Notes under the pieces: model-generated | The model's database searches: none | Seen by the model: only the letters and a program-made list of their open reading frames with translations | Told to the model about the DNA's origin: nothing | Program-made: the position numbers and the translations under genes | Shown here: positions 1 through 64,000 of the stretch, piece after piece | Layout of the letters: each line of letters opens with the position of its first letter | How positions within the stretch are numbered: position 1 is the stretch's first letter | Assembly: GCF_002803515.1 (NCBI RefSeq) | Contig: NZ_PHQX01000001.1 | Location: 2,170,001-2,234,000, forward strand | DNA length: 64,000 nt | Source: Stenotrophomonas lactitubi | Lineage (GTDB): Bacteria > Pseudomonadota > Gammaproteobacteria > Xanthomonadales > Xanthomonadaceae | Direction of reading: 5' to 3'

Positions 1-1279
1 GCTCCGGCGCTGGCCAGTGGCCGGCCGGGCTCAGGTTCAGATCTTCGGCACCGGCTATGCGCACGCGCCATACCAGCAGGCCGCCGATGACCGCGCCTGC
101 GGCGGCCACCAGCAATGCCAGTTCCGGCGATGTGCGCTGCGCCAGCGCGCCCCAGCTCAGGCCACCGGCCGCCATGCCGGCCGAGAACACCATGATGTAC
201 AGGGCAAGCGCCCGTGCTCTCACCCAGGCCGGCACCGCGGTCTGTGCAGCGATCTGCAACGAAGACAGTACGGTGATCCAGGCGAAGCCATTGACCAGCA
301 TCACCAGCGGCAACACGTACCAGCTGCGGGTCAGGGCCAGGCCGGCCAGGCTTGCAGCCAGCGACAAGGTGGCCAGCAGCACCAGCAGGTCACGGTCGAG
401 CTTCGCCCGCAGCTTCGGCAGCAGCAGTGCGCCGCCCACCGCACCGATGCCGATGCAGCCCAGCAGCACGCCATACTGTCCTGCCCCACCGTGCATCTGT
501 CCGCGCACCACCACCGGCAGCATCGCGTTCATCGCTGCGGCAAAGAAGAAGAAACCAGCCGATTTGATCAGTACTGCCTGCAGCCGCCCGGCACGGCTGG
601 CATAGCGCAGACCTGCCTTCAGGCCAGCACCGAACCCTTCGGGAGGCAGGCTGGACGCCTTCGGATCGCGCTTCCAGCCCCACACCACGAACAGCATTGC
701 CGCAAAGGTGATGGCATTGAACCCGAAGGCCCATACCGCACCCAGCTGGGCCACGATCACGCCACCGATGGCTGGACCGATCGAACGGGCGATGTTGATG
801 CCGATGGAATTGAGTGCCACTGCCGAAGCCAGCATCGGTTGCGGCACCAGCTCGGAGACGATCGCGGCCTGCGCCGGCATTGCCATCGCCGCGCCGCAGC
901 CCATGCAGAAAGTCAGCAGCACCAGCAGTTGTGGCGTCAGCAGATCCATCGCCGCAAGCACCGCCGTCACTGCCGCCACCAGCAGCATCCAGCCCTGGGT
1001 GAACAGCAGGTACTTCCGGCGATCGACGATGTCGGCCAGGGTGCCGGCAGCCAGCGCCAGCAGCACGATCGGCACGGTGGTGGCCGACTGCACCAGTGCC
1101 ACCATCAACGCCGAACCGGTGCGTTCGGCCATCACCCAGGCGGCGGCGACGTCGTTGACCCAGGTACCGATGTTGCTGGCCAGGATCGCCAGCCAGATCG
1201 AACGGAACATGCGGATCTTCAGCGGCGACCAGGCGCCATCGGCCTGTGGGGAGTGTTGTGACGCGGATGCGTTCACCAT
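1..1279 (-). CDS. MFS efflux transporter, EntS/MFS_3-like (3' end outside window)
   Basis: This is an inner-membrane major facilitator, probably an exporter. The translation begins MVNASASQHSPQADG and runs open to the window edge, so the C-terminus is missing. About twelve hydrophobic helices can be picked out, with the N-terminal helix containing SNIGTWVNDVAAAWVM and the inter-helix motif DIVDRRKYLL typical of the enterobactin-exporter-like MFS_3 family. I prefer the ATG at 1279, because a GGAG lies seven bases upstream, over the in-frame ATG at 1285 that almost touches that GGAG. Its start overlaps the stop of the alginate-export-like gene, so it is the last visible gene of the six-gene unit. 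Substrate unknown. Confidence 0.85.
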   Translation of the reverse strand, partial: MVNASASQHSPQADGAWSPLKIRMFRSIWLAILASNIGTWVNDVAAAWVMAERTGSALMVALVQSATTVPIVLLALAAGTLADIVDRRKYLLFTQGWMLLVAAVTAVLAAMDLLTPQLLVLLTFCMGCGAAMAMPAQAAIVSELVPQPMLASAVALNSIGINIARSIGPAIGGVIVAQLGAVWAFGFNAITFAAMLFVVWGWKRDPKASSLPPEGFGAGLKAGLRYASRAGRLQAVLIKSAGFFFFAAAMNAMLPVVVRGQMHGGAGQYGVLLGCIGIGAVGGALLLPKLRAKLDRDLLVLLATLSLAASLAGLALTRSWYVLPLVMLVNGFAWITVLSSLQIAAQTAVPAWVRARALALYIMVFSAGMAAGGLSWGALAQRTSPELALLVAAAGAVIGGLLVWRVRIAGAEDLNLSPAGHWPAPE

Positions 1280-2556
1280 TGCCATGCTCCAACGATTGAG
1301 GCGAACAGCGTGTCCTGGCCACCGGCCTGCTTCAGTGCAGGGCCCGCATCGACCCAGGCCAGCTGCAGCTGCCATTGCCAGCGGTCATTGACCTGCCAGC
1401 GGGTTTCGGATTTGTACTGGGTGCCGATGCGGCGTGCGCCACCGGTACTGCCGGGCAGCGCAGCCAACGGTGCCGGCGTGGTGTAGACCGCATCGGCGCG
1501 CCGCTGCTTCCAGGCCAGCTGTACACCCAGTTCGGTGGTCACCGCGTCATGCAGGCGCAGCGCCAGTGTCGGTTGAAGATCCATCAGGTTGGCCGGTGCC
1601 AACAGGCTGGCTTCGCTGAAATAGGCGGATTTGGGAAACAGTGCATTGAACGTGCCGAGCCGGCCATCTCGCGGATCTGCATCGCCGCTGGCGATATCGG
1701 CCTTCAGGCCCAGGCGCGGTTGCAGCCGCAGCCGGGCCCAGCGCCAGCCGGTATCGGTGGCCAGGGTCCACGCGCGGACGTCGAGATCGCCGGTCACGGC
1801 CCGCAGCTCACCGCCCTGCACCACCAGCTCGGTGTTCCAGTCCAGCGCACCGGACTGGCCGAACCAGCGCGCGCCCAGGGTCTGCCGCCGCTCGGTACCG
1901 CTGCCTGCGGCGAAGCGCGCGCCCTCGCGGCGATAGTCCAGCAGATAGAGATCCCACTGACTACTGCCTGCGCCCTTCGCCGTCGTCGCATACACGCCGA
2001 TCAGGTGTGCACCGCGCTCACCGCGGTCATCGAACGCGCCCGCGCGGTTCTCCACTGGGCGCAGCGCCATCAGGTCCAGCGCGCCCCGCCGGCCCTGCCA
2101 ACCTACCCGTGCACCATCAAACGCCAAGCGGATGTTCGGCCCATCGCGCACCGACAGCAGGCGCGAGCTGCCATAGCCCGCTTCCTGCCGGCCCAGCTGC
2201 ACGTGCATGCCAGCGCCAGCCCAGCGCCAGTACACCTGCTGTACGTCCAACGCACCGCGATCGGTTCGACCTGGGCCACCGGCCTTGCCGCGCTCGGCAT
2301 GCGCACCCAGCTGCAGCTTCGCCTGCCAGTCATCGCGGGCGAAGCTGGCTGATGCCAGCGCACGCAGCAGGCCATAGCCATCCTCGCCGCCACCAACGCC
2401 GAACCGGCTCGGGTCGTAGTACATGCCACGCAGGCGCAGCGATGCATCCCACTGCAACTGGCCATCGCCAACCGCGGCACAGGCGCCACCGTCGCAGGCC
2501 AGTGCCAACGAAGGCAACGCCAGTGAAGCCAGGGTCAGAATGCGAAGCACGAACAT
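1273..2556 (-). CDS. Alginate-export-family outer-membrane porin
   Basis: The 427-residue product has a cleavable signal peptide (hydrophobic LTLASLALPSLALA, then C). The rest is a beta-barrel pattern of alternating aromatic and polar strands, including the YWRWAGAGMHVQLGRQEAGYGSSRL segment expected of the alginate_exp (AlgE-like) family, and a C-terminal aromatic residue (GAWQW). It should form an outer-membrane channel. No alginate biosynthesis genes are nearby, so the substrate is more likely a small anionic compound handled by the neighbouring hydrolases. Its start overlaps the end of the amidohydrolase and its stop overlaps the MFS start, implying translational coupling. Confidence 0.8.
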   Translation of the reverse strand: MFVLRILTLASLALPSLALACDGGACAAVGDGQLQWDASLRLRGMYYDPSRFGVGGGEDGYGLLRALASASFARDDWQAKLQLGAHAERGKAGGPGRTDRGALDVQQVYWRWAGAGMHVQLGRQEAGYGSSRLLSVRDGPNIRLAFDGARVGWQGRRGALDLMALRPVENRAGAFDDRGERGAHLIGVYATTAKGAGSSQWDLYLLDYRREGARFAAGSGTERRQTLGARWFGQSGALDWNTELVVQGGELRAVTGDLDVRAWTLATDTGWRWARLRLQPRLGLKADIASGDADPRDGRLGTFNALFPKSAYFSEASLLAPANLMDLQPTLALRLHDAVTTELGVQLAWKQRRADAVYTTPAPLAALPGSTGGARRIGTQYKSETRWQVNDRWQWQLQLAWVDAGPALKQAGGQDTLFASIVGAWQW

Positions 2557-4505
2557 CCCATCGCGCCCCAGAACGCGGTCAGGTCATCGGTTGGCGCGGC
2601 ATGGCGGGCCGCATGGCCGTGCGAACCATGGGTGCTGCAGGCGGCGCCGTGATGGTGATGATGGGTCGCCGCCAAGCCAGTGGCGGCGCCGCCGACGTGG
2701 TAGCCACCGAACCGGTTCACCGGCGACCAGTCCGGCATTGCTGGAGGCAGCTGCGGCGCCAACCCGGCGTAGTCGCCGTCGCCATGCACGATGCGGCCAC
2801 CCACCACGGTCAACAAGCTGGTGATGTCGGCGATCTGCGGCTCATCGACACGGAAGAAGTCCGCCGACAACAGGATGAAGTCGGCCAGCTGGCCCGCCTT
2901 CAGCGTGCCCTTCACCGCTTCGTCGCCGGAGAACCAGGCACTGCCCTGCGTCCACAAGCGCAAAGCCTGCTCACGTTCCAGCAGGTTTTCATCACCGTAC
3001 AGGGCCAGGCCACCGACGGTGCGCCCGGTCACCAGCCACGACAGCGCCACCCACGGGTTGTAGCTGGCCACGCGGGTGGCGTCGGTACCGGCGCCGACCG
3101 GTACGCCCTCGGCCAGCATCCGCTTCACCGGTGGCGTGTGCCGCGCCGCCTGCACGCCATAGCGCTGCACGAACGCCTCGCCCTGGTAGGCCATGCGGTG
3201 CTGCACGGCGATGCCGCCGTTCAAGGCGCGGATACGCTCGATGTTACGCGGGGTGATGGTCTCGGCGTGGTCGATGAACCAGTGCAGGCCATCGAACGGC
3301 ACCTCGCGGTTGACCTGTTCGTAGACATCGAGGATGCGGCTGATGCTCTCGTCGTAGGTCGCGTGGATGCGGAACGGCCAACGCTTCTCCACCAGCAGCT
3401 TGACCACGTCGTGCAGTTCCGGCTCCAGCTCCGGCGGCAGTTCCGCGCGCGGCTCGTTGAACAGTTCGAAATCGGCTGCCGAGAACACCAGCATCTCGCC
3501 GGCACCGTTGTGGCGCAGCAGGTCATCGCCCTGGCGCGGCTGCAGCATCTCGCTCCAGCCGCGGAAATCGCTGACCTCGCTGCCCTTGTTCTGGGTGAAC
3601 AGGTTGTAGGCGATGCGCACGGTCAGCTGATCATCGCGATGCAGCTGCTCGATGACCTGGTAGTCCTCGGGGTAGTTCTGGAAGCCACCGCCGGCGTCGA
3701 TCACCGAGGTGATGCCCAGGCGGTTCAACTCGCGCATGAAATGGCGGGTGGAATTGGCCTGGTATTCGATCGGCAGTTTCGGCCCCTTGGCCAGGGTCGC
3801 ATACAGGATCAGCGCGTTCGGCTTGGCCAGCAGCAGGCCGGTCGGGTTGCCCAGCGAATCGCGCACGATCTGCCCGCCGGGCGGATCGGGTGTTTCCCTG
3901 GTATAGCCGCAGGCACGCAGCGCGGCGCGGTTGAGCAACGCGCGGTCATACAGGTGCAGCAGGAACACCGGCGTATCCGGGGCGATGTCGTTCAGTTCCT
4001 GCAGGGTCGGCAGGCGCTTCTCGGTGAACTGGGTGGCGGTGAATCCCCCTACCACGCGCACCCACTGCGGTGCGGGCGTGCGGTCAACCTGCGCCTTCAG
4101 CATGGCCATCGCATCGGCCAGCGAGCGCAGGCCGTCCCAGCGCAGCTCCAGGTTGTAGTTCAAGCCGCCGCGAATCAGGTGCGTATGGCTGTCATTGAGA
4201 CCCGGCACCAGGCGCCGTCCCTGTGCATCGATGAGGGTAGCTTCGCTGCCCCAGTCGCGCATGATCTGTTCATCGCTGCCGACGGCGACGATGCGCCCCT
4301 CCTGCACGGCCAATGCCTGCGCATGCGGTTGCTGCGGGTCGAGGGTGGTGATGCGTGCGTTGCGGATGACCAGCGTGCTCATGCGACGTTCCTTGGAAGG
4401 GGATTCGATGGCTGCGGCGGTGCCACCAGCCAAGCCCAGCGCCAGCGCGGCACCGGTGGCCAATACCACGTTGCGGCGGCCAGGATCGAGAGGGTCGTTG
4501 CTCAT
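2535..4505 (-). CDS. Tat-exported YtcJ-type amidohydrolase with His-rich tail
   Basis: This 656-residue metal-dependent amidohydrolase belongs to the Amidohydro_3/YtcJ group. It starts MSNDPLDPGRRNVVLATGAA, a twin-arginine-type leader followed by a hydrophobic stretch, so it is probably exported folded. The family metal-binding motif appears as NDSHTHL, and the C-terminal half has the usual GTDATR segment. The last 35 or so residues are unusual: HHHHH plus further H, C and HG repeats, ending in GCSCFAF, which could store or capture metal. The ORF stays open upstream through doxX, but the ATG that overlaps the doxX stop (ATGA) is the credible start. Substrate unknown. Confidence 0.85.
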   Translation of the reverse strand: MSNDPLDPGRRNVVLATGAALALGLAGGTAAAIESPSKERRMSTLVIRNARITTLDPQQPHAQALAVQEGRIVAVGSDEQIMRDWGSEATLIDAQGRRLVPGLNDSHTHLIRGGLNYNLELRWDGLRSLADAMAMLKAQVDRTPAPQWVRVVGGFTATQFTEKRLPTLQELNDIAPDTPVFLLHLYDRALLNRAALRACGYTRETPDPPGGQIVRDSLGNPTGLLLAKPNALILYATLAKGPKLPIEYQANSTRHFMRELNRLGITSVIDAGGGFQNYPEDYQVIEQLHRDDQLTVRIAYNLFTQNKGSEVSDFRGWSEMLQPRQGDDLLRHNGAGEMLVFSAADFELFNEPRAELPPELEPELHDVVKLLVEKRWPFRIHATYDESISRILDVYEQVNREVPFDGLHWFIDHAETITPRNIERIRALNGGIAVQHRMAYQGEAFVQRYGVQAARHTPPVKRMLAEGVPVGAGTDATRVASYNPWVALSWLVTGRTVGGLALYGDENLLEREQALRLWTQGSAWFSGDEAVKGTLKAGQLADFILLSADFFRVDEPQIADITSLLTVVGGRIVHGDGDYAGLAPQLPPAMPDWSPVNRFGGYHVGGAATGLAATHHHHHGAACSTHGSHGHAARHAAPTDDLTAFWGAMGCSCFAF

Positions 4506-4927
4506 GCGATGTCTCCAGAAAGAACCAGCCCATCCACCGCCCACGCGCCGGGCCCGGCCAGGGCGATGGCCAGCAATGCCAGCGTCCACAACAACGGATA
4601 CTCGGCACCGCCGCGCATCCAAAACCACCCTTTGGGCACCGCCAGCAGTGCGGTGAAGGCGATGAACGCGGCAGCCACGAGCGCGGCGATCCGGGCCTGC
4701 CAGCCCAGCATCACTGCGGTGCCGGCCACCACCTGCAGCAGCGCAAGAAGCAGTGGCAGAGGAGCCGCCGCAGGCAGACCGAAGCCACGCAGTTCGCCGG
4801 CAAAGCCCGCCAGGCCAGGCCCGTTGAACCAGCCGAACAGTTTCCCCAGCGCGTGCGGCAGCAGGAATCCTCCCGCCGCCACCCGCAGGATCAGCAAGGC
4901 CAGGTCGAGGCCATGGCCGTCGCGCAC
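4502..4927 (-). CDS. DoxX family membrane protein
   Basis: This 141-residue protein has four hydrophobic helices and the DoxX signatures LRVAAGGFLLPHALGKLFGWF near the N-terminus and LALAGPGAWAVDGL near the C-terminus. Family members are small quinone-related or redox-associated inner-membrane proteins of poorly known function. The start is a GTG lying two bases after the isochorismatase stop, and the stop overlaps the next ATG by four bases. It is therefore an internal gene of a coupled operon. The role in this pathway is inferred only from context. Confidence 0.82.
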   Translation of the reverse strand: MRDGHGLDLALLILRVAAGGFLLPHALGKLFGWFNGPGLAGFAGELRGFGLPAAAPLPLLLALLQVVAGTAVMLGWQARIAALVAAAFIAFTALLAVPKGWFWMRGGAEYPLLWTLALLAIALAGPGAWAVDGLVLSGDIA

Positions 4928-4929
4928 GC

Positions 4930-5592
4930 TCAGCGCCCGCCTTCCTGCGCGCCGAACATGGTCTTGGCGTACTGGATGCCGACGCCATAGCCGCCCGCAT
5001 GGTCGCGAGCGATGCCGGTGGTCAGGTCGTAGGTCTCACCGCGCGCCCAGTCGCGCTGCAGTTCCAGCAGGTACTGCACGCTGGTGATCGGCACTGCACC
5101 GGCCTGCACCATGCGGGTGATCGCGCGTTCATGCGCCTCTTCGCTCACATCGCCGCAGGCATCGGTGATCACATAGACCTCGAACCCCTGCTCCAGCGCC
5201 GACAGCGTCGGGCCGACGATGCAGACGCTGGTCCACAGTCCGGCCAGCACCAGCCGACGCTTGCCGATGCGGTTCACCTCATCGATCACCGGCTGGTCTT
5301 CCCAGGTATTCATCGACGTGCGATCGAACACCGCCTGCCCCGGGAAGATCACCGGCAGCTCCGGGAACATCGGGCCGGAGAATGACTTCTCGGCCACCGT
5401 GGTCAGCAGCACCGGCACGTTGAAGCCCTTCGCGCCCTTGCTGATCAACGACACGTTGTTGCGCAGCGCGGAGATGTCGATGGTGTGGGTGGCGAATGCC
5501 ATCTGCGACTGGTAGTCGATCAGGATCAGGGCGTGGTCGGTGGGTGACAGCAGTGCTTTGGCGGGGGTGGCGGTGGCGGTGGCGAGGTTCAT
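4930..5592 (-). CDS. Isochorismatase-family cysteine hydrolase (YcaC-like)
   Basis: This 220-residue cytoplasmic hydrolase of the isochorismatase superfamily resembles YcaC. The early Asp is seen in LILIDYQ (D26) and the nucleophilic Cys in GLWTSVCIVGPTLSAL (C124). SMNTWED and the VYVITDACGDVSEEAHERA segment are also characteristic. Substrates of this branch are usually unknown, and the name does not imply siderophore synthesis here. The start ATG overlaps the stop of the upstream araC-type regulator by four bases, so regulator and enzyme appear to be made from one transcript. Confidence 0.88.
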   Translation of the reverse strand: MNLATATATPAKALLSPTDHALILIDYQSQMAFATHTIDISALRNNVSLISKGAKGFNVPVLLTTVAEKSFSGPMFPELPVIFPGQAVFDRTSMNTWEDQPVIDEVNRIGKRRLVLAGLWTSVCIVGPTLSALEQGFEVYVITDACGDVSEEAHERAITRMVQAGAVPITSVQYLLELQRDWARGETYDLTTGIARDHAGGYGVGIQYAKTMFGAQEGGR

Positions 5593-6005
5593 GGGTGGAC
5601 TCCAGTGGAGGAAACAACAAGGGGAAGTGCGAGCGCCGCATCGCCGGCCAGATACTGGCCGGGGCTGCAGCCGGTCTCGGCGCGGAAGCTGCGGACGAAA
5701 TGGCTCTGGTCGAAAAAACCGAGATGCTGGGCCAGGCAGGTCATCGACTGCCGGTGGGTCGCCAGCAGCTGCCGCGCACGTTCAATGCGCCGTCGACGTA
5801 CATAGCGAAGCGGGCTGGCACCGGTGCCACTGCGGAACAGGCGCACCAGATGGAAACGGCTGACGCAGGCGACCTCGGCCAGCTCGGTGACCCGCAGCGG
5901 CTGCGACAGGTGCTCATCGATGTAGCGCAGCGCACGCTGCAGGGCGGCCGACTGCTGGGGCGCCAGCATGGGCATGGGCTGGGCGGGCGAAAGGACGGTA
6001 ACCAT
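5589..6005 (-). CDS. AraC-family regulator, DNA-binding domain only
   Basis: This is a short AraC-type regulator of about 138 residues. From the ATG reading MVTVLSPAQPMP it consists almost only of the C-terminal double helix-turn-helix: RVTELAEVACVSRFHLVRLFRS and then MTCLAQHLGFFDQSHFVRSFRAETGCSPGQY. There is no N-terminal effector domain, so signal sensing must come from elsewhere or it responds to its own level. The reading frame extends 63 bases further upstream, but that part is low-complexity. It is the first gene of the coupled unit running to the MFS transporter and is the obvious candidate to control it. Confidence 0.85.
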   Translation of the reverse strand: MVTVLSPAQPMPMLAPQQSAALQRALRYIDEHLSQPLRVTELAEVACVSRFHLVRLFRSGTGASPLRYVRRRRIERARQLLATHRQSMTCLAQHLGFFDQSHFVRSFRAETGCSPGQYLAGDAALALPLVVSSTGVHP

Positions 6006-6084
6006 GCTCGGGCGCCGCAGCGGGGGTGGCCCATGGTGCGGCGCCAGCCATCGGCGCCCTACCCCCAACGGTCGAGGTCAACAC

Positions 6085-6417
6085 TCACCCGATCGGGGGA
6101 GGCGGCCGTCGCAACCGTCGCCGGCCGAACAGGCGCGCGTCGAGCGAATAGGCGCCCGGCCCCAGAAGCAACAGTGCCAACGGCAGCAGCGACCATGGCA
6201 ACGCCGCGCCCTGCCAATAGAGCCCCGGCACCGCCAGCGCAACCGCCAGCGGCGTCAGCAGGCCGGGCAACAGCAAGCCCGTTGCCGCCAGGCACAGCCA
6301 CCACAACCCACCTGCAGCAGTGCCTGGCAGCAACAGCGCGCCGGCCACGCACACTCTCAGCCACAACAATCCCAGGCCCGGACCGCGATCGGGAAACATC
6401 ACATACAAGCGCTGCAT
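6085..6417 (-). CDS. Small DoxX-like membrane protein
   Basis: This 110-residue hydrophobic protein reads MQRLYVMFPDRGPG at the start, then has three or four membrane segments and ends with GPGAYSLDARLFGRRR. That last motif is typical of small DoxX-like proteins. It lies 79 bases upstream of the araC-type gene on the same strand and is divergent from the sensor kinase, about 97 bases away. It may share the kinase promoter region. The function is unknown, and the family assignment is moderate. Confidence 0.6.
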   Translation of the reverse strand: MQRLYVMFPDRGPGLGLLWLRVCVAGALLLPGTAAGGLWWLCLAATGLLLPGLLTPLAVALAVPGLYWQGAALPWSLLPLALLLLGPGAYSLDARLFGRRRLRRPPPPIG

Positions 6418-6513
6418 CGCCGGGCTCCATCTTCCATGTCGGCGTGATAGCCGACCCCGGTGCATCGCGCCTACCCCATTCGGGTCACCTGTGCCTGCCC
6501 CGCACCTGCCAGA

Positions 6514-9500
6514 ATGCGCGTCATGCGTGGCCACATCTTCCCTCTCCCGCGTCGCCTGCCGGCGCTGCTGTCGTGCCTGCTGTTGTGGATCGCCCTGCCC
6601 GTGCTCGCTGCACAGCACCCAGTGATCAGCGACGGCATGCCCAGCTACCAGCACACCGCGTGGCGGGTGGGCCAAGGGGCGCCCGGCGATATCTGGGACA
6701 TCGCCCAGGATCGTGAGGGCATGCTGTGGCTGGCGACCGGCTCGGGCCTGTACCGCTTCGACGGTCGCCGTTTCGAGCGCCAGGCGGCACCGGCTGGCAC
6801 CCGATTCCCCTCCACCAACATGGTCACGCTCGGCCTCGATGGCGAGGGCGACGGCCTGTGGATCGGTTATTTCCAGGCCGGCATCAGCCAGTTCTCGCCT
6901 CAGCGGCTGCGCAGTTTCGGGCGAGCGCAGGGCGTGCCGGTGGGCGTGGTCCCGCGCTTCGCGCATGACCACAACGGACGCCTGTGGGCGGCAGTCAATG
7001 GTGGCCTGCGCTGGTTCGACGGGCAACGCTGGCAGGCTCCAGCCGCCGATGAAGGCGTGCCACGACGTCGTGTGCAATGGCTGCTGCAGGACAGCCACGG
7101 CACCTTCTGGGTGCTGGCCGACCTGCACATCTGGAAGCGCGCGGCGGGAAAGACCGCATTTGAAAACACCGGCATCGCCGTCTCGCAGATGGCAACCCTG
7201 GTGGAAAGCCCGCAGGGCGAGATCTGGCTGGCCGACCGCATCCGCGGCACTTCACCACTGGCCAACGCGCAGGGGCTGCTGCCCCCCAGCGAGCGCGAAG
7301 CGCGGCGCATGCCGGACCTGGTAGCCGCGCGGCTGCAGTTCACCGCCGATGGCGCACTCTGGGCCACGATGAGCCCGCACGGTGGCGTCGCCCGCGTCAC
7401 CTTCGATGGCCAGCAGGCCGTGCGCATCGAGCGCTTCGACACACCGCAGGGCCTCACCGCGACCTCGGCGGTGCCGGTCATCGCTGACCGCGAAGGCAAC
7501 CTCTGGGTCGGCACCAACCTCGGCCTCAACCGCTTCCGCGCCCGCAGCGTGCAGACGCTGGCCGTCGGCCCCAGCGATCCTTACCGCTCGCTGGTACGCG
7601 GCAGCGATGGCCGCGTGTACGGCTATGGCGAAGACCTCAAGCTGTTCGACCTGCAGCGCCCGCTGCTGGCCGGTAGCGCGGTGCAGTTGCAGGCCGCCGC
7701 GCAGCGGGCGCCCACGCCGGTCTGGCAGTTCGACTGGATCAACCTCGCGCGCACGGTGGGCGGCCACACCACGCGCATTCCCTTGCCCGCACCGTTCACC
7801 GGCCAGCCCCTGCATGCCCTGCTGTTTGCCGACGATGACCAGGCCTGGGTCTGCGCCGGTGAGCAGGCGGTGCTGCAGTACGCGGATGACCGCTGGCGAC
7901 GCGAGACGCGGCTGCCCGAGCAGGCCTGCTCGTCGCTGGCGCGTGCCAGCGACGACGCGCTGCTGCTTGGCTATTCCGACGGCACGCTGCGCCGTCTGGA
8001 TACCGCATCGATCGCCACGTTCGGCGCGGCACAGGGGCTGTCAGTCGGCCCGATAACCGCGCTGCTGCAACATGACGATCTACTGCTGGTTGCCGGTGAG
8101 GCGGGCCTGGCCGCGCGCCTCGGCAACGGCCGCTTCCTGCCCGTACGCACCAACACCACCGGCATCCTCGAAGGCATTACCGGCATGGTCGCCGATGCCC
8201 AAGGGCGACTCTGGCTCAACGGCAGCCGCGGCCTGGTGCGGCTCGAAGTCGCTACCCTGCGCAGCGCACTGCGCGACGGCCAGCCCGTTGCCCCGCGCCT
8301 GTTCGATGCCGTCGATGGCATGCCCGGCATTGCCCTGCAAAGCGGCCCCATCCCGACCGCCGTACTGGCCGCCGACGGCCTGCTGTGGCTGGCCACCAAC
8401 CAGGGCCTGGCGTGGCTGGATACCCTGCAGCCGCACATCAACAGCATGGCCCCCGGGGTGCGCATCGGCGACGTGCTGTATGGCACCACCCAGACGCCGT
8501 TGCAGGAGGGCTTGCGCCTGCCGGCCGGAACCTCCCAGCTGCAGATCGACTATGTCGCGCTGTCGCTGGCGCGGCCCGAGCGCAACCGCTATCGCTACCG
8601 CCTGTCCGGCGTGGACGACGGCTGGCAGGACGCCGGTGGCAGCACGCGCGCTTACTACACCAATCTGGCGCCGGGTCATTACCATTTCGAGGTGGAGGCT
8701 GCCAACGAGGACGGCATCTGGAGCCGCACGCCAGCCATCCGCAACTTCCGGATCGCGCCCACGTTCCTGCAGAGCGTCTGGTTCAAGTTGCTGTGCGTGG
8801 TGCTGGTGCTGGCCGTGCTGATGTTGGCCATCCGCATCCGCAGCGGCCAGCTCGCGATGCTGTTCCGCGCGCGCCTGCAGGAGCGCAACGGCGAACGCGA
8901 ACGCATCGCACGCGACCTGCACGACACCCTGCTGCAGGGCAGCCAGGGGCTCATCCTGCGGCTGCACGCCATCAGCCAGTCCTCGCATACACCGGAGCCG
9001 GTGCGTACCCAGCTGGAGGCGGCGATGCAGTTGGCCGAACGGAATCTTGCCGAAGGCCGGGAACGGGTCAACGCACTCCGTGACGGACCGTTTGCCGGTC
9101 GCGACCTCGCCTCGGCGCTGGCCGATGTGCACGCCGAATACGCGGGCCAAGGCACCAACCCGCTGCGCCTGACCGTGGAAGGCAGCCCCCCGCCCCTGCA
9201 GACCGATGCCGCCGAAGAAGTGTTCCTGATCGGACGCGAGGCCATCCGCAACGCGTTGCGGCATGCGCAGGCCAGTGCCATCGAAGTGGAGCTGTCCTAC
9301 GGCACGCGCTGCTTCCTGCTGCACGTACGCGATGATGGTGTCGGCATTGCCGACGAGGATGCCGGCCGCGGTCATTGGGGCATGCAGGGCATGCGCGAGC
9401 GCGCACATCGGCTGGGCGCGGAACTGCAGTTGTGGACCCGACCGGGCCTGGGCACCGAAGTGGCGCTGTCCGTGCCGGCCCGTCGCCTGTATCACCGCCG

Positions 9501-9546
9501 TCCATCGCGCTGGCGCTGGCCCTGGAGCAGACCCACCCATGACTGA
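6514..9546 (+). CDS. Sensor histidine kinase with beta-propeller and Y_Y_Y input domains
   Basis: The 1010-residue membrane kinase has a signal/anchor helix (LPALLSCLLLWIALPVLA). A large periplasmic region follows with repeated propeller blades (WLATGSGLYRFDG, LWVGTNLGLNRF, LWLATNQGLAWLD), then a Y_Y_Y domain at about residues 667-745. One membrane helix lies near 754-775, then a HisKA_3 dimerisation domain with phospho-acceptor H803 in ERIARDLHDTLLQG, and an HATPase domain with the N-box EAIRNALRHA. This layout is the NarX/DesK-like class with a carbohydrate- or polymer-sensing style ectodomain. ATG 6523 is an alternative start. The stop overlaps the response regulator start by eight bases. 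Confidence 0.92.
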   Translation: MRVMRGHIFPLPRRLPALLSCLLLWIALPVLAAQHPVISDGMPSYQHTAWRVGQGAPGDIWDIAQDREGMLWLATGSGLYRFDGRRFERQAAPAGTRFPSTNMVTLGLDGEGDGLWIGYFQAGISQFSPQRLRSFGRAQGVPVGVVPRFAHDHNGRLWAAVNGGLRWFDGQRWQAPAADEGVPRRRVQWLLQDSHGTFWVLADLHIWKRAAGKTAFENTGIAVSQMATLVESPQGEIWLADRIRGTSPLANAQGLLPPSEREARRMPDLVAARLQFTADGALWATMSPHGGVARVTFDGQQAVRIERFDTPQGLTATSAVPVIADREGNLWVGTNLGLNRFRARSVQTLAVGPSDPYRSLVRGSDGRVYGYGEDLKLFDLQRPLLAGSAVQLQAAAQRAPTPVWQFDWINLARTVGGHTTRIPLPAPFTGQPLHALLFADDDQAWVCAGEQAVLQYADDRWRRETRLPEQACSSLARASDDALLLGYSDGTLRRLDTASIATFGAAQGLSVGPITALLQHDDLLLVAGEAGLAARLGNGRFLPVRTNTTGILEGITGMVADAQGRLWLNGSRGLVRLEVATLRSALRDGQPVAPRLFDAVDGMPGIALQSGPIPTAVLAADGLLWLATNQGLAWLDTLQPHINSMAPGVRIGDVLYGTTQTPLQEGLRLPAGTSQLQIDYVALSLARPERNRYRYRLSGVDDGWQDAGGSTRAYYTNLAPGHYHFEVEAANEDGIWSRTPAIRNFRIAPTFLQSVWFKLLCVVLVLAVLMLAIRIRSGQLAMLFRARLQERNGERERIARDLHDTLLQGSQGLILRLHAISQSSHTPEPVRTQLEAAMQLAERNLAEGRERVNALRDGPFAGRDLASALADVHAEYAGQGTNPLRLTVEGSPPPLQTDAAEEVFLIGREAIRNALRHAQASAIEVELSYGTRCFLLHVRDDGVGIADEDAGRGHWGMQGMRERAHRLGAELQLWTRPGLGTEVALSVPARRLYHRRPSRWRWPWSRPTHD

Positions 9547-10192
9547 ATCCCTTCCTCCCATCGGCGTACTGGTGGTCGATGACCATCCCCTGCTGCGCGA
9601 TGGCTTGGCGGCATTGCTGAGCACGCACACGGACCTGCGCCTGCTCGGCGAAGCCGCCGATGGCGAAGAGGCGCTTGCCCGCTACCAGCAGCTGCAACCG
9701 GATGTGGTGCTGATGGACCTGCAGATGCCACGCATGGACGGCGTGGAAGCGATCGTGCGGATCCGCGCGCTTGATCCACGTGCACGCATCATCGTGCTGA
9801 CGACCTATCGTGGCGATGTGCGTGCGGTGCGTGCACTGCAGGCTGGGGCCAGCGCCTACCTGCTGAAGGACACGCTGCGCCACGAACTGGTGGACACCAT
9901 CCGCATGGTGGCCAGCGGCCGCCGCGCACCGATACCGGCAGAGGTGGCGGCCAGCATCGCCGCGCATGTCGTGGAAGACCGGTTGTCGCCGCGCGAAACC
10001 GAAGTACTGCGCCACGTGGCCGGCGGCCTGTCGAACAAGCGCATCGGCGAACGCATGCTGATTTCCGAGCAGACGGTGAAGGCGCACATGAAGAGCCTGA
10101 TGGACAAGCTGGGCGTCGGCGACCGCACCCACGCGGTAACCCAGGCGCTGCGCCGCGGAATCATCAGCCTGGATGACACCGGTCAGGATTGA
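9539..10192 (+). CDS. NarL/FixJ-family response regulator
   Basis: This 217-residue cytoplasmic partner of the preceding kinase has a receiver domain with the acidic pair in VLVVDDHP, phospho-acceptor D60 in VVLMDLQMP, and the conserved K in YLLKDTLR. A LuxR-type helix-turn-helix follows (SPRETEVLRHVAGGLSNKRIGERMLISEQTVKAHM). The start ATG overlaps the kinase stop, so the two are coupled. Targets are not visible. The neighbouring DoxX-like gene is a possible one because it is divergent from this operon. Confidence 0.95.
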   Translation: MTESLPPIGVLVVDDHPLLRDGLAALLSTHTDLRLLGEAADGEEALARYQQLQPDVVLMDLQMPRMDGVEAIVRIRALDPRARIIVLTTYRGDVRAVRALQAGASAYLLKDTLRHELVDTIRMVASGRRAPIPAEVAASIAAHVVEDRLSPRETEVLRHVAGGLSNKRIGERMLISEQTVKAHMKSLMDKLGVGDRTHAVTQALRRGIISLDDTGQD

Positions 10193-10271
10193 GGGGGGTT
10201 CGGCCGGGCTGCGCCCGGCACCCGCCGAATCAACGTCAACGTCAACGTCAAAGGCGGGCTACCCGTGGGAT

Positions 10272-10373
10272 GGCGGGGTGGGTCCGGTTGCGGGGGACGC
10301 CGTAAACCCATCCTTGGGGGCTTGGCCGCGGCATCCATGCCGCGGACACCCCCGCAACCGGACCCACCCCGCC
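10272..10373 (+). repeat. Long hairpin A1 (25-bp perfect stem, 52-nt structured loop)
   Basis: Bases 10272-10296 are the exact reverse complement of 10349-10373. The 52-nt loop contains a second perfect hairpin, CCGCGGCAT-CC-ATGCCGCGG (10326-10345), and a small one, CCCA-TCCT-TGGG. The loop begins ACGCCG and ends CGGACA, as in hairpin B1 read on the other strand. The stem sequence GGTGGGTCCGG also recurs in hairpin A2 at the second locus. Confidence 0.9.
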
Positions 10374-10559
10374 TTCGACAGATCTCCGCGATCTGCCCGG
10401 ATGACATGACCTGCTCTTGGTAGGTGTCGACCTTGGTCGACACGTAGATCCACGCCATGCGTGGGTGCTCTTCGTTCAATTGTCGAAATATTAGATTTCG
10501 ATGGAGATTCATCCAGCACGGGATGGGTCCATCAGACACCAGAAAACTGTCGAAGGTGG
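10374..10559. repeat. Core of composite element, locus 1, with SMAG-type REP
   Basis: The 186-bp core between the two long hairpins holds the palindrome GTGTCGACCTTGGTCGACAC, a GTAG-footed SMAG-type repeat with arms ATCCACGC/GCGTGG starting at 10445, and the inverted repeat TCGAAAT-ATTAG-ATTTCGA. It begins with CTTCGA and ends with TCGAAG, so even its edges are inverted. The same order of parts occurs in the locus 2 core. Confidence 0.85.
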
Positions 10560-10651
10560 GGCGGTGTCGGATTGCGGGGTGTCCGCGCCATGGATGGCGC
10601 GGCCAAGCCTACAGGGACGTACTTGCGGCGTCCCCGCAATCCGACACCGCC
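10560..10651 (-). repeat. Long hairpin B1 (20-bp perfect stem, 52-nt structured loop)
   Basis: The arms are GGCGGTGTCGGATTGCGGGG (10560-10579) and its exact reverse complement (10632-10651). Read on the minus strand, the 52-nt loop aligns with A1 along its whole length and contains the mini-hairpin CCGCGCCAT-CC-ATGGCGCGG. Compared with A1, the inner stem has a G-to-C change balanced by a C-to-G change on the other arm, which indicates selection for pairing. Confidence 0.9.
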
Positions 10652-10740
10652 ACGCCCTCCCACGGAATGCACGCACGCTGTTGCTGTTGCTTGCGCAGTG
10701 GCCTCTGCAGGTGCAGGGCGCAGCCCTGCCGAACACCCCC

Positions 10741-11937
10741 TCAACGCAGGCGGATCAGCAGGCTGCCACCAGCACAGATCGTCGCCAGCCACGCCACGCC
10801 CTGCCATCCCCACTGCGCCAACGCCAGGCTGCCCAATGCACCGCCGCCGGCCATGCCGATGAACATGCCGGTGAACAGCAACGCGTTGAGGCGACTGCGT
10901 GCCGGCGGCACTAGGCCGTAGACCAGGGTCTGGTGCGCGACCAGCGCCGACTGGAAACCGAAATCGAACAGCAACGCGCTGACCACCAGCAACGGCAGCA
11001 ACGCAGCGGCCGGCAGCCAGGACTCGGCCAGCAACAGGGCAAAGCCTGCCAGCGCGACGGCGATCGCCAACCGCGCTACCGCAGGGCTGCCCAAGCGATC
11101 GGCGAAGCGGCCAGCAACGGGCGCAGCCAATGCACCCGCAGCACCGGCAATACCGAACGCACCCGCGGCGGCGCTGCCCAGACCCAGCCGTGCATGCAGC
11201 ATCAGCGCCAGCGTCGACCAGAACGCACTGAAGCCCACCGCCAGCAGCGACTGGCTGGCCACGGCGCGACGCAACTGCGGCTGCTCGCGCCACAGTGCCA
11301 GCAACGAGCCCAGCAACGCGGGGTAGCGCAGCGTGCTGGCCGCTGCGAAGTGCGGCAGTGCCCGTGCCATCACCGCGCCCATCGCCAGCACCGAGAGTGC
11401 AGCAAGGCCGAACTGCACGCGCCAGCCCCAGGCTTCGGCCACCACGCCGCTGACCACGCGCGACAGCAGGATGCCCAGCAGCAGGCCGGTCATTACCCTG
11501 CCCACCACCTGCCCACGCTGCGCATCCGGCGCCAGCACCGCAGCGGCCGGCACGATGTCCTGCGCCAGCGTGGCCATCAGCCCGACCAGCAGGCTGGCAA
11601 CAAGCAGCCCAGGCAACTGGCCGGCCAAGGCCGCCGCACCCAGGGCCAACGCCAACAGCACCGACTTCAGCAGGATCAGGTTGCGCCGGTCGAAGCGGTC
11701 GCCCAGCGGAGCCAGCAGCAGGATGCCCAGTGCGTAGCCCAGCTGGGTCAGGGTCGGCACCAGGCCCACGACGCGCTCGCCGGCACCAAGATCCTGGGCG
11801 ATCAGGCCCAACATCGGCTGGCTGTAGTAGAGCGAGGCCACCGAGAAGCCCGCGCCGGCGGCCATGGCCAGCACCAATGATGGGGCGGGCGCAGCGCTGG
11901 GCGCAGTGGTGATGGTTGAGAGCGAGGGAGTGGACAT
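10741..11937 (-). CDS. MFS transporter (sugar/drug efflux type)
   Basis: The 398-residue inner-membrane transporter has about twelve hydrophobic helices. The N-terminal half holds LASLYYSQPMLGLIAQDLG-like sequence (SVASLYYSQPMLGLIA) and the loop GDRFDRRNLILLK between helices 2 and 3, both typical of the MFS_1 group. The gene is divergent from a LysR regulator with 93 bases between the starts, a common arrangement in which the regulator controls the exporter. Substrate unknown. Confidence 0.88.
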   Translation of the reverse strand: MSTPSLSTITTAPSAAPAPSLVLAMAAGAGFSVASLYYSQPMLGLIAQDLGAGERVVGLVPTLTQLGYALGILLLAPLGDRFDRRNLILLKSVLLALALGAAALAGQLPGLLVASLLVGLMATLAQDIVPAAAVLAPDAQRGQVVGRVMTGLLLGILLSRVVSGVVAEAWGWRVQFGLAALSVLAMGAVMARALPHFAAASTLRYPALLGSLLALWREQPQLRRAVASQSLLAVGFSAFWSTLALMLHARLGLGSAAAGAFGIAGAAGALAAPVAGRFADRLGSPAVARLAIAVALAGFALLLAESWLPAAALLPLLVVSALLFDFGFQSALVAHQTLVYGLVPPARSRLNALLFTGMFIGMAGGGALGSLALAQWGWQGVAWLATICAGGSLLIRLR

Positions 11938-12030
11938 GGGGGCATCCGGAAGAGAAGTGGGGCGTAGCGTGCCTATATTCGCTGCGCGTCTGTAGTAGGC
12001 TCACTTACATACTTGTCATACGTCACGCGC

Positions 12031-12960
12031 ATGAACGACCTTGCCTTGGGTGGCGACCGCCTGGACCTGCTGCGTACTTTCCTGCGCATCGTGGACAGTG
12101 GCAGCCTTTCTGCTGCTGCCCTGCAACTGGGCACCACCCAGCCCACCGTCAGCCGTCGGCTTCAAGCCCTGGAGCGGCAACTGGGCCTGCGCCTGCTGCA
12201 ACGGTCCACCCACGGCCTGCTGCTGACCGAGGACGGCCAGCGCTGCCAACGCCATGCGCAGCGGGTGGTGGACGAATGGGAAGCGCTGCAGGCCGAGCTG
12301 CACGGCCAGGCCCAGATGCTCAGCGGGCGCCTGCGGGTGATGGTGCCGCACGCATTCGGCCAGGCGCAGCTGCTGCCGACCATGCTCGATTTCCTCGCCC
12401 AGCATCCACAGTTGAGCCTGGAGTGGATCCTTGAGGACCGCCGTCCGGACTTCATCGCCGAAGGCATCGACTGCGCGGTGCGGGTCGGCACGGTCGATGA
12501 ACCGCGCATGGTCGCCCTGCCGCTGGCCGAAGTACCGCGCATCGTGGTGGCCGCACCCTCGCTGGCCGACGCGGGTTCGATCACCACGCCCGAACAGGCG
12601 CAGGCATTGCCGTGGATCTCGCTGGTCACCTACTACCGCGAACGTCTGTTGCTGCACGACGCGCAAGGCCGCGCACACACGCTGTCGATCACGCCACGCC
12701 TGCTCAGCGACAACCTGTTCGTGGTGCAGCAGGCTGCACGTGCTGGCTTGGGCGCGGCGGTGGTTTCGGCTTGGCTGGTGGCCGACGATCTGGCCGAAGG
12801 ACGGCTGGTGCAGCTGCTGCCGGACTGGCAGGCACCGCCGCTGCCGGTGCACCTGGTGTTCCCTGCGGCGCGACAGCAACCCCTGCGCCTGCGCGCCTTC
12901 ATCGACGCGATGAAAGCCGCGCTGCCGCAACTGCATGGCATGCGGCCGGCACCGCGCTAG
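12031..12960 (+). CDS. LysR-family transcriptional regulator
   Basis: The 309-residue regulator has an N-terminal winged helix-turn-helix (FLRIVDSGSLSAAALQLGTTQPTVSRRLQALERQLGLRLLQR) and a periplasmic-binding-protein-like effector domain (LSGRLRVMVPHAFGQ, then GIDCAVRVGTVDEPRMVA). I choose the ATG rather than the upstream in-frame TTG at 12013. It is divergent from the MFS gene and is likely its regulator. The effector is unknown. Confidence 0.92.
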   Translation: MNDLALGGDRLDLLRTFLRIVDSGSLSAAALQLGTTQPTVSRRLQALERQLGLRLLQRSTHGLLLTEDGQRCQRHAQRVVDEWEALQAELHGQAQMLSGRLRVMVPHAFGQAQLLPTMLDFLAQHPQLSLEWILEDRRPDFIAEGIDCAVRVGTVDEPRMVALPLAEVPRIVVAAPSLADAGSITTPEQAQALPWISLVTYYRERLLLHDAQGRAHTLSITPRLLSDNLFVVQQAARAGLGAAVVSAWLVADDLAEGRLVQLLPDWQAPPLPVHLVFPAARQQPLRLRAFIDAMKAALPQLHGMRPAPR

Positions 12961-12992
12961 GCGCTGCCGGCCACATCACCGCGGGCGTGGTT

Positions 12993-14441
12993 CTACTTCG
13001 CCGCGGCATTCCAGCCAGCGACCTTGGCCTTGGTGTCGGCCAGCATCCTGTCCAGCGCCGCGCGATCGTACACATCGCCGCGCAGGATCACGCTGTCGAT
13101 CTTTTCGGTGGCGGCGATGTCCTGCAACGGATTGGCGGTCAGCAGTACCAGATCGGCGGCTTTGCCCGTGGCAACACCGCCATAGCGCTGCATCTGGCCA
13201 AACCAGGCCGGGCCGGAGCGGGTCGCGGCCGACAGCGCCTGCGGTGCACTCAGACCTTCCTTCACGAACAGCTGCAGCTCCTGGTGCAGGCCGATACCCG
13301 GATAGTTGAACGAGTTGAGGAAGCCCGCATCGGTACCGGCGATGATCGTCACCCCCGCTTCCTGCAGCAGCGGCAGCACTGCGGCCACCTGGTGGTACTG
13401 CGCATGGCGCGCTTCGATCTGCGCGGGCGTCGCCTTTGCAGCGCGCCCCACGCGCCAGGTATAGGTCGCACGCAGGCCCGGGCCGATGTAAGCCAGATAT
13501 GGGTCGTTGGCGTGGTCGTCCTGGTCGAGGAAGTCGAGGATACGGCCGCCGTTGAGCGTGGGCGTCACGAATACGCCGCGCTTGGCGAAATCACGATAGG
13601 CATGCAGCGCGGTTTCGCGATCGAAGCTGGCGTCGAGCCGGCGGTTGGCCTCGGCGCGGTCGATGCGCCCGGCGCCGAAATCGGCGGCGATCTGCGCTTC
13701 ATCCTTGCTGCCAGCCTTGAAGGCATAGTCCAGGTGTTCGATCGAGGCCAGGCCTGCATCCACTGCCTGTTCCACCGTCAACGCCATCGGAATATGGCCT
13801 GAGGCCTTGAAACCCGCCTTGCGCGCGGCGCTGGCCGAGTACAGGAACAGTTCCGGGGTCAGCGTGCTGTCGGTGATCTTCACGAAGTCGACCTTGTCGT
13901 GCTGCAGGCGCTCGATCGCCTTGTCCGCGTCGGCCTTGCTGCCCACCTCGATCGTGCCTTTCCAGACCGGCTTGATGCCTTCGATCTTCGCACCGGACGT
14001 CAGCAGGCGCGGGCCGAACAGCGTGCCGTTGGCGATTTCACCGCGCCACTGCAGTACCTGCTGCGGAAGATCCCCGGAGCAGTCACGGATCGTGGTGATG
14101 CCGTGGGCGATGTACAGCGGCAGCAGCGCCTTGTTCTCTTCCACCAGCGCCGGGCCGCCACCGAAGTGCACGTGCATGTCCCACAAGCCCGGAATCAGGT
14201 ACTTGCCCTTGGCGTCGATCTGGCGGCTGGTACTCCACTGGCTGCGCACCTGCGCATCGGGACCGACCGCGACGATGTCCTCGCCACGGATGACCACGCT
14301 CTGCCCGGGCATGCTGCGTGCGTGCTCGACATCGACCACCGTGGCGTTGCGGATCAGCAGATCGGCGCGTTCGGCGGCAGACGCCGACAGCGGCGCAACG
14401 GCAAGAAGGATTGCAAGGGACAACGGACGGGAACGCAACAT
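12993..14441 (-). CDS. Exported metal-dependent amidohydrolase
   Basis: The 482-residue product has a signal peptide (LAILLAVAPLSASA) and an amidohydrolase/imidazolonepropionase-like fold. The metal motif HVH (H90, H92) sits in GLWDMHVHFGG, GHIPM and HLDYA segments follow, and the late Asp is in IIAGTDAGF. Such enzymes act on dipeptides, cyclic amides or similar compounds in the periplasm, but the substrate cannot be read from sequence. The ATG at 14441 has AGGA a suitable distance upstream; the in-frame ATG at 14450 is too close to it. The ankyrin lipoprotein gene ends 49 bases upstream on the same strand. Confidence 0.88.
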   Translation of the reverse strand: MLRSRPLSLAILLAVAPLSASAAERADLLIRNATVVDVEHARSMPGQSVVIRGEDIVAVGPDAQVRSQWSTSRQIDAKGKYLIPGLWDMHVHFGGGPALVEENKALLPLYIAHGITTIRDCSGDLPQQVLQWRGEIANGTLFGPRLLTSGAKIEGIKPVWKGTIEVGSKADADKAIERLQHDKVDFVKITDSTLTPELFLYSASAARKAGFKASGHIPMALTVEQAVDAGLASIEHLDYAFKAGSKDEAQIAADFGAGRIDRAEANRRLDASFDRETALHAYRDFAKRGVFVTPTLNGGRILDFLDQDDHANDPYLAYIGPGLRATYTWRVGRAAKATPAQIEARHAQYHQVAAVLPLLQEAGVTIIAGTDAGFLNSFNYPGIGLHQELQLFVKEGLSAPQALSAATRSGPAWFGQMQRYGGVATGKAADLVLLTANPLQDIAATEKIDSVILRGDVYDRAALDRMLADTKAKVAGWNAAAK

Positions 14442-14490
14442 GGAGAGCATCCTGGTGGGCACGGCAGCGTGCGGGTGGAAGGGGCGGTTG

Positions 14491-15195
14491 TCAGCGCGTC
14501 GCGCCGTGCTGGCGCAGCAGGGTTTCGATGTTGGTGTAGCCGCGTTGCCTAGCATGCGCCAGCGGCGTTACGCCGTCGCCATCGGCAAGCTCGGGGTTGG
14601 CACCGGCGTCCAGCAGCATTTGCACGATCTGCACGTGGCGCGGGCCGCCATCGCCAAGCAGGATCGCCTCCAGCAGCGCCGTCCAGTGCAGGCGATTGAC
14701 ATGGTCAACGGCGACGCCGGCGCGCAGCAGCGTACGCACGGTAGCGACGTGGCCGCGTTCGGCAGCGGGAATCAGCGCGGTACCGCCGTAACGGTTGGTG
14801 CTGTGCAGGTCTGCGCCGTGGGCGAGCGTCAGCGCCAGGATCTCATCCAGCCCGCGCGCGCCAGCGTACAGGTAGGCGCTGTCCTGCATCGCGTCCTTGG
14901 CATTGACGTCGGCGCCGGCCTCGATCAGCTCACGCGCCGCGTCCACGTTGTTGCCGTGGGTGGCCAGCAGCAGGGCCGTGCGGCCCTGGCCGTCACGCGC
15001 CTCCAGATCGGCACCCGCGTCCAGTGCCTCGCGCACGGCCTCGACATCGCCGCGGCTGGCGGCATCGCGCAGCTGCGCATCGGCATCGCTGCTGGAAGTC
15101 GCCGTGCACGCTGGAATCACCATGGCCAGCAGGCACAGCAACAGCATGCGAGCCACTGCCGAACGACGCCGCCGGGAGCGAGGGGGATGCATCAT
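14491..15195 (-). CDS. Ankyrin-repeat lipoprotein
   Basis: The 234-residue protein begins with a basic stretch, a hydrophobic segment, and a probable lipobox ending in C (MVIPAC). About five or six ankyrin repeats follow (ADAQLRDAASRGDVEAVREALDAGADLEARDGQGRTALLLA and onward). It is probably anchored in the periplasm and mediates protein contacts. A strong GGAGAG site precedes the double ATG at 15195/15192. It lies upstream of the exported amidohydrolase on the same strand, so the two may form an operon. The partner is unknown. Confidence 0.85.
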   Translation of the reverse strand: MMHPPRSRRRRSAVARMLLLCLLAMVIPACTATSSSDADAQLRDAASRGDVEAVREALDAGADLEARDGQGRTALLLATHGNNVDAARELIEAGADVNAKDAMQDSAYLYAGARGLDEILALTLAHGADLHSTNRYGGTALIPAAERGHVATVRTLLRAGVAVDHVNRLHWTALLEAILLGDGGPRHVQIVQMLLDAGANPELADGDGVTPLAHARQRGYTNIETLLRQHGATR

Positions 15196-15286
15196 GACTC
15201 TCCTCATGCGCGATGGCGCCGGCCATTGCCGGCCCCTGCCCTGCATGGTAGAAGTCGGCACGGGTATCCAGAAGTGAAATGTTCAA

Positions 15287-16168
15287 ATGCAAGACAGTGC
15301 CAAATCGAATAGAACAGTGTTCGAACTGGACCTGCTGCGGGCTTTGGTGATGGTCGCCGACTGCGGCAGCTTCACCACGGCTGCCACCCGCCTGCACTCG
15401 ACCCAGTCCACGGTCAGCCAGAAGATCCGCCGCCTGGAGGAGCTCGCCGGTCACCGCCTGCTCGAGCGCGGCCACCGCGACGTGCATCCCACCGATGCCG
15501 GGCACACCCTGCTGGGCTATGCCCGGCGCATGCTCGACCTGAACGAGGAGCTGGCACAGGCCTTGGCCGGCGCCACCGTGGAGACCGCGGTGCGCATCGG
15601 TGTGCCGGAGGACTTCGTCAACGCTCAGACCACGCGCATGCTCGCTGCCTTCAGCCGCCGCCACCCGCAGGTCAAACTGGAAATCAGCAGCGGCCTCAGC
15701 CGTGATCTGGCCCACGGTTTCGATCATGGCGAGCTGGACCTGGTGCTGGTCAAGCAGCGCCGCAACACCCGCCAGGCCGTGCATTGCCGGCGCGAACCGA
15801 TGCACTGGATCGACAGTCTGCGCAGCAGCAGCCTGCAGCAGGACCCGCTGCCACTGGTCACCTTCCCGCCACGCGGGCTGTACCGCGACGAGATGATCCA
15901 GGCCGTCGAAGCGCTGGGCCTGCGCTGGCGCATCGCGTTCACCAGTTCCTCGTTGAGCGGCATCCAGGGTGCGGTGGCGGACGGCATCGGCATCAGCCTG
16001 CTGCCACGTCGCGCGGTCAACCGCGAACACCGCATCATCGATGGCGAGCGCGACCTGCCGGTGGTCGACAACTACGAGATCGGCCTGCTGCATCGCGCCG
16101 ATGCCGATGACGCGGTGCGTGCACTGGCCGCTGAACTCTGGCGGCAGGTGCAACGCGATCCGGAATAG
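15287..16168 (+). CDS. LysR-family transcriptional regulator
   Basis: This 293-residue LysR protein has a typical N-terminal helix-turn-helix (ALVMVADCGSFTTAATRLHSTQSTVSQKIRRLEELAG) and an effector domain beginning TAVRIGVPEDFVN. It is divergent from the ankyrin lipoprotein and amidohydrolase genes, with 91 bases between the starts, and may regulate them. It is followed by the second nested palindromic element rather than a simple terminator. Confidence 0.92.
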   Translation: MQDSAKSNRTVFELDLLRALVMVADCGSFTTAATRLHSTQSTVSQKIRRLEELAGHRLLERGHRDVHPTDAGHTLLGYARRMLDLNEELAQALAGATVETAVRIGVPEDFVNAQTTRMLAAFSRRHPQVKLEISSGLSRDLAHGFDHGELDLVLVKQRRNTRQAVHCRREPMHWIDSLRSSSLQQDPLPLVTFPPRGLYRDEMIQAVEALGLRWRIAFTSSSLSGIQGAVADGIGISLLPRRAVNREHRIIDGERDLPVVDNYEIGLLHRADADDAVRALAAELWRQVQRDPE

Positions 16169-16270
16169 TCGGCAGGGCTACGCCCTGCACCCATTGGTAG
16201 TGCCGGCCGCTGGCCGGCAACCTCAACAGCCGAAGCAACATCAACAGCAACAGCAGGCTTCCTGAGGGAT

Positions 16271-16372
16271 GGCGGGGTGGGTCCGGTGGCAGGGGCCGCT
16301 GCAAGTACGTCCATGTAAGCTCGGTCGCCGCATCCATGCGGCTCACGCCCCTGCCACCGGACCCACCCCGCC
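16271..16372 (+). repeat. Long hairpin A2 (25-bp perfect stem, 52-nt structured loop)
   Basis: Bases 16271-16295 are the exact reverse complement of 16348-16372. The stem shares GGCGGGGTGGGTCCGGT with A1 and then differs with compensating changes on the other arm. The 52-nt loop contains GCCGCAT-CC-ATGCGGC (16327-16342) and the smaller TACGT-CC-ATGTA hairpin. The GCAAGTACGTCC segment of this loop matches B1 rather than A1. Confidence 0.9.
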
Positions 16373-16559
16373 TTCGATAGATTCCCGCGATCTGTGGGAA
16401 TGGCATGGCCTACTCTTGGTGGGTGTCGACCTTGGTCGACACGTAGATCCACGCCATGCGTGGATGCTCTTCGACCAGATATCGAAATATTCGATTTCGA
16501 TGGAGATTCATCCACGCATGGCGTGGATGTGCCAGATGACGGGAAGCTGTCGAAGGTGG
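16373..16559. repeat. Core of composite element, locus 2, with SMAG-type REPs
   Basis: The 187-bp core contains GTGTCGACCTTGGTCGACAC, a GTAG-footed REP starting at 16443, the inverted repeat ATCGAAAT-ATTCG-ATTTCGAT (16481-16501), and a second copy of the REP in opposite orientation (ATCCACGC...GCGTGGAT at 16510-16528). Locus 1 has degenerated at this second position. Confidence 0.85.
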
Positions 16560-16651
16560 GGCGGTGTCGGATTGCGGGGTGTCAGCCGCATGGATGCGGC
16601 TGCCAAGCCCCCATGGATGGGTTTACGGCGTCCCCGCAATCCGACACCGCC
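16560..16651 (-). repeat. Long hairpin B2 (20-bp perfect stem, 52-nt structured loop)
   Basis: The stem is identical to B1: GGCGGTGTCGGATTGCGGGG pairs with its reverse complement at 16632-16651. The 52-nt loop read on the minus strand contains CCCAT-CC-ATGGG and CAGCCGCAT-CC-ATGCGGCTG. Its GTAAACCCATCC segment matches A1 at the other locus, so stem type and loop type are not inherited together. Confidence 0.9.
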
Positions 16652-16675
16652 CCGCCTCCCACGGGATGCACGCCT

Positions 16676-16710
<35 letters not shown>

Positions 16711-16767
16711 TCTGAGGTTGCCGGCCAGCGGCCGGCACTACAGCGGGTGCCGGGCGCAGCCCGGCCG

Positions 16768-17928
16768 CTACAGCCAGCGCCCGGCGACCACCACGCGTCG
16801 CTCGCCCGGCACCCCGGCTACCGCCGCCGGGCCATGGTCGGCACGCACCGCCACGAAGGTGGCCGGAAGATCGTCTGCAATGCCGTACTGCGGCAACCCG
16901 ATCACCTCCGCCGCATGGGCGGTGACCATGTCCAACGCCAGCATCAGGTCCGCATCGGTGTAGAAGCCCGATCGATAGCCCAGCAGCATCGCCCGCTGCA
17001 GCAGGTCGCCATTGCCGTAGGGCCACCAGCAGTCGCGGATGTTGTCGTTGCCGGCAAACACGCGTACACCCGCGTCGTGCAGTGCGCGCAACGGCGGGAA
17101 CGGATGGTCGCCCGGTGCGTTGCTCATGATCGCTACGCCTGCGGCAGCCAACGCCTCACCCACCTGCAGCGCCCGTGCCAATGGCACCTCGCCCAGCGCA
17201 TAAGCGTGACTGACCGCCACCCTGCCCTGCAGGCCCGCCGCGCGCGTGCGCGCCGCGATCCGTAGCAACTGCGCCAACCCGGTCTCGCCCGGCTCGTGCA
17301 GGTGGATGTCCAGGCGCACGCCATAGCGCTCGGCCAGCCCGAACAACAACGCAAGCTGGCCGTCGGCATCCCCGTCCAGCGTGCTCGGGTCGATGCCACC
17401 CAGTACTTCCACTCCTGCAGCAATCGCCTGTTCCAGCACCGCCGCCGTACCCGGGCACGACATCACCCCCGCCTGCGGGAACGCCACCAGCTGGATGCGC
17501 ATGATGTCGGCACAGCGCAGCGCCGCCTCGCGCACGGCCTGCAGATGCTGCAGGCCGGTACTGCCATCGATGTCGACGTGGCAACGCATCGCCACCGTAC
17601 CGAATCCGCTGCACTGGCGGATCAGCGCCTCGGCACGGTCCGCCATCGGTGCAGCGGCGGCAATCGCGGCCTTCTCCACCGCCAGGCGTTCGCGCAGGCT
17701 GTTCACTGGCTGATGCGGATGCCAGCGGTCGCCGACGAAGCTCTTGTCCAGATGGATATGGCCGTCGACCAGTCCCGGCAGAACAGTAAAGCCGGTCAGG
17801 TCGACGCTTTCGGCCTCCTCCGGTGCGGCATCGTCGCTGTTGATGCCGACGAAACGGCCATCACGGACATGGAAATGCAGTGGGGTGCCGTCGCGATCGA
17901 CGCCACCATGGACGAACTGCAGAGTCAT
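16768..17928 (-). CDS. Cytosine-deaminase-like amidohydrolase
   Basis: The 386-residue cytoplasmic enzyme has the cytosine deaminase/CodA-like signature GLVDGHIHLDKSF (H57, H59). It also has the acidic strand CHVDIDG, the HLHEPGE loop, the SHAY metal ligand and GNDNIRDCWWPYGNGD near the active site. Family members deaminate or dechlorinate N-heterocycles, and the actual substrate is uncertain. The start is the ATG preceded by GGGAGA; the frame continues upstream without good support. Its 3' end meets the nested palindromes. Confidence 0.85.
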   Translation of the reverse strand: MTLQFVHGGVDRDGTPLHFHVRDGRFVGINSDDAAPEEAESVDLTGFTVLPGLVDGHIHLDKSFVGDRWHPHQPVNSLRERLAVEKAAIAAAAPMADRAEALIRQCSGFGTVAMRCHVDIDGSTGLQHLQAVREAALRCADIMRIQLVAFPQAGVMSCPGTAAVLEQAIAAGVEVLGGIDPSTLDGDADGQLALLFGLAERYGVRLDIHLHEPGETGLAQLLRIAARTRAAGLQGRVAVSHAYALGEVPLARALQVGEALAAAGVAIMSNAPGDHPFPPLRALHDAGVRVFAGNDNIRDCWWPYGNGDLLQRAMLLGYRSGFYTDADLMLALDMVTAHAAEVIGLPQYGIADDLPATFVAVRADHGPAAVAGVPGERRVVVAGRWL

Positions 17929-18112
17929 CTGGATCTCCCGGAAAGCCAATACTGGCGCCATCCTGCCCGTCACCGCTGCCATCGGCCAACGAAATATCCG
18001 CATGCCATGCATTCACCGGCACGATGAATCCCGCCCGCGACCCTGCGCCGCAGGGACGCCGGATGCACGCCTGAACGGGTAACATGGGCGCCTGTTTCCG
18101 CTGTGATGCCGC

Positions 18113-18754
18113 ATGGGCCCGTCCGACCGCCACGATCGTCTTCGCCGCTGGCAGGCCGCGTCCCTGTTGGCCGCCGCCCCGATCGCCAGCCTGTCCGCCA
18201 CCGATGCCAACGCCAGCGCGCCCCTGCAGGCACCGCCGGGCCAGCAGCGGATCGCCTCGGCTGCGCTGGTCGAGGTGCTGCACCAGCGCGTGCTGACCGG
18301 CCAGAGCGCCACCGCCACCCTGGAAAGCTGGTGCGCCGAGCACGGCCTGGCCGAGCAGGCCCGGGTCCGCGCGGTGCGCGTGCATGGCCAGGACAAGCCG
18401 GCGCCGGCCGACGTGCTGCAGGCCCTGGGCGCCGATGCCTCCACGCCCCTGCGATACCGCCGCGTGCAGCTGGCCTGCGGCAGCCGCGTGCTGTCCGAGG
18501 CCGACAACTGGTACCTGCCCGACCATCTCAGCCCGGCCATGAACCAGGTGCTCGACACCACCGACGAGCCGTTCGGCCGCGTGGTCGGTCCGCTCGGCTT
18601 CCAGCGCCAGACCGTGACCGACCAGACGTTCTGGCCGCCGCGCGGCGAAGGCGACCATGGCGTGATCCTGGAAGTGCGCGCCCTGCTGCGCGACCGCCAG
18701 CAGCAGCCTTTCAGCTACGTCATCGAGTCGTATCTGGTGCAGGCACTGCCGTAG
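18113..18754 (+). CDS. Hypothetical protein with chorismate-lyase/UTRA-like fold
   Basis: This 213-residue protein contains RRVQLACGSRVLSEADNW followed by YLPDHLSPAMNQVLDTTDEPFGRVV and a late R. That pattern recalls chorismate pyruvate-lyase-like proteins (UbiC/UTRA superfamily). A hydrophobic region near residues 14-30 could be a signal or anchor. No ubiquinone genes are adjacent, so it may be a relative with another role. It overlaps nothing and is flanked by opposite-strand genes. Confidence 0.6.
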   Translation: MGPSDRHDRLRRWQAASLLAAAPIASLSATDANASAPLQAPPGQQRIASAALVEVLHQRVLTGQSATATLESWCAEHGLAEQARVRAVRVHGQDKPAPADVLQALGADASTPLRYRRVQLACGSRVLSEADNWYLPDHLSPAMNQVLDTTDEPFGRVVGPLGFQRQTVTDQTFWPPRGEGDHGVILEVRALLRDRQQQPFSYVIESYLVQALP

Positions 18755-18781
18755 CGTTTCATCCGGCCGGCATATCCCGAC

Positions 18782-19414
18782 CTACTGGGTGGTGATGCCG
18801 TTGGCAGCCGGATCGGCGGAGAACACGAAGCGGCCCGAATGCAGGTTCCGGCCCAGGGTGTACTCGGCCGTTGCGAATGCATAGACGGGGGGCGTATTGC
18901 CGTCACCGAAGGAGCGTGCCCAAGCGCTGAAGCCGTCGTCGGTCCGGCTGCGGATCTCGCCCAGGCACAGGCTGTAACCGCACGCGAACGAGACAAGGTC
19001 CGTATTTCCGTCCAGTGCAGCGGTCACCGCTGACCTGTACAGCGCGGTCAGATCCTGCGCTTCCGGGTTGCGCGCCACGTCCTGCTCGAACTGGCCGACC
19101 GCCTGTGCGAATGCTTTGTTCGAGCCGACCACCGCCTGGAATCTTTCGACGGACATCGCCCCCTCGCTCAACAGGCTCCTTTCGCCGGAGAGGAAAGCCG
19201 CACCCGATTGAGTGGCCCCCGGAGCAACGACTGCAAGCCCTGGCGAAGCGGCGGCAGTACCTGCGGGTGTTGCCGCGGCGTGTGCCGGTGTCGCTGCCTC
19301 ACTCCGGTCGGCAGGCGCCATCGCAGCATCCATGGCAGCAACAGGTGGTACTTCTTGCTTGCTGCTGCAGCCCGCAACTGCCAACACCACAACCATCAGA
19401 TGACGAACGTCCAT
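18782..19414 (-). CDS. Putative lipoprotein of unknown function
   Basis: The 210-residue protein starts MDVRHLMVVVLAVAGCSSKQ, a clear lipobox (LAVAGC) with an AAGGAGGGAG ribosome site upstream. An Ala/Pro-rich linker runs to about residue 75. A globular C-terminal domain follows with two cysteines, SFACGYSLCLGEIRS, probably a disulfide. No family is recognised. The gene sits downstream of the TonB receptor on the same strand but beyond its terminator, so it is probably transcribed separately. Confidence 0.7.
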   Translation of the reverse strand: MDVRHLMVVVLAVAGCSSKQEVPPVAAMDAAMAPADRSEAATPAHAAATPAGTAAASPGLAVVAPGATQSGAAFLSGERSLLSEGAMSVERFQAVVGSNKAFAQAVGQFEQDVARNPEAQDLTALYRSAVTAALDGNTDLVSFACGYSLCLGEIRSRTDDGFSAWARSFGDGNTPPVYAFATAEYTLGRNLHSGRFVFSADPAANGITTQ

Positions 19415-19481
19415 GCGCTGCTCCCTCCTTGGTGAGCTTGTGAGCATGCCACTCCATGGCGCTGGAAGCGAAGTGCCAGAC

Positions 19482-19509
19482 AAAGAAAAGCCCGGCAATG
19501 CCGGGCCTT
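19482..19509 (-). terminator. Rho-independent terminator of the TonB-dependent receptor
   Basis: Read on the minus strand, GCCCGGC-ATTGC-like loop-GCCGGGC (stem bases 19490-19496 and 19500-19506) is followed by TTTTCTTT. It lies 17 bases after the receptor stop codon. Confidence 0.88.
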
Positions 19510-19525
19510 TCGTTTTCCGCTTCGA

Positions 19526-22252
19526 TCAACGGAACCGGTAATCCAGCTCCACCCAGAACTGACGGCCATACGGGTCGTAGTTGCCGACCGGATAGAACGG
19601 CCAACCACCCCCATTCTTGTCCGCCGGCGGCCGGCTGTCGCGCAGGTTGTTGACGATCACACCCAGTGTCAGGTTCTCGCCGAACTGGCGGAACACACTG
19701 GCGTTGTAGGTCATGTACGGCGCGATGCGTCCACTGCCATCACTCTTGGGCAACGAACCATAGCGGTTGCCATAGATCGTCGCGGTCCAGTCGCCCTGGT
19801 TCCAGGTGATGCTGCCATTGGCCTTGCTGCGCCACTGCCAGTCATCCAGCGAATTGCGGATGTCGCGCACTTCGTCATCGGCAAACTGCTTGTACTCGTG
19901 CTCCAGCACCAGCGTGTAAGCCAGACGCGTGGTGAAGCGGCCATAGCGGCCCGCATCGAAGCGCCAGTTGCCCTTCAGGTCGATGCCGCGCACCGATTCG
20001 GACGCCGCATTGATCGGGTTGATCAGTACGCGGGTCACCTGGTCCGGCTGCACGGTGGCATTGGAGGGGTTGCGGATCACCCGCGACAGCGCGTCCTGGC
20101 ACAGCGGCGAACCGATGTCGCGTGCTTCGCCGCCGAGGGTGCGACCCAGCCGGCAGTCGGCCTCATCACGCAGGATGCGGCTGGTGTCCAGGCTGGTCAC
20201 CTCGTTGTCGATGCGGATGTCGTAGTAGTCGGCGCTGAAATCCAGCCCGGACAGCGGCGACCAGACCACGCCGAAACCATACGACTTGGCCGACTCCGGC
20301 TGCAGCTGCGGGTTGGCGCGGTTGCTGTAGTCGATCGACAGGCCGTTGTAGTCGCAGTTGTCGTACGACTGGCCGGCGGTGCGGCACCGCCAGTAGTCGG
20401 TCATGCCCGGGTTGTAGCCACGGGTCTCGGTGGCAAACACATAGTTCATGTCCGGCGCACGGAAGCTGGTGGCCGCAGTGCCGCGGATCAGCAGGCTTTC
20501 GATCGGACGGAATTCGACACCGAAGCTCCAGGTTGCCTTGCCGAGATGCTCGCCACCGGCGCGGTACTGGTCGTAGCGACCTGCCAGGGTGGTGGTCAGC
20601 GACTGCAGCAACGGCAGCTGCAGTTCAACACCCGCCGCATAGCGGTCACGTTCGCCACCGGCACCGATGCCGGCGCTGGTGTTCCAGAATTCGCCGGTGC
20701 CCAGGCGTGGGTCCGGGCGGTTGCGATAGCCCTGGCTGCCCGCTTCGACCACCGCGGCCAACGCGGCGTCGCCACCCGGCAATGCGAACAGGCGACCATT
20801 GACCGTCGCACTGAAGGTCTGCAGCCACGCTGCGTTGCGGCTTTCCTGGTAATCGGACAGGCGACCGTACTCATCGGGCGTCAGCGGCCGGAACAGGCGC
20901 GACGGATCCGGCGCGTAGACCTCCACGCCGTTGCGTACACCGAGCTGCGGACCGAGCAGGTATTCGTTGATACCGGCCAGCAGCACCGGGCGGCGCGTAC
21001 GGTTCTCGTAGCGCGAGCGGCTGTAGACCGCCTCGTAGTCCCAGCCGCTGTCACCGAACTGGCCACGTGCACCGACATTGAACGACCACGAGTTTTCCAG
21101 GAAACGATTGGCGTTGCGTGGCAGGCCACCGATCTCCTCCGGCGCGAAGCGGCGGTACCAGCTTTCCAGGTTACCCGTGTTCTGGTTGTAGAAATAGTTG
21201 CGTGACGAGGTCCAGGTGGGCGCGCGCGTGTTGTTGTGGATCCGTGCGCTGCCCACGGCGACATCGGCGAACAGATCGGTGGTGTCGTTGACGTGGAAGG
21301 TCAGCAGGCCGTAACCGTTGAGGTTGCGCTTCTCGGTCTGCACGGTCCAGTAGCTGGCAGCGGCCTCGTTGCTGCCGCAGTACGCGCCCTGGCGCGGGTT
21401 GTTGGCGCGGAACACGCTGCCACCGAAGATGGCCGAGGCCGCATCGCAGCCAGCGACACCCGGATCGATGTTGCGACCGGTGGCTGCGTTGCGACGATAG
21501 GCGATGGCCGTCGGCTGTGGCGCCTTGCCGGTAGGATCATCGTCCAGCGAATCCATGAAGTCGCGCTGCCGCGCGTGGATCGCCTTGCGCACGTCCAGTT
21601 CGAAGCCGAACAGGCCTTCCCAGCGCTCGCCCGAGCTGCCGCCCACCACCTGCACGCGCTGGTTGTCACCACCACCCTGCTGGGTGCCGCCGGCACGCAC
21701 GTTGACGTCCACGCCGTCGAAACGGTCCTTGAGGATGATGTTGACCACGCCGGCGATCGCATCGGAGCCGTACACCGCCGATGCGCCTGCGGCCAGCACC
21801 TCGATGCGCTCGATCAACGCACTGGGGATGTTGGCCAGGTTGACCACGTTCACCGAGCCCTCGTAGGCCAGCGGATAGTCGGCCTGGCGGCGGCCATTGA
21901 CCAGCACCAGCGTGCGGTTCGGGCCGAGGCCACGCAGGTTGATGGTGTTCGCCGCCGGGGTGAAGGTATTGCCGAAGTCCTCGCCCTGCACGTTACCGGT
22001 GTTTTCAGTGAGCGCGCTCAACGCATCGAAGGCGTTGCGGTAGCCCTGCGCATCGATCTGCTCGCGGCTGATCACCGTGACCGGCGATGGCCCCTCGACG
22101 CTGGCACGCGGGATGCGCGAGCCGGTGACCTTCACTTCCTGCAATGAGGTGGGTGCGCTTTCCTGCGCGAAGGCCGGCAACGAGGCCAGCATCAGGGACG
22201 ACAAGGCAAGCACCAGCGGACGCGGGCGCAGCGCCAGGGAAGAGGCGGACAT
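19526..22252 (-). CDS. TonB-dependent outer-membrane receptor
   Basis: The 908-residue receptor has a signal peptide (LVLALSSLMLASLPAFA), a TonB-box-like stretch (TSLQEVKVTGSRIPRA), a plug domain with ALSALTENTGNVQG and INLRGLGPNRTLVLVNGRR, then a 22-strand-type barrel ending in YRFR. The RTLVLVNGRR and YGSDAIAGVVNIILK motifs are typical of the Xanthomonadaceae/Caulobacter class with large periplasmic plugs. The ligand is unknown; no linked transporter or sigma factor is adjacent. The start follows an AGGAAG site, and the frame extends another 57 bases without support. Confidence 0.93.
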   Translation of the reverse strand: MSASSLALRPRPLVLALSSLMLASLPAFAQESAPTSLQEVKVTGSRIPRASVEGPSPVTVISREQIDAQGYRNAFDALSALTENTGNVQGEDFGNTFTPAANTINLRGLGPNRTLVLVNGRRQADYPLAYEGSVNVVNLANIPSALIERIEVLAAGASAVYGSDAIAGVVNIILKDRFDGVDVNVRAGGTQQGGGDNQRVQVVGGSSGERWEGLFGFELDVRKAIHARQRDFMDSLDDDPTGKAPQPTAIAYRRNAATGRNIDPGVAGCDAASAIFGGSVFRANNPRQGAYCGSNEAAASYWTVQTEKRNLNGYGLLTFHVNDTTDLFADVAVGSARIHNNTRAPTWTSSRNYFYNQNTGNLESWYRRFAPEEIGGLPRNANRFLENSWSFNVGARGQFGDSGWDYEAVYSRSRYENRTRRPVLLAGINEYLLGPQLGVRNGVEVYAPDPSRLFRPLTPDEYGRLSDYQESRNAAWLQTFSATVNGRLFALPGGDAALAAVVEAGSQGYRNRPDPRLGTGEFWNTSAGIGAGGERDRYAAGVELQLPLLQSLTTTLAGRYDQYRAGGEHLGKATWSFGVEFRPIESLLIRGTAATSFRAPDMNYVFATETRGYNPGMTDYWRCRTAGQSYDNCDYNGLSIDYSNRANPQLQPESAKSYGFGVVWSPLSGLDFSADYYDIRIDNEVTSLDTSRILRDEADCRLGRTLGGEARDIGSPLCQDALSRVIRNPSNATVQPDQVTRVLINPINAASESVRGIDLKGNWRFDAGRYGRFTTRLAYTLVLEHEYKQFADDEVRDIRNSLDDWQWRSKANGSITWNQGDWTATIYGNRYGSLPKSDGSGRIAPYMTYNASVFRQFGENLTLGVIVNNLRDSRPPADKNGGGWPFYPVGNYDPYGRQFWVELDYRFR

Positions 22253-22472
22253 GGGCTTCCTGGGGGAGTTGGGCGGGTGGTCCGGGGGCGCTGGCGACGG
22301 TGCGCGCATAACGATCCCGTAACGAAAGTGTCCTGAACGGATGGTTGCAACGGAAATGACCAGGCCTGATGGCCTTATGCCTGAACCGAATCAGACTGCA
22401 GGCGTCGGCAACACCGCGTTTGCAACTTCTTTCATTGTTCCAGTTCGCCCAGGTGCGGCATCGTCCCACCCC

Positions 22473-23078
22473 ATGAACCGGTATTTCCCTGCTTCCCTGC
22501 CACCGCTGCGACCGGTGCTGCGCCGCCATCTCCTGCGACTCCAGCACGGGCCCGTCGTACTGCGCCCGCTGCAGCGTTCAGACCTTTCCGCCTGGCGTCA
22601 CTACCATCAGCAGGTCGAACGCAGCAGCAACCTGCCTGGCCATTTCGATGCCGAAGCCCACTTCCTCTGCGGTGTGCAGCGTTCGCAGCTGCAACACGAC
22701 AACGATCATCTGCTGCTGGGCAGCTTCGATGCAGTGGGTGAGCTGCTGGACCAGCTGAATCTGCGCCTGCATTGCGCGCATGCGCGCAGCGTCGAACTGC
22801 GCTGGCTGCATGCAGCAGGCTGTCCCCGGCAACGGCAGCTGCACGCTTCGTTGCAGGCGCTGTGCACGTTCCTGTTCGAACAGGTAGGAATCCGTCGCTT
22901 GTTCGTCCTGCTGCCGCCCAATGCAGGCAGCGAACTGGTCGCTACCCTGCAGGCGATCGGCTTCGAGCGCGAAGGCCTGCTGCGCGACCACCACCTGGAT
23001 GCCGAGGGCTGGCAGGACCGCCAGCTGTACGCGCTGACTGCCCCCGTCTGGCTGCAGCGGCAGCCAACGGAAAACTAG
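22473..23078 (+). CDS. GNAT-family N-acetyltransferase (RimJ/RimL-like)
   Basis: The 201-residue cytoplasmic protein begins MNRYFPASLPPLRPVLRRHLLRL and has a GNAT-like layout: VVLRPLQRSDLSAWRHYH at the N-terminus, a central beta region, and an ELVATLQAIGFEREGLLRDHHLDAEGWQDRQLYAL C-terminus typical of RimJ/RimL relatives. The acetyl-CoA loop is weak (GCPRQRQLHASLQAL rather than Q/RxxGxG/A), so activity is uncertain. It converges with and overlaps the CDP-diacylglycerol diphosphatase gene by four bases. Confidence 0.7.
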   Translation: MNRYFPASLPPLRPVLRRHLLRLQHGPVVLRPLQRSDLSAWRHYHQQVERSSNLPGHFDAEAHFLCGVQRSQLQHDNDHLLLGSFDAVGELLDQLNLRLHCAHARSVELRWLHAAGCPRQRQLHASLQALCTFLFEQVGIRRLFVLLPPNAGSELVATLQAIGFEREGLLRDHHLDAEGWQDRQLYALTAPVWLQRQPTEN

Positions 23079-23848
23079 CGCACCCGCTCCAGCGAAGCAT
23101 CCGCGCCGGTCAACACGCTGCAGGCATGGTCCTGCAGCTCCTCGGCGCTGGCATCGTTGCCGCTGTCCGGGTCCAGCTGCGTGGCCAGAAGGATGAAGCC
23201 GGGCGCGCCGTGCACGTCCTCGTGCCCCGCCACCAGCAGGCTCCATTGGCCAACCTTGTCCACGCCGCTCAGGCCATAGGCCAGCAGGTTGAGCGGATTG
23301 GCAGTCAGCGCTTCGCCGGGCAGCAGCCGCGCCTGGTACTGATGGCCGCGCAACAGCACCGGCAGCGGTGCCCACTGCGTGCCGAGGATCGCGCGATTGT
23401 CTTCCAACGCCTGCAGAACGTCAGCGCGCAGGCAGTCGACGTGGATGTGCAGCTGGTGCTGCGAACGGCCATGTGGCGAATTCAATGCCAGGCTGGCGAC
23501 GCTGCGCGGCAGCGGCTGGCCCAGCGCCTGTTCGGTGCGCGTGCGGGCCTGCCAGGCGGCAGCGAAGTAATTGGGTGCCCGACGCCGGTACAGCGCGGGG
23601 CTTTCGATGCCGCTGACCTTGTCCAGCGGCATCAGCAGGAACTGATAGTGGCCGTGCGCATCCTTGACCAGCACATCGCGGTGATCAACGGCAGGGCGCA
23701 CCTGCAGGCAATCGCCGCGTGGCGACTGTGCGCCCTGGCAATCACGCTCGATCAGGCGCCACAGCGCATCCGAATGTGCCGGTGGCGGCGCGGGGGGCAC
23801 GCTGGCACAACCGGCCAGCAACATCAGGGGCAGCAGCAGGAATCGCAC
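23075..23848 (-). CDS. cdh: CDP-diacylglycerol diphosphatase
   Basis: This 257-residue HIT-superfamily enzyme hydrolyses CDP-diacylglycerol to phosphatidate and CMP. The N-terminus is a lipoprotein-type signal (FLLLPLMLLAGCAS). Diagnostic segments are LMPLDKVSGIESP, NYFAAAWQAR, SLALNSPHGRSQHQLHIHVDC (catalytic HxH) and SLLVAGHE. The start is GTG. It probably acts on the outer face of the inner membrane. The downstream neighbour on the same strand is unrelated. Confidence 0.92.
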   Translation of the reverse strand: MRFLLLPLMLLAGCASVPPAPPPAHSDALWRLIERDCQGAQSPRGDCLQVRPAVDHRDVLVKDAHGHYQFLLMPLDKVSGIESPALYRRRAPNYFAAAWQARTRTEQALGQPLPRSVASLALNSPHGRSQHQLHIHVDCLRADVLQALEDNRAILGTQWAPLPVLLRGHQYQARLLPGEALTANPLNLLAYGLSGVDKVGQWSLLVAGHEDVHGAPGFILLATQLDPDSGNDASAEELQDHACSVLTGADASLERVR

Positions 23849-23917
23849 GGCAACAACTCGCGGGATCAGGCGCGACAGGCAGCGCCGCGCGCCATTCTAG
23901 CCAGTGGAATGTGGCAA

Positions 23918-24580
23918 TCAGTAGGTGCCGAACGGCACTTCAACCACGACCGGTGCACCCGTAGGCAGCAACTGCAGGGTATAGCGGTCCAGTGCGCCAT
24001 CATCATCGGCCAGCGGCTGGCGATGGAACTGCAGGCGATAATGGGCCTCGCCCAGGCGCACCTCGCTGCCGTCGGCGGCCAGCGCGGCGGCGTCGGGCAG
24101 CAGCAGCCCGCCCAGATCGCTGTAGGCACCGGCAACATCGGCGAAACCATAGTCGGCCAATTCATCCACCCGCTGCATCGCATAGACATGCGGCAGGTAC
24201 GGGCGCGCCGGGCTGCGGCCGTTGCTCAGATCGGTCACCCCGGCCTGCGGCAGGTGGTACTGCTCGCGAAGCGCGGCAACGCCCAGCGACTCGCTGGCCA
24301 CCTGCAGGCAGCACACCGCGCGCTTGCCTTCACGGTCGAGGACCACGAAGCGATCACCCCGGGTGGCGGCCTGCGGCAGCATCGCGAACGCCAGGTTGCG
24401 CTGCGCCGGCTGGTAACCAGCTTCGGTCTGCAGGTTGCGCCAGCCACCAAACACCGGTGTTTCCGCAGCCGGCGCTGCGACCGGTTCGGCGGCCACGGCT
24501 GCCACTGCCATGCAAAGCAGCGACAGCACTGCCACCGCCTTCACTGCGTTCTGCCTGCCACGCAAACTGCCTGCCGTCAT
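23918..24580 (-). CDS. Exported hypothetical protein
   Basis: The 220-residue product has a signal peptide (VAVLSLLCMAVAAVAA) and a mature part rich in Ala, Gly and Asp with a lone CC pair (KRAVCCLQVASESLG). No known family is recognised. The YLPHVYAMQRVDELADYGFADV region may be the core of a periplasmic domain. The frame remains open upstream into the opposite-strand inhibitor gene, but the ATG reading MTAGSLRGRQNAVKA fits the signal peptide. It is divergent from the I78-type lipoprotein. Confidence 0.65.
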   Translation of the reverse strand: MTAGSLRGRQNAVKAVAVLSLLCMAVAAVAAEPVAAPAAETPVFGGWRNLQTEAGYQPAQRNLAFAMLPQAATRGDRFVVLDREGKRAVCCLQVASESLGVAALREQYHLPQAGVTDLSNGRSPARPYLPHVYAMQRVDELADYGFADVAGAYSDLGGLLLPDAAALAADGSEVRLGEAHYRLQFHRQPLADDDGALDRYTLQLLPTGAPVVVEVPFGTY

Positions 24581-24748
24581 ACCCGATCCAACACCTGCAC
24601 CGGACTGGCCCGGTCTGCCCGCCGGCACGCTGCCGGCAACGCCGGCCACTATGCAGTGCGGCGGCCGCGCGGGCAATGACCCGAACGCTGCCGGGTTTCG
24701 CGCGGTCAGTGCTATCGTGCCGCCAATCCCCTGCGCAGGAGCGCCCGC

Positions 24749-25042
24749 ATGACCATCCGCCTGACTCTGTTGCTGCCCGCCTCGGCCTTGTTGCTGTCGG
24801 CCTGTGTCAGCACTCCCGGCCCGGAGGTCAAGGGCAGTGGCCGCTGCGATGCCAGCCAGCTGGGCTGGGCCATCGGCCAGCCGGCCAACGAGCCGAACAT
24901 CCGCCGCCTGTCCAGCGAAAGCGGCGCCGGCATGGTCAATCCCATCGGCCCGGCCACCATCACCACCAAGGACATCCGCCAGGACCGCCTGCGCGTGTTC
25001 GTGGACAAGGACAACATCATCACCGCCACGCGTTGCGAGTAA
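24749..25042 (+). CDS. I78-family peptidase-inhibitor-like lipoprotein
   Basis: This 97-residue lipoprotein carries a signal and lipobox (LLLSAC). The compact domain reads CDASQLGWAIGQPANEPNI, then SSESGAGMVNPIGPATITTKD and QDRLRVFVDKDNIITATRC. That is the layout of the I78 inhibitor family, including the two cysteines. It would guard the periplasm against serine proteases. Confidence 0.82.
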   Translation: MTIRLTLLLPASALLLSACVSTPGPEVKGSGRCDASQLGWAIGQPANEPNIRRLSSESGAGMVNPIGPATITTKDIRQDRLRVFVDKDNIITATRCE

Positions 25043-25060
25043 GCACGCCAGCGCCGTCGC

Positions 25061-25085
25061 GTAGAGCCGGGCCCATGCCCGGCTC
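25061..25085 (+). repeat. SMAG-type REP
   Basis: GTAG foot followed by the palindrome AGCCGGGC-CCAT-GCCCGGCT, typical of the S. maltophilia family. It lies between the convergent I78 lipoprotein gene and the next minus-strand gene. Confidence 0.85.
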
Positions 25086-25091
25086 CATGGC

Positions 25092-25964
25092 TCAGGGCTC
25101 GGTGTAGCCCGAGCACTCCGGCAGTGGCTGATCCGGCTGGTAAGCCCCTGAGGTGAAGCGGAAGACGCGCGTGTAGCTGCACTCCGCATCCTGCTCGGTG
25201 CGCAGATCCTTCTTCTTCAACTTTCCTTTGGCCAGCGAGTCCCGCTGTGGCGATACCCCCGCCGGATAGTTGCTGGCCTCGGTCCGGTAGCGCAGCACGG
25301 GCATGCCCTGCCCCTCGGTTGCCAACGCAAGTTCCGCATCGAAACTGTACTCGTCGTGGCAGGCACCCGCGCGCTGATCGAAATCGCGCTCGCTGAAACA
25401 GGCCCGGATCATCTTGTTGGCCGACCACGCAACGGACAGCACGTCGGCGTCCACCTGGACGCCATCGTCGAGATGGCGGATGCGCGCCAGTTGCAGGGTC
25501 GATGCGCTGGCACCGCCGCCGGAATACATCGCCCGGGCCTCCAGCAGACCGCCGACGAGCACGTTCTGCAGTGCCGCCTGTTGCGGATCGGCCACGGTCT
25601 GGCCTGCACCCGGGCCGGGGGCCAGGCGCACGATGAAAGGCCAGACCCGCAGGTCGCCATCGTCAACCACCTCGATGGGGACGTGTCGCATCTTTGGTTC
25701 GGCGTCATCACCCGCACGCTCGGCGACTTCCAGCGCTGCCGGCTGGTCTTGGCCTGTTGCGGGCAACGCCCGCACGCACCACTGGCCATCGGCAGTGCAG
25801 TAGCGCTCGGGGTCGTCCGCTCTCTGCTCGCCTTGCAGCAATAGCGCTTCCAGCCGGTTGCCCGCGGCATCGTGTTGAACGGGCGCGACGTCCGCCGCTG
25901 CCGGCAGCGACGATGCCAGCAGCAGGGCGGACAGCACGGCGTAAGCAATACGCGTGGAATTCAT
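25092..25964 (-). CDS. Exported hypothetical protein
   Basis: The 290-residue protein has a signal peptide (MNSTRIAYAVLSALLLASSLPAAA) preceded by AGGA. The mature part shows paired cysteines (ERYCTADGQWCVR, RACFSERDFDQRAGACHDEY, ECSYTRVF, PECSGY) consistent with a disulfide-bonded periplasmic protein. No family is recognised. It is separated by only 67 bases from the stop of dld upstream on the same strand, but a link to lactate metabolism is not supported. Confidence 0.65.
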   Translation of the reverse strand: MNSTRIAYAVLSALLLASSLPAAADVAPVQHDAAGNRLEALLLQGEQRADDPERYCTADGQWCVRALPATGQDQPAALEVAERAGDDAEPKMRHVPIEVVDDGDLRVWPFIVRLAPGPGAGQTVADPQQAALQNVLVGGLLEARAMYSGGGASASTLQLARIRHLDDGVQVDADVLSVAWSANKMIRACFSERDFDQRAGACHDEYSFDAELALATEGQGMPVLRYRTEASNYPAGVSPQRDSLAKGKLKKKDLRTEQDAECSYTRVFRFTSGAYQPDQPLPECSGYTEP

Positions 25965-26031
25965 GATCATCCTGTGCGCGCCGGCACGTCCTTGCGAGGG
26001 GCCGATGGTAGCGCAGGCGCCGCGTTGCAGC

Positions 26032-27738
26032 TCAGTGCCCGTCGCAGTCGCAGCTACCCCACCCCTTCGCCTTCGACGTCTGGCCGATGCCGGGGTTGAA
26101 GGTATTGCTCGGGTCCAGCGTGCGGTAGAAACCGGCCAGCGCCGGCTTGGCTGGATACAAATGGCCGACATTGTGCTCGGCCGGGTACTCGGCACCGCGC
26201 TGGTCCAGCAAGGCCCACATCGCATGCTCGATGGCCATCGGGTCTTCACCCTTGCGCGCGATGTAATCCTGGTGGAACACGTGGCACAGGAAGTGGCCGT
26301 AGTACAGCTTGTGCAGCAGGCGGCCATCGATATCGGCCGGCAGCTGCTCGAACCAGTCGGCATCGTCGCGGCGCAGCGCAATGTCCAGCGCGACGATGTC
26401 CTGCACCTGCTCGCGATGCACTTCGCGATAGCGCACGGCAGCACCGGCCACGGCGAAGCGATGCAGGAACGCCTTGCGTCCCTCGTCCGCGGTGCAGTGG
26501 AAGTACCCGCCTTCATGGTCGTTGAAGAAGCCGCGCAGCCATGTCTCGGTGGCGGCCGCATCCTGTGCGGAAACCTTCAGCAGCAGGTGATGCTCGTAAC
26601 GCTGGCGGAACTCGCCCATGCGCTTGGGCAGGTGCGAAGGCAGCAGACCGGTCAGCGTCTGCATCACCCGGTCGGTGACACCGCGCAGGCCAAGCCGTTC
26701 GAACCAGCCATCGGCCCGGCTCTTCAGCGCGAACGCGGCCGGCACGCGTGCGGTGCCGAGCTTGTCGATCAGCAGGAAACTGTCCTTGCCGTAACGCTCA
26801 CCGATGTCATAGGCATCTCGGTGGATGTACTCGCCGGCGATGGGCAGGCGCTCGAAGCCGGTCAGCAGCTGGCGACGGATCGCGGTCAGGCTGTCGGTGC
26901 GGTTGCTGCCGATATAGAAGACCTCGGCGGCCTCCTTCTCGAACGTATCCAGACGCACGGCGAATACGGCCAGCTTGCCCGCTGAACCGGCCGCCTCGAA
27001 ATGGCGGCTGGGGTCGGCATTGAAGCGTGCCGGGGTATCCGCATCCACCTTGCGTACTTCCTCGGCGTAACGCGGATCGGAGGCGGCACGGCCATCACCG
27101 TTGCTGACATCTGCAGTGCTGTAGTCGCCGTTCTGCAGGCGTTGCAGGATCTGCTCGGGCGTATCGCCCAACGCGATGCCCAGATGGTTGACCAGCTGCA
27201 GTTCGCCCCGCGCGTCAACCTGGGCATACAGCGCCATCTCGGTATAGGCAGGGCCACGGCGCACCAGTGCGCCACCGGAGTTGTTGCAGATGCCACCCAG
27301 CACCGAGGCGCCGATGCACGACGAGCCGATCACCGAGTGCGGCTCGCGACCCAGCGGTGCCAGCGTCTGCTCCAGCCGGTCCAGCGTCGCGCCGGGAAGG
27401 CACAGTACCTGCCGCCCCTCGTTCAACAGCTGGATGCCGGCCAGGCGCAGAGTGCTGACCAGCACGATCGGCCGGCCGTAATCGTCACCATCGGGGGTGG
27501 AACCGCCGGTCAGGCCGGTATTGGCCGCCTGCAGGATGATCGCCGCGCCGCCCTGCACCGCCGCCTGCAGCACCTTCCACAGCTGCAGCAGCGAGCCCGG
27601 ACGCACCACCGCCAGCACCGGGCCGTCGCCGAAGCGATAGCCGCGACGGAAGCGGCGGGTGGCCTTGTCGCCGGTCAGTACGTGGCGGTCCCCCACCGCG
27701 GCACGCAACTGCGCCAGCACCGTGTTGCGATCACTCAT
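26032..27738 (-). CDS. dld: Quinone-dependent D-lactate dehydrogenase
   Basis: This 568-residue peripheral membrane flavoprotein oxidises D-lactate to pyruvate and passes electrons to quinone. It has an FAD-binding PCMH domain at about residues 36-200 ([43 protein letters not shown]) and a long membrane-binding C-terminal domain ([22 protein letters not shown] [13 protein letters not shown]). The length matches E. coli Dld. Its ATG overlaps the lldD stop by four bases, so L- and D-lactate oxidation are co-expressed. Confidence 0.97.
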
Positions 27739-28874
27739 GGCAGGCGCACCAGCGAATCACGGCCGATATCGGCGATGCGGTGTGCACCGGTCAGTGTCAT
27801 CGCCACGCGCATTTCCTTGGCGATCAGGTCCAGCAGATTGGCCACGCCGGCCTCGCCCTGTGCGGCAAGCGCGTAGACGAAGGCGCGCCCCAGCAGCACG
27901 GTATCGGCGCCCAGCGCCAGCATGCGCACCACGTCCAGGCCGGTGCGGATGCCCGAGTCGGCGAGGATCTTCAGGTCGCCCTGCACCGCATCGGCGATGG
28001 CAGGCAAGGCACGTGCGGTGGACAGCACACCATCCAGCTGGCGGCCGCCATGGTTGGAGACCACGATGCCATCGGCGCCGAAGGCGACCGCGTCACGCGC
28101 ATCGTCCGGGTCGAGGATGCCCTTGATCACCATCGGGCCCTTCCAGAACTCGCGGATCCACTCCAGGTCTTTCCACGAAATGGACGGATCGAAGTTGCTG
28201 CCCAGCCAGCCGATGTAGTCCTCCAGGCCCGTTGGGTTGCCACGGTAGGTGGAAATGTTGCCGAGATCATGCGGGCGTCCGCGCAGGCCCACGTCCCACG
28301 CCCAGCGCGGATGGGTGATGGCCTGGCCGATCCGGCGCATTGCAGCATTCGGACCACTCATGCCCGAGTGTGCGTCACGATAGCGCGCGCCCGGCACCGG
28401 CATGTCGACGGTGAACACCAGGGTGGTCACGCCCGCCGCCTGCGCGCGCTCCAGCGCATTGCGCATGAAACCGCGATCGCGCAGCACGTACAGCTGGAAC
28501 CACATCGGGCGCTGGATCGCCGGTGCGACTTCTTCGATCGGGCACACCGACACCGTGGACAACGTGAACGGAATGCCGCGGCTGTCGGCTGCGCGCGCCG
28601 CCTGCACTTCACCGCGACGGGCATACATGCCGGTGAGCCCGACCGGGGCCAGCGCCACCGGCATCGCCAGCTTCTCGCCGAACAGCTCGGTTTCCAGGCT
28701 CAGGTCGGACATGTTGCGCAGGATGCGCTGGCGCAACGCGATGTCGGACAGGTCGGACACGTTGCGCTTCAGCGTGTGCTCGGCATACGCGCCACCATCG
28801 ATGTAGTGGAACAGGAACGGCGGCAGCCGACGTTCGGCTGCTGCACGGTAATCGGTGGAGGCGGAAATGATCAT
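27735..28874 (-). CDS. lldD: L-lactate dehydrogenase (quinone, FMN)
   Basis: The 379-residue FMN-dependent alpha-hydroxy-acid dehydrogenase begins [29 protein letters not shown]. Catalytic-site motifs include [10 protein letters not shown] (active-site His and the FMN/substrate Arg) and [18 protein letters not shown]. It oxidises L-lactate to pyruvate at the membrane. It starts four bases after the lldR stop and overlaps dld, in the middle of the lactate operon. The frame continues upstream, but family alignment supports this ATG. Confidence 0.97.
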
Positions 28875-28878
28875 GGGG

Positions 28879-29643
28879 TCAACCGTGTGGGGAAGGCAGG
28901 CGCGAGGCCCGCGTACGCCGGGCTTCGTTGTCGTCGAGCGTGCGCAGCGTGGTGTGCACGAACTCAAGATGGGCATGCGCGGCGGCGCGCGCACGTTCGG
29001 GATCGCCGGCCAGCACCGCATCCATCATTTCGCGGTGCTGGTCGGACAGCGGCGAGAAGGTCCTGGCCGAGGTGTACAGCTTTTCACGGCTCTGCGAGAT
29101 GTTGGTCTGCAGCAGTTCGAACAGACCACGCATCACCTGCAGCAGCACCAGGTTGTGCGACGCCTCGGCGATGGACAGGTGGAAGGCCGCGTCGGCCTCG
29201 GCTTCGCCGGTGGGGTCGTCCTTGCCATGCGCGTCCATCATGGTCTGGAACGCCTGGGCGATACGCGCGCGGTCCTCGTCGGTGGCGCGCAGCGCCGCGT
29301 GCCAGGCCGTGGCGCCTTCCAGCGCGTGGCGGATTTCCAGCACGTCGAAGCGGTATTCCGGGTCGCCCTGGAACAGCGGCAGATACGGCACCAGGGGTTC
29401 ATCCAGTGCCTGCCGCGCCCGTGCGGCGGGCTCGCTCACGTAGGTTCCACCACCCACGCGTGCGGTCAGCAGACCGTGGCTGGCCAACTGTGCAATGGCC
29501 TCGCGCAATGCGGTGCGCGAGACCCCCAACTGAACCGCCAACGTGCGCTCGGCCGGCAGCCTGTCGCCCGGCTGCAGCTGCCGTTCCTGCACCAGCGCAC
29601 GCAGCTGCGCGGCCACCTTGTCCGAAACCCGTTGTGTGCTCAT
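28879..29643 (-). CDS. lldR: GntR/FadR-family lactate-responsive regulator
   Basis: This 254-residue regulator has an N-terminal winged helix ([42 protein letters not shown]) and a C-terminal FCD ligand domain with the metal-type residues in [14 protein letters not shown] and [14 protein letters not shown]. LldR represses or activates lldPRD depending on lactate. It lies between the permease and dehydrogenase genes. Two TGGT-N3-ACCA palindromes upstream of lldP are its likely sites. Confidence 0.95.
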
Positions 29644-29695
29644 GGCGCCATTGTGGCCCGAAGCACGCCGCTGTTGGTCGGCCTGCGCTGCATGC

Positions 29696-31354
29696 TCAGG
29701 GAATCATCCAGGTCAGCCAGTAGGCCTGGGCCAGGGTGATCAGGCCGACCATCGTGGTGAAGATCAGACTGTGCTTGACGGTGAAGCGGAACAGGTCCGA
29801 TTCCTTGCCGGCCAGGCCCACCGCCGCGCAGGCAATGGCAATGGACTGCGGCGAGATCATTTTGCCGGTGACACCGCCGGTGGTGTTGGCTGCCACCAAC
29901 AGCACGTCGGAAACGCCGATCTGCTGCGCGGTGGTGGCCTGCAGCGCCGAGAACAGCGCATTGGACGAGGTATCCGAGCCGGTCAGGAACACGCCCAGCC
30001 AGCCCAGGAATGGCGAGAAAAACGGGAACGCCTTGCCGGTGTGCGCCAGTGCCAGCGCCAGCGTGGCCGACAGGCCCGAATAGTTGGCGATGAAGGCGAA
30101 CGCCAGCACCATGCCGATCGAGAAGATCGGCATGCGCAGCTCGCGCACGGTTTCACCGAAGGTCTGCAGCGCCGACCGTGCCGGCATGCGCAGGGCAATG
30201 ATCGCGATCACCGCGGCGAGGATGATCGAGGTACCGGTGGCCGAGAACCAGTCGAACTTGTACACCGCCTCATAGCTCAGCGGCGCATCGACGATCGGCG
30301 GCATCTTCTGCACCATCTGGTCCAGGCCCGGCACCGGGATCTTCAGCACCCAGCCTTCAAGCGGCCCACCGGCTGCGAACAACGACTTGAACGGCTTGAT
30401 GCTCCACACGGTAACCATCGCGGTGAGGATCAGGAACGGCGACCATGCCTTGGCAATCTGGCCAATGCTATGGCGCGGCGCTTCCAGTGCCTGTGCGGCC
30501 GCCTCGGCGCTGGTTTCGGTATCGAAGCGGAAGATCCGCACCGGCTTCCAGCGGCGCAGGAACAGGGTCAGGCAGACCAGCGACGCCAGCGAAGCGGTGA
30601 TGTCCGGCAGTTCCGGGCCGATGAAGTTGGAGGTCAGGTACTGGGCGATGGCGAACGAGCCGCCCGCTACCAGCACCGCCGGCCAGGTTTCCTTGATGCC
30701 GCGCCAGCCATCCATGATCGCCATGATCCAGAACAGCACGATGATGGTCAGGAACGGCAGCTGGCGACCCGCCATCTGGCCGATCTCGAAGGCGTCCAGG
30801 CCTGTCACCTGCCCCGCCACGATGATCGGAATGCCCATCGCACCGAACGCCACTGGCGCGGTGTTGACGATCAGGCACAGGCCGGCGGCATACAACGGCT
30901 TGAAGCCCAGCCCGACCAGCAGCGCGGCGGTGATCGCCACCGGCGCACCGAACCCGGCCGCACCCTCCAGGAAGGCACCGAAGGCGAAGCCGACCATCAG
31001 CATCTGCAGCCGCTGGTCTTCGGTGACCGACAGGATCGAGGCGCGGATGATGTCGAACTGGCCGGTCTTGACCGAGACCTTGTACAGGAACACCGCGCCG
31101 ATGATGATCCAGGCAATCGGCCACAGGCCATAGACGAAGCCGAAGCCGGCCGCGCCCAGCGCCTGCGCCACCGGCATGCGATAGAACAGCAGGGCCACGC
31201 CAAGCGCGATGGCCACGGTGATGGTGCCGGCGATCCAGCCCTTCATGCGCAGCACTGCCAGGGCAACGAAGAAGAAGGCGATCGGCAGCAGCGCGATCAG
31301 GCTCGACAACCACAGGTTGCCAGCGGGGTCGTACACGTGTTGCCAGGGCTGCAT
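29696..31354 (-). CDS. lldP: L-lactate permease
   Basis: The 552-residue inner-membrane transporter of the LctP family starts [18 protein letters not shown]. It has about twelve or more helices and the family segments [26 protein letters not shown] and [20 protein letters not shown]. It imports lactate (and probably glycolate) with protons. A GTG further upstream (31387) is in frame, but the chosen ATG matches family N-termini. It heads the lldP-lldR-lldD-dld operon. Confidence 0.96.
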
Positions 31355-31412
31355 GAGGGCTCTCGACAGGAACAGGAGGTTCCCCACCGCGTGGGGGCGT
31401 CGTGTCCGTCAT

Positions 31413-31429
31413 TATTGGTCGTACCACTT
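31413..31429. promoter_or_regulatory. Probable LldR operator, promoter-proximal
   Basis: TGGTCGTACCA (31416-31426) within TTATTGGTCGTACCACTTT, 60-70 bases upstream of the lldP start. It shares TTATTGGTC-N-TACCA with the second site 97 bp away. GntR-family LldR proteins bind TGGT-N-ACCA palindromes. Confidence 0.7.
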
Positions 31430-31508
31430 TGACCGATGATCGGACCACAGGCGCGAATTGAACCGCCAATCCTGCGAAGAGCCTATTAGACCATAGGGCT
31501 ATACGAAA

Positions 31509-31526
31509 TTATTGGTCTTACCATTT
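31509..31526. promoter_or_regulatory. Probable LldR operator, promoter-distal
   Basis: TGGTCTTACCA (31513-31523) within ATTATTGGTCTTACCATTT. Centre-to-centre distance to the proximal site is 97 bp, about nine helical turns, which would suit a repression loop as proposed for E. coli lldPRD. Confidence 0.7.
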
Positions 31527-31532
31527 ACCGGC

Positions 31533-31982
31533 TTACAGCTTCTTCTCAACCCGTCGGATCAGTGCGAGCACCAGCACGCACAGCACGCTGACGCCGAGTG
31601 CGATCACGTACTTGCCGATGCCCACGGCAATACCGATGGCCGCCGCCATGATCAAAGAGCTGGCCGTGGTGAGCCCGCTGACCTGGTCCTCGCGGTTTCC
31701 ACGCAGGATGGTGCCGGCGGCGACGAAACCGACGCAGGCCACCACCGCTTCGATCAAGCGCACCGGGTCGACCTGCAGCAGATCGCGGTAGCGCTCCTGC
31801 TGGAAGTGTTCGGCCACCGAGTCACCGAGGCCGACGATCAGCGCAGCGGCACCGGCAATCAGCATGTGCGTGCGCAGGCCGGCAGCGTGCTTGCCCATCT
31901 CGCGCTCGACGCCCAGCACGCCGCCAAAGACCATGGCGGCGGCCACGCGCAGCAGAATGGACATGTCCTGGGTGAGTTCCAT
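31533..31982 (-). CDS. MgtC/SapB-family membrane protein
   Basis: This 149-residue inner-membrane protein has the MgtC/SapB pattern: GGVLGVEREMGKHAAGLRTHMLIAGAAALI, then VGFVAAGTILRGNREDQVSGLTTASSLIMAAAIGIAVGIG. Its length fits the short form without the C-terminal ACT-like domain. Relatives affect Mg2+-limited growth and modulate the F-type ATPase, but the function here is not shown. The frame is open upstream, but the ATG reading MELTQDMSIL is the family start. Confidence 0.88.
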   Translation of the reverse strand: MELTQDMSILLRVAAAMVFGGVLGVEREMGKHAAGLRTHMLIAGAAALIVGLGDSVAEHFQQERYRDLLQVDPVRLIEAVVACVGFVAAGTILRGNREDQVSGLTTASSLIMAAAIGIAVGIGKYVIALGVSVLCVLVLALIRRVEKKL

Positions 31983-32073
31983 AGGGGGGGCTCCGGTAGT
32001 TTCCCGGAGCGTTGCGCGGCGGCCGTGGGATGGGGGTGAAGGCGATGGCACGCCCTCTTCACCGCACGGATTC

Positions 32074-32094
32074 ATCCACGCATGGCATGGATCT
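32074..32094 (-). repeat. Degenerate SMAG-type REP
   Basis: ATCCACGCATGGCATGGAT resembles the common window repeat with one mismatch (GCATGG for GCGTGG). It lies between mgtC-like and SDR genes. Confidence 0.6.
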
Positions 32095-32130
32095 GGTGAT
32101 GACCGCCATGCGTACCCCTGTTGCACACGG

Positions 32131-32889
32131 TTACTGCGCCAGATAGCCACCATCGATGGCGTAGTAGGCACCCGTCGCGAACGAGGCATCGTCGCTGGCC
32201 AGCCAGGCCACCAGCGCGGCCACTTCCTGCGGCGTTCCCAAGCGCTTGAGCGCATGCCGCCCTTCCAGCGTTGCACGCACCTTGGCGTCCATCTTTTCAA
32301 GCAATGGCGTGTTGATGAAGCCCGGGCCCACCGCATTGATGCGGATGCCATCGGCGGCGTGCTCCCATGCAGCCGTCTGGGTCAGGCCGACCACGCCGTG
32401 CTTGGCCGCCGCATAGGCGGTCGAGCCGGCATAACCCACCTGGCCCAGGATGGAGGCCATGTTGATGATGCTGCCGCCGCTGCCCACCGCACGCATCGCC
32501 TGGATCTGCGCCCGCTGGCACAGGAACACGCTGGTCAGGTTCACATCCACCACGCGTTTCCAGCCATCGATCGGGTAGTCGCCACTGCTTGCCGCTGGCC
32601 CGCCGATGCCCGCATTGTTCACCGCGATGTGCACGCCGCCCAGTTCCTTCACCGTGCGCTGCACCGCCGCTTCCACCGCCGCTTCGTCGGTCACATCCAG
32701 CGCGATTCCGATGGCCTCAGCGCCCTGGCTGCGCAGCACGGCTACTGTTGCATCCACCGCTTCCTGCTTCAGGTCCCAGACCGAAATACGCGCACCGGAT
32801 GCAGCGAGCGTTTCCGCTACCGCCAGGCCGATACCGGAAACACCGCCGGTCACGATCGCGGTTTTTCCGTTGAGCTGGTAATCAATCAT
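32131..32889 (-). CDS. Short-chain dehydrogenase/reductase
   Basis: The 252-residue cytoplasmic oxidoreductase shows TGGVSGIG (cofactor loop), NNAGIGG, the catalytic Ser in INMASILG and the YAAAK motif. The Asp in ISVWDLKQ after beta-2 suggests NAD rather than NADP. It resembles FabG-like and hydroxysteroid-type dehydrogenases, and the substrate is unknown. The ATG reading MIDYQLNGKTAIV is the natural start. Confidence 0.9.
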   Translation of the reverse strand: MIDYQLNGKTAIVTGGVSGIGLAVAETLAASGARISVWDLKQEAVDATVAVLRSQGAEAIGIALDVTDEAAVEAAVQRTVKELGGVHIAVNNAGIGGPAASSGDYPIDGWKRVVDVNLTSVFLCQRAQIQAMRAVGSGGSIINMASILGQVGYAGSTAYAAAKHGVVGLTQTAAWEHAADGIRINAVGPGFINTPLLEKMDAKVRATLEGRHALKRLGTPQEVAALVAWLASDDASFATGAYYAIDGGYLAQ

Positions 32890-32995
32890 CTGTGGTCTCC
32901 ATGTGTTGGGAATCGATGCGGACACAAACGTCCGACCTCACCGACACTACGCTCTTCTTCGTGACGAAAGCGCTGCATGGGGGATACTTGCGCGC

Positions 32996-33349
32996 ATGCC
33001 CGGCAAAGAAACTCCCATGCGTACAGCCTGCGTTCCGCTTACTGCCGATGCCGAACGGCGGCTGGACACTGATTCCTGCCTGCCCGGCGACCTGTACGAG
33101 GTGATGCTCAGCGATTCCACGGTCGATCTTCTGTTCGACAGCGGGTTCTTCACCACCCTCAATACCCGTTTCGGTCTGCTCTTTGACCGCTACGAAGACG
33201 AATCGATCACCCGCACCGAGCAGTTGCAGTACGCACGCGCATTGCTGCGCGACCTTCAACTTGGCCGTAAATGCCAATCGATTGACCCGCTGGATATCGC
33301 ATTCGGGCTGGCATTGGAGAAAATGACGGGGATCTATTTCTACCTCTGA
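32996..33349 (+). CDS. Hypothetical protein
   Basis: This short acidic protein is of about 117 residues (MPGKETPMRTACVPL...) or 110 from the second ATG at 33017. It contains SDSTVDLLFDSGFFTTLNTRFGLLFDRYEDE and no recognised domain, signal peptide or membrane segment. The frame is open further upstream, but the earlier part has no support. It stands between the divergent SDR gene and an AraC regulator; no function is proposed. Confidence 0.5.
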   Translation: MPGKETPMRTACVPLTADAERRLDTDSCLPGDLYEVMLSDSTVDLLFDSGFFTTLNTRFGLLFDRYEDESITRTEQLQYARALLRDLQLGRKCQSIDPLDIAFGLALEKMTGIYFYL

Positions 33350-33440
33350 AAGCGCAGGACCGATCCGCGCTGCAGGTGCACGATGGAACGTGCGGGCACA
33401 TCGTCGCCGGCACCCGTCTTTTATTGTTGAGCGCCGAGCG

Positions 33441-34394
33441 ATGTCCCGATATTTCACGTTTGCCGATTACCGCCGTTTTGGCCAGCGACACGGCTATGAC
33501 TACCGTGCCGAGCCAAGCCACCTGCGCGAAGAACAGTGGGCCGGGCACGGCGACCTGCACGAACAGACCCTGCGCGGGGGCATGAGCCTGCTCGCATCGG
33601 ATGTGCACAACCGCATCGCCTATACCGCCACAGCGCACGAAAGGCCCGGCCTGGTCATCCGCGTGATGCTGCAGGGCCAGGTCGACGTGCAGGTTCCCAA
33701 CCGCAGTGATTTCAGCCTGCGCGCAGGCACCGCAGTGACCACCAGCCACCGCGACCATGTGGCGATGGTCGGCGTCCATCCGAGCAATACGCGCCTGCGT
33801 GGCATCAGCCTGTTGGTGCCCGCCGACCTGGATCCGGACGTGTTCCAGCAACCGCAGCTGCAACAGGCGTTGCGCGCGTCGCTGGAATGCCGCCATTGGG
33901 CCATCCCGCACGCGATGCTGCCGACCCTCGCGCAGTTGTTCGACAGCCCTTGGCAGGACGATCTGGATGCACTCTGGCGCGAAGGCGTGGCGCTGCAGCT
34001 GCTGACGGTGGGCCTGCAGGCCGATGATCTGCACGTTGAAGGCGCACGCATGCTGCGCAGCGGCCAGCGCAGCCGGCTCGAGCGTGTGCGGGCCTTCCTG
34101 CACGATGACCCCAGCCATGCGCACAGCCTGGTCGAGCTGGCCCAGTTGGCCTGCATGAGCCCCAGCGCGCTGCGCCGGCACTTCGTCCAGGAATATGGCT
34201 GCTCGGTATTCGACTACCTGCACGAACAGCGTATGCGTCATGCCGAGCAGGGCCTTCGCGAATCCGGCTGGAGCGTGGAGCGGGCCGCTGCAGAAACCGG
34301 CTATCGGCATCCCAGCAACTTCGCCGCGGCATTCCGCAAGCGCTTCGGGCTGGTGCCCAGCCGCTGGCGCACCGGGCCATCGAAGGTCGGCTGA
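33441..34394 (+). CDS. AraC-family regulator (PchR-like layout)
   Basis: The 317-residue regulator begins MSRYFTFADYRRFGQRHGYDY, with a long N-terminal sensory domain. The double helix-turn-helix follows (SLVELAQLACMSPSALRRHFVQEYGCSVFDYLHEQRM and AAAETGYRHPSNFAAAFRKRFGLVPSRWR). This is the layout of PchR-type regulators that sense siderophores or other small ligands. No siderophore genes are adjacent. Target unknown. Confidence 0.88.
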   Translation: MSRYFTFADYRRFGQRHGYDYRAEPSHLREEQWAGHGDLHEQTLRGGMSLLASDVHNRIAYTATAHERPGLVIRVMLQGQVDVQVPNRSDFSLRAGTAVTTSHRDHVAMVGVHPSNTRLRGISLLVPADLDPDVFQQPQLQQALRASLECRHWAIPHAMLPTLAQLFDSPWQDDLDALWREGVALQLLTVGLQADDLHVEGARMLRSGQRSRLERVRAFLHDDPSHAHSLVELAQLACMSPSALRRHFVQEYGCSVFDYLHEQRMRHAEQGLRESGWSVERAAAETGYRHPSNFAAAFRKRFGLVPSRWRTGPSKVG

Positions 34395-34402
34395 AGCCAT
34401 CT

Positions 34403-34627
34403 GCTCTGGTAGGTGTCGACCTTGGTCGACACGCTTTCGCGTCATCGCGGATGCCGGCCAGCGGCCGGCACTACCGGCATCGCGCAGCCCCGATCGACAT
34501 GCTATGGCTCAGCTCTGGTAGGTGTCGACCTTGGTCGACACGCTTTCGCGTCATCGCAGACGCCGGGCATGGCCCGGCGCTACCAACATCGTGCGCCGCC
34601 CCGGGTAGCGCCGGGCCATGCCCGGCG
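34403..34627. repeat. REP cluster with a 46-bp direct repeat
   Basis: A 46-bp unit containing GTGTCGACCTTGGTCGACAC and then CGCTTTCGCGTCATCGC occurs at 34403-34448 and again at 34512-34557 (period 109 bp). GTAG-footed GC palindromes follow each copy on the minus strand (34452-34474; 34562-34584), and one lies on the plus strand at 34605-34627. The cluster fills the 247-bp junction between the convergent AraC and ester-hydrolase genes; no gene is seen. Confidence 0.85.
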
Positions 34628-34641
34628 TCACCCCCTCCGCC

Positions 34642-36552
34642 TCAATACACCGGCAGCTCGATGTAGCTGGCCTGCGCGGCGCTGTGCCACACCCGCTGCG
34701 TGGCCTTCTGGTAATCACCCGGCTTGGCCAGGTAGATGTTGGGCACGTAGGTCTGCGGGTTGCGGTCGTACAGCGGGAACAGGCTGGACTGCACCTGCAC
34801 CATCACCCGGTGGCCCTTCTGGAAGGTGTGGTTGGCATTGGGCAGGTCGAAGCGGTACGGCAGCACCTGGTTGGCCGCCAGCGCCTTGGGATCGCTGAAG
34901 CTCTCGCGGTAACGGCCACGGAAGATCGCCAGTGACACCGGCAGCTCATAGCCGCCCATTTCCGGCGTCGATGCCTCCTGGTCGGGATAGACGTCGATCA
35001 GCTTCACCACCCAGTCGCTGTCGGTGCCACTGGTGGACGCCTGCAGGTTCACCACCGGCGCGCCACCGATGCGCAGCGGCGCGGTCAACGGCTCGGTGAT
35101 GAAGGTCAGCACGTCAGGCCGGCCATCGACAAAGCGCTGGTCCTTGACCAGCCAGGTGGTCCACATGTCGCGGTCACCGAAGCGCACCGGCCGCGGTACG
35201 AACGGCACCGGCTTGGCCGGATCGGACACGTATTCCTCGAAGTCGCCCTCGCCCGTCGCCGGCGCCTGGAACGCCAGCTTGCCACCGGCACGCAGGTACA
35301 GCGGCTTGCTGTTTGCCGCGCACGCCTTCTCGCAGCTGCGCGGCCAGCCCTGCAGGCGGTCCCAATGGTTTTCACCGGTGTTGTAGACCAGCACCGGTGG
35401 CGTATCGGCCTTCGGCGCGCCGTCCACCAGGTACTGGTCGAAGAACGGCTTGAGCACGTCGCGGCGGAACTGCAGCGCGGTATCGCCATCGAATTTCAGC
35501 GCCCCGAGTTGGCTGCCGTCATAGTTCACCTGGCTGTGCCGCCACGGCCCCATCACCAGGTAGTTGTGGGTGTTGCCGGTATCGCGCCCTTCCATCGCCT
35601 GGTAGGCATGGTTGGCACCCCACATGTCTTCCTGGTCCCACAGGCCCTGCAGCCACATGGTCGGCACCTTCAGCGGCGTCTTCGCCATCACAGCATCCAG
35701 CGCCTGGCCCTGCCAGAACGCATCGTATGCCGGGTGCTGCACCAGCTTCTTCCACCAGGTCAGCTGGTCCACGCCGGTGAAGTGCGCATAGTCGCCGGCC
35801 GAGCCGATGCGCAGGAAAGTGCTGTAATCGTCGTAGCCCAGCGAAGGCAGCGGCGTGCCCTTGCCGCGCTTCTCGGTCTGCATCGCAAAGTAGTTGAAAT
35901 TGACCTGACGGAAGGCGCCGTAGTTGAGCCAGTCGTCGCCCATCCAGCCATCGACCATCGGGCTCTGCGGCGCTGCCACCTTCAGTGCCGGGTGTGGATC
36001 GGTCAGCGCCATCACCACGGTAAAGCCTTCATACGACGAGCCGAGCATGCCGACCTTGCCATTGGTTTCCGGCACATGCTTGACCAGCCAATCGATGGTG
36101 TCCCACGCATCGGTGGAATGATCGACCTTGGTACCGTTCAGCGGCCCGCGCAGCGGCCGGGTCATCACGTAATCGCCCTCGGAACCGAACTTGCCACGGA
36201 TGTCCTGGAACACGCGGATGTAGCCGCCATCGACGAACACTTCATCGCCCTGCGGCAGCAGATCGCGCATGCGCGGAGAATCACTGCGGCTGGCGCGGCC
36301 GGCGGCGTCGTACGGTGTGCGGGTCAACAGGATCGGCGCGTTGTGGGCGCCCTTGGGTACCACGATCACCGTATACAGCCTGGTGCCATCGCGCATCGGC
36401 ACCATCACCACGCGCTTGTCGTAGTCGCGGCCCACATCGGGAGCGATGAAGGGTTTTCCGCTGATGTCCGGGGTCATCGGCGGCGTGTCGGCGGCCAGCA
36501 CGGTGCTGGACAGGCTCAAGGCTACGGCAACAGCAACGGCACGCACACGCAT
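34642..36552 (-). CDS. Alpha-amino acid ester hydrolase (CocE/NonD family)
   Basis: This 636-residue exported serine hydrolase has a signal peptide (AVAVAVALSLSSTVLA). The alpha/beta-hydrolase nucleophile is S173 in GMLGSSYEG, and the C-terminal jellyroll (X-Pro dipeptidyl-peptidase-like) ends in ASYIELPVY. Length and Ser position match the Xanthomonas alpha-amino acid ester hydrolases that acylate or deacylate beta-lactam nuclei such as ampicillin and cephalexin. The ATG at 36552 has GGGAGG at ideal spacing; the ATG at 36558 is too close. Confidence 0.9.
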   Translation of the reverse strand: MRVRAVAVAVALSLSSTVLAADTPPMTPDISGKPFIAPDVGRDYDKRVVMVPMRDGTRLYTVIVVPKGAHNAPILLTRTPYDAAGRASRSDSPRMRDLLPQGDEVFVDGGYIRVFQDIRGKFGSEGDYVMTRPLRGPLNGTKVDHSTDAWDTIDWLVKHVPETNGKVGMLGSSYEGFTVVMALTDPHPALKVAAPQSPMVDGWMGDDWLNYGAFRQVNFNYFAMQTEKRGKGTPLPSLGYDDYSTFLRIGSAGDYAHFTGVDQLTWWKKLVQHPAYDAFWQGQALDAVMAKTPLKVPTMWLQGLWDQEDMWGANHAYQAMEGRDTGNTHNYLVMGPWRHSQVNYDGSQLGALKFDGDTALQFRRDVLKPFFDQYLVDGAPKADTPPVLVYNTGENHWDRLQGWPRSCEKACAANSKPLYLRAGGKLAFQAPATGEGDFEEYVSDPAKPVPFVPRPVRFGDRDMWTTWLVKDQRFVDGRPDVLTFITEPLTAPLRIGGAPVVNLQASTSGTDSDWVVKLIDVYPDQEASTPEMGGYELPVSLAIFRGRYRESFSDPKALAANQVLPYRFDLPNANHTFQKGHRVMVQVQSSLFPLYDRNPQTYVPNIYLAKPGDYQKATQRVWHSAAQASYIELPVY

Positions 36553-36684
36553 GGACATCACCTCCCGGCAGGAAAGGCCCCAGCCTACTCCCGTAGCCCC
36601 CGCCAAAGCGTGTGCCGGCTTTGCATTCTGCGGCGTTTACAGGCAGGACTGATGGCACATGTGCGGTCTGCTGCCGCTGCGTTC

Positions 36685-36748
36685 GCCGGGCATGGCCCGG
36701 CGCTACCCGTCCGCGACCAACCACGGTAGCGCCGGGCCATGCCCGGCG
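36685..36748. repeat. Inverted pair of SMAG-type REPs
   Basis: CGCCGGGCATGGCCCGGCG with its foot reading CTAC (36685-36707) faces GTAGCGCCGGGCCATGCCCG (36726-36748). Such inverted pairs can fold as one large hairpin and may separate the two minus-strand genes here. Confidence 0.85.
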
Positions 36749-36754
36749 GATCCA

Positions 36755-37141
36755 TCACGCCACCGTTACCTCATGCAGCGCCAGCCAGCGCCAGCGACCG
36801 TCTTCCTGCCGCAGCACCGCCAGCGATTCCCGCCATGTGGTTTCTCCCTCGCCTACAGCATGTCCCTCGCGGTAGCGCAGCACCGCCAGCGGCGACGGGG
36901 CGTCGACCGCCTGCACAGCCTCGACGGCGATCTGCAGCCCAGGTCGTGCACCGTGGCCACCTGCGAACAACGCCTGTACGGCACTCCGGTCCAACCTGCG
37001 TCCGGCAATGCCGACCATGCTGAAGTCCGCGCAGAAGTGCATCATCAGATCGTCCAGCGCATCGGCCGCGACCTCTGCGCGGAACCAGGCCTGCAGCTTG
37101 TCGTGCAGAAAGTGGATTTCGTGTTCGGCGGTCATGTCCAT
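36755..37141 (-). CDS. SnoaL/DUF4440-like nuclear-transport-factor-2 fold protein
   Basis: This small protein of 128 residues has the NTF2-like pattern: a helix (FLHDKLQAWFRAEVAADALDDLMMHFCADFSMV) followed by a sheet with the repeated WRESLAVLRQEDGRWRWLALHEVTVA strands. The function could be enzymatic or ligand-binding. Its ATG shares one base with the MFS stop (TGATG), so it is co-translated with that exporter. Confidence 0.75.
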   Translation of the reverse strand: MDMTAEHEIHFLHDKLQAWFRAEVAADALDDLMMHFCADFSMVGIAGRRLDRSAVQALFAGGHGARPGLQIAVEAVQAVDAPSPLAVLRYREGHAVGEGETTWRESLAVLRQEDGRWRWLALHEVTVA

Positions 37142-38499
37142 CAAGCAGTCTCCGTCGTGGAAAGGAAATGCAGCTGCGACCGGCGCAGCAGCGCCAGCGG
37201 CAACAAGGTGAGTACGGCAGCCAGGCCCAGCGCCACGCCGGTGGCATGCGCCGGCCACCACTGCATGGCCAGCGCCAGCAGCAGGGCGATGGCGGCGGTA
37301 CCCAGGCAGAAGCTGAGCTGGCGGTTGAGGTTCCACAGCGCACTGGCATCGCCCAGCGCCTCGGCGTCCACACCATGGAACGCCAGTGTCTGCGCGGTGC
37401 TGCTGCACAGACTGCCACCCGCCCCCATCAAGGCGAACAGCATGGCGGCCAGCACAAACGACGGCTGTGATTGCAGCGCCATCAACAGCAGACCGCTGGC
37501 CTGCAGGACCATGCCCAGCCGCAGCACCGTGCCCGGCCCGAAGCGCGCCAGCAGTCGCCGGCTGCCGGTGATCGCCAGTGCCGAAGCCAGCGCCCACGGC
37601 AGCATCAGGGCGCCGATCTGCGCGGCGCTGTAACCGGCGTGGTTCAACTGCAGGGTACTGGCCAGCTGGCTGCCGATGAATACCCCCGGTACTGCCAGAT
37701 ACACCAGCATCGCCATGCGCAGGCCACTGTGTGACAGCAGCGACCAGCGCAGCAGCGGCTGCGGCTGCCGGCGCGCATGGCGCAGATGGGCGATGGCCAG
37801 CGCCACCGCCAGCAGCAGCAATCCTGCGCCGGCGAAGCGATGGCCAGGCTCACCCAGCCAGGTCAGCGCCAGCAGCAACGCGCCCAGCGCAGACATCGCG
37901 GTGGTCAACGCATAGCCCAGCAAGCGTGGCGCGCTGCGCCGGCCATCGGCTGGCATCCACGCCAGTACCAGGGCGATCGCCAGCACCGCCAGCGGCAGGC
38001 TGGCCCACAGCACGCCGCGCCAGGACAACCATTGCACCAGCAGGCCGCCAAGGGCCGGTGCCAGTGCCGGCACCAGCAACGCCACCAGCAGGATGCGCCG
38101 GGTCAGCGCACCGCGCTGTTCAGGCGTGCACTGCCGGTACGCCGCCGCCTGTGCCACCGGAATCAGCAGGCCACCGGCCAGCCCCTGCAGCAACCGCCAG
38201 CCCAGCAGCCAGCCAATGGACGGTGCGGCGCCGGCCAGGCCCGCGGCCACCGCGAACAGCAACAAGGCAACCAGCAGCAGGCGACGCTCACCGCAGCGCG
38301 CGGCCAGCCACGGTGCCAGCGGAATCACCACGCTCAGGCCCAGCATGTAGGCGGTGCCCACCCAGGCCAGGGTACCGACGTCCGCATGCAGCTCGGCCGC
38401 CAGCGCCGGATAGGCCACCGTGGCGATGAACATGTTGACCAGGTCCAGGGCGAACACCAGCAGAAAGATCGCCTCATGGCGCAGGCGCGGGGAAGGCAT
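37141..38499 (-). CDS. MFS drug-efflux transporter (DHA2-like)
   Basis: The 452-residue membrane protein has a hydrophobic profile of about fourteen helices. It begins MPSPRLRHEAIFLLVFALDLVNMFIATVAYPALAAELHAD, where the LDxxxxxxAxP-type motif of multidrug exporters is visible, followed by GERRLLLVALLLF. The gene overlaps the SnoaL-like gene by one base and is divergent from a LysR gene, 104 bases away. Efflux of a small toxic compound is likely. Confidence 0.88.
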   Translation of the reverse strand: MPSPRLRHEAIFLLVFALDLVNMFIATVAYPALAAELHADVGTLAWVGTAYMLGLSVVIPLAPWLAARCGERRLLLVALLLFAVAAGLAGAAPSIGWLLGWRLLQGLAGGLLIPVAQAAAYRQCTPEQRGALTRRILLVALLVPALAPALGGLLVQWLSWRGVLWASLPLAVLAIALVLAWMPADGRRSAPRLLGYALTTAMSALGALLLALTWLGEPGHRFAGAGLLLLAVALAIAHLRHARRQPQPLLRWSLLSHSGLRMAMLVYLAVPGVFIGSQLASTLQLNHAGYSAAQIGALMLPWALASALAITGSRRLLARFGPGTVLRLGMVLQASGLLLMALQSQPSFVLAAMLFALMGAGGSLCSSTAQTLAFHGVDAEALGDASALWNLNRQLSFCLGTAAIALLLALAMQWWPAHATGVALGLAAVLTLLPLALLRRSQLHFLSTTETA

Positions 38500-38574
38500 C
38501 AGCAGGCTCCAGCAGCGAAGGCGCCAGCATGGCGGACCGGCGTTGTTGGAAAAACACGACGGAAGCTGCAACAC

Positions 38575-38593
38575 TGTCAAATGCATTTTGACA
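38575..38593. promoter_or_regulatory. Probable LysR operator (inverted repeat)
   Basis: TGTCAAA-TGCAT-TTTGACA is a perfect 7-bp inverted repeat in the space between the divergent lysR and MFS genes, 11 bases before the lysR ATG. It is a good candidate for autoregulation and MFS control. Confidence 0.7.
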
Positions 38594-38603
38594 ATTAATC
38601 GCC

Positions 38604-39500
38604 ATGGTCAGCCTCGATCGCTTCGATATCTTCCGCGCCGTGGTCGAGGCCGGCAGCCTGACCGCCGCTGCCGAGCGCCTGGGCCTGAGCCGCGCCGTGG
38701 TCAGCTTCAACCTGAAGCGGTTGGAGCAGGAACTCGGGGTAACCCTGCTGCTGCGCAGTACCCGCCACCTTGCGCTGACCGAGGCCGGCGAACAGTTCCT
38801 GCAGCACTGCGTGCAGGCACTGGATGCCGCGCAGGCCGCGATCGATGCCGCACGCCGCGACCAGCATCAACTGCAGGGCATGCTGCGCCTGACCACCACC
38901 CCGGAGTACGCGCAGCTGCGGCTGATTCCGGCGCTGGAAGCCTTTCGCGCGCAGCATCCAGCGCTGGTGCTGCATCTATCGACCTCGCCAGCACCGGCCG
39001 ACCTGATTCCCGAACGCTTCGACCTGGCGATCCGCCTAGGCCGCCTGCCGGACTCGGGACTGCATGCCAGCGAGCTGGAGCGGCATCCGCTGTGCGCAGT
39101 CGCCGCACCCGCTTTGCTGGCTCGCCTGCCATCCGCCGATGCTGTCGATGACCCCGTACAGTTGGGCACCCTGCCCCGCCTTGGCTATCCGCGTCTGGCC
39201 GATGTGCCGGTGGTCGCACCGGATGGCAGCGATGCCCTGTTCGCCACCAACCCGGGCAACGCAGTGATACGCGTGGATGGGGCCAGCAGCCTGCGCGCGT
39301 TCGCCGTGGCCGGTGCAGGTGTCACCGTGCTGCCACGCTGGCTGATCGAAGACGACCTCGCCCACGACCGCCTGCGGCCCGTTCTGCGCCAGCACCGCTT
39401 TCCGCAGCAGAGCGTGTACGCGGTATACCCGCACAGCACGCAGCCATCGCCGAAGGTGCGGCAGCTGATCGATTTCCTGCGCGTGTGGTTTGGAACATGA
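38604..39500 (+). CDS. LysR-family transcriptional regulator
   Basis: The 298-residue LysR protein begins MVSLDRFDIFRAVVEAGSLTAAAERLG with the helix-turn-helix RAVVSFNLKRLEQELGVTLL. The effector domain starts near QLQGMLRLTTTPEYAQ. It is divergent from the MFS/SnoaL pair, with an inverted repeat immediately upstream. The stop codon's last base is the first base of a 29-bp perfect-stem terminator. Confidence 0.93.
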   Translation: MVSLDRFDIFRAVVEAGSLTAAAERLGLSRAVVSFNLKRLEQELGVTLLLRSTRHLALTEAGEQFLQHCVQALDAAQAAIDAARRDQHQLQGMLRLTTTPEYAQLRLIPALEAFRAQHPALVLHLSTSPAPADLIPERFDLAIRLGRLPDSGLHASELERHPLCAVAAPALLARLPSADAVDDPVQLGTLPRLGYPRLADVPVVAPDGSDALFATNPGNAVIRVDGASSLRAFAVAGAGVTVLPRWLIEDDLAHDRLRPVLRQHRFPQQSVYAVYPHSTQPSPKVRQLIDFLRVWFGT

Positions 39501-39566
39501 AAAGGGGACGGAGGGGATTAAGTCGTTTGTGGCATAAACGACTTAATCCCCTCCGTCCCCTTTTTT
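39500..39566. terminator. Bidirectional terminator with 29-bp perfect stem
   Basis: The arm at 39500-39528 is exactly repeated in reverse complement at 39536-39564, with a 7-base loop (GTGGCAT). The A-run and T-run at the ends make it a strong rho-independent terminator in both directions. It sits between a plus-strand LysR gene and a minus-strand GH3 gene. Confidence 0.9.
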
Positions 39567-39567
39567 C

Positions 39568-39587
39568 ACGGCCCCTTGCGGGGCCGT
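39568..39587. terminator. GC-rich hairpin near GH3 gene end
   Basis: ACGGCCCC-TTGC-GGGGCCGT is a perfect 8-bp stem 27 bases after the GH3 stop on the minus strand. It has no strong T-run of its own but backs up the larger hairpin. Confidence 0.7.
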
Positions 39588-39614
39588 GTCTTCAAGCATC
39601 AACAACCCGCCGTA

Positions 39615-42410
39615 TCAGCGCAGCACCTGCTCCACCAGCTGCACGTCCACCGTCTGCAGCGGCTCGCTGGCGTTGCGCGACAGCTGCACCTGGTAGGTGC
39701 CGCCCTCGATCTTCCACTGGCGGGCCTGTGCATCGTAATGGGCCAGGGTCTTCGGCTCGGCTTCGATGCGGATGCGGCGCTGCTCGCCCGGCTGCAGCTC
39801 GACCTTGTCGTAGCCGATCAGGCGGATCGGCGTGGTGCTGCCGGCCGGCAGCTTCAGGTACAGCTGGGCGACATCTGCACCCGCGCGCTTGCCGGTGTTG
39901 CGGATGTCGACGCTGGCGACCAGACGCGAGCCTTCCACGCTCACCTTCAGGTTTTCATAGGCGAACGAGGTGTAGGACAGGCCGTGGCCGAACGCGAAGG
40001 TCGGGGTCAGGCCCTTGGCTGCCATCCACTTGTAGCCGACGTTTGCACCTTCGATATCGAAATCGAACACATCGCCGAACGGCTTGGCCGGCTTGAAGCC
40101 GAGGCCATCGATGTGCGGGCGCGGCAGCTGCGATTCGTCCACCACCCAGGTCACCGGCAGACGGCCGGACGGATTGGCCTGGCCGGTCAGCAGTGCGGCA
40201 ATGCCTTCACCGCCACGGATGCCCGGGTACCAGGCCTGCAGCACCGCCGGCACCTGTGCCAGCCACGGCGTGCGCACCGGGCCATTGGTCTCCAGCACCA
40301 GCACGGTCTTCGGGTTGGCCTTGGCCACCGCTGAAATCAGCGCATCCTGGTTGTCCGGCAACTGCATGTCCGGCAGGTCCACCGATTCGGCGGCCCACTG
40401 GGTAGCAAACACGATGGCCACATCCGCCTGTGCGGCAGCCTTGGCCGCAGCGGCAGCATTGGTGCCGTCCACATAGGTGATGGTGGCATCCGGACGCGCG
40501 GCACGCAGCGATTCCAACGGCGAAGACGGGTGGAAGATCACCGGGCCCGGCCAGGTGGTCGGCAGCACGCCCGGCACCGCATTGGTGCCCTTGGCAGTAA
40601 CGCCCACCATCGACGAACCACCGCCACCGATCACGCCCTTGTCGGCATGGCCACCGATGATGACGATGCGCTTGGCGCTGTCGGCCAGCGGCAGCAGGCT
40701 GCCTTCATTGCGCAGCAGCACGCTGCCTTCTTCCACCGTGCGCTGGGCCACGGCGAAACCGGCCTCGGCGTCGACCTTCTGGTGCTGCGGCGGGTTGTCG
40801 AAGTTGCCGTGCAGGAACATCGTGCGCAGGATGCGCGCCACCATGTCGTTCAGGCGCACCTGCGGCACTACGCCGCCGTGCACGGCCAGACGCAGCGGCT
40901 CATCGAAGAACACTGCCGCATCGAACACTTCACCGGCCGACTGCTGGTCCAGGCCGGCCAGCGCCGCCTTCGAACCGCTGTGCACGCCGCCCCAGTCGGA
41001 CATCACGAAACCGGGGAATTTCCACTCCTGCTTCAGCACCTGGTTCATCAGGTAGCCGTTCTCGCAGCCGTAGGTGCCATTGATCTTGTTGTAGGAACAC
41101 ATCGCCACGCCCGGACGACCGGCTTCCAGCGCGATCTCGAACGCCAGCAGGTCCGATTCGTGCATGGCCTGCTCGCCGATGCGCACGTCGTGGAAGTTGC
41201 GGCGGGTCTCCATGTCGTTCAGCGCGAAGTGCTTCATCGAGGAGATCACGTGCTGGCTCTGCACGCCCTGGATCAGCGCACCGACCATCGAACCGGCCAG
41301 CAGCGGGTCTTCACCGGCGTATTCGAAGTTGCGGCCGTTGCGCGGGTCACGCTGCAGGTTGACGCTGCCGGACAGCAGGATGTTGAAGCGCTGCTGCCAG
41401 GCTTCGCGGCCCATCGTTGCGCCGCCGGCAAAGGCAACACCCCGGTTCCAGGTGGACGCCGTGGACGGGCCCGACGGCATCGCCGTGGCGAAATCACCCG
41501 GGCGGATACCACCCGGATTGGTCACGCCCACGCCGGCGTCGGCCGACTGCTGCGACGGAATGCCCAGGCGCGCCACCCCCGGCACGAAACCGGCCGAACC
41601 CACCGCGCCTTCCGGCAGCTTGCCGCCATCCTTGCCCAGCCCGAAGTAGCTGTGCAGCATCTGGAACTTCTCGTCCTCGGTCATCGCCTTCAGCAGCAGC
41701 GCAGCGCGCGCATCAGCGGTGAGCGTGGTGTCCATCCACGGCTGCTCGCCGCCCTTGTCGGCGGCATAAGCCAGCGTCAACAGGGTCGCACGCAGCGTGC
41801 TGCCTTCCACCTTGAACGGCGCACTGCTGGCAGCCTGGAAACCATCGCTGAAATAGCTGGCATCGGCTTCCAGGGCCACGCGTGCCGGGTCGAAGCCGGC
41901 GGCCTTGGCCGATTCACCGGCTACCGCACCGAGCAGCACGGCCGGCGCGCCGAGCCGCGAACGCGACACCAGCGCCGGCAACTGCGTGGCACCGGCGCCC
42001 GCGTCGGTGTAGACCGCCACCGCATGGCGACCGTCATCCAGGCGCAGGTAGTTCAGGCCCGGCTGGTCCGGGCCGGATTCGGCGGCGATCGGCAGCCGGG
42101 TCAACACGGCCTGGCCGTGCTGGGTCTGGCCATCATCCTTGCCGGCGGCGATGAAACGGTACTGGTAGCCCAGACCATCGGCCAGCAGCTGCAGCGGATC
42201 GACCTGGCCGATGCCGCGCTGTACCTGGCGAACGCTGACCGCGTCCACCTGCAGGGTCTTCAACTGTGCAGCCAGGGCCGGCATCGCGTCCGCTGCCGGC
42301 GCCTGCTCCAGGGTCAGCACGGTGAAGGCGGCGGAGTCGGCCCAGGCCGGGGTGGCTAGTGCGGCAGACAGGGCCAGGGACAGGGCGAGCGGCTTTGTAA
42401 ACGTTTTCAT
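39615..42410 (-). CDS. Glycoside hydrolase family 3 enzyme with extra N-terminal domain
   Basis: The 931-residue exported protein has a signal peptide (LALSLALSAALATPAWA). Residues 25-190 are not part of a GH3 fold: FTVLTLEQ, LQVDAVSVRQVQ, GQAVLTRLPIA and PAVLLGAVAGES mimic the strand order of endonuclease/exonuclease/phosphatase domains but lack their acidic and His residues. GH3 proper follows with LQRDPRNGRNFEYAGEDPLLAG, KHFALND and nucleophile D472 in GFVMSDWGG, then a C-terminal fibronectin-III-like domain. Beta-glucosidase-type activity is likely. Confidence 0.88.
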   Translation of the reverse strand: MKTFTKPLALSLALSAALATPAWADSAAFTVLTLEQAPAADAMPALAAQLKTLQVDAVSVRQVQRGIGQVDPLQLLADGLGYQYRFIAAGKDDGQTQHGQAVLTRLPIAAESGPDQPGLNYLRLDDGRHAVAVYTDAGAGATQLPALVSRSRLGAPAVLLGAVAGESAKAAGFDPARVALEADASYFSDGFQAASSAPFKVEGSTLRATLLTLAYAADKGGEQPWMDTTLTADARAALLLKAMTEDEKFQMLHSYFGLGKDGGKLPEGAVGSAGFVPGVARLGIPSQQSADAGVGVTNPGGIRPGDFATAMPSGPSTASTWNRGVAFAGGATMGREAWQQRFNILLSGSVNLQRDPRNGRNFEYAGEDPLLAGSMVGALIQGVQSQHVISSMKHFALNDMETRRNFHDVRIGEQAMHESDLLAFEIALEAGRPGVAMCSYNKINGTYGCENGYLMNQVLKQEWKFPGFVMSDWGGVHSGSKAALAGLDQQSAGEVFDAAVFFDEPLRLAVHGGVVPQVRLNDMVARILRTMFLHGNFDNPPQHQKVDAEAGFAVAQRTVEEGSVLLRNEGSLLPLADSAKRIVIIGGHADKGVIGGGGSSMVGVTAKGTNAVPGVLPTTWPGPVIFHPSSPLESLRAARPDATITYVDGTNAAAAAKAAAQADVAIVFATQWAAESVDLPDMQLPDNQDALISAVAKANPKTVLVLETNGPVRTPWLAQVPAVLQAWYPGIRGGEGIAALLTGQANPSGRLPVTWVVDESQLPRPHIDGLGFKPAKPFGDVFDFDIEGANVGYKWMAAKGLTPTFAFGHGLSYTSFAYENLKVSVEGSRLVASVDIRNTGKRAGADVAQLYLKLPAGSTTPIRLIGYDKVELQPGEQRRIRIEAEPKTLAHYDAQARQWKIEGGTYQVQLSRNASEPLQTVDVQLVEQVLR

Positions 42411-42746
42411 CGGCGGGCGTAATTCCGTTGCCAAGGCAATCGGTCCAGGGAAAGTGCCGCCGAAGGGTGCAGCGTCATGCCGCGCATGCGTTGCCGGGCA
42501 ACGCCTTGCAGGCCAGAGGACGGACCGGTCTGCGCGCGGGACCCTCCTCCCGTGCGTGACAACCTGCCTGTCCGGGCCGCGCAGGGCGACCCATCATGTG
42601 AAGAGTGTGCGAGGGCGTTCATCGCTGTCAACAGGACCTAAGTCACAGGCGCCACCTGCACGATGGTTATCAGCCCATCACCGGCGGTCATCAGCGGGCC
42701 GCGCGAGGCTGCCGATAATGGATCTCCCCGGCGACGAATCGAGCCC
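42411..42746. other. Gene-free divergent spacer
   Basis: These 336 bases separate the GH3 gene from the VOC gene. I see no open frame with support, no GTAG-footed REP and no clear terminator. Short GC palindromes such as GTTGCCGGGCAAC (near 42489) are present. The GH3 and VOC promoters must lie here but could not be assigned. Confidence 0.6.
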
Positions 42747-43181
42747 ATGACCGTACATCGCGACTTCGACCATCTCTGGCGCGACCGCTGTGACACCTCC
42801 AGCCAGCGCAGCCCGCGCGTGCTGATCCGGGTATTCGTCGCCCCCGGCGAGCTGGAACGCAGCGTGGCCTTCTACGAGCAGCTGCAGGGTGTGGTCGCCG
42901 ATGCCGGCTTTCCGTTTCCCGAGGCGGGCCTGCGGCTGGCGATGGTCGGTGCGTTCCTGCTGATCGAAGGCTGCGACGAGGCACTGGCGCCCTTCACTTC
43001 GACAACGGGCACGTTGCTGGTCGACGACGTTCGGCCGTATCACGACAAGCTGGTGGCCGCTGGCGCCGAGATCATCTTCCCGCTGCAGGTAGTGCCCACC
43101 GGTGCGGCGTTCAATGCGGTGCATCCCGATGGCACCGTCGTCGAGTACGTGCACCATCGGCCGGACCCGCAGGGGCGCTGA
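42747..43181 (+). CDS. VOC (glyoxalase/bleomycin-resistance) family protein
   Basis: This 144-residue protein has one beta-alpha-beta-beta-beta unit pair: VLIRVFVAPGELERSVAFYEQLQGV and VVPTGAAFNAVHPDGTVVEYVHH, with the usual acidic strand GTVVEYV. Such proteins bind metal and act on small electrophiles or give antibiotic tolerance. The reaction is unknown. A GTAG-footed REP follows it. Confidence 0.82.
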   Translation: MTVHRDFDHLWRDRCDTSSQRSPRVLIRVFVAPGELERSVAFYEQLQGVVADAGFPFPEAGLRLAMVGAFLLIEGCDEALAPFTSTTGTLLVDDVRPYHDKLVAAGAEIIFPLQVVPTGAAFNAVHPDGTVVEYVHHRPDPQGR

Positions 43182-43200
43182 GGTGGCGCGCCCCACCTCA

Positions 43201-43282
43201 GTAGATCCACGCCATGCGTGGATGCCTTGCACCCGGAGACATGCGGCACCATGACCGCCATCCACGCATGGCGTGGATCTAC
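43201..43282. repeat. Inverted pair of SMAG-type REPs upstream of an AraC gene
   Basis: The pair is GTAGATCCACGCCATGCGTGG (43201-43224) and its mirror image (43259-43282). The right copy ends in TCTACAAT, where TACAAT (43280-43285) resembles a -10 hexamer placed seven bases before the AraC start codon. Confidence 0.85.
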
Positions 43283-43291
43283 AATGCGACC

Positions 43292-43972
43292 ATGCCCCAC
43301 AACGCTCTACCCTGGAATGGCACCCTGCTGCTGGATGCACACGTTGCCGTGCTGCAGGGCCACGCCGGTGACAGCGCTGCGCATGCGCACTACGCCCATC
43401 AACTGCTGCTGAGCGAAGGCGCGCCCTGGCAGATCGAGATCGATGGCGCGCGGCAGCAGGGCCAGCGGTTATGGCTGACCTCCTTCCAGCCACACGCGAT
43501 CCTGTCGGCTCCCACTGACGGCTGCACGGTGTTCCTCGAACCGGCGCATGCCGACCTCGATCAGATCCAGCAGCACCTTCAGTCGTTGCCAGGCAATGCC
43601 GCGCAGCTGCACGAATGGCTGCCACGGCTGAGCCGACCGCAGCCCCTGGACCGTCGCGTGCAGGCGGCGCTGGCCCGCATCACCCAGCACCTGCCCGGCC
43701 CGGTGCCGGCCGCCGATATCGCCGAGGCCGCGCATCTGTCGACCAGCCAGCTGCATCGGCGCTTCCAGTCCGACTTGGCCGTGACCCTGCGCGGCTGGGT
43801 GCTGTGGCAACGGCTGCGCAGCGCACTGGCGCATCATCTGCGCGGGCACAGCCTGACCGACAGCGCGCATGCCGCCGGTTTCGCCGACCTGCCCCACCTC
43901 TCGCGCAGCCTGCGCCGCATGTTCGGCATCGGCGCCGCGCAACTGCAGGGCCTGCAGCTGCACGCGGCCTGA
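43292..43972 (+). CDS. AraC-family regulator
   Basis: This 226-residue protein begins MPHNALPWNGTLLLDAHVAV with a cupin-like N-terminal domain, followed by the helix-turn-helix pair (AADIAEAAHLSTSQLHRRFQSDLAVTLRGWVLWQRLRSAL and SLTDSAHAAGFADLPHLSRSLRRMFG). The sensory domain is short. Its start lies directly next to a REP, with no ribosome site in the 9 intervening bases, so a leaderless or unusual start is possible. Likely target: the sterol-desaturase-like gene or the VOC gene. Confidence 0.85.
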   Translation: MPHNALPWNGTLLLDAHVAVLQGHAGDSAAHAHYAHQLLLSEGAPWQIEIDGARQQGQRLWLTSFQPHAILSAPTDGCTVFLEPAHADLDQIQQHLQSLPGNAAQLHEWLPRLSRPQPLDRRVQAALARITQHLPGPVPAADIAEAAHLSTSQLHRRFQSDLAVTLRGWVLWQRLRSALAHHLRGHSLTDSAHAAGFADLPHLSRSLRRMFGIGAAQLQGLQLHAA

Positions 43973-43980
43973 CGCACCGG

Positions 43981-44871
43981 TCAACCGCGCCTGCGCAGCC
44001 CCTCCGGCAGCTCCGGCACATCGCCATGCGGCAGCTCGCGGAAGGGCGCCAGCAGTTGTGCGGAATACGCCTGCGGATAGTCCGGCTGGCTGCCAATACC
44101 CAGATCACGCTGCCCCAGCCGATAGCCCGGCGCATCGAACGCCGTTCCCAGCAGTTGGTCCCACACGGTCAGGAACAAACCGAAATTGACGTCGCCCGCA
44201 GTGCCATAGCGGATGTGGTGGAAACGATGCAGCGGCGCCCATGCCATCACCCTGCCCAGCACACTCGGGCGCATGTCCACGTTGGAATGCTGCAGCAGCA
44301 ACTGGATCGCAATGGCAAACGCCAGCACTGCGGCCACCGGCATCGGCATTCCCAGCAACAGCAGCGGCAATACGCCACCCACTGCTTCGGCGGCCTGGTG
44401 CAGCGGGTGTTTCATCAATCCATTGAAACCGTACATGCGGGTCACGCTGTGATGCACCGCATGCAGCCGCCACAACCAGCCGATGCGATGGCTGGCGTAG
44501 TGGACCAGGGTGATGCCAAGGTCAGCCGCGATGATCGCCACCAGCACCTGCAGCGCGAATGGCCACTGCATCGGCCAGATGTGCCAGGGCACGATCGCCG
44601 CCAGCAGCGGCACTGTGGCGATCGACAGCAGGTTCAGGCTTTCATTGACCAGCGCATGCAGGACGTCACGCAGGCGGTCGCCATGGTCGTGGTTGAACGC
44701 CGGGTCGTATGGCCACATCCGCTCGGCAGCGAACGACACCGTGATGGCCACAGCCAGCAAGGCAAGCAGCCACAGCGGATCACCGTGATGGTGACCGACC
44801 CAGCCGATGGCGGCAGCAACAAAACCCAGCAGGAACAACGGGGCATACAGGCGGAGCATCCAGTGCTTCAT
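43981..44871 (-). CDS. Sterol desaturase/fatty acid hydroxylase family protein
   Basis: This 296-residue inner-membrane di-iron enzyme has the histidine clusters HYASHR, HAVHHS and HRFHH, with HPLHQ between them, in the order expected of the family. At least four membrane helices precede them. Substrates could be fatty acids, hopanoids or other lipids. It converges with the AraC gene eight bases away and is divergent from a LysR gene. Confidence 0.9.
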   Translation of the reverse strand: MKHWMLRLYAPLFLLGFVAAAIGWVGHHHGDPLWLLALLAVAITVSFAAERMWPYDPAFNHDHGDRLRDVLHALVNESLNLLSIATVPLLAAIVPWHIWPMQWPFALQVLVAIIAADLGITLVHYASHRIGWLWRLHAVHHSVTRMYGFNGLMKHPLHQAAEAVGGVLPLLLLGMPMPVAAVLAFAIAIQLLLQHSNVDMRPSVLGRVMAWAPLHRFHHIRYGTAGDVNFGLFLTVWDQLLGTAFDAPGYRLGQRDLGIGSQPDYPQAYSAQLLAPFRELPHGDVPELPEGLRRRG

Positions 44872-44957
44872 GGGCAACCCGGGAAGTGAGGGGCCTGCAT
44901 GTTGGCGGGGCGTACAGACTGTCGGCTTGAACAAACGGCGCAACACCTCGCGTCGTC

Positions 44958-44981
44958 CATCCACGCATGGCGTGGATCTAC
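44958..44981 (-). repeat. SMAG-type REP upstream of a LysR gene
   Basis: The mirror-image REP ATCCACGCATGGCGTGGAT ends TCTACAAT, the same right-hand junction as the copy at 43259-43282. TACAAT (44979-44984) lies 27 bases before the LysR ATG, at a plausible promoter position. Confidence 0.85.
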
Positions 44982-45011
44982 AATGGCGGCCTCATCGCGG
45001 CCGGGACCGGC

Positions 45012-45917
45012 ATGGACTCCTTCACCTTGATGCGTGCCTTCCGCCGCATCGTCGAACGCGGCAGCCTGGCCCGCGCCGCCGAAGACCTGGGCCTGTCGCC
45101 AGCAGGGCTGAGCAAGCAGCTGCGCACGCTGGAAACGCACCTGGGCGTGGTGCTGCTGCAGCGGACCACCCGCCGCATGAGCCTGACCGAAACCGGCCAT
45201 GCCTATTACCGCGAATGCTGCCGCCTGCTCGATGAGCTGGACGCACTGGAGCGCGGCATCGCCCAGCAGCGCGGTGAAGTGAGCGGACGCCTGCGCGTCA
45301 ATGCACCGCAGTCGTTCGCGCTGAGCACGCTGTCGCCGCTGCTGCCACGTTTCCTGCAGCAGCATCCGCAGCTTGCGCTCGACCTGGTGATGGAAGACCG
45401 GCTGCTCGATGCGGTCGGCGAAGGCTTCGATGTCTCCCTGCGCATCCGCGCCGAGCTGGAAGATTCGCGGCTGGTCGCACGCCGCCTGGCGTCGCTGCAG
45501 CAGGTGCTATGCGTGGCGCCGTCCTACCTGCAGCACCATCCGGCACCGCAGGTGGTGGAGGAACTGCAGGCGCACAGCGTGCTCGGCTACAGCCTGTCCG
45601 ATTCACCCGGCAGCTGGCCGCTGCTCGGCCCCGATGGCCAGGTCACGGTGACCCTGCCGACACGGGTCACCGCCAACAACAGCCTGCTGCTGCGTGACCT
45701 GCTGGTCGCCGGCCTCGGTATCGGTGCGCTGCCCTCGTTCTTGGCCGCACCGGCGCTGGCCAGCGGCGAGCTGCAGCAGGTGCTGCCCGACCATCGCTAT
45801 CCGCCGCGGTTCGTCTACGCGGTCTACCCCACCGCGCGCCACCTGCAACCGAAGGTACGCGCCTTCATCGATTTCCTACACGCCGAGCTGCCCACCTGCG
45901 CCGGCCTGGATTCGTAA
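45012..45917 (+). CDS. LysR-family transcriptional regulator
   Basis: The 301-residue LysR protein has the helix-turn-helix AFRRIVERGSLARAAEDLGLSPAGLSKQLRTLETHLGVVLLQR and an effector domain from SGRLRVNAPQSFALS onward, with the CrgA-like RVTANNSLLLRDLLVAGLGIGALPSF. I use the ATG reading MDSFTLMRAF; the upstream frame runs into the REP. It is divergent from the desaturase-like gene and followed by a DsbA-like gene. Confidence 0.92.
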   Translation: MDSFTLMRAFRRIVERGSLARAAEDLGLSPAGLSKQLRTLETHLGVVLLQRTTRRMSLTETGHAYYRECCRLLDELDALERGIAQQRGEVSGRLRVNAPQSFALSTLSPLLPRFLQQHPQLALDLVMEDRLLDAVGEGFDVSLRIRAELEDSRLVARRLASLQQVLCVAPSYLQHHPAPQVVEELQAHSVLGYSLSDSPGSWPLLGPDGQVTVTLPTRVTANNSLLLRDLLVAGLGIGALPSFLAAPALASGELQQVLPDHRYPPRFVYAVYPTARHLQPKVRAFIDFLHAELPTCAGLDS

Positions 45918-46009
45918 CCGCCAGCGAAAACTGAGCTGCCCGCCGCGTGCTGTTTCGGCCCGGCGGCGCTGCCTACTCTGCCGCCTCCCCTCTCACGGAC
46001 GGCAGGCCG

Positions 46010-46660
46010 ATGATCGCCTCTCCTTCACTGACCACCACTGCACCGGTGGTCGATTTCTTCCATGACGTGGTCTGCGGCTGGTGCTTCGTGCTGGCCCCGC
46101 GCCTGCAGCAGGTCTCGGCCGAACTCGGCATCCAGGTCCGCCACCGCAGCTTCGTGCTGCAGGACTCGCGCGAACAGATGATCGAGGTGTTCGGCTCGAT
46201 GCCGCGCGCCAAGGCCATCATCCTGCGTCACTGGGCCGACTGCGCCGCGCATGAAGACAGCGCGCGCATCGACATCGAAGGCATGCGTGCCCAGGACTTC
46301 GAGTACCCCTCCGGCTGGCTCGGCGCGCTGGCCTGCCAGGCCGCCGGCATGCTCGGCGGCAACGACGCGCACGGCTCGATGTTCGATGCCGTGCAGTGGG
46401 CACACCTGCACCAGCACCGCAACATCGGTAATGCCGAAGTGCTGCTGGACATCGCCGAACACCTGGGTCATCGGCGTGGCGTCTTCGCCGACCGGATGCG
46501 CAGCGATGAGGTGCGCCAGCGCGTGCAGGCCGACCGCGCTGAAGCTGCCGCGCTCGGCATCCGCTCCATTCCCACCGTCATCACCGGCCACGGCCTGCGC
46601 CTGCAGACCCTGCCGCTGCCGCAACTGCGCCAGGCCCTGGCGCCGCTGGTCGCGGCCTGA
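46010..46660 (+). CDS. DsbA-family thiol oxidoreductase (FrnE-like)
   Basis: The 216-residue cytoplasmic protein has the CxxC motif CGWC (C22, C25) in FFHDVVCGWCFVLAPRL and the cis-Pro loop RSIPTVITG. The helical insert and absence of a signal peptide point to the FrnE/2-hydroxychromene-isomerase-like branch of the thioredoxin fold. It lies 93 bases after the LysR stop and 36 before the cyclase, so it may be co-transcribed with the cyclase. Confidence 0.87.
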   Translation: MIASPSLTTTAPVVDFFHDVVCGWCFVLAPRLQQVSAELGIQVRHRSFVLQDSREQMIEVFGSMPRAKAIILRHWADCAAHEDSARIDIEGMRAQDFEYPSGWLGALACQAAGMLGGNDAHGSMFDAVQWAHLHQHRNIGNAEVLLDIAEHLGHRRGVFADRMRSDEVRQRVQADRAEAAALGIRSIPTVITGHGLRLQTLPLPQLRQALAPLVAA

Positions 46661-46696
46661 GCCGCACCGTTTCCCCACCCTGCAAGGAGATTTCCC

Positions 46697-47704
46697 ATGA
46701 CCCCACGTACCCTGGGCACCGCCCTGGCCCTGCTGCTGGCCGGCGCCGCCGTCAGCATTCCCGTATCCGCACACGAACGCGTTCCTTCCGGCCAGCAGGT
46801 CGGCACCAGCCCCTGGGGGCCGAAGGACGAGATCGGCCGCCTCAACCTGATCACCGAGGCCTCGCGCGCGGCGATCCTGTCGCGGGTCAGCGGCGGCAAG
46901 GCCTACGATCTGGCTACCGAGTACTACGTCGGCATGCCTAGCTGGCAGGATGCCGGCGACCCGCACTACCAGTTCTGGATGACCCACACCCCGCGCGGCA
47001 CAGTGATGGACGACCCGATGGGCGTGGGCGAGACGATGAACCTCACCCGCAGCTACACCGGCACCGCGTTCTCGATGTACAGCCACACCGGTACCCACAT
47101 CGATGCGCTGAACCACTTCGGCATCCATGGAAAGATCTGGAATGGCTTCGAGGCCGACAAGCACCTCGGCGACCGCGGCTGGAACGTCACCGGCATCGAG
47201 AAGTTCCCGCCGCTGATCGCCCGTGGCGTGCTGATCGACGTGGCCGGCGCCAAGGGCATGGACATGCTGCCGGACAGCTACCGCGTCACCCGCCAGGACC
47301 TGAAGGATGCGCTGGCGCGCCAGCACGTGCAGTTGCAGCAGGGCGACATCGTGCTGATCCGCACCGGTCGCATGCGCCTGTTCGAACAGCCCAGGGCCTA
47401 CATGGCCAACCCGCCGGGCATGGGCCTGGATGCGGCGCGTTTCCTGGTCGAGGACAGCGGCGCGATGATCGTCGGCGCCGACAACCTCAGCTTCGAGACC
47501 TTCCCTTCTGAAGTGTCGGACGACTACGTGCCGCTGCACACCTACCTGCTGGCGCAGCAGGGCGCGCCGATCATCGAACTGGTGGCGCTGGATGAACTGG
47601 CCCGCGACAAGGTCTACGAGTTCGCCTTCATCGGTGGCCCGCTGAAGATCCGCGGTGGCGACGCCGCCCCGCTGCGCCCGGTGGCCCTGCCGGTCCGCCC
47701 GTGA
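46697..47704 (+). CDS. Exported cyclase-family metal hydrolase (kynurenine-formamidase-like)
   Basis: The 335-residue protein has a signal peptide (LGTALALLLAGAAVSIPVSA) and the cyclase/formamidase metal-site motif MYSHTGTHIDALNHFG. The YRVTRQDLKDAL region and QGDIVLIRTGR follow. The enzyme probably hydrolyses a cyclic amide or ester in the periplasm. SD AAGGAG is well placed. Context with a FrnE-like oxidoreductase and a LysR regulator suggests a small catabolic unit. Confidence 0.88.
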   Translation: MTPRTLGTALALLLAGAAVSIPVSAHERVPSGQQVGTSPWGPKDEIGRLNLITEASRAAILSRVSGGKAYDLATEYYVGMPSWQDAGDPHYQFWMTHTPRGTVMDDPMGVGETMNLTRSYTGTAFSMYSHTGTHIDALNHFGIHGKIWNGFEADKHLGDRGWNVTGIEKFPPLIARGVLIDVAGAKGMDMLPDSYRVTRQDLKDALARQHVQLQQGDIVLIRTGRMRLFEQPRAYMANPPGMGLDAARFLVEDSGAMIVGADNLSFETFPSEVSDDYVPLHTYLLAQQGAPIIELVALDELARDKVYEFAFIGGPLKIRGGDAAPLRPVALPVRP

Positions 47705-48019
47705 CCCGATAGCGCCGGGCCAGGATCCGGCGGTGCCGACCTTGGTCGGTACCGCATTTCCCCCATCCACGCATGGCGTGGATCTACTGTGGCCAGGCCC
47801 CCATTCTCCAGTAGATCCACGCCATGCGTGGATGCCTTACCTCCTTCAGCAAGCTGAAACCTCACCCTCCGATTTCATTAGTAATATTACTCACAAGCCG
47901 AGTAGCATGTCCGGTCTCAGCCCCTGATACCGGCCTGTCGATACTCGTTCCATGCCTGCCGTTTCCGCCCACTCCTGTCGCTTCCTGCCAGCCCGGCGCC
48001 TCTCTCGGAGGACCGGCTG
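47705..48019. other. Gene-free spacer with REPs and a LexA-type site
   Basis: This 315-bp spacer holds a degenerate GC REP (47709-47731), the palindrome GGTGCCGACCTTGGTCGGTACC in shortened form (47732-47753), an inverted pair of GTAG-footed REPs (47764-47787 minus; 47811-47834 plus), and then an AT-rich segment with a LexA-like palindrome. The remaining 120 bases up to imuA show no other signal. Confidence 0.8.
47878..47893. promoter_or_regulatory. Probable LexA box of the imuA operon
   Basis: TTAGTAATATTACTCA contains the perfect palindrome AGTAATATTACT (47880-47891). It closely resembles the TTAGTA-N-TACTAA-like LexA sites of xanthomonads and lies about 127 bases upstream of imuA. Confidence 0.72.
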
Positions 48020-48634
48020 ATGGGCGCCGTCGTCGCCCTCGACCGCCTGCTGGACGGCCGCCAGGTCTGGCGCGGGCCGGCACGCCAGGGCCAGGCCAGC
48101 GACCATCTGGCCAGTGGCCACCCGGCGCTGGACGCGCGCCTGCCCGGCGGTGGCTGGCCGGCCAGCGGGCTGTGCGAAGTGCTGCAGGCCGCTCCCGGGG
48201 TCGGCGAACTGGCCCTGGTCTGGCCGGCGCTGGCGAAACTGAGCCAGCGCGAACGGCCGATCGTGCTGGTCGCCCCGCCCTACCGCCCGCATGCCCCGGC
48301 ATGGGCCGCTGCCGGGCTCGACCTGGCCCAGCTGCAGATCATCCACGCCACACCAAAGCAGGCCCTGTGGGCGACCGAGCAGTGCCTGCGCTCTGCTGCC
48401 TGCGCCGCCGTGCTGTGCTGGCCGCAGCAGGCCGACGATCGCGCCCTGCGTCGCCTGCAGGTTGCTGCCGACAGCGGCCAGTGCCTGGGTTTCGTGTTCC
48501 GCGAGGCCCGCGCCGCCCGCAACCCCTCCCCGGCCAGCCTGCGCCTGCAGCTCGACCACGGCCAGGTGCGGGTGTTGAAGTGCCGCGGCGGGCTGCCACC
48601 GGCGCAGCCGTTGCCGCTGGCCATCGCCCACTGA
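48020..48634 (+). CDS. imuA: ImuA, SOS mutagenesis accessory protein
   Basis: This 204-residue RecA-like protein lacks part of the ATP site. The first part reads SGHPALDARLPGGGWPASGLCEVLQAAPGVGELALV, then VLVAPPYRPHAPAWAAAGLDLAQLQIIHA, the classical ImuA/SulA-like pattern. It works with ImuB and DnaE2 in damage-induced translesion synthesis. GGAGGA precedes the start. It ends ten bases before imuB. Confidence 0.92.
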   Translation: MGAVVALDRLLDGRQVWRGPARQGQASDHLASGHPALDARLPGGGWPASGLCEVLQAAPGVGELALVWPALAKLSQRERPIVLVAPPYRPHAPAWAAAGLDLAQLQIIHATPKQALWATEQCLRSAACAAVLCWPQQADDRALRRLQVAADSGQCLGFVFREARAARNPSPASLRLQLDHGQVRVLKCRGGLPPAQPLPLAIAH

Positions 48635-48643
48635 GGCCGCGCC

Positions 48644-50053
48644 ATGCACTGGGCCTGCCTGTTGTTGCCGCAGCTGGCGCTGGACAGCGTGCTGCGCCTG
48701 CAGCCGGATCCGCAGCGGCCGCTGGTGCTGCTGCAGGGGCCGGCGCAGCGTCGTGTGCTGCGTGCGGTCAGCCCTGCCGCGCGGGCAGCGGGGCTGCGCC
48801 CGGGCATGCTGCTGTCGGCCGCGCAGGTGCTGGTGCAGGACCTGCAGCTGCACGACTACGATCCCAGCGCCGAACAGCACACCCGGCAGTTGCTGGCCAG
48901 CTGGCTGTATGCCACCAGTTCGCTGGTCAGCCTCGATTTTCCGCATGCGCTGGTGCTGGAGATCGGTGCCAGCCGTGCCCTGTTCGGCGATTGGCTGACG
49001 ATCGAACAACGCCTGCGCCACGGCCTGCACGAACTGGGCTTCCGCCATCGCCTGGTCGCCGCCCCCAACCCGCATGCCGCGCGCGTGCTGGCCAATGTGC
49101 ACGATGGCCTTGGCATCGATGCGCAGCAACTGCCCGCCGCACTGGCGCAGCTGCCACTGGCACGTAGTGGCCTGCCCGTTGATGCGGTGACCGTACTGGC
49201 ACGCTCCGGCCTGCGCACGCTGGGCGCGGCCTTCGATCTGCCACGCGAAAGCCTGGCCCGCCGCTTCGCCCCCGAGGTGCTGCAGCAGCTGGATGCCGTG
49301 CGCGGCCTGGGCAGCGCGCCGTTGCGCTATTACCAGCCGCCGGACCGGTTCGATGCGCGCATCGAATTCGAATACGAGATCGAATCCAGCCAGGCCCTGC
49401 TGTTCCCGCTGCGGCGCCTGCTGCTGGACCTGGCCGCGTTCCTGTGTTCGCGCGATGGCGGCGTGCAGCGTTTCGACCTCCATTTCGAACACGACCTGCT
49501 GCCGGCCAGCGTACTGACCATCGGCCTGCTGGCCCCCGAACGTGATGCGGCGCTGCTGTTCGAGATCGCGCGCAACCGCATGGAAGCCTTCGCCCTGCCC
49601 GCCGGCAGCCGTGCGTTGCGCCTGCAGGCCGAGCAGCTGCCGCCGTTCGTGCCGGCCGCACGCGATCTGTTCGACACGCGCCCGGCGCAGGCAATGCCAT
49701 GGACGCAGCTGCGCGAGCGCCTGCGTGCCCGCCTTGGCGATGACGCCGTGCAGCCACTGGCCGTGCAGGCCGACCACCGCCCTGAACGTGCCAGCGGCAC
49801 CCAACCGCCGGCCAAGCCACCTGCCTGGTGGCCGCTGCGCCCCGGCTGGCTGCTGGATACGCCGCAGCCGCTGCGCGATCCGCGCCTGCGTATCGTCGCC
49901 GGGCCGGAGCGGATCGAATCGGGCTGGTGGGACCAGGCTGATGCGCGCCGCGACTATTACGTGGTGGAAACCGCGCAGGGCCAGCGTGGTTGGGCCTTCC
50001 GCACGCGCAATGATCCGCATGCACCGTGGATGCTGCACGGCTGGTTCGGCTGA
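48644..50053 (+). CDS. imuB: ImuB, inactive Y-family polymerase
   Basis: This 469-residue Y-family-like protein begins [19 protein letters not shown], where active polymerases carry acidic catalytic residues; they are absent here, as in known ImuB. It retains finger/palm-like sequence (LLVNP-type segments such as [18 protein letters not shown]) and the C-terminal region ending [18 protein letters not shown]. It bridges the beta clamp and DnaE2. It sits between imuA and dnaE2 with ten- and five-base gaps. Confidence 0.93.
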
Positions 50054-50058
50054 TCCCC

Positions 50059-53000
50059 ATGCACACCGACCTGCCCGGGTACGCCGAGCTGCATTGCCTG
50101 TCGGCCTTCAGTTTCCAGCGTGGCGCCTCCATCGCCGAGGAGCTGTTCGCACGCGCTGCCGGACAGGGCTATCGCGCACTGGCGATCACCGACGAATGCT
50201 CGTTGGCCGGCATCGTGCGTGCCTGGCAGGCGGCGAAGACACACGGCGTGGCACTGATCGTCGGCGCCGAATTCCAGGTCGAGGACGGGCCGAAACTGGC
50301 CCTGCTGTGCACCGACCAGGCGGCCTATGCCGGGCTGTGCCAGCTGATCACCACCTGCCGTCGGCGGGCGGCCAAGGGCGAATACCGCTGCCTGCGCGAG
50401 GATCTGCATGAGCTCCCCGAGGGCCTGCTGTGCCTGTGGCTGGACCGGCAACCGGCGGCCACCGAACTGGAACTGCTGCGCCGTTGTTTTCCGCAGCGCC
50501 TGTGGCTGGCGGTGGAGCTGCATCACGAACACGACGACACGCGCCGGCTGCAGCAGTTGCAGGCTTTCGGCGAACGCCACCAGCTGCCACTGGTCGCCAG
50601 TGGTGACGTGCACATGCACGTGCGCCGGCGCCGCGCCCTGCAGGACACGCTGACTGCGATCCGCCACCGCTGCAGCGTGGCCGAGGCCGGCTGGCGGCTG
50701 TTTGCCAATGGCGAGCGCCATCTGCGCCCACGCACCGCACTGGCCCAGCTGTATCCACCCGAACTGCTGGCTGAAACCCTGCGCATCGCCGAACGCTGCC
50801 ACTTCACCCTGGACCAGCTGAAATACACCTACCCGCGCGAACTGGTACCCGAAGGCCACGACCCGGACAGCTGGCTGCGCGTGCTGGTCGAGCGCGGCAT
50901 TCCGTGGCGTTGGAAGAAGGGCATCGAGCCAGCCCAGCGCAAGCAGATCGAGCACGAACTGGCGCTGATCAAGCAGAAGCAGTACGCCTCCTATTTCCTC
51001 ACCGTGCAGGACATCGTGCGCTTTGCCCGCAGCCAGGACATCCTCTGCCAGGGCCGTGGCTCGGCTGCCAATTCGGCGGTGTGTTTCGTGCTGGGCGTGA
51101 CCGAGATCGACCCGGCGCGCAGCAACCTGCTGTTCGAGCGCTTCATTTCCGCAGAGCGTGATGAACCACCGGACATCGACATCGACTTCGAGCACGAGCG
51201 CCGCGAGGAAGTGCTGCAGTACGTGTTCAACCGCTATGGCCGCGAGCGTGCCGCGTTGACTGCGGTGGCGATCAGCTACCGTGGGCGCAGCGCGATCCGC
51301 GATGTCGCCCGTGCGCTGGGCCTGCCGATGGACCAGGTCAACGAGCTGGGTGCGGCAATGGATCATTGGGGCGGCAACATCCCACTGCCGGAAACCCTGC
51401 GCGAGCGCGGCTTCGATCCGGAAACACCGTTGATGCGACGGCTGCTGGCATTGACCGCCGAGCTGATCGATTTCCCGCGCCACCTGTCGCAGCATCCGGG
51501 TGGCTTCGTGATTTCCGAACACCCGCTGTCGACGCTGGTGCCGGTGGAGAACGCGGCGATGGCCGACCGCACCGTCATCCAGTGGGACAAGGACGACCTG
51601 GACGCCACCGGCCTGATGAAGGTCGACTGCCTGGCACTGGGCATGCTCACCGCCATCCGCAAATGCCTGGCGATGCTGCAGCAGCACGGCCTGCACAGCG
51701 GGCGCATGGATGCGATCCCCGATGAAGACGGCCCGACCTACGACATGATCTGCGCCGCCGACACCATCGGCGTGTTCCAGATCGAGTCGCGCGCGCAGAT
51801 GGCGATGCTGCCACGCATGCAACCGCGCAATTTCTATGACCTGGTGATCGAGGTAGCAATCGTGCGCCCCGGCCCGATCCAGGGCGACATGGTCCACCCC
51901 TACCTGGAACGTCGGCGGATCCTGCGCGAACAAGGGCCGGATGCGTTGAACGATCCGGACAATCCACTCTATCCCGCCCGGTTGGAGCGCGTATTTGCCC
52001 GCACGCTCGGTGTGCCCTTGTTCCAGGAACAGGTGATGCAGCTGGCGGTGGATGCGGCCAACTACACCGCCGGTGAAGCCGATGCCCTGCGCCGCTCGAT
52101 GGCCGCGTGGAAGCGTCGTGGCGGCCTGGAGCCCCATCGCGAAAAGCTGCTGACCGGCATGCTGAAAAATGGTTTCAGCCTTGAATACGGCGAGCACCTG
52201 TTCGAGCAGATCAAGGGTTTCGGCGATTACGGATTTCCCGAAAGCCACGCCGCCAGCTTCGCCCTGCTCACCTATGCCAGCTGCTGGCTGAAGTGCCATC
52301 ATCCGGCCGCGTTCGCCGCCAGCCTGATCAACAGCCAACCGCTGGGCTTCTACAGCCCCGACCAGCTGCTGCAGGATGCGCGCCGGCATGGCATCACGGT
52401 ACTGCCGGTGGACGTGCGCCACAGCGACTGGGACTGCACGCTGGACTTCGGCAAAGGCGCCGCGGCAATCCGCCTCGGCCTGCGCCTGGTCGATGGCTGC
52501 AGCGAACCGGCCGCGCAGGCCATCATGCGCGAACGTGCGCGGCGCCCATTCGACGATGTCGGCGACCTCTGCCAGCGCACCGCACTGGATCGCCGCCAGC
52601 AGGGCCTGCTTGCCGATGCCGGCGCCCTGCGCGGCCTCAGCGGCCATCGCCACCGTGCACGCTGGGATATTTCCGGCGTGGAGAACCGCCTGCCGTTGTT
52701 CGACCAGGCCCGCGCCACCGCCGAAGCACGCGTGGCCCTGCCCCTGCCCAGCGCCTGGGAAGACATGCAGGCCGATTACCGCAGCACCGGCACCACCCTC
52801 GGCCGCCATCCGATGTCATTCCTGCGCGCGCAGCTGCGAACCCGCGGCTGCCTGGATGCCGCGCAGCTGGCCAACCACGGCCATGGCCGGCGCGTGCGCA
52901 TCGCCGGCCTGGTACGCATGCGCCAGCGCCCGCAGACCGCCAGCGGCGTCACCTTCCTTACCCTGGAAGATGAAACCGGCATGGTCAACGCCGTGGTCTG

Positions 53001-53169
53001 GCGACATCTGGCCGACCGCCAGCACCACATCCTGGTAGACACCCAGCTGATGCAGATCGATGGCCGACTGGAACGCGTGGATGGCGTGCAGCATGTGATC
53101 GTGCAGCGCATGCACTGCCTGGACGAACTGCTGCAGGGACTGCGCAGCCACAGCCGCGACTTCCATTGA
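50059..53169 (+). CDS. dnaE2: Error-prone DNA polymerase III alpha subunit DnaE2
   Basis: This 1036-residue polymerase of the C family begins [22 protein letters not shown], a PHP domain with a degraded metal site. Catalytic acids are in [13 protein letters not shown] (D372, D374, D376). [13 protein letters not shown] and [24 protein letters not shown] confirm C-family identity, and an OB-fold closes the protein. Length matches DnaE2 rather than replicative DnaE. It performs mutagenic translesion synthesis with ImuA/ImuB under LexA control. Confidence 0.95.
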
Positions 53170-53251
53170 CGATACACATCGTCACACAACGCACTGGCCA
53201 CGATCGACCGGATTCCGCTATCGTCGGCCACGTCCAAGGAAGGAATACACA

Positions 53252-53758
53252 ATGGCTCGTGCCCTGACCCTGACCACCCTGGTGGTCGCCACACTCGCGT
53301 TGCTCGTTTCCGGCTGGACCGCCTGGAACCTGCATCGCAGCCAGTCACCGCAACGCGTGATCGAAGCGCGCGGCCTGATCATCCACGATGCCAGTGGCCA
53401 GCCACGGGTGATCCTCGGTGCACCGGTCCCCGATCCCCTCAGCCAGGGCCGCCCGCAGGGGCCGCGTGCCACCGCCTTGTCCGGCGTGATCCTGCTCGGC
53501 CCCGATGGTTCCGAGCGCGGTGGCTATGGCACCAGCGACCGGGGTGGCGAAGCGATGCTGACCCTTGACGATGCCACCGGCACCACCGAAGTCTTCAAAG
53601 TGGTCGCCAACCCGGACCGCGGTGCCAGCCTGATGGTCAAGCACCAGAACAACACCGGCGCCATGCTGAGTTCCTGGCAGGGCAAGCCGGAACTGGTGTT
53701 CCTCGACGACAGCGGCCAGTCCTACTACGTGCGCCCCGGCGCCAGCGCCGCGCCCTGA
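53252..53758 (+). CDS. Membrane-anchored hypothetical protein
   Basis: This 168-residue protein has one N-terminal helix (LTTLVVATLALLVSGWTAW) and a soluble beta-rich domain that contains IIHDASGQPRVILGAPVPDP and repeated Gly-Asp turns. A strong AAGGAAGGA precedes the ATG. Relatives appear in many proteobacteria as uncharacterised proteins, and no function is known. It follows dnaE2 by 82 bases but need not be SOS-controlled. Confidence 0.65.
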   Translation: MARALTLTTLVVATLALLVSGWTAWNLHRSQSPQRVIEARGLIIHDASGQPRVILGAPVPDPLSQGRPQGPRATALSGVILLGPDGSERGGYGTSDRGGEAMLTLDDATGTTEVFKVVANPDRGASLMVKHQNNTGAMLSSWQGKPELVFLDDSGQSYYVRPGASAAP

Positions 53759-53764
53759 GCACGC

Positions 53765-55048
53765 TCAGCGCATCACCGCCGCCAGGTCATCGGCCAATCG
53801 CCGTTGCTGCGGCGGGCCGAGTGCCGCACAGGTGATGCGCAGCCCATGCGCCGGTGCAGCCACGGCAAAGACTTCGCCCCCGCGCACATGCCAGCCACGC
53901 GCGGCCAGCGCCAGCACCTGTGGCGTGCTGTCGGCCGGCAGTGGCAGCCACAGATTCAAACCTTCCATCGGCATGGGTGTCGGCAGCCCACGCGCCTGCA
54001 ACAGCGCCTGCAGACCCTGCAGCCGCTGCTGGTAGCGTTCACCGGCCGCAGCGACCTTCGCTCGTTGCTGCGCCGACTCCAGCACCGCACTGACCGCATC
54101 CTGCAACAGATGGCTGACCCAGCCGGTGCCCGCCGCCAAGCGCAGGCGAAGGCGTGCCGCGGTCTGCCCATCACAGGCCAACCAGGCCACGCGCAGGTCC
54201 GGGCCCAATGCCTTGGACAACGAACGCAGCAGCGCCCAACGCCGACCGTCCATCGGCAGCACCGAGTGATAGCTCTGTTGCGAGAGCAGAGCGTAGTGAT
54301 CGTCGATCAGCACCGCGACCTGCGGATAGCCGGCCAGCAACTGGCGCAGCGCACGCGCACGCTTCGCATCCAGGCTGGCACCGGTGGGATTGTGTGCGCG
54401 CGGGGTCAGCAGCACCGCACGTGCACCCGCATCCAACGCCTGCCGCAGTGATTCCACCTGCATGCCGTGCGCATCCACCGCCACCGGCAACGGCGCGTGC
54501 CCGGCCGCACCGAGGACATTGAGGCTGCCCAGGAAACAGGGATCCTCCACTGCAATGCGGTCCCCCGGCAGCAGCCACGCCGACAACAGGCGCTCGATGC
54601 CATCGACCGCGCCATGGGTCAGTTCCAGCGCATAGCCCGGCGGGCAATCGGCATCCAGCGAGGCCCGTGCCAGGTGCTGCATGCGTGGATCGACCGTCTC
54701 CACCCCATACAGGCGCGAGGCCGTGGCAGCTACGCGCAGGCTGGGCAGGCAGCGCGGATCCGGATTACCACCGGCCAGATCATGCAGGGCCAGCCCTGGC
54801 GCACTGCCCTCGCGTGCCATCGTCGCCGGCAGGCCGCGCACCACGGTGCCGCGACGCCCCGCCGTACTGGCCAGGCCCGCCGCATCCAGCCGCTTGTAGG
54901 CGGCGGCCACGGTATTGCGGTTGACCCCCAGCTGATCGGCCAGGTCCCGCACCGGCGGCAGCACGCTGCCCGCCGCCAGATGGCCACTGCCGATGCCCTC
55001 GCGGATGCTGTCGAAGATCGCTTCGGCGCTGCTCCCGGTGATTTTCAT
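53765..55048 (-). CDS. MocR-family regulator (GntR-aminotransferase fusion)
   Basis: The 427-residue protein has a GntR winged helix at residues 1-70 (GSVLPPVRDLADQLGVNRNTVAAAYKRLDAAGLA), then an aminotransferase fold with PLP lysine K279 in SLSKALGPDLR and substrate-site Asn/Asp in RAHNPTGA and IDDHYALLS. MocR proteins bind PLP and control vitamin B6-related genes. The divergent neighbour encodes the PLP-homeostasis protein, and a direct-repeat operator lies between them. It may be the B6 regulator (PdxR/PtsJ-like). Confidence 0.92.
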   Translation of the reverse strand: MKITGSSAEAIFDSIREGIGSGHLAAGSVLPPVRDLADQLGVNRNTVAAAYKRLDAAGLASTAGRRGTVVRGLPATMAREGSAPGLALHDLAGGNPDPRCLPSLRVAATASRLYGVETVDPRMQHLARASLDADCPPGYALELTHGAVDGIERLLSAWLLPGDRIAVEDPCFLGSLNVLGAAGHAPLPVAVDAHGMQVESLRQALDAGARAVLLTPRAHNPTGASLDAKRARALRQLLAGYPQVAVLIDDHYALLSQQSYHSVLPMDGRRWALLRSLSKALGPDLRVAWLACDGQTAARLRLRLAAGTGWVSHLLQDAVSAVLESAQQRAKVAAAGERYQQRLQGLQALLQARGLPTPMPMEGLNLWLPLPADSTPQVLALAARGWHVRGGEVFAVAAPAHGLRITCAALGPPQQRRLADDLAAVMR

Positions 55049-55049
55049 T

Positions 55050-55084
55050 TTGTCCTATGCCAAACTATATCTTGTCCTGTGCCA
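55050..55084. promoter_or_regulatory. Probable MocR operator, two direct repeats 22 bp apart
   Basis: TTGTCCTATGCCA (55050-55062) is repeated as TTGTCCTGTGCCA (55072-55084), differing at one base. The 22-bp period is two helical turns. MocR/PdxR regulators bind direct repeats. The first repeat abuts the MocR start codon, so binding should repress the regulator. Confidence 0.78.
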
Positions 55085-55123
55085 GTGTATCCCACCCTGG
55101 CCACCCCGCACCGGAGGTGCCCC

Positions 55124-55897
55124 ATGTCCCTCGCCCCCGCCGACTGGCCCGTCGCCCAGTCCGTCGAACAGATCGCCGCCAACCTGGCCACCGTGCGCCA
55201 GCGCATCGCCAGCGCCTGTGCCCGCGCCGGACGTGATCCGGCCAGCGTGCGCCTGCTGCCGGTCAGCAAGACCGTCGATGAAGCGCGCATCCGCATGGCC
55301 GTAGCCGCCGGTTGCCACGAACTGGGCGAAAACAAGGTGCAGGAGGCGCAGCGCAAGGCCGAGGCCATGGCCGACCTTGGCGTGCACTGGTCGGTCATCG
55401 GCCACCTGCAGACCAACAAGGCCCGCTACGTCGCACGCTTCGCCAGCGAGTTCCAGGCGCTGGACAGCCTGCGCGTGGCCGAGGCGCTGCAGCAGCGGCT
55501 GCTGCTGGAGGACCGCACGCTGGATGTGTTCGTACAGGTCAACACTTCGGCCGAGCCCAGCAAATACGGCCTGGAGCCGGCCGCGGTGGCCGACTTCGTG
55601 CAGCAGCTGCCCGCCTTCGACCGCCTGCGCGTGCGTGGCCTGATGACCCTGGCCATCTTCACCCCCGAAGTGGAACGGGTACGCGCCTGCTTCGTGCGCC
55701 TGCGCGAGCTGCGCGACCAGCTGCAGCAGACGGCGCCGGCTGGACTCGACCTGTCGCAGCTGTCGATGGGCATGTCCGGTGATTTTGAAGTCGCCATCGA
55801 GGAAGGCGCCACCGTCGTCCGTGTCGGCCAAGCGATCTTCGGTGCACGCTCCACGCCCGACAGCTTCTACTGGCCCACCCCGGGAGCACCCGCATGA
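55124..55897 (+). CDS. yggS: PLP-homeostasis protein (YggS/PLPBP family)
   Basis: This 257-residue alanine-racemase-fold protein without enzymatic activity binds PLP through K49 in LLPVSKTV. Family motifs are CHELGENKVQEAQRK, VHWSVIGHLQTNKARY, NTSAEPSKYG and LSMGMSGDFEVAIEEGATVVRVGQAIFG. It buffers free PLP. GGAGGT precedes its ATG. It is divergent from the MocR regulator and its stop overlaps the amidotransferase start by four bases. Confidence 0.95.
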   Translation: MSLAPADWPVAQSVEQIAANLATVRQRIASACARAGRDPASVRLLPVSKTVDEARIRMAVAAGCHELGENKVQEAQRKAEAMADLGVHWSVIGHLQTNKARYVARFASEFQALDSLRVAEALQQRLLLEDRTLDVFVQVNTSAEPSKYGLEPAAVADFVQQLPAFDRLRVRGLMTLAIFTPEVERVRACFVRLRELRDQLQQTAPAGLDLSQLSMGMSGDFEVAIEEGATVVRVGQAIFGARSTPDSFYWPTPGAPA

Positions 55898-56607
55898 AGC
55901 GCGCCGTTGCCCTGCAGCACGTAGCGTTTGAAGATCTTGGCACCCTGCAGCCGCTGCTGCTCGCGCAAGGGTGGCAGGTGCAGGTCCTGCAGGCAGGCGT
56001 GGATGCACTCGATGCCGCCGAAGATGCCGATCTGCTGGTGGTACTGGGTGGCCCGATCAGCGTCAACGATGGAGCTGCCTATCCGTTCCTCGCCGACGGC
56101 ATCGCGCTGCTGCAGCGTCGCCTGCAGCAGCAGCGACCGACGCTCGGCATCTGTCTCGGCGCCCAGTTGATGGCGCGCGCACTGCACGCCGACGTCGCCC
56201 CCACCGGTGGCAAGGAAATTGGTTTCGCACCGCTGCTGCTCACCGACGAAGGCCAGCGCTCGCCACTGCAGGCATTGCAGGGCATCCCGGTGCTGCACTG
56301 GCATGGCGAAGCCTTCGAACTGCCGGTCGGCGCACGCCGCCTCGCCAGCACGCCCGCCTGTCGCCACCAGGCCTTCGCCATCGGCCACCACGCCCTCGCC
56401 CTGCAATGCCATCCCGAACTGGACGCGCGCCAGTTCGAGCGCTGGCTGATCGGCCATGCGCTGGAACTGGCCGCGGCCGGCATCGATCCCATCGACCTGC
56501 GCGCGCAGGCCCGTCGCTATGGCGGGCCGCTGGCAGCCGCGGCGACCGCGATGTTCCATCAGTGGCTGCACGACCTGCCGGAGACCCGCCCATGCACTAC
56601 CGCCTGA
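55894..56607 (+). CDS. Class I glutamine amidotransferase-like protein
   Basis: This 237-residue protein contains the nucleophilic C87 in TLGICLGAQLMA and the HP-E of LQCHPELD, the class I triad. Similar stand-alone proteins are annotated as GMP-synthase-like amidotransferases. Coupled by overlap to the PLP-homeostasis gene, it may process a B6- or glutamine-related compound, though the classic PdxT sequence is not matched. Confidence 0.85.
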   Translation: MKRAVALQHVAFEDLGTLQPLLLAQGWQVQVLQAGVDALDAAEDADLLVVLGGPISVNDGAAYPFLADGIALLQRRLQQQRPTLGICLGAQLMARALHADVAPTGGKEIGFAPLLLTDEGQRSPLQALQGIPVLHWHGEAFELPVGARRLASTPACRHQAFAIGHHALALQCHPELDARQFERWLIGHALELAAAGIDPIDLRAQARRYGGPLAAAATAMFHQWLHDLPETRPCTTA

Positions 56608-56816
56608 CCATCCAGCACAACGGCATCCATTGGGGCCATGTCGACTGCGACGGTCCCAACGCGCTGCAACGCATCGATGCCATCGCCGCGCGCCTGCCCG
56701 CCGCCGAAGGCTTCACCCTGCAACGGCAGAAGGGCATCGGCGAGGAGCGCATCCTCTCCAGCACCGCCGATGGCCTGCGCGTGCTGGCCGCGCAGATCCA
56801 GTACCGCGATCTCTGA
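56592..56816 (+). CDS. Small conserved-looking hypothetical protein
   Basis: This 74-residue ORF begins MHYRLTIQHNGIHWGHVDCDGP inside the last codons of the amidotransferase gene (16-base overlap). It reads as a compact beta-alpha protein with an RLPAAEGFTLQRQKGIGEERILSSTADG core, a compositional pattern unlike the frame shadows. No family recognised. It ends before a REP. Confidence 0.6.
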   Translation: MHYRLTIQHNGIHWGHVDCDGPNALQRIDAIAARLPAAEGFTLQRQKGIGEERILSSTADGLRVLAAQIQYRDL

Positions 56817-56829
56817 CCATCGCGCCGGG

Positions 56830-56852
56830 TGCCGGCCAGCGGTCGGCACTAC
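56830..56852 (-). repeat. SMAG-type REP
   Basis: TGCCGGCCAGCGGTCGGCAC with a CTAC foot, minus orientation, with one mismatch in the stem. It separates the amidotransferase cluster from the next gene pair. Confidence 0.8.
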
Positions 56853-56884
56853 CCGGCTACCCACTCCCGTGCGAAGCTTCACGC

Positions 56885-57412
56885 ATGTTGAAACTGTCAC
56901 GCGGCACCATCGACGGCCTGCGCATTGCCCCACGCTGGCCCGCGTCACAGGTCATCGTCGAGGCCGAGGTTCTGCAACGCCTGCTCGATGCGCAGGCACG
57001 GCTGCCGTCCACCCTGCGCCTGCTGGTCACCCGCGGCTTCGAATGCAGCCAGGGACAGCTGGGCGGCTTCCGGCGCGTGGTCCGGCGGCTGGGCATCGCC
57101 ATGTTCCGCTGCTGCTATCGGCATCGCCATGATGAGATCGACGCCATTTTCGGCGCCAATGGCCACGACCTGGACGGGCGTCATGTGGATGTCTCGCTGG
57201 TCCTGCACGGCCAGCGCCTGCGCCTGCTTCCGCTGGGCGTGTTCACTCCACTGCGCTGGCAGCAGCGCCGCGTCAGCCGCCATGCCGACGCCGTTGCAGC
57301 GGCCAAGGACGCACTGCAGCAGTCCGGCTTCGATCTGCACCCCAACGCCACGGAGAGCCTGCAGATCCACTGCGACTACCGCGGCACCACGCTGGCGGAA
57401 CCGTCGCATTGA
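56885..57412 (+). CDS. Hypothetical protein
   Basis: The 175-residue product begins MLKLSRGTIDGLRIAPRWPAS. GANGHDLDGRHVDVSL slightly recalls the metal motif of M15 D-Ala-D-Ala dipeptidases (HxxGxAxD) but has one residue too many between the His and Asp, so this is only a hint. No signal peptide or helices. It is followed by a gene whose start overlaps its stop. Confidence 0.6.
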   Translation: MLKLSRGTIDGLRIAPRWPASQVIVEAEVLQRLLDAQARLPSTLRLLVTRGFECSQGQLGGFRRVVRRLGIAMFRCCYRHRHDEIDAIFGANGHDLDGRHVDVSLVLHGQRLRLLPLGVFTPLRWQQRRVSRHADAVAAAKDALQQSGFDLHPNATESLQIHCDYRGTTLAEPSH

Positions 57413-57948
57413 TCGACGTTCCCCGCGCACTGCAGGCAACCTGCACCGACCTTCAGCAACGGCTGGGCCGGATCGACAACCTGTCGGGCAGTGGTGAACG
57501 CAGCCTCATCATCGCAGGAGAGCTGCTGAGGTTCCCCTATCGTATCTACGCCGACGCCACGGACCTGTTCCGGCTCGCATCCCAACTGCAGGGCGATACG
57601 CGCGCCCTCTGCCTCTGCCTGCTCTCGCGTCACTGCGACGGACATGTACGGCAACGTGCGATCGAGACGCTGGGGCCCTCACCGATGGCCTGGGTGCATG
57701 CCTTCCAGCTGACCTTGCTGGGGGAGTACGTGGACGAGATCGCATCGGCCGTGGCGATCCAGGCGCAACAGACCGGCCTGCAGCGCTATGCCGCGCTCAT
57801 CGGCGAGAACCGCGCCTTCGTCGCCCTCTGCCGACAACGCGCCGCCAGCTACTGGGATGCTTACTACCGCGCCCGCTACTCCAGCCTGCGCCTGTTCCCG
57901 GCCCACAGACTGCTGCTGCAGATGGCATACGCCGCGCGCTCGCCGTAG
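57409..57948 (+). CDS. Hypothetical protein, host gene next to the prophage
   Basis: This 179-residue protein starts with TTG overlapping the previous stop (TTGA) and has no ATG alternative, so the start is uncertain. It is largely helical (RALQATCTDLQQRLGRIDNLSGSGERSL; QRAIETLGPSPMAWVHAFQLTLLGEYVDEI). No known domain. It ends 30 bases before the proposed prophage left end, so the insertion appears to have spared it. Confidence 0.55.
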   Translation: MIDVPRALQATCTDLQQRLGRIDNLSGSGERSLIIAGELLRFPYRIYADATDLFRLASQLQGDTRALCLCLLSRHCDGHVRQRAIETLGPSPMAWVHAFQLTLLGEYVDEIASAVAIQAQQTGLQRYAALIGENRAFVALCRQRAASYWDAYYRARYSSLRLFPAHRLLLQMAYAARSP

Positions 57949-58000
57949 CACTCTCTGCACCCGCCAGCGCACATCCGCTGTTGGGGGACTTAGAGATTGA

Positions 58001-58040
58001 GAACGGGGAAGAAACGGGATGAAACGGGATGAAATGGGAC
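58001..58040 (+). repeat. Four tandem 10-bp repeats, candidate transposase sites
   Basis: GAACGGGGAA, GAAACGGGAT, GAAACGGGAT and GAAATGGGAC stand in direct succession just inside the left end. The 10-bp period places them on one face of the helix. Mu transposase binds several sites at each end; these are likely equivalents. Confidence 0.65.
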
Positions 58041-58148
58041 GGAAGGCCTGCGCGGCAAGCGTTCCGCCTATCGAGTGACATCTATCGATAGATAGAGCTC
58101 AGTTTGCGAAACGCGCCCTGGCTGAGCCATTTGGACAGCAGAAATGCG

Positions 58149-58176
58149 AAACGGCCGCCAGAGATGGCGGCCGTTT
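58149..58176 (-). terminator. Terminator of the repressor operon
   Basis: AAACGGCCGCCA-GAGA-TGGCGGCCGTTT is a perfect 12-bp stem with a 4-base loop, 20 bases after the stop of the minus-strand gene. The T-run on the minus strand is short but present in the stem end. Confidence 0.8.
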
Positions 58177-58196
58177 GATTTGCGTTCAAAGGGGCT

Positions 58197-58523
58197 TCAA
58201 CGGGCCGGTGGCCCATCAGGTGGATCGCAGATGTTCTGCAGGCAGTCCTCCAATCCCTGGAGCCTGACTAACACCTGGTCGAGCTGATCCTGGCTCAGGT
58301 ACTTGAGGGAAGGAACGCCCAAGCGGAACAGATCCCTCTCCACCTCCCTTTGCCACCCGTAGCGAGCTGCCAGGTCCTGGATTTCATAGCGCGCGCGAGC
58401 ACGACGCAGATGCACTGGCATTGCCGGCACGGGGTCAGAAAGCCTTGTCTCCCAATGACTCCGAGGGATCGCATCCCGCAGAATCGCCCTCAGTCTACTT
58501 ACCAGTTGCCGCTGCTCCTGCAT
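58197..58523 (-). CDS. Prophage hypothetical protein downstream of repressor
   Basis: This 108-residue protein, rich in Arg and Leu (MQEQRQLVSRLRAILRDAIPRSH; YEIQDLAARYGWQREVERDLFRLG), overlaps the repressor 3' end by 29 bases and shares its strand. It is probably co-transcribed in the lysogen. A lysogenic accessory function such as superinfection control is possible but unproven. No domain recognised. Confidence 0.6.
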   Translation of the reverse strand: MQEQRQLVSRLRAILRDAIPRSHWETRLSDPVPAMPVHLRRARARYEIQDLAARYGWQREVERDLFRLGVPSLKYLSQDQLDQVLVRLQGLEDCLQNICDPPDGPPAR

Positions 58524-59031
58524 CCTTTGCCCCTGTAACGATCATCCCGACTGTCTGCCGGGCAAACGGCCTTACGTCCGCTTCCGGCAGTCCCTTTTCC
58601 AGCAGCTGAGCCAGCAGAACAAGCGCCTCGCCGTACTGGGCCGGGGCCAGAACAGCATCCGCGTCATCAAGCGCCTCCTGGAGCAGTTGCGCGGCGATCT
58701 TCACAGACGACTGGCTCACTACCTGAGACTGTCGCAAGTCATTGTTTTGACGCGAAATCGTGCCGGAATCCAGACGCTCGTCGCCTGAGCCAGTCAGAAG
58801 CCAATTGGCGTTCCAGCCTTGCTGCACCAGCGCCGCCAGGCACTCCGCCCCAATCTCTCTCAGGCCGCGTTCAAAGCGCCCATAGGTGTTCTTTGACACC
58901 CCGATGAGGGTGGCCATCTCCCCTTGAGTCCTCGACCCCCGAACGGTGGTCAGTCGCGCACCAATCGACACCCATTCGGGTTTCGCTCTTTCCTCGCCGG
59001 AAGTGCGAATCAAGTTCTCTGCGTGATTCAT
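58495..59031 (-). CDS. Prophage repressor (C-type, HTH)
   Basis: This 178-residue regulator begins MNHAENLIRTSGEERAKPEW and has an XRE-like helix-turn-helix (RTQGEMATLIGVSKNTYGRFERGLREIGAE) with a C-terminal helical tail (QVVSQSSVKIAAQLLQEALDDADAVLAPAQYGEA) that resembles phage repressor multimerisation/degradation tails. The upstream in-frame extension crosses the operators and is rejected. It is divergent from the Ner-like gene. It would keep the lytic promoter closed. Confidence 0.82.
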   Translation of the reverse strand: MNHAENLIRTSGEERAKPEWVSIGARLTTVRGSRTQGEMATLIGVSKNTYGRFERGLREIGAECLAALVQQGWNANWLLTGSGDERLDSGTISRQNNDLRQSQVVSQSSVKIAAQLLQEALDDADAVLAPAQYGEALVLLAQLLEKGLPEADVRPFARQTVGMIVTGAKDAGAAATGK

Positions 59032-59081
59032 CGTTTCGCACTTCCCGTAAGTATTTGTTTCATAAAGACAGAATCCCGAAA

Positions 59082-59151
59082 ACACCCATTTGTGTCGTCG
59101 CCGACCAAGTGCGAAACACGTTTGGGTGTTGACAAGCACCCAAATGGGTTT
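59082..59151. promoter_or_regulatory. Prophage operator region and lytic promoter
   Basis: TTGACA (59129-59134) and TAGCAT (59151-59156, 16-bp spacing) form a promoter toward the Ner-like gene. TTTGGGTG (59121-59128) and CACCCAAA (59137-59144) are an inverted repeat flanking the -35. ACACCCATTTGTGT (59082-59095) and a related ACACCCATTCGGGTTT inside the repressor gene (58968-58983) are further candidate repressor sites. Confidence 0.68.
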
Positions 59152-59192
59152 AGCATCTGCCCCGTAGTCATCGCTCAAATGACAGGTACGAA

Positions 59193-59543
59193 ATGTCAGC
59201 AACGAATACCCCGAGAAAAGCCAGTCCCGCTAAGGACTGGCATGCCGCCGACATCGTAGCGGCCCTGCATCGCAAGGAAATCTCTCTGCGGCAGATCGCG
59301 CTACTGAATGGCTACACCAACGGGGCGAGCCTGAATCCCGCTCTGCGTCGGCCGTACCCCCAAGCCGAGGCCCTGATTGCAGAGGCGCTCGGAATGGAAC
59401 CCCGGGCCATCTGGCCCAGCCGGTACGGCGCCGACGGAAAGCCGAACCGTGGCCCAGGGGGCCGCAAACCACTGCTGCCCCCTGGTGCAAAGCCTAGCAG
59501 CCTGCGGACAGGCCGCAATCCACAAATTGGCGCCCCTCAATGA
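59193..59543 (+). CDS. Ner/Nlp-like regulator
   Basis: This 116-residue protein has WHAADIVAALHRKEISLRQIALLNGYTNGASLNPALRRPYPQAEALIAEALGMEPRAIWPSRY, the Ner family core (Mu Ner is about 75 residues). A Pro/Gly-rich tail of 40 residues is extra. In Mu, Ner turns down early and repressor transcription. It overlaps the next gene by four bases. Confidence 0.88.
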   Translation: MSATNTPRKASPAKDWHAADIVAALHRKEISLRQIALLNGYTNGASLNPALRRPYPQAEALIAEALGMEPRAIWPSRYGADGKPNRGPGGRKPLLPPGAKPSSLRTGRNPQIGAPQ

Positions 59544-60052
59544 ACAGCGCCTCTATCTACCGCTTCCCCCCGGCGCACAGGCGCCCCCACCGAGCAGGAG
59601 ACGCAAGGATGAATCGTCAGCCCAGCCAGCCCCATGACTTCTTTTTGACCCCGCGCCCCCCGGCGCAGGTCAACGGCACCATGGACTACCGCAAGTCCGT
59701 CAGCATGCTGGTCGGCCAGATGCTGGAGGCGGCGCACGCTGCAGGCCTGGACCGGCACGAAGTTGCCGCACGCGCCAGCCGCCTGACCGGCCAGAACGTC
59801 TCTAAGGCGATGCTCGACGGCTACACCGCGCCGAGCCGCGAGACATTCAACATCCCTCTGTGGGTGGCCCCTGTGCTGGAGGTGATCTGCGGCGGGACGC
59901 TGTTGGCCGAGTGGCAGGCCCAGGTCATTGGTGGCCAGCTGTTGCTCGGCGCCGAGACATTGGACGTTGAAATCGGCCGCGCCCACCGTGAGCGTGTCGT
60001 CGCCAGCCAGCGCCTGCGCCAGCTGCACCGCCTGAGCGTGAGGGCATCCTGA
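59540..60052 (+). CDS. Prophage early protein, putative DNA-binding
   Basis: The 170-residue protein starts with ATG overlapping the Ner-like stop; an inner ATG at 59609 (MNRQPSQPHDFF) is also possible. The central part MLVGQMLEAAHAAGLDRHEVAARASRLTGQNVSKAMLDGYTAPSRETFNIPLW looks like a helix-turn-helix unit common between ner and A in Pseudomonas/Xanthomonas Mu-like phages. Function unknown. It meets the transposase start exactly. Confidence 0.65.
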   Translation: MNSASIYRFPPAHRRPHRAGDARMNRQPSQPHDFFLTPRPPAQVNGTMDYRKSVSMLVGQMLEAAHAAGLDRHEVAARASRLTGQNVSKAMLDGYTAPSRETFNIPLWVAPVLEVICGGTLLAEWQAQVIGGQLLLGAETLDVEIGRAHRERVVASQRLRQLHRLSVRAS

Positions 60053-62043
60053 TGGCGGACGGCAACATGTCCCCCCGTTCGATGCTGGATCTGACCACCC
60101 TGGCCACCAGCCTGGGCAAGACCAAGCGAGCCGTCGAGATCCGCGCCAAGCGCGAGGGCTGGACGTTCCAGGAAAAGGCCACTCGCGGTGGCCGTCGCCG
60201 ACTGTATGCCGTTGACGCGCTGCCGCCGGACGTACAGGCCGCAGTTGTCATCGCCGGCCAGGTCAGCGAAACCCCGCAGCGTGCCGTGGTGGTTCGCCAG
60301 GCCAACGTCGATTCCATCGCGTCCGCGTGGAAGCGTTACGAAGCCGTGCCGCAGCATTTGAAGGACGAAGCCGCGCGCCGCCTGCGTGCCCTGCAGGCAG
60401 TTGAGGCGCTGCAGGCAGCTGGCCACCCACTCATGGCGGCACGCCAGATCGTCGCCAGCCAGATGCAGCGCGACCAGGTCGGCGGCGTGAGCGTGGCTAG
60501 CCTGGGCCGCTGGGCCGCACTGGTCGCCAAAGCCGAGAAGCAGCACCGTCTGGCGCTGTTGGTGCCGGCATACGCCGCCACCAAGGCCAAGGCCGAGATT
60601 CATGCCGAGGCCTGGGATCTGTTCAAGGCCGACTATCTGCGCGTCGAGGCTCCGAGCGCGCAAAGCTGCTATGACCGCCTGCAGCGCATTGCCGCCACCA
60701 AGGACTGGCCTGCACTTCCCTGCGCCAAGACGTTCACCCGCCGTGTTGAGGCAGAACTGCCTCGCGCCGTCCTGGTGATGGCCCGCGAAGGCCAAGAGCG
60801 CTTCAATCAGACGTTCCCAGCACAAGAGCGCGACCGTAGCGTGTTCCATGCCCTGGAGGCAGTGAACAGCGACGGCCACAAGTTCGACGTGTTCGCACGC
60901 TGGCCGGACGGCACAGTTGCGCGCCCCATCATGGTGGGCGTCCAGGATCTCTACAGCGGCAAGCTGCTCGGCTACCGCATTGCCGAAACCGAGTCATCGG
61001 ACCTTGCACGCTTCGCGTTCCGTGACGTGATCGAGCGCTATGGCATTCCCGGCAAGGTCTGGCTGGACAACGGTCGAGGCTTCGCATCCAAGATGCTGAC
61101 CGGCGGCACCGCGAATCGCTTCCGATTCAAGGTGAAAGAAGACGATCCGACCGGCCTGCTGACGGCAATGGGCTGCGAGATCCACTGGGCGACGCCGTAT
61201 CACGGCCAAGCCAAGCCCATCGAACGGGCCTGGCGTGATCTGTGCGACCGCATTGCCAAGCATCCGGCATTCGCTGGTGCCTACACGGGTAACAAGCCCG
61301 ACGCAAAGCCCGAGAACTACGGCAGCAAGGCCATTCCGCTGGATGAGTTCGTGCGTGTCCTGAATGAGGAAATCGCAGCCCACAACGCCCGCGAGGGGCG
61401 GCGCACGCGCACGGCTGCAGGCCGGAGCTTTGATGCCGCCTTTGAGGCCAGCTATGCCCAGGCCACGATCCGCAAGGCATCACCTGAGCAGCTGCGGGAA
61501 ATGCTCTTGTCTACGGACGTGGTGACCTGTGACCGCCGCGATAGCAGCGTGCGTCTGTCCGGCAACCGCTATTGGAGCGACGCAATCGCCCCGTTTGCGG
61601 GCCAGAAGGTGATGCTTCGCTTTGATCCTGAGCATCTGCACCAGGCCGTGCATGCGTACACCCTGGCCAACGTCTACATCGGCCAGCTCGATTGCATCGC
61701 CGCCGTTGGCTTCGCCGATACCGGCGCTGCCCGTGAACACGCCAGGGCGAAAAAGCAGTACCGCCAGGCAGCACGCAAGCAGCTGGACGCCGAACGCCGG
61801 ATGGAAGCGGCCAGCGTCGCCAACCAGTTGCCATCGCCGATGCCCGAATCGCTGCCGCCTGCAGGCGTGATCGCACCGCTATTTGGTCGCCGCCAGTCGC
61901 CGCGCGTGCAGGAAGCCGAGCCCGCCGAACGGCTGCGCACCGGCACCGACGACAACGAAAGCGCGTTCGTGTCGCTGATGGATCGCATGCAGGCCCAGCA
62001 GCGCCGGAACAGCTTGTGGACCACGCCTGATGGGGAGGCCTGA
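60052..62043 (+). CDS. MuA-like DDE transposase
   Basis: This 663-residue transposase contains an N-terminal Mu-type winged helix (LTTLATSLGKTKRAVEIRAKREGWTFQEKA) and a DDE catalytic core: D274 in NSDGHKFDVF, D339 in WLDNGRGFASK and E391 in PIERAWRDL. A Mu-transposase C-terminal beta domain (RLSGNRYWSDAIAPFAGQKVMLRF) follows. It pairs the phage ends and carries out strand transfer with the B ATPase. The triad is intact, so the protein is probably active. Confidence 0.95.
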   Translation: MADGNMSPRSMLDLTTLATSLGKTKRAVEIRAKREGWTFQEKATRGGRRRLYAVDALPPDVQAAVVIAGQVSETPQRAVVVRQANVDSIASAWKRYEAVPQHLKDEAARRLRALQAVEALQAAGHPLMAARQIVASQMQRDQVGGVSVASLGRWAALVAKAEKQHRLALLVPAYAATKAKAEIHAEAWDLFKADYLRVEAPSAQSCYDRLQRIAATKDWPALPCAKTFTRRVEAELPRAVLVMAREGQERFNQTFPAQERDRSVFHALEAVNSDGHKFDVFARWPDGTVARPIMVGVQDLYSGKLLGYRIAETESSDLARFAFRDVIERYGIPGKVWLDNGRGFASKMLTGGTANRFRFKVKEDDPTGLLTAMGCEIHWATPYHGQAKPIERAWRDLCDRIAKHPAFAGAYTGNKPDAKPENYGSKAIPLDEFVRVLNEEIAAHNAREGRRTRTAAGRSFDAAFEASYAQATIRKASPEQLREMLLSTDVVTCDRRDSSVRLSGNRYWSDAIAPFAGQKVMLRFDPEHLHQAVHAYTLANVYIGQLDCIAAVGFADTGAAREHARAKKQYRQAARKQLDAERRMEAASVANQLPSPMPESLPPAGVIAPLFGRRQSPRVQEAEPAERLRTGTDDNESAFVSLMDRMQAQQRRNSLWTTPDGEA

Positions 62044-62297
62044 TGCAGAGCAACCCAGCTACCGGCTACCAGCGTCGGCAGGCCTACCTCCAACGCATTC
62101 GCAACGAAGGTTCGCACCCACTCCGCCACCAGGCCCAAGCGCGTTTCCGATCCGGCGTAGACACCCGGACCAACCCGAAAGCGACAGCAGCAGGCGGCGG
62201 CATCGCTCGCCGTAGATCAAAGCTCGCTGCCCTCAAACGTCCGCCCCTTCCACCCGTTGCCCCGCTGCACCCGCACCAATCCAAGGAATCAAACACG

Positions 62298-63269
62298 ATG
62301 AATCTGGCCGTCACCCCGATCACCCCCGAAGAACTGTCACCGGAGCAGCTCGCCGATCTGCGCGACCGTCTGCGTATCACCCTGGAGGAAGACAAGAACC
62401 TGAGCCAGGCCCGCTTGGCAAAGGAATCGGACATCAGCAGCGCCACCCTGTCGCAGTTCTTGGGCGGCACCTATGCGGGCAACCAGCAAAACGTGGCTCG
62501 CAAGCTGGCCGGTTGGCTCAATGTCCGCGATGAGCGCATCAGCAACGGCAAGCTGCCCGAAGGCCCTGAGTTCGTCACCACGCCGACCAGCGAGAAGCTG
62601 CGCGCTGTCCTGCAGTACGCCCACATGGCTGGCGACATTGCAGTGATCGCTGGCGGCGCAGGCCTGGGCAAGACCGTCACGAACAAGCGCTATGCAGCCG
62701 TGAGCCCGAACGTCTGGCACGTCGAGTTGACCCCAGCCACGGGTGGCGTGCTTACCTGCCTGCAGGAGATTGCCGCAGTCATGGGCCTGCGCGACCTGGT
62801 CAACTCCGCCGCCTACATCCAGCGGGCCATCTTCCAGAAGGTGCGCAACACCAGCGGTTTGCTGATTCTGGATGAAGCACAGCACCTGACCGTGCAGGCG
62901 CTGGATATGGTCCGCGCCATCAACGATCAAACCAGCATTGGCCTTGTGCTGTGTGGCAATGATCGCGTCATCACGCAAATGACCGGCGGCAACCGCGCTC
63001 CATTCCTCGACCGCCTGTATAGCCGCGTCGGAAAGCGCCTGGTGATTCACAAGGTGGTCAAGGGTGACGCCGACGCGATCATTGACGCTTGGAACATTGC
63101 CGATGCCGGTTGCCGCGATCAGATCCGGCAGATCGCCGACCTTCCGGGCGCACTCCGCGTCCTGAATAAGGTGTTGCGCCTTGCCTCGATCTACTCCCAG
63201 GCCAAGAACGAGCGGATCTGCTGTGAGTCCATCCGCTACGCGGCCAAAGAACTGGGCGTGATGGTGTGA
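62298..63269 (+). CDS. MuB-like AAA ATPase, transposition target activator
   Basis: The 323-residue protein has an N-terminal HTH (NLSQARLAKESDISSATLSQFLGGTYAGNQQNVARKLAGWL), Walker A GGAGLGKT and Walker B LLILDEAQHL. Length agrees with MuB (312). A longer frame starts at 62043, directly after the transposase stop (TGATG), adding 85 basic low-complexity residues. I prefer the ATG at 62298, preceded by AAGGAA, but the long form is possible. Confidence 0.9.
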   Translation: MNLAVTPITPEELSPEQLADLRDRLRITLEEDKNLSQARLAKESDISSATLSQFLGGTYAGNQQNVARKLAGWLNVRDERISNGKLPEGPEFVTTPTSEKLRAVLQYAHMAGDIAVIAGGAGLGKTVTNKRYAAVSPNVWHVELTPATGGVLTCLQEIAAVMGLRDLVNSAAYIQRAIFQKVRNTSGLLILDEAQHLTVQALDMVRAINDQTSIGLVLCGNDRVITQMTGGNRAPFLDRLYSRVGKRLVIHKVVKGDADAIIDAWNIADAGCRDQIRQIADLPGALRVLNKVLRLASIYSQAKNERICCESIRYAAKELGVMV

Positions 63270-63499
63270 CCACGTCCATTTCCCATCTCACGGCCGACCT
63301 GGTGTCGGCTGTGGGCGGCATCGCCAGGCTGGCATCACCGGATGCACTGCCGGCGCGCTGCCTGATCGTCCAGCGCTGCTATGCGCTGGCCACCCCCTTC
63401 GATTCGCTGACCATCGGCCAGTTGCTGCAGTGGAGCAATGAAGCCATCGCAAGCGCCGTTCAAACGGCCCCAATCGACAACCAGGAGCGTCTCCCGTGA
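63266..63499 (+). CDS. Prophage small early protein
   Basis: This 77-residue ORF begins with GTG overlapping the B stop (GTGA) and ends overlapping the next gene. Its mostly helical sequence (LTADLVSAVGGIARLASPDALPARCLIVQRCYALATPFDSLTIGQLLQWSNEAIASAV) shows no domain. The chain of overlaps supports it as a translated early gene. Confidence 0.65.
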   Translation: MTTSISHLTADLVSAVGGIARLASPDALPARCLIVQRCYALATPFDSLTIGQLLQWSNEAIASAVQTAPIDNQERLP

Positions 63500-63786
63500 C
63501 CACCACCGACAAGAACCGCACCGCCATCCAGCACCAGCTGACCGCCGCGCTGGAGGCCATCAATGCCCTGGCCGACAAGGGCCTCACGGCTCGTTCCGTC
63601 TCAATCACGGGCGCCCGGCCCGTGATCGTAATCGACCGCCCGCGCGGCGATTCGCTGGTGGGCGCCCAGCACATCCGAGAGCGCAAGGGCGAGCTGGTGA
63701 CCCGAACGAAGATGGCGACCCCCTTCCACGGCTGCCAGGTGGAGTGGGACGTGTGCCAGTCCACCCCCATCAGCGGGCTGCACTGA
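63496..63786 (+). CDS. Prophage small early protein
   Basis: This 96-residue protein (MTTTDKNRTAIQHQLTAALEAINALADKGLTARSVSITG...) starts with GTG overlapping the previous stop (GTGA). Its C-terminal GCQVEWDVCQSTPISGLH contains two cysteines. No family recognised. The position after B is typical of the Mu semi-essential early region. Confidence 0.65.
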   Translation: MTTTDKNRTAIQHQLTAALEAINALADKGLTARSVSITGARPVIVIDRPRGDSLVGAQHIRERKGELVTRTKMATPFHGCQVEWDVCQSTPISGLH

Positions 63787-63796
63787 GCAAGACGCC

Positions 63797-64000
63797 ATGA
63801 CAAAGCATGTTCCTTTCCCCAAGTCGCTGCAGCAGCTGCTGCAGCGAATCCTGGAGGCAATCGACCAAGCCGGCGGCGGTATGACCCGCGTGCAGCTCGC
63901 CACCACGCTGCACGATGCGCGTCCGCTGGACATTGACGACACCCTGGAGGAACTGATCGACCGCAACCAGGTCGAGCGCCAGGGCGGTGATCCGCAGATG
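63797..64000 (+). CDS. Prophage early protein with winged-helix-like start (partial)
   Basis: The frame begins MTKHVPFPKSLQQLLQRILEA and runs past the window edge (68 codons visible). MTRVQLATTLHDARPLDIDDTLEELIDRNQVERQG looks like a winged helix that could bind DNA. The ATG lies ten bases after the preceding stop. Function unknown. Confidence 0.6.
   Translation, partial: MTKHVPFPKSLQQLLQRILEAIDQAGGGMTRVQLATTLHDARPLDIDDTLEELIDRNQVERQGGDPQM

Follow-up and report, generated by a model that had tools for sequence, protein, structure and literature searches.

The window, a 64,000-nt stretch of the Stenotrophomonas lactitubi genome, contains two composites of about 385 bp (10272-10656 and 16271-16656), each located in a gap between convergent genes and built of two opposed hairpins around a palindrome-bearing core. 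On the evidence of sequence and predicted structure, we favour with moderate confidence the reading that the composite is a paired RsmA-binding element which works at the 3' ends of genes regardless of strand and whose copies would act collectively as a sponge. The two copies and their neighbours are made up as follows.

9263-10192, plus strand: left neighbour of copy 1, a response-regulator/LuxR-type ORF with an uncertain start; its stop codon lies 79 nt before A1
10230-10252, plus strand: left CAAC-rich short-repeat tract, outside A1 (by eye; family statistics)
10272-10373, minus strand: hairpin A1, a 25-bp outer stem around two sub-hairpins, with the GGA loops on the minus strand
10309-10339, minus strand: two-loop RsmA-type block of A1, CATGGATG ... 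CAAGGATG (pattern match)
10374-10554, no strand: core of copy 1, between the hairpins, with REP-like palindromes
10444-10466, plus strand: GTAG-headed (SMAG-type) palindrome in the core of copy 1 (SMAG as defined in PMC2613905)
10555-10656, plus strand: hairpin B1, inverted relative to A1, with the GGA loops on the plus strand and a stem type unlike that of A1
10589-10619, plus strand: two-loop RsmA-type block of B1, CATGGATG ... CAGGGACG (pattern match)
10677-10694, plus strand: right GTTG-rich tract, outside B1, the inverse of the left tract (by eye; family statistics)
10741-11937, minus strand: right neighbour of copy 1, a convergent MFS transporter gene
15287-16168, plus strand: left neighbour of copy 2, a LysR-type regulator
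16271-16372, minus strand: hairpin A2, with the GGA loops on the minus strand
16308-16338, minus strand: two-loop RsmA-type block of A2, CATGGATG ... CATGGACG (pattern match)
16373-16554, no strand: core of copy 2, with two inverted palindromes at 16447-16466 (GTAG-headed) and 16509-16528
16555-16656, plus strand: hairpin B2, with the GGA loops on the plus strand and a stem type unlike that of A2
16589-16619, plus strand: two-loop RsmA-type block of B2, CATGGATG ... CATGGATG (pattern match)
16768-18012, minus strand: right neighbour of copy 2, a convergent amidohydrolase gene

The preliminary description of this DNA had proposed two opposed long hairpins in both copies, and these were found as described, A1 and B1 folding far below the energies of shuffled sequences. 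A1 (10272-10373) formed a 25-bp stem at -86 kcal/mol (z -8.0) and B1 (10560-10651) folded at -67.7 kcal/mol (z -8.1); for neither was any of 200 shuffles as good. The full hairpins given by the covariance model were 10272-10373(-), 10555-10656(+), 16271-16372(-) and 16555-16656(+), where the sign marks the GGA strand. The proposed alignment of the A and B hairpins, with one of them read on the other strand, was confirmed, and the predicted palindrome of the core proved to be of the GTAG/SMAG type. The statement that the unit is present twice holds within the window; genome-wide, the family is much larger and dispersed.

To count the family, we searched the whole genome of the strain (4.87 Mb, 6 contigs). 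A 401-bp query gave 117 match places among the best 40 of 368 candidates scored; these are not copies, since every copy yields several through cross-matching of A and B. A covariance model (R1) built from 46 hairpins of this genome gave at least 149 matches (best 150 candidates scored). When 97 loci were rescanned with R1, full hairpins scored at least 73 bits and opposite strands below 57 bits, and 161 distinct hairpins were obtained, forming 61 pairs (gap below 600 bp) and 39 singles; all hairpin copy numbers given here are lower bounds. The singles include L068 and L087, where damaged mates exist, and two hairpins of L083 that lie 877 bp apart; the mate in L144 is interrupted. Two poor hits, a 52-nt fragment and a 125-nt interrupted copy, were dropped before loops were counted, and an interrupted 139-nt hit was kept among the 161 and left out of the loop counts (n = 160). 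The motif CATGGATG-N7-9-RAG-N3-5-CANGGAYG had 175 exact matches in the genome, and the reversed pattern had none.

The possibility that the two window copies come from a recent local duplication and that the unit occurs nowhere else did not hold. Among the matches listed, 12 others are closer to copy 1 than copy 2 is; the 16-kb copy, with 82% identity to the 10-kb copy, takes rank 14 when the query itself is included, and the copies outranking it lie on another contig and far away. A search of 50,697 phage and 72,556 plasmid records, a collection from which records near to this genome may be missing, yielded nothing, and a phage or plasmid origin was also rejected.

All hairpins share one layout when read on one strand: a 25-bp outer stem, a first sub-hairpin with the loop CATGGATG and a second with the loop CANGGAYG. 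CGGCG is conserved ahead of the 3' arm. Loop 1 reads CATGGATG in 157 of 160 hairpins, CAAGGATG in two and CATGAATG in one, a conservation that is partly imposed, because the training hairpins of R1 were picked by CATGGATG in loop 1; that of loop 2 is not. The GGA is kept in 159/160 first loops and in 160/160 second loops, and the two GGA start 23 nt apart in 157 of 158 hairpins. Loop 2 fits CANGGAYG in 158/160, with G, T, A or C at N and C or T at Y. Its closing pairs covary (UA/CG and AU/CG), and the closing pair is C-G in 124 of 125 distinct hairpins.

These loops resemble the type bound by CsrA/RsmA. The consensus of these proteins is RUACARGGAUGU, with a six-nt ANGGAN loop closed by an AC/GU stem (PMC7652899), and CANGGAYG has been described in RsmV of Pseudomonas (PMC9308961). 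Loop 2 fits such a site, as an ANGGA loop closed by C-G, and from this motif RsmA is a likely ligand of the hairpins. A single canonical RsmA of 67 aa is encoded in the genome (E 2.4e-26 to a CsrA of solved structure).

The outer-stem pairs show strong covariation. In an alignment from this genome (alignment A2, 43 distinct rows), 17 of the 25 outer pairs were changed on both sides, and 97% of all cells paired versus 37-46% in slid controls. In 16 hairpins of other genera, whose loops were imposed by the search pattern and whose rows are related sequences, so that the events are dependent, 26 of 28 outer pairs were changed on both sides and 97% of all cells paired. The covariation score was reached by none of 500 shuffles in either alignment.

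What is G-U in the fold of one strand becomes an A-C mismatch in the fold of its complement, so imperfect pairs can reveal which strand folds as RNA. We counted 125 distinct hairpins among the 134 of exactly 102 nt, out of the 161; most of them came from the covariance-model search, in which G-U pairs earn credit. On the GGA strand of their outer stem, G-U occurred 75 times and A-C 11 times, and 17 of the 20 outer positions that differed favoured G-U (3 favoured A-C). The second sub-hairpin gave 112 G-U and 30 A-C. The first was reversed, with one G-U and nine A-C, eight of the latter at its weak outermost pair. A second sample, from other genera, was chosen by loops only, with the loops imposed by the search pattern and both mismatch kinds penalised alike; 29 of its 30 hairpins were kept, one falling under the stem score, and the outer stem showed 37 G-U versus 4 A-C. 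In both counts the rows are related sequences and the events dependent. Hits of a further model, R2, gave 26 G-U and no A-C, and are not clean evidence since that model also credits G-U. The two separate samples agree on the outer-stem G-U excess. The GGA strand is thus probably the functional RNA, because outer-stem changes there favour G-U over A-C, and there is good support for its forming a structure at the RNA level.

This asymmetry bears on the idea that the composite is a DNA-level structure, such as a cruciform or a nucleoid-protein or gyrase site of the BIME kind. The nested palindromes and the REP core agree with it, and so does the absence of identical stems within pairs (see below), which would be expected if palindromes are purged, as described for REP heterodimers (PMC3733652). 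A strand asymmetry in outer-stem wobble pairs is not accounted for by this idea, nor is the agreement of the two loops with a consensus for RNA-protein binding, and we regard the idea as very unlikely.

The hairpins are paired by a strict rule. All 61 pairs were ordered minus then plus, so that the GGA strands point outward. The hairpins fell into stem types with 55, 23, 23, 16 and 12 members and smaller ones, and no pair of the 61 combined two hairpins of equal stem type (arm similarity of at least 0.85), versus 8.4 expected; the minimum over 5000 re-pairing trials was 1. Blunter measures differed little: the mean arm similarity was 0.596 within pairs and 0.621 after re-pairing (8% of re-pairings were as low), and the longest shared run was 17.2 nt versus 18.6 nt. 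The rule is therefore an avoidance of near-identical mates and not a general dissimilarity. REP heterodimers have been explained by the purging of long palindromes (PMC3733652). By analogy, such purging fits the hairpin pairs too, with the added benefit that each RNA hairpin would fold on itself.

The position of the pairs was related to gene ends, using a purpose-built codon-score gene caller and not a curated annotation. Of the gaps holding the 61 pairs, 33 were codirectional, 22 convergent and 6 divergent, and the background gaps of at least 60 nt in the same loci and the window (n = 214) comprised 124, 23 and 67, respectively. The distance to the gene 3' end was 31-148 nt in 74 of 77 cases, with a median of 86. 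Singles in codirectional gaps showed no strand bias: nine had the GGA strand in sense and nine in antisense orientation. Composites are shortened in some relatives (L195, L369, L372 and L382), so singles may be what is left of former pairs, in which case the 9:9 ratio would be accounted for.

The location just after stop codons, the enrichment in convergent gaps and the very stable stems would also suit a bidirectional 3'-end hairpin that terminates transcription or shields mRNA from exonucleases, the GGA loops being incidental. An intrinsic terminator, that is, a stem followed by a T run, was found at none of the four window hairpins, and the sole such site lies in the core palindrome of copy 1. 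This explanation also leaves aside two conserved GGA loops at a fixed spacing that recur in other genera. We therefore consider it unlikely.

The cores between the hairpins are 114-506 bp long (median 176, 61 pairs). A simple pattern found a SMAG-type palindrome in 36 of the 61, and it is in the core that the GTAG feature of REP/BIME elements was found. At least two CAAC per 75 nt were present in 41/61 left flanks and 32/61 right flanks, compared with 5.5% of random 75-mers (n = 4000).

Orthologous sites in relatives were either occupied or empty. At the copy 1 site, 21 loci were measurable: eight had at least two hairpins (in one of them the second is partial), three had one and ten had none. 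At the copy 2 site, hairpins were present in 5 of 26 measurable loci, our own genome included, and absent from 21; three of the hairpin-free loci had only 35-115 bp between the genes. Stem types at the copy 2 site differed between species, each hairpin being complementary to itself (L179, L181, L182). One empty site, L381, which is orthologous to window positions 10193-10740, is a 40-bp palindrome with 17-bp arms by eye. It fits, again by eye, either the state before insertion, with an 8-bp repeat, or the product of a deletion between AGCCCTGC repeats. Across the orthologous sites, no target duplication was found beyond what short-repeat deletion explains, and no act of transposition was seen. 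Movement of the composite is plausible from these comparisons. The suggestion of a non-autonomous mobile unit is thus partly supported, by the dispersed copies and by the occupied and empty sites between related species.

In its stronger form, this suggestion makes the composite a REP/MITE-like unit spread by RAYT-type transposases, with hairpins that serve DNA recognition and have no role with RsmA. The dispersal and site polymorphism described above, the SMAG-type palindromes in the cores and five Y1_Tnp matches in the genome speak for it. The one-strand excess of G-U over A-C in the outer stem is unexpected for a DNA-level signal, however, and between genera the outer stems have unrelated sequences although the two-loop layout is found again. 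No target duplication was established, the 40-bp site of L381 also being explained by AGCCCTGC deletion. We find this form improbable, slightly more so than the 3'-end hairpin.

Several side observations were made at these sites. The palindrome of L381 resembles a bidirectional terminator, and its halves flank the element in occupied relatives. At the copy 2 site (window 16169-16767), many relatives have a small ORF, mostly beginning with MSDE, in place of the composite (by eye; L184-L188, L190, L192-L194, L196-L200 and L203-L205, with a shortened ORF in L201). Another orthologous site, L368:796-1615, holds three hairpins, two of them on one strand. The Y1_Tnp (RAYT-type) matches lie at G000:C1 near 497225, 451371, 3504677, 4168244 and 3361642 (L389-L392), and such transposases are possible movers of the REP core.

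Outside this strain, 48 of 61 genomes of the genus matched R1 and 13 were without a match (E<=1e-6, strict filters, best 66 candidates per genome), from which the system appears dispensable. In scans in which the loops were imposed by the search pattern, the two-loop pattern was found in 31 of 149 genomes and 14 of 54 genera of the family, where a control pattern gave 3 matches, all in one genome, and in 21 of 369 genomes of the class. The second model, R2, built from hairpins of other genera, gave 67-121 matches in each of six family genomes of four other genera. Around 30 loci, R2 had 37 distinct hits; all 31 hits of 108 nt fit CATGGATG and CANGGAYG, and two of the six of other length (in L352 and L358) are without the GGA of loop 2. 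The seven pairs near R2 hits in which both members exceeded 60 bits were all minus then plus; one locus set had been picked partly for visible pairs, so no orientation test was drawn from it. In L351 an extra plus-strand hairpin lies directly ahead of the pair. At L262:4984-5149 (Xanthomonas euroxanthea), two motif matches are ordered plus then minus, an exception to the outward rule among the matches listed. G450, from another family of the same class, shows an expansion to 57 copies of the two-loop motif, with ten listed sites alike in sequence.

Among known systems, the CsrB, RsmX, RsmY and RsmZ sponges are dedicated sRNA genes. They likewise carry several GGA loops per RNA, whereas the hairpins here have two loops each and are spread over about 100 loci. 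The nearest named RNA to the hairpin is TwoAYGGAY (Rfam RF01731), which likewise has two GGA-loop sub-hairpins inside a long outer stem and shares the Rfam clan number CL00106 with rsmX. It is listed for gamma-Proteobacteria and Clostridiales (PMC2864571) and has been proposed, without experiment, to bind CsrA (PMC4333381). Against its gathering threshold of 43 bits, the window hairpins were not listed at E<=10, and the best of 10 loci from our genome reached 40.4 bits. One of eight other-genus loci reached 42.1 bits, none of 14 further loci appeared at E<=0.1, and one of 18 named loci, a Glaciecola, passed with 43.9 bits. The layout is present, with AYGGAY in 157/160 first loops and in 65/160 second loops, the second loop here being ANGGAY with GGA kept in all 160. 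High copy number, head-to-head pairs, a REP core and 3'-end placement are absent from the excerpted descriptions of TwoAYGGAY.

The core is of the same palindrome type as the SMAG/GTAG REPs, for which heterodimers are known (PMC2613905, PMC3733652). SMAGs are about 23 bp long, and the excerpted descriptions in these two papers do not include flanking 102-nt hairpins with two GGA loops. RsmU of Xanthomonas is also a GGA-bearing RsmA-binding RNA at an mRNA 3' end; according to the excerpted report it is a 3'-UTR-derived, RsmA-sequestering sRNA from a single locus, limited to Xanthomonas and not a dispersed palindromic family (PMC7694677). Ysr224 (RF02770) matched the window hairpins at 36.1 bits (E 1.4e-6), far under its 70-bit threshold and on the opposite (TCC) strand. 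No Rfam family had a gathering-level match in the window, and the matches to microRNA families, with scores well short of threshold, were attributed to chance resemblance between long stems and those models. In the titles and abstract openings listed from the open-access literature the composite is not named, so the question whether it is already a named family has a divided answer: the composite as a whole carries no name there, and its hairpin is close to TwoAYGGAY.

We propose the following mechanism. Each hairpin would be a TwoAYGGAY/CsrA-binding RNA module, in which an outer stem of 25-30 bp holds two sub-hairpins and their ANGGAY loops, 23 nt apart, could be clamped by one RsmA dimer. 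Two modules face away from each other, each with its GGA strand on the outer side, and most such pairs follow closely after a gene. With this arrangement, transcription from either side would yield one RsmA-binding hairpin, after the TCC side of its mate. The difference between the stems of a pair would make each hairpin fold internally instead of onto its mate, and would keep the DNA from forming a long perfect palindrome. Locally, RsmA may be placed at mRNA 3' ends, where it could alter mRNA stability or the processing that releases 3'-UTR sRNAs. Acting together, the more than 100 modules may serve as an RsmA sponge. The preliminary description had also spoken of a structured regulatory element. 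The structure stands, with its covarying stems, conserved GGA loops, strand-specific G-U pairs of the outer stem and 3'-end location; a regulatory role is our proposal.

Some results do not agree with this RsmA-binding reading. Singles are split 9:9, the wobble of the first sub-hairpin is reversed, and the second has its 30 A-C beside the G-U majority. SL1 has a long, G+C-rich stem, unlike most SELEX ligands, which mostly have at most 4 contiguous pairs (PMC7652899). RsmU with all four GGA motifs changed did not lose RsmA binding or function (PMC7694677). The absence of the window hairpins and of 14 other-genus loci from the TwoAYGGAY listings, the small differences in the blunter pair measures, the GGA missing from loop 2 in 2 of 37 R2 hits and the 13 genus genomes with no R1 match point in the same direction.

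The copy number and loops suggest a genome-wide sponge or tagging system. Its most specific version can be offered only tentatively: a distributed RsmA sponge in Stenotrophomonas and several related genera, with at least 175 hairpins, mirror-paired or single, and about 350 GGA loops, in which total transcription through many loci at the 3' ends of ordinary genes, and not a dedicated GacA-driven sRNA, would set the level of free RsmA, and in which the pair would spread and be kept because it works from either side. If the hairpins do bind RsmA, what looks like intergenic repeat DNA would contain hundreds of sites for this regulator, and copy number would be a heritable dial on a global regulator. 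A large repeat family that exists alongside the SMAG repeats would then gain a function, and the CsrA proposal for TwoAYGGAY could be put directly to experiment in a host that can be cultured.

A separate palindromic unit of about 80 bp was seen by eye at the tip of the loop of sub-hairpin 1 in several copies (the second hairpin of L068, L088:3001-3139, L144 with L015, and L180), in our genome and in the relative G021. Hairpin tips appear to be its target. A further insert was seen by eye within the second loop of L180.
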